A stretch of 20,470 bases of DNA from a virus: the IMG/VR virus record IMGVR_UViG_3300046519_000175, positions 1-20,470 of that record; one strand, given 5' to 3'. Under the pieces are notes generated by a model. It was not told the DNA's origin. It saw nothing but the letters and a program-made list of their open reading frames with translations, and ran no database searches. The translations under genes and the position numbers were made by a program. Each line of letters opens with the position of its first letter. Within the stretch, counting starts at the first letter, position 1. Shown here piece after piece: positions 1 through 20,470 of this stretch.

Positions 1-71
1 GTAGCGCAGTCCGGTAGCGCACTAGCATGGGGTGCTAGGGGTCGAGTGTTCGAATCACTCCGTCCCGACCA
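1..71 (+). tRNA. tRNA-Pro(GGG), 5' end cut by the window edge
   Basis: The cloverleaf can be read directly. The D stem is GCGC (4-7 with 17-20). The anticodon stem is CTAGC/GCTAG (22-26 with 34-38) around the 7-base loop ATGGGGT, with anticodon GGG at 29-31. The T stem is GAGTG/CACTC (44-48 with 56-60) with loop TTCGAAT. The 3' acceptor strand CGTCCCG is at 61-67, the discriminator A at 68 and an encoded CCA at 69-71. Only the last base of the 5' acceptor strand lies in the window. An integrase gene begins 88 bases downstream, so this tRNA is the likely prophage insertion site. Confidence 0.93.
41..71. other. Candidate attL region at the tRNA-Pro 3' end
   Basis: Tyrosine-recombinase prophages commonly insert in the 3' part of a tRNA gene and restore it with a phage-carried copy. 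Here an integrase reads toward the 3' end of tRNA-Pro with only a terminator between them. The T arm and acceptor end are therefore the most likely core. The matching attR lies outside the window, so the exact crossover cannot be seen. The placement is inference. Confidence 0.4.
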
Positions 72-79
72 TATTTTGT

Positions 80-117
80 AAAGGGAATCAGCCACTTACA
101 GGTTTGATTCCCTTTTT
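80..117 (+). terminator. Rho-independent terminator after tRNA-Pro
   Basis: AAAGGGAATCA at 80-90 pairs perfectly with TGATTCCCTTT at 105-115 (11 bp, 14-base loop), and a short T run ends at 117. It ends tRNA transcription. The left side is A-rich, so the same hairpin could also stop leftward int transcripts. Confidence 0.8.
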
Positions 118-159
118 CATTTCTGGACGGCGCAAAACCCGCGCAAAACTGGCGCAAAA

Positions 160-1275
160 CTATCCGGCGATTTCGCTGATATCCAGGTCGGGTACCGCCT
201 CTGACCAGACCACTTCCGCGTGATCCTTCTGGTAGTTTTTGGTCATCTCTTCGCTGGCATGACCAGCAATCTTTTGCCCATCCTTCCCAGCTTTCTTGTA
301 CAGGTGCAGCGACAGTGCTCTGACTTCATGGAAGCCCGGCATCTCTTCTTCCTTCCATCCCTTGTAACAATCCGCTGCCTCCCGCGCTTCCTTGAAAGCC
401 CTGGTCAGATACCGTTCCTCAATTTTGGTCCAGTGCTCTTTCGTTTCAGCCTGCTTCTGTTTCTTTCGCTCCGGCCGCCGGTGAATTAGAAAAGGCGAGA
501 CGATGTTGTCTCGGCAGTGGCTGATGACCCGCTGAAGCTCAGGTGTAACCCTGAACCTGATCCATGCCATGTCCGACGCTTTCGCGGTCTTTTGCTGGAC
601 CACGTAGAGGTATCCATCCTTCACGTCCTCGAACTTCATGGACAGAATGTCGGTGCGCCGCTGCGCGGTGATCAGCGCCAGATCGATTGCGTTCTGCAGC
701 CAAGCGGGCGATTTCTCCCGGATGGCTTTCAGGCCTTCGACGGTGTGGCGCTTGCGGGCCTTCTTTTCGATCCGGCTGATCGTGCTAATTGCTGGGTTGT
801 CGGGGCATAGCCCCTTCGCTGCGGCGTGGTTGAATATATCGATCAGCAGTGCGCGGCACTGGTTCGCGGTGCGCGGCGTAACGGAATCCAGCAGCTCGGC
901 GATCATACGAATCGTGATCTGGTCTATCGCTTTTCCCTCGAACGCCTTGCGGAAGCGACGGAAGTGGACGGCGTATAGGCCGAGCGTTCCCGCTGAAAGC
1001 TCACGGGGAGGCAGCACCTTTTCTTCGTACTGGGTCAGGAACGCGGTGAACAGCTCGGCAGATTCGCCCATCACCGAGCCAACCAGGTCGGCGCCCTGCA
1101 TGAAGGCGAGGTTCAATTGTTTGGCCGCGTCTACCGCTTTCACTCGATCTGCTCCGAACGGAAACCATTTGCCGTCAGTCGGCCTGCGGTACCGGTAAGT
1201 CCCGCGCCGATCATCCAGGTAGAGGTTCGGCGGCAAGCCTCTGTTCGACTTATTGCGCGGCCTTGGGACCATCAT
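160..1275 (-). CDS. int: Phage integrase, tyrosine recombinase (lambda type)
   Basis: This 371-aa site-specific recombinase would insert and excise the prophage at the neighbouring tRNA-Pro gene. The N-terminus (about residues 1-50, rich in R/K with an RRGTYRYRRPTDGK segment) resembles the arm-binding domain of lambda Int. A core-binding domain follows (about 70-175), then the catalytic domain. Its visible catalytic residues are Arg206/207 (ITAQRRTD), Lys229 (QQKTAK), the HEVR box (His316, Arg319), His339 (IAGH) and the nucleophile Tyr348 (KNYQ). The start at 1275 was chosen because AAAGGAG lies six bases upstream. An in-frame extension to 1338 has no such site and reads into xis. The start overlaps the xis stop by 4 bases, so the two are probably translated together. 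Length and motifs are normal for the family, with no sign of decay. Confidence 0.95.
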   Translation of the reverse strand: MMVPRPRNKSNRGLPPNLYLDDRRGTYRYRRPTDGKWFPFGADRVKAVDAAKQLNLAFMQGADLVGSVMGESAELFTAFLTQYEEKVLPPRELSAGTLGLYAVHFRRFRKAFEGKAIDQITIRMIAELLDSVTPRTANQCRALLIDIFNHAAAKGLCPDNPAISTISRIEKKARKRHTVEGLKAIREKSPAWLQNAIDLALITAQRRTDILSMKFEDVKDGYLYVVQQKTAKASDMAWIRFRVTPELQRVISHCRDNIVSPFLIHRRPERKKQKQAETKEHWTKIEERYLTRAFKEAREAADCYKGWKEEEMPGFHEVRALSLHLYKKAGKDGQKIAGHASEEMTKNYQKDHAEVVWSEAVPDLDISEIAG

Positions 1276-1484
1276 GCAGCTCCTTTCAATACCATCGCTA
1301 CGAGCTCGTTGCCGGCGGATTTGTTGAAAGCCGCCCAATCGATATACCAGAGTTTCCCGATCTGCTCGCCCGGAAGCTTGCCGTCTCGGATGTAGTTGCG
1401 GATCGCCTGGGAGCAGGGTGGTGTACCGTTCTCCCCCCAGCGCCGGCGGCGGAATTCGCTGATCTTGATCAGTTCGCGCTTCAT
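1272..1484 (-). CDS. xis: Excisionase / small MerR-like DNA-binding protein
   Basis: This is a 70-aa basic protein with an N-terminal EFRRRRWGENGTPPCSQAI stretch, then RNYIRDGKLPGEQIGKLWYIDW. That is the winged-helix pattern (helix, 'I..G.lPg..iGk.w.vd') seen in phage excisionases. It would bend attachment-site DNA to direct Int toward excision. The start at 1484 is favoured because ATGA joins it to the upstream gene's stop and the protein begins MKREL. The longer frame to 1556 adds a stretch that only shadows the upstream gene. It sits directly before int in a three-gene overlapping cassette, the usual xis-int arrangement. The assignment rests on pattern and position. Confidence 0.8.
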   Translation of the reverse strand: MKRELIKISEFRRRRWGENGTPPCSQAIRNYIRDGKLPGEQIGKLWYIDWAAFNKSAGNELVAMVLKGAA

Positions 1485-1903
1485 GGCGTCACCATCCGTC
1501 GAGCCCAGCTGACATACGGTCCATCCTCGGTATCGAAGATGCCCATCAGAAACCATTCAGGTCCGGGTGAAGCAGGGTTCCAGGCCGTGCACGCAGCATC
1601 TTCTTCGGGAAGATCATAGGTCTCGTCACCCGCATGCCAGCCTTTCAGCTCAAGCTTTTGTTCAGCCACCCAGGCGAGATATGGCGCTGGGTCTTCGCCT
1701 TCCCCAAAGTCCGGGACATCTGGATGCCACCACCAACCATCTTTATCGCGAACAACCTCGGCCGGCCCGAAAATCTTCGGCGAATGGATGGAACACGGTG
1801 TGACGTAAAAGACATTCGAATACTGGCCGCCGCCGTCGCTGAAGCGCGATGTGCAGCCACACTGTGCTGGATTGTCGTTCACGAAAATGATTTCTTCAGG
1901 CAT
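1481..1903 (-). CDS. Phage protein of unknown function, upstream of xis
   Basis: I do not recognise the family of this 140-aa protein. It is acidic and rich in aromatic residues, with a GWWWHPDVPDFGEGED segment in the middle, a Cys-rich N-terminal part (QCGCTSRF) and a C-terminal TEDGPYVSWARRM end. No membrane segment or signal peptide is visible. GAGG lies about eight bases before the ATG. Its stop overlaps the xis start by 4 bases (1481-1484), so it is the first gene of a coupled cassette with xis and int. It may serve integration or simply share that promoter. The leftward promoter would lie in 1904-2048. Confidence 0.8.
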   Translation of the reverse strand: MPEEIIFVNDNPAQCGCTSRFSDGGGQYSNVFYVTPCSIHSPKIFGPAEVVRDKDGWWWHPDVPDFGEGEDPAPYLAWVAEQKLELKGWHAGDETYDLPEEDAACTAWNPASPGPEWFLMGIFDTEDGPYVSWARRMVTP

Positions 1904-2048
1904 GACTTCGTCCTCGCCGCATACGCAGCAGGCAATTGGAATTGGAAATATGAGCCGTCGATCCGGTTGAATTGAATTAGCTGATCAACCACGACTCACA
2001 GATAGATGGAATCGATAACCGATTGCTTTTAGTAAGTAGGTTTTCCGT

Positions 2049-2267
2049 ATGCAGACCGCAAACGATTTCCGTTTCACAGCCCATTCGCTCCTGCTTGCCT
2101 TGGATGAGTCGACCATCAACATGATGAAGATGGTGGTGGTCTCTTCCATGGGAAGTCCTGCCTGGAAGTCCGCAGTAATCGTGCAGCAGGCTTCGTTCGC
2201 GGCTCTTCATTTGCATCTCGGGCATGTAGACGCTCCAGCTTTAATGCTGCAGGGTTCGGCCAGATAG
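2049..2267 (+). CDS. Small rightward ORF, hypothetical
   Basis: This reads as a 72-aa product starting MQTANDF, with a hydrophobic middle (MMKMVVVSSM) and a helical AVIVQQASFAALHLHL stretch. Codon third positions are moderately G+C-rich, as in a real gene. The ribosome site is weak (AGG nine bases before the ATG) and no family is recognised. The position supports it: a rightward gene between two leftward genes (1481-1903 and 2316-3224) continues the alternating pattern of the next 7 kb. The opposite-strand frame at 1977-2225 looks less protein-like because of its His- and Arg-rich low-complexity middle. The locus might instead be non-coding. Confidence 0.4.
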   Translation: MQTANDFRFTAHSLLLALDESTINMMKMVVVSSMGSPAWKSAVIVQQASFAALHLHLGHVDAPALMLQGSAR

Positions 2268-2286
2268 CCGCGCAGCAGGCAGTAGA

Positions 2287-2298
2287 GATAGGGTGGGG
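2287..2298. repeat. GATAGGGTGGGG intergenic repeat (copy 1)
   Basis: Related G-rich words lie next to the stop codons of leftward genes at 2287-2298, 12707-12720 (GAATAGGGTGGGGG) and 14439-14450 (GATGGGGTGGGG). A looser copy is in the non-coding stretch at 15018-15033. In the leftward mRNA they read as C-rich CCCCACCCTATC just after the coding region. The role is unknown. Confidence 0.5.
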
Positions 2299-2315
2299 CC
2301 GAACGGGCGGCGCTG

Positions 2316-3224
2316 TTATTCGTGGGGCTTAGCGGTTGGCGCGGATTGGCCGGCGAGGAAATCCAAGACCGATTCGCAATGCGCAGGGGTTGGCGAGCTA
2401 CCGTGCTTCAGGAGTTCTCGCGCTGTGGCGATGTCGGATTCAAGATCGTCGACGCGCTGATCGGCGACGTTCAAGCGCTGCTGGAGTGCGGCGTTCTCGG
2501 CCTGAAGGCGCGTAAAAATCTGCTGTACCTCGTCGCCCGGGTACAGAGGGTAAGTCCCGCCTTTTTCCCTGCACTGCTGCAGCCAGCCTGGTCTCTCGAA
2601 ACTGACTGCATATTCGCCATCTCTACCCAAAAGCTTTTCCGCTTCAAGCTTCATAACTGGACGAGGCAGCTGAACCTCCCCGCCAGAAGGTGGAACAGGC
2701 GCGGCATCAGCGGCCTGCTCTGCGTTAGGATCGAACTGAATTTTCATCCCTAGCGCTTCAGCGAGGTTCTTCTCGATAGTGGCGCCCTTAGATTTGCTCC
2801 AGCCCGGTAGCAGGTAGATCGACCCACACAAACCGAGGCGAGTCAGGTCGTACGCCATGTAGTCGGACCATTCCAGATTGTCAGCCAATGAGTGCTCGGC
2901 CGGATTTTCTACCGTCCAGCCGTTCTCGCGAAGCATCGCAGCCGCTGCGTTAAATACTGGAAAGTTGAAGTCTGGAATTCCGCTCATTGGTCCAGCCACG
3001 TAGATACGGCCTGCACGCTCTGCCGCAGTTGGTACAGGACATCCAAAGCCCTTTACCGCGGAGCCTGTTTTTTCTGGGCGGGCGTACACTGGCCGTTCGA
3101 AGCGCCCGGTCTGTTCCCGCATCATCAGTATGCAGTCCGCGATCCCGGCTTCCAGGTTGCGAGCGTCTTCACGGGTGACGTAGGCCATCGGCTTTAGAAG
3201 ATCAATTTGAGTTTCTGTTGGCAT
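2316..3224 (-). CDS. DUF4406-domain phage protein with coiled-coil tail
   Basis: This 302-aa protein carries a DUF4406-like domain at about residues 73-163: RIYVAGPMSGIPDFNFPVF, a NPAEH motif, DYMAYDLTRL, then a LLPGWSKSKGATIEKNLAEALG end. DUF4406 resembles nucleoside deoxyribosyltransferases in fold, and these phage proteins have no proven role. The N-terminal ~70 residues are a separate region. A Pro/Ala-rich linker follows the domain, and a helical segment near residues 230-280 with an LQAENAALQQRLNVADQRVDDLESD repeat pattern predicts a coiled coil. The start at 3224 is chosen for AGGG eight bases upstream. A TTG at 3245 sits inside an upstream palindrome. It is divergent from the membrane-protein gene to its right. 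Confidence 0.85.
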   Translation of the reverse strand: MPTETQIDLLKPMAYVTREDARNLEAGIADCILMMREQTGRFERPVYARPEKTGSAVKGFGCPVPTAAERAGRIYVAGPMSGIPDFNFPVFNAAAAMLRENGWTVENPAEHSLADNLEWSDYMAYDLTRLGLCGSIYLLPGWSKSKGATIEKNLAEALGMKIQFDPNAEQAADAAPVPPSGGEVQLPRPVMKLEAEKLLGRDGEYAVSFERPGWLQQCREKGGTYPLYPGDEVQQIFTRLQAENAALQQRLNVADQRVDDLESDIATARELLKHGSSPTPAHCESVLDFLAGQSAPTAKPHE

Positions 3225-3236
3225 GGCGATATCCCT

Positions 3237-3282
3237 GTAACCCAATCAGGTTACTTTTCGAGATGTAACCTCTGGAGGTTAC
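3237..3282. promoter_or_regulatory. Two tandem GTAACC-N6-GGTTAC palindromes (operator candidate)
   Basis: The two 18-bp sites are at 3237-3254 and 3265-3282, with centres 28 bp apart, in the divergent space between a leftward and a rightward gene. The second site has full 8-bp arms (GTAACCTC / GAGGTTAC). They look like paired operators for a dimeric repressor controlling both genes. The second site also contains the GGAGG that would serve a TTG start at 3284, so it could act as an RNA hairpin that hides this ribosome site. The binding protein is unknown. Confidence 0.6.
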
Positions 3283-3283
3283 T

Positions 3284-3979
3284 TTGAGGTGGTCGGATGG
3301 TAGTGTTTGCAAAGAATTTATGGAGGAGATGTTGTTGGACGGAAATTTCTCAGAACGAATCGCTCGCTACTCCATTTGGTTACTTTGGGGTCTTATGGCT
3401 ATAGGGGCGATTCTTTGGCTGCTTGTAGGATCAGTTGCGTACTGGGTTCGTGATGGCTGGCTGCCAGCAGACTCAGCTGGATGGGTCCAAGCAATAGGTG
3501 CGTTCATAGCCATTGCCGTTGCGATAGCGCTACCTTACTTTCAAAGTCGCCAGCAACAGACTGAAAGCAGAGCAGCTGCACTGCGAGAGCGTCTCGATGG
3601 TCGCAATGCTACCTATGCCTTAATGCATCATATGGAAAGCTTATATAAGAGACTGAAGGTCTACATTCGCCCTTCATATTCTTTATTCGGCGGGCCATTG
3701 AGCGGAGCGCGCGAGGATTCTTTGCTTCACGAGTTAAAACAGGCAGCGTCGATGCTTAGAGAAATCCCCGTGACTGCTATTTCTAATGAAATGGTGTTCT
3801 TCGTCATTGGATTGAGGGAGGTTGCCAATTATGGTGAATTTGTAGCTAATGCCATTGAGTCTAGAACGGTTCATCAACCTGATTGGTTAAGCTATCGAAG
3901 CAAGGCTTTCGCAAATCACGAGCTTTTAGTTCGTTGGATGAAGGAGCTAGACGAACTTGAAATGGAATCAAGAAAGTAG
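3284..3979 (+). CDS. Membrane protein of unknown function, two TM helices
   Basis: The product is up to 231 aa. Two hydrophobic helices are visible, at about residues 28-52 (YSIWLLWGLMAIGAILWLLV) and 66-86 (WVQAIGAFIAIAVAIALPYF), followed by a ~145-residue helical, charged region that would face the cytoplasm. I recognise no enzyme motif. A TTG at 3284 has GGAGG five bases upstream, but later starts are possible (ATG 3320, ATG 3329), so the N-terminus is uncertain. Base composition is clearly more A+T-rich than the surrounding phage genes, and the gene points against the operon. Both fit a cargo gene (moron). A role in superinfection exclusion or another lysogen trait is a guess from topology and context. 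Confidence 0.75.
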   Translation: MRWSDGSVCKEFMEEMLLDGNFSERIARYSIWLLWGLMAIGAILWLLVGSVAYWVRDGWLPADSAGWVQAIGAFIAIAVAIALPYFQSRQQQTESRAAALRERLDGRNATYALMHHMESLYKRLKVYIRPSYSLFGGPLSGAREDSLLHELKQAASMLREIPVTAISNEMVFFVIGLREVANYGEFVANAIESRTVHQPDWLSYRSKAFANHELLVRWMKELDELEMESRK

Positions 3980-4005
3980 GGCCAGAGAATAATACCCTTG
4001 GCTTC

Positions 4006-4923
4006 TTAAACGGCGGCCATCAGCGCTTCGATCACGCGCTGGCCGGCGAGCGGGGGAACCGCGTTGCCAGCCATGTGCACCGTCAGGCGATGGCTGTCCG
4101 GACGCTTGGTGTTGGCGGGGAAGGACATGGCCAGCAAGTTCTCGTTGGCCGTGAGCATCCGCATCTTGTCGCCGTTCACGATTGCCCAGCGGTCCCGCGT
4201 AGTGATGGTGCCGATAGGGCGGGTGAGGGCGCGGCCGCTGCGGGTGTTGCCGTAGTAGCTGAACAGGAACTGATCGCCATATGCTGCGCGACCGGCCTTC
4301 ACCCGTTCCAGCGTTGCGGCGGCTCGCCCTGGGCGTTCGATATCAGCCCAGCGGCCGGCTTCCAAATCGATGAACGAATTCGCCGCGGTGTGACGCTCTG
4401 GCCTGAGGTCGAGCATCAGCGGCGCCGCGCTTCGTGTGCAGACGAGGAACATGCGGACCCGGTTCTGAGGTACGCCCAGATCTGCACAATCGACTATGTG
4501 TGGCGCGACCTGATATCCCAGCGAGCGCATGGCCGACAGCCACGCCGGATACAGCGCCCAGTCCACGAACTCAGGAACGTTCTCGACGATGGCCGCTTCG
4601 GGTCTGTGAAACTCCAGCGCCGAGACAACTGCCCAGGCCGTGGACCGGCTTGAGTCGTGCTGCGGATTTCCGGACGACTTGCCGCGCGCCTTGGAGTGGC
4701 CTTGGCAGCAGGGCGAGGCCAGCAAGATGTCGTGACTCGGCACCTTGGTCCAGTCCGCCTGGTGCAGGTCTTGGCAGATGTGCTGAGTGTCCGGGTGGTT
4801 CGCGCTGTGCCACTCTACCGCGACCGGCCAGTGGTTGGCGGCCCAGAGTACTTCGACACCCGCTGCGCGGGCACCGGTGGACCATCCACCGAGGCCGGCA
4901 AACAGATCTATAGCCGTGGCCAT
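4006..4923 (-). CDS. DNA (cytosine-5)-methyltransferase
   Basis: This 305-aa C5 methyltransferase would transfer a methyl group from S-adenosylmethionine to cytosine in DNA. Motifs appear in the standard order: motif I DLFAGLGGW (6-14), motif IV ASPCCQGHS with catalytic Cys73 before Gln74 (the usual PPCQ is here PCCQ), motif VI ENV (114-116), motif VIII QNRVRMF (153-159), a variable target-recognition stretch (about 165-245) and motif X AGNAVPP (285-291). No restriction endonuclease gene is recognisable next to it. As an orphan phage enzyme it probably protects phage DNA from host restriction or alters gene expression. The start ATG at 4923 directly precedes motif I. A divergent membrane-protein gene begins about 50 bases to its right. 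Confidence 0.93.
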   Translation of the reverse strand: MATAIDLFAGLGGWSTGARAAGVEVLWAANHWPVAVEWHSANHPDTQHICQDLHQADWTKVPSHDILLASPCCQGHSKARGKSSGNPQHDSSRSTAWAVVSALEFHRPEAAIVENVPEFVDWALYPAWLSAMRSLGYQVAPHIVDCADLGVPQNRVRMFLVCTRSAAPLMLDLRPERHTAANSFIDLEAGRWADIERPGRAAATLERVKAGRAAYGDQFLFSYYGNTRSGRALTRPIGTITTRDRWAIVNGDKMRMLTANENLLAMSFPANTKRPDSHRLTVHMAGNAVPPLAGQRVIEALMAAV

Positions 4924-4972
4924 TATTTAGTCACCATTGTATAGTTTTAAAAGGTAAGTGGAGAAAACGTCG

Positions 4973-5560
4973 ATGAACGTTCTAAATTGGTTACGTTCAA
5001 AAAAAGATGACATAGCGATGCTGCTGTCTTTCATAGCTTTGTTAGTTTCCGCTGGTAGTTTGTATTTGTCGGCTCACGAAACAGATGCTGTTACCGTCAG
5101 GATTGTTGATTTTGATGGTCCGTCAGGTGATTTGAAAAAATTAAATGTGAAAATGGTACTCGCGAACGGAGGAACCCTGCCATATTTGATAAGTGAAATA
5201 ACGATGGTGGTGAGTGAAGATATGGGGGGTGATGGTTATATGTCTTATACTGATGGATCAACCTCTGCGAAAAGCACACCATTTGTTCTAGATAAAGGAG
5301 AAATGGAGTTAGTCGAAATAAAAACGCCTGTTGTAGAAATGGCTGGTAAGAGTAAAAAGCCGCGTCCGGTCTACGTGGCAGCTATAGTGAAGTCAGTCGA
5401 TGTATACGGTGAAGTTCACAGCGTACAGTTATGGTTTGCAGGGACGTGTATAAAGTCGGGGCTTTTTGCTGGGGGCTTTGTTTCATCGCAAAAGTTTTCG
5501 TTGAAGGTAGATAATAAGTCTATTTTTCAGCGTGAGGATGCGAATCCCTGCAATTATTAA
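4973..5560 (+). CDS. N-terminally membrane-anchored protein, unknown family
   Basis: The protein is 195 aa. One membrane helix at about residues 14-33 (IAMLLSFIALLVSAGSLYLS) follows a short Lys/Arg-rich start. The rest (about 40-195) is beta-rich, with alternating hydrophobic strands (VRIVDFD, KMVLANGG, YVAAIVKSVDVYG), like an Ig- or C2-like soluble domain. I recognise no family. The ATG at 4973 has GGAG nine bases upstream. A GTG at 4958 is an alternative. It is much more A+T-rich than the neighbouring methyltransferase and lies divergent from it with only about 50 bases between, suggesting recent acquisition as cargo. The first residues would be cytoplasmic, but which side the C-terminal domain faces cannot be settled from sequence. 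Confidence 0.75.
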   Translation: MNVLNWLRSKKDDIAMLLSFIALLVSAGSLYLSAHETDAVTVRIVDFDGPSGDLKKLNVKMVLANGGTLPYLISEITMVVSEDMGGDGYMSYTDGSTSAKSTPFVLDKGEMELVEIKTPVVEMAGKSKKPRPVYVAAIVKSVDVYGEVHSVQLWFAGTCIKSGLFAGGFVSSQKFSLKVDNKSIFQREDANPCNY

Positions 5561-5609
5561 TTTACGCATTCTAATTTCAACTGAGCGAGCAAGGCGGGCA
5601 AGCACCATT

Positions 5610-5792
5610 TCAACCTGTGTCTCTCGCTGCCAGCTCGGCGAGCTGTTCATGCCAGCCAGTTTCAATCAGTGCCGTCGCAGCCTTTATGTGCTCGACGTGG
5701 ATCATCGCTGACGACTTAATTTCGAGCCGGTAGACAATCATGTCGCCGTCGGCAGGGCAGACGGCCGCAAAGGTGTGCCTGTAGGTGTTCAT
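5610..5792 (-). CDS. Small conserved-looking phage protein
   Basis: This 60-aa product begins MNTYRHTFAAVCPADGDMIVYRLEI, a two-strand start, followed by a helix (HVEHIKAATALIETGWHEQLAELAA). GAGG lies seven bases before the ATG. It resembles short early-region proteins of Pseudomonas phages, as far as I can judge without a search, and has no known function. It converges with the membrane-protein gene on its left and is divergent from the I78-like gene on its right. Confidence 0.75.
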   Translation of the reverse strand: MNTYRHTFAAVCPADGDMIVYRLEIKSSAMIHVEHIKAATALIETGWHEQLAELAARDTG

Positions 5793-5874
5793 GCTGATCC
5801 TCGCCAGTGGCGTGATTCGTGAAAGTGGGCTTTGCTCTCTACTCTCGCTGGCAATTCATTTTTTGGAGGTTGCG

Positions 5875-6162
5875 ATGAGCGGAGGAGGTGATGGTGGTGG
5901 TTCACACGTATGGCCATGGAAGGACAACCGGCCGGTGCCATTCCCCCTTTCGGGGATACCGATGACCATCAAGGATTTGATCGGAAGAAAATGCCGCTTA
6001 GTGCGGTATGGAGATTCCACAACTGCGGATATCGAACCTGGCAGAATCACGGTTTTTTTGAATGAGGACGGAAGAATCCAAGACATTTACCTTGATCCTG
6101 AAACTTCTGATGTGCCACTGACTGCAACATATGGAGGAGGCGGGATGGATAGCGGCGGTTGA
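5875..6162 (+). CDS. Peptidase inhibitor I78-like protein
   Basis: This is a 95-aa protein. The segment at about residues 28-66 (IGRKCRLVRYGDSTTADIEP, then GRITVFLNEDGRIQDI) follows the C-terminal pattern of the I78 family of serine-peptidase inhibitors ('RvirpGDavTmDyrpdRlnvelde.GRI..i'). Known I78 proteins are usually exported, but this one has no signal peptide, only a Gly-rich start (SGGGDGGGSH) and a Gly-rich end. The start at 5875 is set by GGAGG six bases upstream. A longer frame from 5785 reads through the divergent promoter and is unlikely. It would act in the cytoplasm, where the target protease, if any, is unknown. Its stop abuts the convergent methyltransferase stop. Confidence 0.7.
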   Translation: MSGGGDGGGSHVWPWKDNRPVPFPLSGIPMTIKDLIGRKCRLVRYGDSTTADIEPGRITVFLNEDGRIQDIYLDPETSDVPLTATYGGGGMDSGG

Positions 6163-7290
6163 TCAAGCGGCCGGATTTGCGTCGTGGAAAACATCCATCT
6201 GCGCCGCGCCGTCCAGCCAGGCTGCTTCGATTCGTGCCCGAGCCATTGCCGCATATTCCGGATTCAGCTCACACAGGATCGACCGCCGGCCTTCCTGCAT
6301 TGATACCAGCGAAGTGGTACCGGCACCGCCGAACGGGTCGAGCACCAGCCCACCGCGCGGGGCACCGGCCAGAATGCAAGGCCGGATCAGATCAGGCGGG
6401 AAGGTGGCGAAGTGGGCGCCCTTGAAACTGTGGGTTGCAACGGTCCAGACACTGCGCTTATTTCGCGTCAGAAGATCCCAGCTGCTCGGCTCCCGATCTG
6501 GTCGGTGCGTGCCTTTACTCTGGCCTGGTATCGCCTGCTCGCGCTTCGAACCTTCGCGCTGAAAGCTGTCACGATTGCTTCTGGCTGACCCGTCCTTGTG
6601 GAATGTTCCGTGTCCGCCTTCGCCGGTAGAGGTGTCCCAGCCGGCGGGGACAGTCACTCGCGGCTTCGGTACAGGGTCAAATCCGTGGCCGAATCCCACG
6701 CCCGATGGCGTTGGCCCGTAAGCTGCTGGCTCCCGGATTGCTCGCATGTCGCAGTGGTACCGGCGCGACTTGCTGAGCAGGAACAGATACTCATGAGCTT
6801 TGGTGCAGCGGTCCCGCGTCGACTCAGGCATTGGGTTTGGTTTGTGCCAGATGATGTCCCGCCGCAGATACCAGCCGTCATCCTGCAGCGCGAAAGCGAG
6901 GCGCCAAGGCATCCCCATCAAATCCTTATGCTTCAGCCCAGCAGGAGCTGAACGCCAACCTGTCGCCTCTCCTTTGCCTTGCCATGCTCCGTCGCCGCGT
7001 TCCGCCATAAAAGAACCGCCGCCGCCACGTCCTCCGGACGCGTAACTGTCACCCATGTTCACCCAGGCAGTGCCATCGTCTCGGAGTACTCGCCGCACTT
7101 CGCGGAAGACGTCCACCAGCCTGGCGATGAACTCTGCCGGTGTTTCCTCCAGGCCGATCTGACCCTCGACGCCGTAGTCGCGTAGGCCGAAGTAGGGCGG
7201 GCTTGTCACGCAGGTGTGAACTGACTTGTCCGGCAGCGTCCGCATCATGTCGATGCAGTCGCCAACCAGAATCTGGTGCTGCTTGCTCAT
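6163..7290 (-). CDS. DNA N-methyltransferase (N6-adenine or N4-cytosine), beta-class order
   Basis: This 375-aa enzyme would methylate an exocyclic amino group in DNA using S-adenosylmethionine. The catalytic motif IV TSPPYFGLRDYG (29-40) comes first and the AdoMet-binding motif DPFGGAGTT (318-326) is near the C-terminus. That is the order of the PF01555 DNA methylase group. A long Gly/Ser/Arg-rich insert at about 180-275 is likely the target-recognition part. TSPPY is more often found in N4-cytosine enzymes, but N6-adenine cannot be excluded. GGAA lies about seven bases before the ATG. No partner endonuclease is recognisable. It is the second orphan methyltransferase in the accessory zone, which fits an anti-restriction role. 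Confidence 0.92.
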   Translation of the reverse strand: MSKQHQILVGDCIDMMRTLPDKSVHTCVTSPPYFGLRDYGVEGQIGLEETPAEFIARLVDVFREVRRVLRDDGTAWVNMGDSYASGGRGGGGSFMAERGDGAWQGKGEATGWRSAPAGLKHKDLMGMPWRLAFALQDDGWYLRRDIIWHKPNPMPESTRDRCTKAHEYLFLLSKSRRYHCDMRAIREPAAYGPTPSGVGFGHGFDPVPKPRVTVPAGWDTSTGEGGHGTFHKDGSARSNRDSFQREGSKREQAIPGQSKGTHRPDREPSSWDLLTRNKRSVWTVATHSFKGAHFATFPPDLIRPCILAGAPRGGLVLDPFGGAGTTSLVSMQEGRRSILCELNPEYAAMARARIEAAWLDGAAQMDVFHDANPAA

Positions 7291-7350
7291 GGTTCGATTC
7301 CATGCGGTTGGGAATGGCCTACGCTTAGTGCTCTAGAAGGAGGGTCGGCG

Positions 7351-7746
7351 ATGATCAAAGGCGCTGAAGACTCGGAGCGGATTGCCGAGTTTTATGAGTA
7401 CATCGAGGATGGAGAGGTGAAGGAAGCTTTCGCACTGCTTCTGGGCTCATTCACCTGCTACAAAAAAGTAACCTGCCGGGTATCCGCCCAGAAAAAGGTC
7501 AGATCCATTGCGGTCGATTACAAAGGCAAGTGGTGCTTTTCCATCATGGCATCCAAGCAGAAACTCGTATTTCACTGGCGACCACATATCCTGAACATGG
7601 GCCTTTATAAGAAGGCTCCGATTAAAGCCAATTTTGGCGACAGATTTACGGATAAATCGCACAAAGAGGACGATGAGCACTGGGCAGTGACTCTCAAGAA
7701 CATTCAAGACGCTCTCATCCTTCTTTTGCTTCTTCAACTCAGCTGA
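7351..7746 (+). CDS. Hypothetical protein divergent from the N-methyltransferase
   Basis: I do not recognise this 131-aa protein. Its first third is acidic and helical (GAEDSERIAEFYEYIEDGEVKEA). A beta-rich middle follows (KVTCRVSAQKKVRSIAVDY, KWCFSIMASKQKLVFHW), then a basic section and a Leu-rich end (DALILLLLLQLS). AAGGAGGG eight bases upstream fixes the ATG at 7351. An in-frame start at 7276 would lie in the methyltransferase gene. Base composition is more A+T-rich than its neighbours. Being next to a methyltransferase raises the thought of a restriction partner, but no nuclease motif such as PD...ExK is visible. Confidence 0.8.
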   Translation: MIKGAEDSERIAEFYEYIEDGEVKEAFALLLGSFTCYKKVTCRVSAQKKVRSIAVDYKGKWCFSIMASKQKLVFHWRPHILNMGLYKKAPIKANFGDRFTDKSHKEDDEHWAVTLKNIQDALILLLLLQLS

Positions 7747-7787
7747 ATCTCACCTACGCTTACCTCTCCACAGGAAGGGAGAAGGTC

Positions 7788-8003
7788 ATGAGCGAGAACA
7801 GGGAACTGGCGCTATCTATCGCGCTTGAAGCTGTACTGAACGCAGCGCGCGAGCTTCACGTTGATGTCGATGAGCTTTGCGAGCAGGCAATTGGGTCGCT
7901 GACGTTGCTGCCTAAGAGCGTATCGCCGTCTGTTGTTGCCGCTATCCGAGAAATCGAGGTTGCATCTGATGCCCTTGATTTCGGCGGTGGGGAAGGCGGC
8001 TGA
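7788..8003 (+). CDS. Small acidic helical protein
   Basis: This 71-aa product is mostly helical (LALSIALEAVLNAARELHVD, then VDELCEQAIGSL) with a Gly-rich end. GGGAG and AAGG precede the ATG within 12 bases. It follows the 131-aa gene in the same direction by about 40 bases. Both are preceded by the same 10-base word CCTACGCTTA (7318-7327 and 7753-7762), 33-35 bases before their starts, so each may have its own promoter. No family is recognised. Confidence 0.75.
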   Translation: MSENRELALSIALEAVLNAARELHVDVDELCEQAIGSLTLLPKSVSPSVVAAIREIEVASDALDFGGGEGG

Positions 8004-8016
8004 TGCGCTGGTGTGA

Positions 8017-8394
8017 TCAGGCGCGCCGAACGAGAAAGCCGAACATGCACTCGATGTCATGCAGCTCGCATTGGTTGTAAGCCCTGTATTTCGCTTGGCT
8101 TGCGGTGGCGGCGTAAACACTGACGGTGCATTTATCAGGATCCCACCATCCCCAACCGCGAACCAGCACCCGCCAACTCTTCAGGGGAAGCTCGTCGGCC
8201 ATTTCGCCGTACTGCATCTCCCACGTCGGGTGGTAGTTGCAAATGCGCTTCTTCCGATCGCTGTCCAGCACCACACCAATGTAATGGCCACGGTCAGCGA
8301 GGATGACTCCAGGTTCGCCATCGGCGATCACGCGGCGCCCGACCTCGGCCGGGACTTTGTAATGCTGGCGCACGTAGGCGCAGTTGTGGCTCAT
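8017..8394 (-). CDS. Conserved-looking phage protein (YKVPAxVGRRV type)
   Basis: The protein is 125 aa. The N-terminal half has a pattern I associate with small phage proteins of unknown role: HYKVPAEVGRRVIADGEPG, VILADRGHYIGVVLD, then NYHPTW. It probably folds as a small beta barrel. The second half (WRVLVRGWGWWDPD, then ATASQAKYRAYNQCELHDI) resembles a separate module in which residues of a modified coordinate-like 'asaskAkyr' repeat occur. GGAG lies seven bases before the ATG. It converges with the 71-aa gene and is divergent from the Mu F-like gene. Confidence 0.8.
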   Translation of the reverse strand: MSHNCAYVRQHYKVPAEVGRRVIADGEPGVILADRGHYIGVVLDSDRKKRICNYHPTWEMQYGEMADELPLKSWRVLVRGWGWWDPDKCTVSVYAATASQAKYRAYNQCELHDIECMFGFLVRRA

Positions 8395-8494
8395 GGCAAT
8401 GCTCCATGCGAAAGCCTCCGAAAGTTCGGTGGCGAATAGGTTGGTGGTGGGCTATACGTGGTGACCGGCATGGGGCCGGGTCAAGGAGGGCAAT

Positions 8495-8818
8495 GTGGAC
8501 GATCAAGAGCTGCTGATGGTGCGGATGAATAGGCTCGATCGGGAAGAAGCCGAGGCCAATCGCCTAGGTATCGATCACCGGTTCATGCATATGTCGGCCC
8601 TATCTCCAACAACTCGACGTTCGCATGCCGAACGCTCAGGGAATCTGTACACAGCAGACGAAATAAGGGAATGGGTTTCTGAAGGCGAAAATTCAGTAGG
8701 TTGCAAGTGCGCATTCGTTCAGGTTTTGGTGGACGAAAACGGCAAGCTAAGAGCACCAAATATTGCAGAACGATTGCGGGTGGCTAGAGATAAGTACCTG
8801 GCCAATCTTGGCGACTAG
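8495..8818 (+). CDS. Stand-alone Mu F-like C-terminal domain protein
   Basis: The protein is 107 aa. Residues about 38-80 (LSPTTRRSHAERSGNLYTAD, EIREWVSEG, then VGCKCAFVQV) follow the pattern of the C-terminal domain of phage Mu F / SPP1 gp7 minor head proteins: 'T.R..H..r.G..y...e...........NCrC'. In head genes this end follows several hundred residues, but here it is a separate small gene in the early region. The GTG at 8495 is preceded by AAGGAGGG. An ATG two bases earlier is out of frame and soon hits a stop. The conserved His and CxC could bind metal. The role is unknown. Its stop overlaps the convergent gene's stop by 4 bases. Confidence 0.75.
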   Translation: MDDQELLMVRMNRLDREEAEANRLGIDHRFMHMSALSPTTRRSHAERSGNLYTADEIREWVSEGENSVGCKCAFVQVLVDENGKLRAPNIAERLRVARDKYLANLGD

Positions 8819-9126
8819 CAATCATCGATTGCGAGCAAGGCTTTCTTCCTACAAAACATCTCCAAACTCCGCGCCACAATTGGCGATACCGTTATTTCGT
8901 GGCGCGGGATCGATAGAAGCGGCAGGGCCCGATCAGGCCCTAATCCGTGAAGATGGTGAATCATCAGCGTCAGCGCTTCACCTTGTTCGTCAATCTCCGC
9001 CCAGGCCATCAGTTCGGCGAGGGCCTGTTTCGTTCCGGCGCGAACCCGAAACCGCAATTCCTCCTCGCCGGCCTTGCGTCTCCTCTCCGTCATGCGTTCG
9101 TCGCGCTGCTTCTGGTTCAAAGCCAT
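8815..9126 (-). CDS. Small protein, possible ribbon-helix-helix DNA-binding
   Basis: This 103-aa product has a basic start (NQKQRDERMTERRRKAGEE), then ELRFRVRAGTKQALAELMAW and a second helix (QGEALTLMIHHLHGLG). One short strand followed by two helices is the ribbon-helix-helix pattern of Arc/MetJ-like repressors, so DNA binding is plausible but not shown. The C-terminal part (SIPRHEITVSPIVARSLEMF) may be a further strand-helix pair. GGAGG lies about six bases before the ATG. It is the last leftward gene before the strand-alternating zone. Confidence 0.75.
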   Translation of the reverse strand: MALNQKQRDERMTERRRKAGEEELRFRVRAGTKQALAELMAWAEIDEQGEALTLMIHHLHGLGPDRALPLLSIPRHEITVSPIVARSLEMFCRKKALLAIDDC

Positions 9127-9207
9127 AACCGGCCTCCGTCAATCCGCTGGGCGGAAGGTGAATGTGTTCCTGCCGTCTGCGCTGGGCGACGAGTCTGCTG
9201 ATGCGCT

Positions 9208-9663
9208 TCATGCTGCCTTCACCTGGTTCCAGGCACCGGCAGCGGTGAAGATCTTGGCGGCCTGTTCTTCGTCCAGCGAGACCTCAGAGGGGATCGCGAT
9301 CCAGCCGTACGCCACCAAGTGCTTCGCGTTACAGCTGTCGCGCAATTCGGTGTAGTGGTGCTCGATCGCCTCAGTGATCTGGCTGGCGAGGTACATGCCT
9401 ATCGGCGCAATCTCAACCGATTTCAGGTACTCGCTGCCGTCCTGCCTGACGCACATGCAGCTGATGTAGATCGTCCAGCGGTGGGATACGTCGAAGATGG
9501 CGTCGACGATCTGCCGGCTTCGGATCACGCGGCAGTTCTTCCAGTTGAACATCCACTGCCTGCCGCTGGGATCGATGTTCACCACGCAGACGTGGTTCGT
9601 GCTGAGGATGGCCCGGCAAGAGCGCTCGATTCGAGCGCGCAGGTTATGGGCTTTGCGTTTCAC
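9208..9663 (-). CDS. Hypothetical phage protein in the recombination operon
   Basis: I do not recognise this 151-aa protein. It starts with a basic stretch (MKRKAHNLRARIERSCRAIL), continues with beta-rich sequence (HVCVVNIDPSGRQWMFNW, WTIYISCMCVRQDGSEYL) and ends in helices (IGMYLASQITEAIEHHYTEL, LDEEQAAKIFTAAGAW). The start is GTG at 9663, overlapping the upstream stop as GTGA, with GGAG five bases before it. It is the fourth gene of a chain after the annealing protein and exonuclease, which suggests a recombination- or replication-linked job. Confidence 0.75.
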   Translation of the reverse strand: MKRKAHNLRARIERSCRAILSTNHVCVVNIDPSGRQWMFNWKNCRVIRSRQIVDAIFDVSHRWTIYISCMCVRQDGSEYLKSVEIAPIGMYLASQITEAIEHHYTELRDSCNAKHLVAYGWIAIPSEVSLDEEQAAKIFTAAGAWNQVKAA

Positions 9664-9902
9664 AGCGACTCCGCCATCTGCCTGATCTGCTTGCGGCCGG
9701 CAGGCGAGATATTCCGCGTCTTCCGCTTGAGCACCGTTTCAGGGTCTACCCAGTCCCGGCGCTTGGGCGGGATTGGGGTACCGGTGAAGCAGGAGCCCTG
9801 GGTGATTCGGCCGCCGTTTTGCTCGTAAGCTGCCATCGCCGCGGCGAATTCGGCTGACTTGCTTAGTGTCGGAGCGTCAGGACTTAGGCTGAAACTGATC
9901 AT
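9660..9902 (-). CDS. Small hypothetical protein downstream of the exonuclease
   Basis: The product is 80 aa: a Ser/Ala-rich start (LSPDAPTLSKSAEFAAAMAA), a TQGSCFTGTPIPPKRRDWVD middle with several Pro and basic residues, and a basic helical end (GRKQIRQMAESL). No family is recognised. It shares 4-base ATGA and GTGA overlaps with both neighbours (9899-9902 and 9660-9663), so it is translated as part of a tight operon with the YqaJ-type exonuclease. Confidence 0.75.
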   Translation of the reverse strand: MISFSLSPDAPTLSKSAEFAAAMAAYEQNGGRITQGSCFTGTPIPPKRRDWVDPETVLKRKTRNISPAGRKQIRQMAESL

Positions 9903-10543
9903 GCTGCTTTGCTCCTCAGCTTCTGCTCGTAGCTATCAACCAGCAGCTTGAATTGCCACAGGTCTTCTTCGAGCTTTTCGATGTAGTTGTCGTCACGCTT
10001 GAACTCCTGCCACCAGAGCTGGCGGCCAGCCGGGCGCAAATCTGGGCAGTACATCCCGATATGCCACCACTTGCGACCAGTGATCCACATGCAGCCCTGC
10101 ACCTGATCCATGATCTCGCTGGCGTCGTTATCGATGTGGAAGGAGCGCAGTTTCTCGGGGGCAAGGAAGCATTTGTACTCGCTGCCTCCGTCCTCGCCGA
10201 TGAAGCCGTCCGCGCTGGCGCCAAATGCGCCGTCATCGGTCTTCACCAGGCCAACCTGAGTCACGATCAGACCAGTCTGTATTTCGTGTTCCATCCGCGC
10301 TTCGGGTTCGAGTTCGTGGCCACGCTTCATCTGCCATGTTTCGAAACCGCCATCCAGAGGCTTCCCGCTGATTCGCTCTACTGCCAACTTGAATGCGTAA
10401 TCGAGTGCTTTCGCAGTTGGCTCGCCTTTGTTCGGGCCGGATTTAAGCTTCGCCCGTGCATCACCGAACATGCTGGCGGTGATGACTCCGGCACGTGCTT
10501 CATGCCATTCAGCGGAGCCCTGGGCGCAATTTACGATAATCAT
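9899..10543 (-). CDS. YqaJ-type viral recombinase / lambda-exonuclease-like nuclease
   Basis: This 214-aa PD-(D/E)xK nuclease would resect double-stranded DNA ends to give single strands for annealing. The pattern is the YqaJ one: GSAEWHEARAGVITAS at 9-24, GHELEPEAR at 75-83, GASADG with Asp112, EYK with Glu122 and Lys124, and QVQGCMWITGRKW at 147-159. The start at 10543 has GAGGAGG eight bases upstream and overlaps the upstream stop by 4 bases (ATGA). A longer frame to 10792 gives an Arg/His-rich tail that only shadows the upstream gene. The partner annealing protein is encoded just before it, the usual exonuclease-annealing pair of phage recombination. Confidence 0.92.
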   Translation of the reverse strand: MIIVNCAQGSAEWHEARAGVITASMFGDARAKLKSGPNKGEPTAKALDYAFKLAVERISGKPLDGGFETWQMKRGHELEPEARMEHEIQTGLIVTQVGLVKTDDGAFGASADGFIGEDGGSEYKCFLAPEKLRSFHIDNDASEIMDQVQGCMWITGRKWWHIGMYCPDLRPAGRQLWWQEFKRDDNYIEKLEEDLWQFKLLVDSYEQKLRSKAA

Positions 10544-11460
10544 TCGGCAACCTCCTCGAACTCGACGGCGTCGTCTGGCTCGGCTTCTGGTGAGTGTTCT
10601 GGCTCTGCAGCCTTCTCTGGCTGCGTCGTGCCGGGCTCTGATGCTTTCAGCTTCACACCGCACGCGACCACGGACTCTTTGAACAGGTCGTAGGACGTGC
10701 GGTCCTTGGTGTCGTTGATGGCTGCAATGCCTGCCTTCCACACCTCGGTGAGCGCTTCCTGCGTGGTGGCTGCCTCTGCTTGCGAAATCCAATGCCCAGA
10801 AACGGCGGGGTCGTGGGGGACAGGTTCTGGCTTATTGCTTTGAGTTGGCGCCTGTTCCTGAGGCCGGAGCTCCTCGGGAAGGTCCTCAATATCCTGAGTG
10901 AAGATGTCCGATGCTGCGGTGACGTTGAGGGTCATAGCGATCATGGCGCGCTTGCAGGCCATCTTCAGGATGGTGTTCGCCAGATCGGCAGGCTCGGTGC
11001 GCACCTGATCGACCGAGTTGCCGTTCTTGTAGAACTTCTTCCGGCGCATGTTTTCAGGCGTGGCGTCGAGTTCCGCCTTGCAGGCAGCACCGCGCCACTT
11101 GTATTTTTCTTCGCCGGACGAGCACTCTCCAACGCCTTCGCCGAGCACCGTGCCGGTTGTCTGGTGCCGGCCAACACAGGTCACCCGGTAGCGAGCCGTG
11201 TTGTCGTTCGACAGGTCCTCGATGCGGTACTCCTGCGCAACCCGAAAGGTGACGCACAGGACTTCGGCACCTGGCTTGTACAGGGTTGGCTTCGGGGTGC
11301 CCGGGATAGTGCCGTAGTGAGTTTCCCGCTTCATGATGCCGTGCATCACTTCCTGCACCAGGTTCACACGCTGGCGAATTTCCACAGCTGAGAAGCGATG
11401 AACCTCGGCGGCGGTCAGGCCCGCGCTTTCGCGAACCGGCATTTGAATGAGCTCGTTCAT
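10540..11460 (-). CDS. Putative single-strand annealing / recombination protein
   Basis: The protein is 306 aa. A conserved-looking core at about residues 35-195 contains YGTIPGTPKPTLYKPGAE (49-66), an RYRVTCVGRHQTTGTVLGEG strand pair, a Cys at EYKWRGAACKAEL, and RTEPADLANTILKMACKRAM leading to a final helix. The YGxIPGTxKPxLxKPGAE signature occurs in phage proteins next to exonucleases. After residue 200 there is a Pro/Glu-rich acidic tail, as in many single-strand-binding and annealing proteins. It is not a clear RecT, Erf or Rad52 by motif, so the functional call comes mainly from its place between a coiled-coil protein and the YqaJ-type exonuclease. GAGG lies about five bases before the ATG. 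Confidence 0.7.
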   Translation of the reverse strand: MNELIQMPVRESAGLTAAEVHRFSAVEIRQRVNLVQEVMHGIMKRETHYGTIPGTPKPTLYKPGAEVLCVTFRVAQEYRIEDLSNDNTARYRVTCVGRHQTTGTVLGEGVGECSSGEEKYKWRGAACKAELDATPENMRRKKFYKNGNSVDQVRTEPADLANTILKMACKRAMIAMTLNVTAASDIFTQDIEDLPEELRPQEQAPTQSNKPEPVPHDPAVSGHWISQAEAATTQEALTEVWKAGIAAINDTKDRTSYDLFKESVVACGVKLKASEPGTTQPEKAAEPEHSPEAEPDDAVEFEEVAE

Positions 11461-11467
11461 GGGGACC

Positions 11468-12664
11468 TCAGTAGGTGATGGCGATGTTCGGGATCTTGCG
11501 TTGAGCGATGAGGGTGATGGCCTGCTTGGCGCATTCCTCAGTCATGCCGCCGGCAACGAACGCATCCAGCGCTGCGCGGTTGATCTTCGCTTTGTGGGCC
11601 TTGTCGGCATCTCGAGCAGCCTGCTGGCGTGCAATCTCCGCCGCTTCGGCTTCTTGCCTTGCAACCTCGGCCGCTCGAGCTCGTTCAGCGGCTTCTGCCT
11701 GTTTGCGCTCTGACTCTGCCTGCTCCCGCTCTGCGCGCTCTACTGCGGCGATGCGGTCAGATTCGGCTTGTATCAGCGCCTGCTGGTGCCGGCGCTCGTC
11801 GTCGATCTTCTGTTGTGCAGCGCGCTGCTCTGACTCAATCTTCTCCCGCGCTGCTTGGGCTGCTGCGCGTTCGGCTTGTTCTGCTGCAAGCTTCAGCTCC
11901 AGTTCGCGACGATCTGCAGCAGCCTTGGCGTCCGCTTCGCGTTTGATGGCGGCATCCCGCTCGGCCTGGGCGCGCTGTTCGGCTTCGATGCGAGCACGCT
12001 CAGCGGCAGCGCGGGCAATCTCCGCCTCTCGGTCACGCTGGGCCTGAGCCTCAGCTTCGGCACGAAGACGGGCAAGCTCAGCCTGATCAGCTTCATAACG
12101 CTGAAGCTCAGCGTGGGTCGCTCGAAGCGCCTTAATTGCGAGATCCTTCGCGCCAGCGGCTTCAGCCTTGAATTCCTCCCACTCATCGCCGACCTCCACC
12201 GCTTCAGCCTGATCGATTAGGCCTAGAACATGAGCCGAGGTTTCGCTGGCGAGATTCAGGGGTAAGCCGCGGAGCCAGTTGAGTTTTTCATTGTGAGCAT
12301 CGACGCGCTTATCCTCTGCGGCCTGCCAGTCATCCAGAGGCTTGCGCACCTCTTTCTGCCAGGTTTCGAGAATGTCCCAAACGCGCTTGCGTTCGGCGTC
12401 GATACGCACCGGCACCTTCTTTTGCTCTGCCGATAGCTCCTTGCCTTTGTTTTCGATTGCCGTTTTGGTGCGGGCAACCTCATAAGCCATCGACGCAATT
12501 TCCTTGCGGCCTTTGGCGGTCTTCAGATCGGGAACCACTGCCAGGAACTCATCGATCTTGACGCGAATCTTTTCCAGCCAAGGCTCAAGGCCTTTGTCGG
12601 CGCTGTATACCGCCAGCGCCGTTTCCTGCGGCGGCGCAACTATCAGTTCTTTTTCTGCAGACAT
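11468..12664 (-). CDS. Long coiled-coil phage protein (DUF1351-like by position)
   Basis: The protein is 398 aa. Residues about 1-200 are helical with an EKIRVKIDEFLAVVPDLKTA start and a KTAIENKGKELSAEQKKVPV segment. Residues about 200-350 are an Ala/Glu/Arg/Gln-rich heptad-like coiled coil like TolA. The last ~45 form a compact end (INRAALDAFVAGGMTEECAK, QAITLIAQRKIPNIAITY) that recurs in recombination-module proteins of lambdoid phages. Such proteins sit beside annealing proteins and exonucleases and may load or regulate them. No proven role is known to me. The start is preceded by GGGAG. Very high Ala and Arg/Glu codon content produces long spurious frames on the other strand. Confidence 0.85.
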   Translation of the reverse strand: MSAEKELIVAPPQETALAVYSADKGLEPWLEKIRVKIDEFLAVVPDLKTAKGRKEIASMAYEVARTKTAIENKGKELSAEQKKVPVRIDAERKRVWDILETWQKEVRKPLDDWQAAEDKRVDAHNEKLNWLRGLPLNLASETSAHVLGLIDQAEAVEVGDEWEEFKAEAAGAKDLAIKALRATHAELQRYEADQAELARLRAEAEAQAQRDREAEIARAAAERARIEAEQRAQAERDAAIKREADAKAAADRRELELKLAAEQAERAAAQAAREKIESEQRAAQQKIDDERRHQQALIQAESDRIAAVERAEREQAESERKQAEAAERARAAEVARQEAEAAEIARQQAARDADKAHKAKINRAALDAFVAGGMTEECAKQAITLIAQRKIPNIAITY

Positions 12665-12706
12665 GCGGAGTCTCCCGCGCCATCCGTGTGCCGGGGCGCT
12701 GCGATT

Positions 12707-12720
12707 GAATAGGGTGGGGG
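12707..12720. repeat. GAATAGGGTGGGGG intergenic repeat (copy 2)
   Basis: Copy of the GATAGGGTGGGG-type word, lying six bases past the stop of the 35-aa membrane-protein gene in the leftward operon. See the copies at 2287-2298, 14439-14450 and, degenerate, 15018-15033. Confidence 0.5.
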
Positions 12721-12725
12721 TTGAA

Positions 12726-12833
12726 TCAGTGCGGGGCGTAAGCGCTGGCGATCATCCAGGCAGAGCAGAACAGCAGGGTGAAGAAACTGCCGCGCCAGAA
12801 GGCCCAGCGCTTTGCGTGCTGGTAGCGGGTCAT
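12726..12833 (-). CDS. 35-aa single-pass membrane peptide
   Basis: The product starts MTRYQHAKRWAFWRGSFFTL and ends LFCSAWMIASAYAPH. One hydrophobic helix (FFTLLFCSAWMIASA) follows a basic start, so the N-terminus should be cytoplasmic. The start at 12833 overlaps the stop of the zinc-ribbon gene as ATGA, indicating coupled translation, and this overlap is the main support because no strong ribosome site is visible. The longer frame to 12923 lies inside the upstream gene. Small membrane peptides in phage operons can be host inhibitors or holin-like, but nothing here shows which. Confidence 0.65.
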   Translation of the reverse strand: MTRYQHAKRWAFWRGSFFTLLFCSAWMIASAYAPH

Positions 12834-13072
12834 GGCGAGCACATCGGCAGGCTGCTGTAGCAGTAGTACCGCCGCTCCGTGCCGTCGTCGTAATTCACCT
12901 CGCCTTGAGCGCCGCAGCCACAAGTCGCGGTTTCGGGTTCGTCTTCCTCAACCTGATCTTCCCGCTGGCAGTTCTGGCCGCCGCAGTGCGGGCACTCGGT
13001 GTGTGTGAGGTTACTGAAGGCTCCCATCCACCGAATGCCGTATTGGCCGCAATTTCCGCAGATCATCGTCAT
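12830..13072 (-). CDS. Small zinc-ribbon protein
   Basis: This 80-aa protein is rich in paired cysteines: ICGNCGQYG, ECPHCGGQNC and TCGCGAQGE, plus a final CYSSLPMC. That would allow two zinc sites. An acidic linker (REDQVEEDEPET) joins the halves. The start ATG at 13072 overlaps the upstream stop (ATGA 13069-13072) and has GAGG eight bases before it. A longer frame to 13129 shadows the upstream gene. The likely role is nucleic-acid or protein binding, with no family assigned. Confidence 0.8.
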   Translation of the reverse strand: MTMICGNCGQYGIRWMGAFSNLTHTECPHCGGQNCQREDQVEEDEPETATCGCGAQGEVNYDDGTERRYYCYSSLPMCSP

Positions 13073-13290
13073 GCGCGCACCTCGTAAGCCAGCGTCCACT
13101 CGCCACACAGACAAGCTCGGCGGCTCCACGCTTCAGGGTTCGAGATATGCGCGCGTTCGGCAGCCTGCATTGCTTCGAACATGGTTCGGCCCTTGAAGAC
13201 CATCAGAACGCGATCCTCAGGCACGGCCAAGTGATCTGGAAGCTCGGCCAGTTGCTCGTCGATCAGGGATGGAACGATTGGCGTGGTCAC
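13069..13290 (-). CDS. Small hypothetical phage protein
   Basis: This is a 73-aa product: PSLIDEQLAELPDHLAVPED, then RVLMVFKGRTMFEAMQAAERA and a C-terminal CLCGEWTLAYEVRA. The GTG start at 13290 overlaps the upstream stop as GTGA, with AGGAGG eight bases before it. A short strand-helix unit in the middle suggests a compact alpha/beta fold. No family is recognised. It is part of the run of 4-base overlaps between 12726 and 14340. Confidence 0.75.
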   Translation of the reverse strand: MTTPIVPSLIDEQLAELPDHLAVPEDRVLMVFKGRTMFEAMQAAERAHISNPEAWSRRACLCGEWTLAYEVRA

Positions 13291-13718
13291 TGGGCGACCT
13301 CCTTGATCTGCTTATCAACCCATTTACGCATGCGGGTCCAGCGCTCTTCCGGAGTTTCGCGCCGCCATCCCTGTTGAGGGTCGTAGACTCCCGGGTGATC
13401 ATCGTTTTCCCAAACGATCTCGCGAGCCATGGCCGAGGCTATGCCGAATCTGTCAGCTACAGCCTCTGCGTCGTCAGGGTCGATGACAGTCATATCCAGA
13501 CCGCGAGACTGACCAACCACACCGAGCGTGCAGAAGTCGCCGTCGGCCTGAAGCTGCTCGGTAACCAGACGCTTAACTGGCATGGCATCGAGCGCGGTGG
13601 CCAGCTCTTTTAAGAACGCCTGCCCGCGCTTGCCGCGCAGCGCTGAGTTCACAGCACCGCGCCAACAAATCAGAGACCAGTTGTCATCGTTGTCGTCGCT
13701 GTATCCGCTTCTGCTCAT
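13287..13718 (-). CDS. Hypothetical phage protein in overlap chain
   Basis: The protein is 143 aa. The middle has helical sequence (LICWRGAVNSALRGKRGQAF, LKELATALDAM), then GDFCTLGVVGQSRGLDM, a DPDDAEAVADRFGIASAMAREI helix pair and a WENDD turn. The C-terminal part (GWRRETPEERWTRMRKWVDK) is basic. Proteins of this pattern are common in Pseudomonas and enteric prophage early operons with no proven role, as far as I recall. ATGA overlaps the upstream gene at 13715-13718. Confidence 0.8.
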   Translation of the reverse strand: MSRSGYSDDNDDNWSLICWRGAVNSALRGKRGQAFLKELATALDAMPVKRLVTEQLQADGDFCTLGVVGQSRGLDMTVIDPDDAEAVADRFGIASAMAREIVWENDDHPGVYDPQQGWRRETPEERWTRMRKWVDKQIKEVAQ

Positions 13719-13927
13719 GCTGCTCTCCTGAGTTCAGTCTTCCGGTGGCCGACCTTCCGTTCCAGCGCCTGGTGGTAGCACTGGCCGTCGTCGTAGGTGA
13801 GTTGCCCCAGCATCACCGCCATGTCGATCATCCCGCTGACGTAGGAGTGGTCGACGTGGGGCATGGGAGATCTGGAAATCTTGGCGATCTCCACGCCGAT
13901 AAAGGCGTCTGCTACGTCCTTGCTCAT
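13715..13927 (-). CDS. Small hypothetical phage protein in overlap chain
   Basis: This 70-aa protein starts MSKDVADAFIGVEIAKISRS, then has a SYVSGMIDMAVMLGQLTYDD helix, a QCYHQAL segment and a basic ERKVGHRKTELRRAA end. It may be a small regulator, but no family is recognised. It overlaps both neighbours by 4 bases (13924-13927 and 13715-13718). Confidence 0.75.
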   Translation of the reverse strand: MSKDVADAFIGVEIAKISRSPMPHVDHSYVSGMIDMAVMLGQLTYDDGQCYHQALERKVGHRKTELRRAA

Positions 13928-14340
13928 AGGTCCGCATCCTCTGCTTCAGCCTGCAGGCCTGCTTCGGCGTGCGGCTCGACCAGCGCCACGGCGATGTCGA
14001 ACAGCTTGCCCATCGGCGTTTGGCCTTCACCGAGCAGGCCCAAGGCAAACGTCTTGGCCGGTGCACCGCCCAGAGCCGCGATGACCAGCTGAGCGAAGAA
14101 GTCATCAGGATCTTCATCGTCGATCTGCCGCTGATTCAGATGAGTCTGAACCTCGGACAGGAACGTGGAGTACTCGACGACGATGGGGGAACATAGACGG
14201 CGGCGAATCACCAGGTCACAGCCGCGCATCAGGTTCTCGGCTGTGTCTTCGATCCAGCGGTGCGCCGCTTCCTCACGCCCGGAGTCGTCGTCCGGCTGCA
14301 TGTTGTCCCAGCGCGCTTGCGCTCTTGCGAAAGAATTCAT
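13924..14340 (-). CDS. Hypothetical phage protein, first gene of the overlap chain
   Basis: This is a 138-aa, mostly helical and acidic protein: MNSFARAQARWDNMQPDDDS, RWIEDTAENLMRGCDLVIRR, an SPIVVEYSTFLSEVQTHL stretch, DDFFAQLVIAALGG and an acidic C-terminus (EAGLQAEAEDADL). GGAGG lies about six bases before the ATG. It leads a run of six coupled genes (14340 to 12726). The leader of about 110 bases upstream holds a stem-loop and the G-rich repeat. No family is assigned. Confidence 0.8.
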   Translation of the reverse strand: MNSFARAQARWDNMQPDDDSGREEAAHRWIEDTAENLMRGCDLVIRRRLCSPIVVEYSTFLSEVQTHLNQRQIDDEDPDDFFAQLVIAALGGAPAKTFALGLLGEGQTPMGKLFDIAVALVEPHAEAGLQAEAEDADL

Positions 14341-14398
14341 GGTCGCCTCCGTAGGCGCTGTTCAACCGCATTGATCAGATGCCCGCGCAGGTGACCAA

Positions 14399-14422
14399 GC
14401 CCGTGCCGTGAAGCACACGGGC
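14399..14422. other. Stem-loop in the leader of the overlap chain
   Basis: GCCCGTG (14399-14405) pairs with CACGGGC (14416-14422) around a 10-base loop. No T run follows on either strand, so it is not a normal terminator. It sits in the ~110-base leader between two leftward genes and may be an RNA-processing or regulatory hairpin. Confidence 0.5.
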
Positions 14423-14438
14423 ACCTGTCGATGCGGTC

Positions 14439-14450
14439 GATGGGGTGGGG
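14439..14450. repeat. GATGGGGTGGGG intergenic repeat (copy 3)
   Basis: Copy of the G-rich word abutting the stop codon of the DUF551-like gene. It matches the copies at 2287-2298 and 12707-12720 in position after a leftward gene. Confidence 0.5.
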
Positions 14451-14672
14451 TTATTCGGTGGGCGGGGCTAGATGTGGCTGCCAATGCGTCACGCGATGTT
14501 CGAAGCGCGAGCCGTCTCCGTATCGCCAATCAACGCCGTTCCAGTAGAGAAAGCGGGCGCCATTGGAGCTGCTCTGTGCTTTCCTCGCTGGGGTGTAGCC
14601 GATGACCCAGGCTTTGCCGCCACCCTTTGGCAGATCAGGCAGCCTGTCGCTGCACTTGATCCAGCCGCTCAC
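14451..14672 (-). CDS. DUF551-family protein
   Basis: This 73-aa protein fits the DUF551 pattern well: start 'W-I-x-C-S-D-R-L-P-D' (GWIKCSDRLPDLP), a strand VIGYTPARK, FLYWNGVDWRYGDG and the end 'HWQPHLAPP', corresponding to the family's HWmPLPePP. DUF551 proteins are short phage and prophage proteins of unknown role. It overlaps the upstream gene by 4 bases (14669-14672). Confidence 0.85.
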   Translation of the reverse strand: MSGWIKCSDRLPDLPKGGGKAWVIGYTPARKAQSSSNGARFLYWNGVDWRYGDGSRFEHRVTHWQPHLAPPTE

Positions 14673-14920
14673 GGCTCTTCTCCACGGCGTCGGCGCTCGG
14701 TTGCCATCTCCATCGCCAAATCGTGCCGTTCCTCACTGATCAGCTCAGCTACGGCAGCCTCGACTTCGGACATCGCGGCATCCTCATCGCCAGCGCGGCG
14801 AATCATCAAGCGAAGCAGCTGGATTGCAGCGTCAAGGCGAGTCGGGTAGGCGTGCGCAATGAAGCCAGTGCCCGATGGCTCTTGAACCAATACCTGACCG
14901 GAAACATTCATTCCGCTCAT
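14669..14920 (-). CDS. Small hypothetical phage protein
   Basis: The protein is 83 aa: a short beta start (SGQVLVQEPSGTGFIAHAYP), then two helices (TRLDAAIQLLRLMIRRAGD and SEVEAAVAELISEERHDLAM) and a very basic end (ERRRRGEEP). AAGGAG lies seven bases before the ATG at 14920. A TTG two codons earlier is less likely. It is coupled to the DUF551-like gene. No family is recognised. Confidence 0.75.
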   Translation of the reverse strand: MSGMNVSGQVLVQEPSGTGFIAHAYPTRLDAAIQLLRLMIRRAGDEDAAMSEVEAAVAELISEERHDLAMEMATERRRRGEEP

Positions 14921-15287
14921 GCTCAATCTCCTTGCTGATTAACCAAACACACTCAGCTGCAACCACAAGAACGCGAACGGCCAAGTGGCAGCGGAGTAGT
15001 TGCATGTGGGTGTGTTCGATATGGGGTAGGGGGTTCCGCATCTGCGGGCACTGTTCCGATGTGCTGCGAGGGGTGGGCCTACCTTCCGGCCAATGCGCGG
15101 GTTGGGCGCCGCCTTCAGGCTTACGGCGCCACGCAGGTGAATCGCTTACTGGTGCATGGCTGCAAATCCTCCGTGGCTCTTGTCAGCTGCTGAGATGTTC
15201 AGTCAGCCGATGCAGGGGGCCGCGTTGCGCGGTGCAGAAGTCTTCCGCATCCTTCAGCCAACTCATCGAATTGGCTGAGGTGATACT
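14921..15287. other. Non-coding stretch with hairpins inside the leftward operon
   Basis: No convincing gene was found in these 367 bases. They hold a loose G-rich repeat (15018-15033), a long hairpin at 15105-15130 (outer GGCGCC arms, inner GCC/GGC with a TTCA loop) and an inverted repeat TCAGCCAA / TTGGCTGA just past the stop of the 90-aa gene. None is followed by a T run. It may carry a promoter, a structured leader or a small RNA, but no boundary could be set. Confidence 0.5.
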
Positions 15288-15560
15288 TCAGTCTTCGTCG
15301 TCGGCATCGAGCATATTTTCGATGTCGGTGGCCGCGGGCTTCTTCCAGTTTTTGATCTGGCCCGTTTCCAGGTCGATATCCAATTCCACGTAGTCGCCGT
15401 AGTGGTCGCCGGGGAAGAAGTTGGGCACGTAGCCTTCATAACTTCCGACCTTGTCGCCTTGGGCGTCGACCAGATCTGCGTTGAAGCGGTCGCTGACCTT
15501 GACGCACAACTTGAGCAGGGTTACGTCGACCTGCACTGTTTTCTTCTGGCTGATTTGCAT
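15288..15560 (-). CDS. Hypothetical phage protein, first leftward early gene
   Basis: This 90-aa protein starts MQISQKKTVQVDVTLLKLCV, has a KVSDRFNADLVDAQGDKVGS segment, then EGYVPNFFPGDHYGDYVELD and an acidic end (NMLDADDED). The pattern is beta-rich. It resembles a small early protein common in Pseudomonas phages as far as I remember, with no known role. The ATG at 15560 has GGAGG seven bases upstream. It opens the leftward early region, and its promoter probably lies in 15561-15730 facing the divergent zinc-finger gene. Confidence 0.8.
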   Translation of the reverse strand: MQISQKKTVQVDVTLLKLCVKVSDRFNADLVDAQGDKVGSYEGYVPNFFPGDHYGDYVELDIDLETGQIKNWKKPAATDIENMLDADDED

Positions 15561-15583
15561 CCCACTTCCTCCGTTGATTTCCA

Positions 15584-15606
15584 ATGCCGCCTCATAGAAG
15601 CGGCAT
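15584..15606. promoter_or_regulatory. Inverted repeat in the leader of the leftward early gene
   Basis: ATGCCGC (15584-15590) and GCGGCAT (15600-15606) form a 7-bp stem around a 9-base loop. It lies about 25 bases upstream of the leftward ATG at 15560. It may be an operator or an mRNA leader hairpin. The rest of 15561-15730 should hold divergent promoters, but no near-consensus pair was found. Confidence 0.5.
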
Positions 15607-15730
15607 CAGTAAATCGTTCGGTATTACTCACTGCGCCCGTCAGGGTCATTCGCACATTCGGTCATCACCTCGAACGTATGGCCCGCTATTCGGCAGGTTG
15701 GTACGATCTGGGAAAGACAGGAGCTTTCAC

Positions 15731-15994
15731 ATGGATGCAAAAAGCCTCGAACTGCTGCGACAACTGAAGACATCGCTTACGCGAGAGCGGAAAGATCGAG
15801 AGTGGCCCGAGACGAGCTGCAGATTCTGCAAATCGCATTTCCGGTATCACCACACTTGGAAGCCTGTGCCGATCATGTGTAAGGGCTGTCGCGTTGAGCG
15901 GAAAACGCCTTACAAGCCCGGAGAGGGCGACACTCTCTATCTTGAAACTCAGGTATTTAGCGGCGGATCGCCTGGTGGCGGTCGCCGGAAGTGA
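15731..15994 (+). CDS. Small zinc-finger-like protein
   Basis: This 87-aa protein has a helical start (MDAKSLELLRQLKTSLTRER) and two CxxC knuckles: TSCRFCKSHF and IMCKGCRVER, about 18 residues apart, with HH between them. That is the spacing of a treble-clef or zinc-ribbon finger. It is basic and likely binds nucleic acid. AGGAG lies seven bases before the ATG at 15731. A longer frame from 15584 reads through the divergent intergenic region. It is the only rightward gene between the leftward operon and the OL region. Confidence 0.8.
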   Translation: MDAKSLELLRQLKTSLTRERKDREWPETSCRFCKSHFRYHHTWKPVPIMCKGCRVERKTPYKPGEGDTLYLETQVFSGGSPGGGRRK

Positions 15995-16272
15995 CATCAT
16001 CGGCCGCGCACGCTACTGGCGTCGGCTTGGCCGTTAATCTCGTTGTTTTTCCAGCCGCGGGCCTTTCGGCTTGTTCTCCCGCTGGATAACTGTTCTTGGC
16101 GCTTTACGCTGCGCGCCCGGGGCAGTTGCCACCCCTCTGAATCGTTGAGGCCGATTCATCGCTGCCTTTGAAGCTGGGCCGGTGGTGATCCGGCAATGGG
16201 TGAAGCTAAAGAGCTGGCGGGTCTCAAGAGGCCCTGTCGCACCGTTGGTTTGTCGCTGCGATGGGTGAAATA
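15995..16272. other. Non-coding stretch before the left operator cluster
   Basis: There is no supported gene in these bases. Weak hairpins are present, such as AGCCG...CGGCT around 16052-16077 and TGAATC...GATTCA near 16138-16158, and none has a clear T tract. A small frame starting at 16196 runs across the operators and the next gene's ribosome site, so I do not accept it. Confidence 0.5.
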
Positions 16273-16386
16273 TGAACTACAGGTTCAAATTGCGTCAAGT
16301 ACCAAAAGTACATATTTTTCCCGCAGTTCATTTACAGGTTCAGAAACTGCCGGTCGAAATGGGATTTACGATGAACCTAAGGTTCG
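16273..16386. promoter_or_regulatory. Left operator cluster (OL-like), four sites
   Basis: Sites with the pattern TGWAC-N5-GTWCA are seen at 16273-16287 (TGAACTACAGGTTCA, perfect), 16298-16312 (AGTACCAAAAGTACA), 16328-16342 (right arm only clear) and 16372-16386 (TGAACCTAAGGTTCG). The same pattern recurs in the cI-cro region, so CI and Cro probably bind both clusters. The last site lies inside a likely promoter. Confidence 0.75.
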
Positions 16387-16393
16387 CTATGCT
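16365..16393 (+). promoter_or_regulatory. Rightward early promoter (PL-like) over an operator
   Basis: TTTACG (16365-16370), a 17-base spacer and TATGCT (16388-16393) give a plausible sigma70 promoter that spans the operator at 16372-16386. It would start transcription about 40 bases before the DUF1654-like gene. A second possible pair, TTGCGT-17-TATTTT (16290-16318), lies further upstream between operators. Confidence 0.6.
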
Positions 16394-16442
16394 CGCCACC
16401 GATTACTGGATGGATATACAGCTTTCGCTAAGGAGGTGTTTT

Positions 16443-16760
16443 ATGGCGCAGCAAGGCAACAATAAGAGTTCAGGGCCGGCGACTATCAGCCCTATGGAGC
16501 GGCTTACCATGCGCGTGTCGTCGATGATCAATCACCCGATAGCCCAGGAAAGGCGGGAGGTCAGGATTCATCGGCTGGACACGGACGGAGAGAGGGAGTG
16601 GAACGAGATCGTGAATGCGATCTCAGAAGCGGACGGGATCAACCTAACGCACAACCACGAAGATGCATCGATCACATTGAGGTGGGAACCTTCAGAGGAC
16701 GACGAGAAGCCCGCGCAAGTAGCGGACCCGTTTGAGTCAGAAGAGCCGGCGCCTTTCTAG
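16443..16760 (+). CDS. DUF1654-like protein under the operator-controlled promoter
   Basis: This 105-aa protein has a core (ERLTMRVSSMINHPIAQERR, EVRIHRLDTDGEREWNEIVN, then a DASITLRWEP strand) that follows the DUF1654 pattern of Pseudomonadaceae, 'RiqrmIn.P.AQ....v.i.r...e...W..i.......g...i.W'. The N-terminus is Gln/Asn-rich and the end acidic. AAGGAGG seven bases before the ATG sets the start. It is the only gene from the left operators to the terminator, so it would be repressed in the lysogen and made early in lytic growth. DUF1654 function is not established. In position it corresponds to the lambda N-side early gene, but it shows no N-like Arg-rich motif. Confidence 0.8.
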   Translation: MAQQGNNKSSGPATISPMERLTMRVSSMINHPIAQERREVRIHRLDTDGEREWNEIVNAISEADGINLTHNHEDASITLRWEPSEDDEKPAQVADPFESEEPAPF

Positions 16761-16765
16761 CGGGC

Positions 16766-16795
16766 ACAAAAAAGCCCGCTCGGAGTGGCGGGCTT
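16766..16795 (-). terminator. Terminator of the cI operon
   Basis: On the minus strand AAGCCCGC pairs with GCGGGCTT (arms 16788-16795 and 16772-16779) with an 8-base loop, followed by a T run (A run at 16768-16773 on the plus strand). It would end leftward transcripts of the membrane-protein gene and cI. It also lies just past the rightward DUF1654-like stop, where it would work less well. Confidence 0.8.
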
Positions 16796-16813
16796 CAGTG
16801 TCTTTCTGGTTCG

Positions 16814-17734
16814 CTAGTGAATCGCAGTGACAGTAAATTGCTTAGGCACCAGAGCCCCCGTCTCTGGATCAGGATCGTAGGAGACTGTGATGTCAGCTTT
16901 GATGATCTGGTCAGCCCTTGCCTTTGAATTATCAAGGCCTGATTCGAAGTGCATAGGCAGTTTCTTTTTGTTAGCTATCGTTGGGATCCGTGCGATCCAA
17001 CCGGATTTATCGCTATCTCGGTTGAGGCTTCTAATGTCGACGTCCACATTCTGGTACTTCAGCTCCTGTGAAACAGGCGACAGGACGGCCTTATCTGGCG
17101 CATCCCTCGACGCGGCGTGACTGATAACTAGCGGGCTTGATTTATCATCGCCAGCGTAAATCGCGCCACCGTTTTGGCCTGCTGCCGGCTTCACAAAGTC
17201 TAAGGCAGCCGCTGCTACGCGTTTCCTGTCTGTAGAGAGAGCGGCCTCAATCGCTTTGTTGAGCTGCTGCGGCGAAGAATTGAACATATCTTGTCCGGCC
17301 ACCATGACCACGCTGTTCGTCGCCTGAATACTGGGAGCGTTGTTTCCAGCAGCCTTGTCCACCAGGCTAACCGCGCTCGCTGCTACCACAATAAAAGCTG
17401 CCGCCGCAACGCCAGCTATGGCTGTGTACCTAAGACCTGAACCAAACTTCGTTGTCATCAGCCACTTCTCTAGCTTGTCTTTCTCCACCTGGTTTAGACA
17501 TTTAAGCACTAATTCCAGGTATTCCTTGAGACTACCTGACTCGACTTTCTCGACTCGCAGCTCGCACGACTGGACCTGTGCGCCGCTAAGCGATGAAAAG
17601 AAAGCCGGCATCGCAGGGCTCATTCGGTCTAAAGCAGACAGAGCCTTGATAACGTCAGGGATGGGGAGTGGGGTTTTGCTTTCGTAATAGAAGGCTAGGG
17701 GAAGCCTGACCTCAAAATCCGTTTGTTGATTCAC
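16814..17734 (-). CDS. Membrane-anchored protein of unknown function, downstream of cI
   Basis: The protein is 306 aa. An N-terminal domain (about 1-95) is alpha/beta with a VRLPLAFYYESKTPLPIPDV start, a helix KALSALDRMSPAMPAFF and VEKVESGSLKEYLELVLKCL. One membrane helix follows (about 102-124, YTAIAGVAAAAFIVVAASAV). The C-terminal ~180 residues are soluble, with a VVMVAGQDMF start, helices (QQLNKAIEAALS) and a final beta-rich part. I recognise no family. The GTG at 17734 has AGGA seven bases upstream. It is co-directional with cI, 48 bases after it, and ends at a strong terminator, so it would be expressed in the lysogen like lambda rexAB. That makes superinfection exclusion or another lysogen trait a reasonable guess. 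Confidence 0.8.
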   Translation of the reverse strand: MNQQTDFEVRLPLAFYYESKTPLPIPDVIKALSALDRMSPAMPAFFSSLSGAQVQSCELRVEKVESGSLKEYLELVLKCLNQVEKDKLEKWLMTTKFGSGLRYTAIAGVAAAAFIVVAASAVSLVDKAAGNNAPSIQATNSVVMVAGQDMFNSSPQQLNKAIEAALSTDRKRVAAAALDFVKPAAGQNGGAIYAGDDKSSPLVISHAASRDAPDKAVLSPVSQELKYQNVDVDIRSLNRDSDKSGWIARIPTIANKKKLPMHFESGLDNSKARADQIIKADITVSYDPDPETGALVPKQFTVTAIH

Positions 17735-17782
17735 TTCTAAATCCTAAAGCAAAGACCATAAAAATGGATGAATTTTGGCTGG

Positions 17783-18643
17783 TTAGACTAGATTTCCGTT
17801 CCACACGAACAGCACGCGAGCTTGAATGTAGGTCTCATCGATGAAAATGTCTTCGGCCTTATGCTTCCGGTTGTCCGAGATCATCTTGAATCTGTCCTTG
17901 CCCTTCATCTGCAAGCGCTTGATGTACTGAAAGCCGCCGTATGAGAAGTAGTAAATGCCGTCGCCTACGAATTCCTTGATGCTGATGTCAACCAGGCAGG
18001 GGTCTCCGTGCTTGATCGTCGGCGTCATTGATTGACCCCAGCCCGTTACCATTTTTAGGTGGTAGTGCTCTCTGAACTCAACGCCCATCGCGCGTAGTTG
18101 AGAGGGGCTGATGCGAACGTCCTGTAGCAACTCTGGGTAGTCGTGGACCACCTCGCCACCGCCCAGCGCGCCGCGCACGTCATAGTGCGCAATCCATACC
18201 TCATCGCCAACCTTGCCCGAGCCGGGCTTGTAAGCGTCATTCACTAGCACCTCGATGGTGCCTTCTTGCTCTGTACCTTCAGCCACTGCCAGCAGCTTTT
18301 GTAGGCGGTCTTCGCCCAACTTCTTGCCTGCCAGCATTTCCCGAATCTTGTCAGCGGCAGTCGACGAATCACCAGCTACGACCTGATCAACGAGCAGCCC
18401 GGGCCCGTCTCCTGACCCATGTTGAAGCCATTCGATTTTGACGCCGAGATTTTCGGCAATCGCCTGCATTTTTGCCGGGCCGGGTATCGACTCCCCATTG
18501 AGCCATTTGCTGGCCGCCTTGGGTGTGACCTTTGTCATTTCAGCGAGGCGAGCGCCCGCACCCCATTGATCGATGCCTTTCTCGGCAAGCGACTTTTTTA
18601 AGCGGTAGGCAAACGCGGCGCGGATTTCTTCTATTTGAACCAT
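17783..18643 (-). CDS. cI: CI-type repressor with S24 peptidase-like domain
   Basis: This 286-aa phage repressor would maintain lysogeny. Residues about 8-75 form a helix-turn-helix domain (ARLAEMTKVTPKAASKWLNG, ESIPGPAKMQAIAENLGV). A linker follows, then the S24/LexA-like domain (about 140-286) with GWGQSMTPTIKHGDPC, in which Ser205 is the likely nucleophile, and YIKRLQ, with Lys242 the general base. No Ala-Gly pair is seen at the usual cleavage place (RGALGGGE, 157-164). AG pairs occur earlier (residues 90 and 105). The start at 18643 is chosen because a well-placed GATATT would put the transcript start on this ATG, as in leaderless lambda cI. A longer frame to 18688 is possible. Confidence 0.9.
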   Translation of the reverse strand: MVQIEEIRAAFAYRLKKSLAEKGIDQWGAGARLAEMTKVTPKAASKWLNGESIPGPAKMQAIAENLGVKIEWLQHGSGDGPGLLVDQVVAGDSSTAADKIREMLAGKKLGEDRLQKLLAVAEGTEQEGTIEVLVNDAYKPGSGKVGDEVWIAHYDVRGALGGGEVVHDYPELLQDVRISPSQLRAMGVEFREHYHLKMVTGWGQSMTPTIKHGDPCLVDISIKEFVGDGIYYFSYGGFQYIKRLQMKGKDRFKMISDNRKHKAEDIFIDETYIQARVLFVWNGNLV

Positions 18644-18707
18644 AGGTTCAATATCGCATGCCCTTGCATGTACTTTCAGTTCCGACATAACATGTACTGC
18701 AAGTTCA
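18636..18707. promoter_or_regulatory. Right operator cluster (OR-like), three sites
   Basis: The sites are 18636-18650 (TGAACCATAGGTTCA, perfect), 18669-18683 (TGTACTTTCAGTTCC) and 18693-18707 (TGTACTGCAAGTTCA), with centre spacings of 33 and 24 bp. The first covers the cI start codon, the second the cI -35, and the third the spacer and -10 of the rightward promoter. Occupancy would switch between cI and cro, as in lambda. Confidence 0.8.
18650..18679 (-). promoter_or_regulatory. PRM-like promoter of cI
   Basis: On the minus strand CTGAAA (18674-18679), an 18-base spacer and GATATT (18650-18655) place a transcript start at or next to the ATG at 18643. This fits a leaderless cI mRNA. The -35 overlaps the middle operator. 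Confidence 0.55.
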
Positions 18708-18711
18708 TATT
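18682..18711 (+). promoter_or_regulatory. PR-like promoter of cro
   Basis: CCGACA (18682-18687), an 18-base spacer and CATATT (18706-18711) form a plausible promoter just before the cro ribosome site (CGGAGG). The third operator covers its spacer and -10. Confidence 0.55.
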
Positions 18712-18726
18712 TAGCCCGGAGGCCAC

Positions 18727-18966
18727 ATGAGCCCGCTTAAGAAATCGATTGATGACGCCGGCGGCGTTCCGGTGGTTGCCATGGCATGCGGCAAAACGCC
18801 GCGAGCCGTTTACAAGTGGCTGACCGCCGAGTGCCTGCCGCGCACTGAATACACCGGCGAAACCCGGTATGCCGAGCGGATCGCCGCACTGGCATCAGCC
18901 AATGGGAAGCCGTTCGAGCCCTCTTGGCTTCTCTCGGAAGCCCACCCCAAGAAATCTGCCGCCTAA
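18727..18966 (+). CDS. cro: Cro-like repressor (YdaS/Cro HTH family)
   Basis: The protein is 79 aa. The MSPLKKSIDDAGGVPVVAMA start with a KTPRAVYKWLTAECLPRTEY segment is the Cro/YdaS-type helix-turn-helix pattern (helix, 'avA.a.Gkt..aVykWl....lPrte'). It is the first rightward gene after the OR cluster and would shut off cI during lytic growth. GGAGG six bases upstream sets the ATG at 18727. Its stop overlaps the stop of the opposite-strand gene by 3 bases. Confidence 0.88.
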   Translation: MSPLKKSIDDAGGVPVVAMACGKTPRAVYKWLTAECLPRTEYTGETRYAERIAALASANGKPFEPSWLLSEAHPKKSAA

Positions 18967-19169
18967 CCGCGCTTCGAGCTTAGCGAGATCGTCGCCAGCT
19001 CGAAGCCGCGCAGAGCCTCTTGGCTCAACTGATCACGTAACTGACTGGCCTTCTGCTCGAACGCAGGCCAGAGCCTCATCTGAGAAGACAGGGGCAGGGT
19101 GGATGCCAAGGCACCCACAAAGCAGCAAAGGGCGGTTATCTCGCCTTGCAGTTCGGAAGAGTCGGTCAT
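18963..19169 (-). CDS. Small protein encoded antisense between cro and cII
   Basis: This 68-aa product looks like a real protein: MTDSSELQGEITALCCFVGA, a hydrophobic LASTLPLSSQMRLWPAFEQK helix and a SQLRDQLSQEALRGFEL helix. AAGGA lies eight bases before the ATG. No family is named. It points toward cI and lies where the lambda PRE transcript runs, so it could be the first gene of a CII-activated leftward transcript that continues antisense to cro and into cI. That is inference from layout. Confidence 0.65.
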   Translation of the reverse strand: MTDSSELQGEITALCCFVGALASTLPLSSQMRLWPAFEQKASQLRDQLSQEALRGFELATISLSSKRG

Positions 19170-19252
19170 GGATGCGTCCTTGATCAGTTGGTAACCGAAT
19201 CATCTCTGTGTTGGCACTGAGCCACCACTGAAAACGTAACGAGGTTTTACGA

Positions 19253-19675
19253 ATGGAAGACTTTTTGGATGCGTGCCAGTCGGCGGTCAAGGGCAACGAG
19301 CCAAAAGCACTGGCCGCGAAGATGGGTGTTCCGCATGTAAGCCTGCTCCAGCGCGCGAACCCCGACAACGATGCACACCACCTGACCATCGAGCACTTGT
19401 ACGGCGTGCTGCTGCACACCGGCGACATGCGCCCCCTGATTGCCTTGGCATCCGAGTTTGGTTTCGACCTAGTTGCCCGCGACAAGCCTGCACCTACCGA
19501 TCTGAATTCGGCGCTGATGCGCCTGCACGTAGATCTCGCAGACGTGACTCGACTGGCCTACGACGCACAGTCGGACGGGCATGTGTGCTCGCGTGAGAAG
19601 TCGGAACTGATCAAGGAAGCCGACGAGGTGATCGTCAGCTTGGAAGTGTTCAAGCAGTCCGTAAAGGTCGCCTGA
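19253..19675 (+). CDS. cII: CII-type phage regulator (CP76 family)
   Basis: The protein is 140 aa. The start MEDFLDACQSAVKGNEPKAL, then AAKMGVPHVSLLQRANPDND and HHLTIEHLYGVLLHTGD follow the CP76-type CII pattern: helices for DNA binding, then an 'LTieel..il..tgd.r.L.alA...g' segment. The last ~55 residues form a helix-rich tail (ELIKEADEVIVSLEVFKQSV). It sits between cro and the replication gene, the cII place in lambdoid maps, so it likely promotes cI establishment. GAGG lies about nine bases before the ATG. A hairpin follows its stop. Confidence 0.85.
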   Translation: MEDFLDACQSAVKGNEPKALAAKMGVPHVSLLQRANPDNDAHHLTIEHLYGVLLHTGDMRPLIALASEFGFDLVARDKPAPTDLNSALMRLHVDLADVTRLAYDAQSDGHVCSREKSELIKEADEVIVSLEVFKQSVKVA

Positions 19676-19683
19676 ATTTCAGA

Positions 19684-19711
19684 CACAAAAAAACCACCGG
19701 GCCTGGTGGTT
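19684..19711 (-). terminator. Hairpin between cII and O, strong only leftward
   Basis: AACCACC (19692-19698) pairs with GGTGGTT (19705-19711). On the minus strand it is followed by a run of seven or more T residues, so it is a good terminator for leftward (antisense) transcripts. On the plus strand only CTT follows, so cII-to-O read-through is likely, perhaps with partial termination. Confidence 0.65.
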
Positions 19712-19740
19712 CTTCAGCAAAGCAGTAAGCGAGAAAAATC

Positions 19741-20470
19741 ATGACAAACATCGTCTCATTTGACAAGTCCCGAGGGTTCACCCGAATGGACAATTCAGTT
19801 ATGGAGGCGCTTTCCACCGTCGACCTGCCTGCGCGCGAGCTTCGTGTTGTCATGGCAATCGCCCGTCAGACAATCGGGTACCAGGTCGAAACGAAGCGCC
19901 TCACTGCCGACGACCTCGGCAAACACACCAACATGCGCCGCGACGTCACGTCGAAGGCAATCAGTCATCTGCTGGAGCGCCGTATCATCTACCGCGTCGG
20001 TGGAAGCCGTGGCGACATCGGCATTTCCCCTGTGTCGGAATGGGTGTTCTATGAAGAAAAACAACAGAGTCTCCCTGAGACCAAAATGTCTCACTGGGAC
20101 AATATCGTCTCACTGAGACAGGAAAAGAGTGAGACCAAAACGGCAACTTCCCTTATTTATAAAAAGAAAGAACCCCCTATAACTCTTCCTTCGGAAGAGA
20201 TTATTACCCCCCAAGCTGAGAAGGCTCAGGCCAAGGCTGATCGCAAAAAGCCGTTCGGCCTTACCAACCTGCTTGCAAACAATCCTCACTGCCTGACCGA
20301 GGGCCTGCTCAAAGACTGGCTGGCCCTGCGCAAGGAGAAAAAAGCCGCCGTCACCGAGACCGTCTGGAACTCGCTGAACGCCGAACTGGTGAAGTGCGCT
20401 GATCTGGGCATCGCTGCTGATGTCGCGATGACTGAAGCGCTCTCCGCTGGCTGGCAGGGGTTCAAGGCAG
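19741..20470 (+). CDS. O: Phage replication protein O (3' end beyond window)
   Basis: At least 243 residues are encoded and the frame is open to the window edge. The N-terminus (MTNIVSFDKSRGFTRMDNSV, ALSTVDLPARELRVVMAIAR, QTIGYQVETKRLTADDLGKH) is the winged-helix domain of phage O initiators (PF04492 type), with a RRDVTSKAISHLLERRIIYR recognition helix region and a wing. A Lys/Thr-rich linker then covers the iteron region, and a second domain begins near residue 175 (LTNLLANNPHCLTEGLLKDW). O would bind the internal iterons and recruit the helicase. The ATG at 19741 has only a weak ribosome site (GCGAG), so translation may depend on the upstream gene. Confidence 0.9.
   Translation, partial: MTNIVSFDKSRGFTRMDNSVMEALSTVDLPARELRVVMAIARQTIGYQVETKRLTADDLGKHTNMRRDVTSKAISHLLERRIIYRVGGSRGDIGISPVSEWVFYEEKQQSLPETKMSHWDNIVSLRQEKSETKTATSLIYKKKEPPITLPSEEIITPQAEKAQAKADRKKPFGLTNLLANNPHCLTEGLLKDWLALRKEKKAAVTETVWNSLNAELVKCADLGIAADVAMTEALSAGWQGFKA
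20069..20180. other. Replication origin candidate inside O: iterons plus A+T-rich stretch
   Basis: Three copies of GTCTCMCTGRGAC start at 20069, 20088 and 20107, exactly 19 bp apart. A fourth partial copy (GTGAGAC) is at 20129-20135. An A+T-rich unwinding candidate follows (about 20150-20175, TTATTTATAAAAAG). This matches the plan of lambda ori, where iterons and an A+T-rich part lie in the middle of gene O. Confidence 0.75.

What the first reader, a model, noticed from the sequence alone, without database searches (positions are those of the whole stretch)
16814..17734. Unknown membrane-anchored protein downstream of cI
A 306-aa single-pass protein follows cI by 48 bases with a strong terminator after it, the place of lambda rexAB. 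It has a compact N-terminal domain, one membrane helix and a large soluble C-terminal part, and no family I recognise. Genes in this slot are often superinfection-exclusion or abortive-infection systems. This is the best candidate for an undescribed system here.
Basis: inference. Interest (0 to 1): 0.62.

Follow-up and report, generated by a model that had tools for sequence, protein, structure and literature searches.

The report
Prophage membrane protein beside repressor gene
A dormant virus carries, right behind the gene that keeps it dormant, an uncharacterised membrane protein that relatives swap in and out of the same slot as known virus-blocking genes, so it is probably a shield against competing viruses, though this has not been tested.

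Summary
ORF 16814-17734 (-) encodes 306 aa, starts 48 bases after cI, and is followed by a strong intrinsic terminator. It has one clear membrane helix (106-124). It is not unique: it is a full-length member of PHROG 4506 (function unknown, E 2e-42), with no Pfam or PADLOC match, and its relatives are distantly related to NCBIfam LAPAL_fam. I collected 21 subfamilies from phages or prophages of Pseudomonas, Escherichia, Pasteurella, Kingella and Leptolyngbya. At least 11 lie just downstream of a repressor gene; others sit between Q and holin or near integrase.

Two reciprocal swaps show that it is cargo. Copies 93-96% identical follow repressors only 18-34% identical. In E. coli, one cI type (609 genomes) is followed by this gene in 148 and by other genes in the rest, including BstA and PD-Lambda-2, which are known anti-phage systems.

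The model (pLDDT 84) gives a ferredoxin/RRM-like N-domain, a membrane helix, helices and an OB-like C-domain. Positive-inside bias and no cysteine after the helix (0/3845 against 18/2175 residues) suggest N-in/C-out.

Best reading: a lysogen-expressed exclusion protein (about 0.6), perhaps blocking phage DNA entry at the inner membrane (about 0.3). No phenotype is known.

The parts
16814..17734 (-). 306-aa single-pass membrane protein (phrog_4506 member), the finding itself
17742..17745 (-). Shine-Dalgarno-like AGGA, 7 bases before the GTG start
   Evidence: read directly from the sequence
17453..17713 (-). N-terminal domain, residues 8-94, ferredoxin/RRM-like (beta-beta-alpha-beta-beta-alpha), with the conserved GSLxE turn (residues 67-71)
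17363..17419 (-). transmembrane helix, residues 106-124, rich in Gly and Ala
17183..17188 (-). invariant Pro183-Ala184, which by inference corresponds to the PA of the LAPAL motif of NF053583
16817..17077 (-). C-terminal OB-like domain, residues 220-306, with invariant R235, D240, W246
16768..16796 (-). intrinsic terminator that ends the cI-gene transcript
   Evidence: sequence
17783..18688 (-). cI-type repressor (HTH_3 plus Peptidase_S24), upstream gene of the same presumed operon
18727..18966 (+). Cro-like gene, divergent from cI
   Evidence: phrog_35
19253..19675 (+). CII-like activator gene (Phage_CP76)
16443..16760 (+). convergent DUF1654 gene; no partner gene follows the 306-aa ORF
   Evidence: ATG at 16443 chosen by its AAGGAGG site

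Best explanation
It is a lysogenic-conversion ('moron') gene carried as the second gene of the repressor operon, so the prophage makes the protein while it is dormant. The protein is anchored in the inner membrane by one helix, with a small ferredoxin/RRM-like domain in the cytoplasm and a helical segment plus an OB-like domain in the periplasm. Its most likely job is to protect the lysogen, and so the prophage, from other phages. My preferred mechanism is exclusion at the membrane: the protein assembles through its Gly/Ala-rich helix, and its periplasmic OB domain interferes with DNA entry of an incoming phage, alone or with a host inner-membrane partner. Shown by computation: position, conservation, cargo behaviour, fold class of the model. 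Inferred: lysogenic expression (about 0.9), topology (about 0.75), anti-phage role (about 0.6), the entry-block mechanism (about 0.3).
For: Same-strand gene 48 bases behind cI with no promoter or terminator flagged between them, and a strong terminator after it. At least 11 of 21 subfamilies (90% identity clusters) follow a repressor gene on the same strand. Homologues 93-96% identical follow repressors only 18-34% identical. In E. coli one cI type occurs in 609 genomes, 148 with this gene; in the others the similarity stops 5-28 bases after the cI stop codon, and sampled loci carry BstA (E 4e-106), PD-Lambda-2 A and B, or PADLOC candidates PDC-M63 and PDC-M24-like. BstA is an experimentally shown defence gene that lies downstream of cI, and its discoverers call the cI-N interval a mosaic hotspot (PMC8585504). 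RexAB of P. putida also lies downstream of a cI-like repressor (PMC12894663). Topology: more K/R before the helix in 18 of 21 members; cysteines 18 of 2175 residues before the helix against 0 of 3845 after it. Standalone: no partner gene kept across loci.
Against: No phage phenotype is known for any member. Strong purifying selection (dN/dS 0.016-0.10) fits a conserved, perhaps host, partner better than an arms race with phage proteins. In several Pseudomonas phages the gene lies between Q and holin on the late strand, where lysogenic expression is not evident. PADLOC has no model for it. Neither fold match singles out a function. Cargo slots also carry genes unrelated to defence.
Confidence: 0.45

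Rival explanations
1. One-protein abortive-infection device: the cytoplasmic N-domain senses a phage product and the oligomerised membrane helix damages the membrane, a RexAB-like logic compressed in one chain.
For: Occupies the rexAB slot; slot neighbours in E. coli include BstA and PD-Lambda-2; the most conserved residues of the N-domain (L32, S68, E71) lie on the predicted cytoplasmic side; Gly/Ala-rich helix.
Against: Only one membrane helix, against four in the RexB proteins (PMC12894663); the large conserved C-terminal part (R235, D240, W246 invariant) would be unexplained.
Confidence: 0.25
2. Lysogenic conversion unrelated to phages: the protein alters host envelope or stress physiology to the lysogen's benefit.
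For: Strong purifying selection; also found at the Q-holin and integrase-side cargo sites; in P. aeruginosa relatives an uncharacterised lipoprotein gene lies between repressor and gene.
Against: The exchange partners identified in the slot by PADLOC are mostly known or candidate anti-phage systems.
Confidence: 0.2
3. Regulator of the phage's own lysogeny or induction, for example modulating the repressor.
For: Linked to repressor genes in at least 11 of 21 subfamilies. A precedent for a second protein from the repressor mRNA is Hex of phage 434, reported to prevent repressor autocleavage (PMC3564112, title and abstract only).
Against: Near-identical copies work with repressors only 18-34% identical, and other copies are not next to a repressor.
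Confidence: 0.07
4. Late protein: holin-like, lysis or virion component, as the weak holin matches and the NCBIfam label 'putative phage structural protein' of its remote relative suggest.
For: Q-holin position in some Pseudomonas phages; weak matches to holin models over the membrane stretch, E 0.022 and 0.1.
Against: Presumed co-transcription with cI means expression in the dormant state, where a lysis or virion protein makes no sense; in L029, L072 and L082 it lies on the strand opposite to the late genes; the weak matches cover only the hydrophobic stretch and its flank.
Confidence: 0.04

Closest known systems
phrog_4506 (PHROGs v4, unknown function)
   Same: Full-length match, residues 6-304 to profile 4-297 of 300, E 2e-42
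   Different: Nothing: the window protein is a member; the family has no assigned function
NCBIfam NF053583 LAPAL_fam ('LAPAL motif-containing putative phage structural protein')
   Same: Relatives match it over about 200 residues: L046 E 6.5e-7, L035 E 6e-4, L007 E 0.0034; the invariant PA probably equals the PA of LAPAL
   Different: All far below the 60-bit cut-off (29 bits at best); the window protein itself gives no match; the lysogenic setting argues against a structural role
Lambda RexAB and RexAB of P. putida
   Same: Position behind a cI-type repressor, a membrane component (PMC12894663)
   Different: One gene instead of two; one membrane helix instead of four; no sequence match to RexA among solved structures
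BstA
   Same: Position behind cI, about 300 aa, a direct alternative in the same E. coli slot
   Different: No sequence match of the window protein to the PADLOC BstA model; BstA localises to phage DNA replication sites (PMC8585504 abstract), whereas this protein has a membrane helix
TRADD-N domains (Kaur et al. 2021, PMC8195603)
   Same: RRM-like fold class, Gly-Ser in the turn between two strands as in the 'uS motif' of TRADD-N
   Different: No profile match in Pfam or among solved structures; strand order appears permuted (extra strand at the N-terminus, no fourth strand after the second helix); bacterial TRADD-N usually sits between other domains

Membership tests
phrog_4506 | full-length profile match | tested here: met
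   E 2e-42, 294 of 300 profile positions
LAPAL_fam (NF053583) | score above the 60-bit curated cut-off | tested here: not met
   window protein no match at E<=1; best relative 29 bits
RexAB | gene(s) directly behind a cI-type repressor | tested here: met
   48-base gap
RexAB | two adjacent genes: cytosolic RexA plus 4-TM RexB | tested here: not met
   single ORF followed by a terminator and a convergent gene; one TM
RexAB | RexA fold (PDB 8TWQ) | tested here: inconclusive
   no sequence match; not among the rows shown by fold search, which does not exclude it
BstA | match to the BstA profile | tested here: not met
   no PADLOC match for the window protein; the alternative gene in L050 matches at E 4e-106
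TRADD-N superfamily | RRM-like fold | tested here: inconclusive
   model rows with RRM and PII-like chains at Z 5-6.4 only; N-domain predicted alone failed, pLDDT 57
TRADD-N superfamily | tiny residue plus Ser in the beta2-beta3 turn | tested here: inconclusive
   S68 invariant in 17 of 17 and G67 nearly so, but a GS turn alone is weak evidence
TRADD-N superfamily | significant profile similarity | tested here: not met
   no TRADD-N family among Pfam matches at E<=1 for 17 N-domains; no TRADD chain at E<=10
Holin | significant match to a holin family | tested here: not met
   only E 0.022 and 0.1 over the membrane stretch
Prophage superinfection-exclusion or defence gene (functional class) | reduces plating of other phages when expressed | not testable with these tools
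   needs a plating experiment

The most novel reading that the evidence does not exclude
PHROG 4506 and its remote LAPAL relatives are an undescribed single-protein, membrane-spanning phage-exclusion family, spread through proteobacterial and cyanobacterial phages, whose cytoplasmic RRM-like and periplasmic OB-like domains work by a mechanism unlike RexAB or BstA.
Probability: 0.4. Interest if true: 0.62.

Novelty: new member of a known kind. Interest (0 to 1): 0.45.

Why it matters
If the protein excludes phages, a whole family now filed as 'unknown function' (148 of 5426 complete E. coli genomes carry one allele of it) becomes a defence family, and the repressor-linked slot gains another occupant beside RexAB, BstA and PD-Lambda-2. 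The E. coli slot, where the same cI type is paired with different cargo, allows clean comparisons of cargo genes in matched prophages. Even without a phenotype, the result argues against the label 'putative phage structural protein' that its remote relatives carry.

Tried and rejected
Pfam, PADLOC and NCBIfam gave nothing for the window protein. Whole-set Pfam scan of 20 homologues gave only scattered chance-level matches. Solved-structure sequence search gave only an Orc4 stretch at E 0.26, shared mainly through 'SGSL.E', which I treat as chance. Foldseek against the PDB had no match under E 0.001; in BFVD the best was an uncharacterised phage protein, E 4.7e-8. The N-domain predicted alone without an alignment failed (pLDDT 57, helical), so the fold of that part rests on the full-length model. 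Scans of genome contigs with the window protein and a 3-sequence profile found no relatives, so bacterial-genome context comes only from E. coli, plasmid and IMG/VR records. The genome search could not be centred on a virus record. No paper in the library names PHROG 4506. Considered and rejected: late lysis role, and regulator of its own repressor (see rivals). The cysteine bias could reflect composition rather than the periplasm; I treat it as supporting, not decisive.

Full report
The observation. The gene before it on the same strand, 17783-18688, is a repressor with HTH_3 and Peptidase_S24 domains; 48 bases lie between them and nothing promoter- or terminator-like was flagged there. Divergent from cI are a Cro-like and a CII-like gene. 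Eighteen bases after the stop codon comes a hairpin with a run of six T on the minus strand (-17.3 kcal/mol, z -3.3), and behind it a convergent DUF1654 gene. So cI and this ORF most simply form one transcript that ends here.

What the protein is. No Pfam, PADLOC or NCBIfam model matches it. PHROGs does: phrog_4506, full length, E 2e-42, function unknown. tblastn finds homologues in Pseudomonas, Escherichia (the Lambda_ev/1H12 group, Jouyvirus) and Leptolyngbya phages and in Pasteurella, Kingella, E. coli and P. aeruginosa records of the plasmid collection; IMG/VR adds more. Twenty aligned members share L32, G67, S68, E71, G147, K171, P183, A184, G195, P213, R235, D240 and W246. Three divergent relatives match NCBIfam LAPAL_fam over about 200 residues (L046 E 6.5e-7, L035 E 6e-4, L007 E 0.0034), all below its cut-off, so LAPAL_fam is a remote sister, not the family. 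Among near homologues dN/dS is 0.016-0.10: a real protein under strong constraint.

Anatomy. AlphaFold2 on the 20-sequence alignment gave pLDDT 84 and pTM 0.69: strands and helices of a ferredoxin/RRM-like domain (8-94), a helix at 103-128 that contains the hydrophobic segment 106-124, three more helices to 184, and a five-stranded beta domain (220-306). The C-domain resembles many OB-fold chains (IF1, SSB, CusF, RNase II) at Z 5-6.4, the N-domain RRM and PII-like chains at Z 5-6.4. Such Z values mean a common arrangement, not kinship. In 21 non-redundant members K/R are more frequent just before the helix than after it in 18, and cysteines number 18 in 2175 residues before the helix and none in 3845 after it. 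Both point to N-terminus in, C-terminus in the periplasm; neither is proof.

Cargo behaviour. Among 21 subfamilies at 90% identity, at least 11 lie on the same strand within 1.5 kb behind a repressor (a lower bound, since only repressors similar to my queries were seen). The rest include the gap between Q and holin, on either strand (L005, L035, L039, L040 and, by their holin or neighbouring genes, L036, L037, L042 on the late strand; L029, L072, L082 on the opposite strand), and a place beside integrase (L081). Copies of the gene 93-96% identical (L011, L021, L022, L024) are preceded by repressors only 18-34% identical. Conversely, one cI type found in 609 complete E. coli genomes has this gene behind it in 148; in the others the match stops 5-28 bases after the cI stop codon. 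Five such loci were opened: BstA (PADLOC E 4e-106), a PD-Lambda-2 A/B pair with a PD-T4-9_C-like third gene, a PDC-M63 pair, a PDC-M24-like pair, and one pair without a confident match. BstA with this cI type is rare (10 genomes). So the gene behaves as an exchangeable cassette in a slot that also takes known or candidate anti-phage genes.

What is known about the slot. Owen et al. show that BstA, downstream of cI, mediates abortive infection and note that the cI-N interval is a mosaic hotspot that in lambda holds rexAB (PMC8585504). A RexAB-type system of P. putida also lies downstream of a cI-like repressor (PMC12894663). It remains an argument from position.

How it may work. The protein is standalone in every locus examined, so a Rex-like two-gene device is unlikely. 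A single anchored chain with conserved residues on both sides of the membrane could (a) hinder DNA entry of an incoming phage from the periplasmic side, (b) sense a phage product in the cytoplasm and damage the membrane as an oligomer, or (c) act on the host envelope for reasons unrelated to phages. I rank them about 0.3, 0.25 and 0.2, with the remainder for regulation, late function or the unforeseen. The strong purifying selection leans towards a conserved host partner. The conserved Gly-Ser turn recalls the uS motif of TRADD-N domains (PMC8195603), but no profile search supports membership.

Verdict. Observation confirmed; interpretation partly supported. A previously filed but uncharacterised phage family, very probably lysogenic cargo, probably anti-phage, mechanism open.

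Noticed in passing
3284-3979 (+) and 4958-5560 (+): Two single genes on the plus strand inside the long minus-strand early region, each with a hydrophobic N-terminal stretch and no Pfam or PADLOC match: further candidate cargo genes.
   Followed up: partly
4006-4923 (-) and 6163-7290 (-): The phage carries a C5-cytosine and an N6/N4 DNA methyltransferase with no restriction enzyme noticed nearby; possibly self-protection from host restriction.
   Followed up: no
5785-6162 (+): Weak match to Inhibitor_I78 (E 1.7e-4, just under the cut-off) in a small plus-strand ORF.
   Followed up: no
L031:3861-4349 and 4420-4917; L048:4348-4908: In some relatives a predicted lipoprotein gene lies between the repressor and the family gene (phrog_14789, phrog_36373, unknown function): the slot can hold several cargo genes.
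   Followed up: partly
L034:3269-4363: A relative of the gene sits behind an endonuclease-like gene (phrog_4225) and small ORFs, away from any repressor seen.
   Followed up: no
E. coli NZ_CP090319.1, 2225204-2227717: In strain EECO1006 the family gene behind cI is split by an IS1 element: a natural disruption.
   Followed up: no
L049:4306-5612 and L052:4332-5335: Two further gene pairs occupy the same E. coli slot (DUF6978-like plus DUF1828, and a CCDC90-like coiled-coil pair): untested defence candidates.
   Followed up: partly
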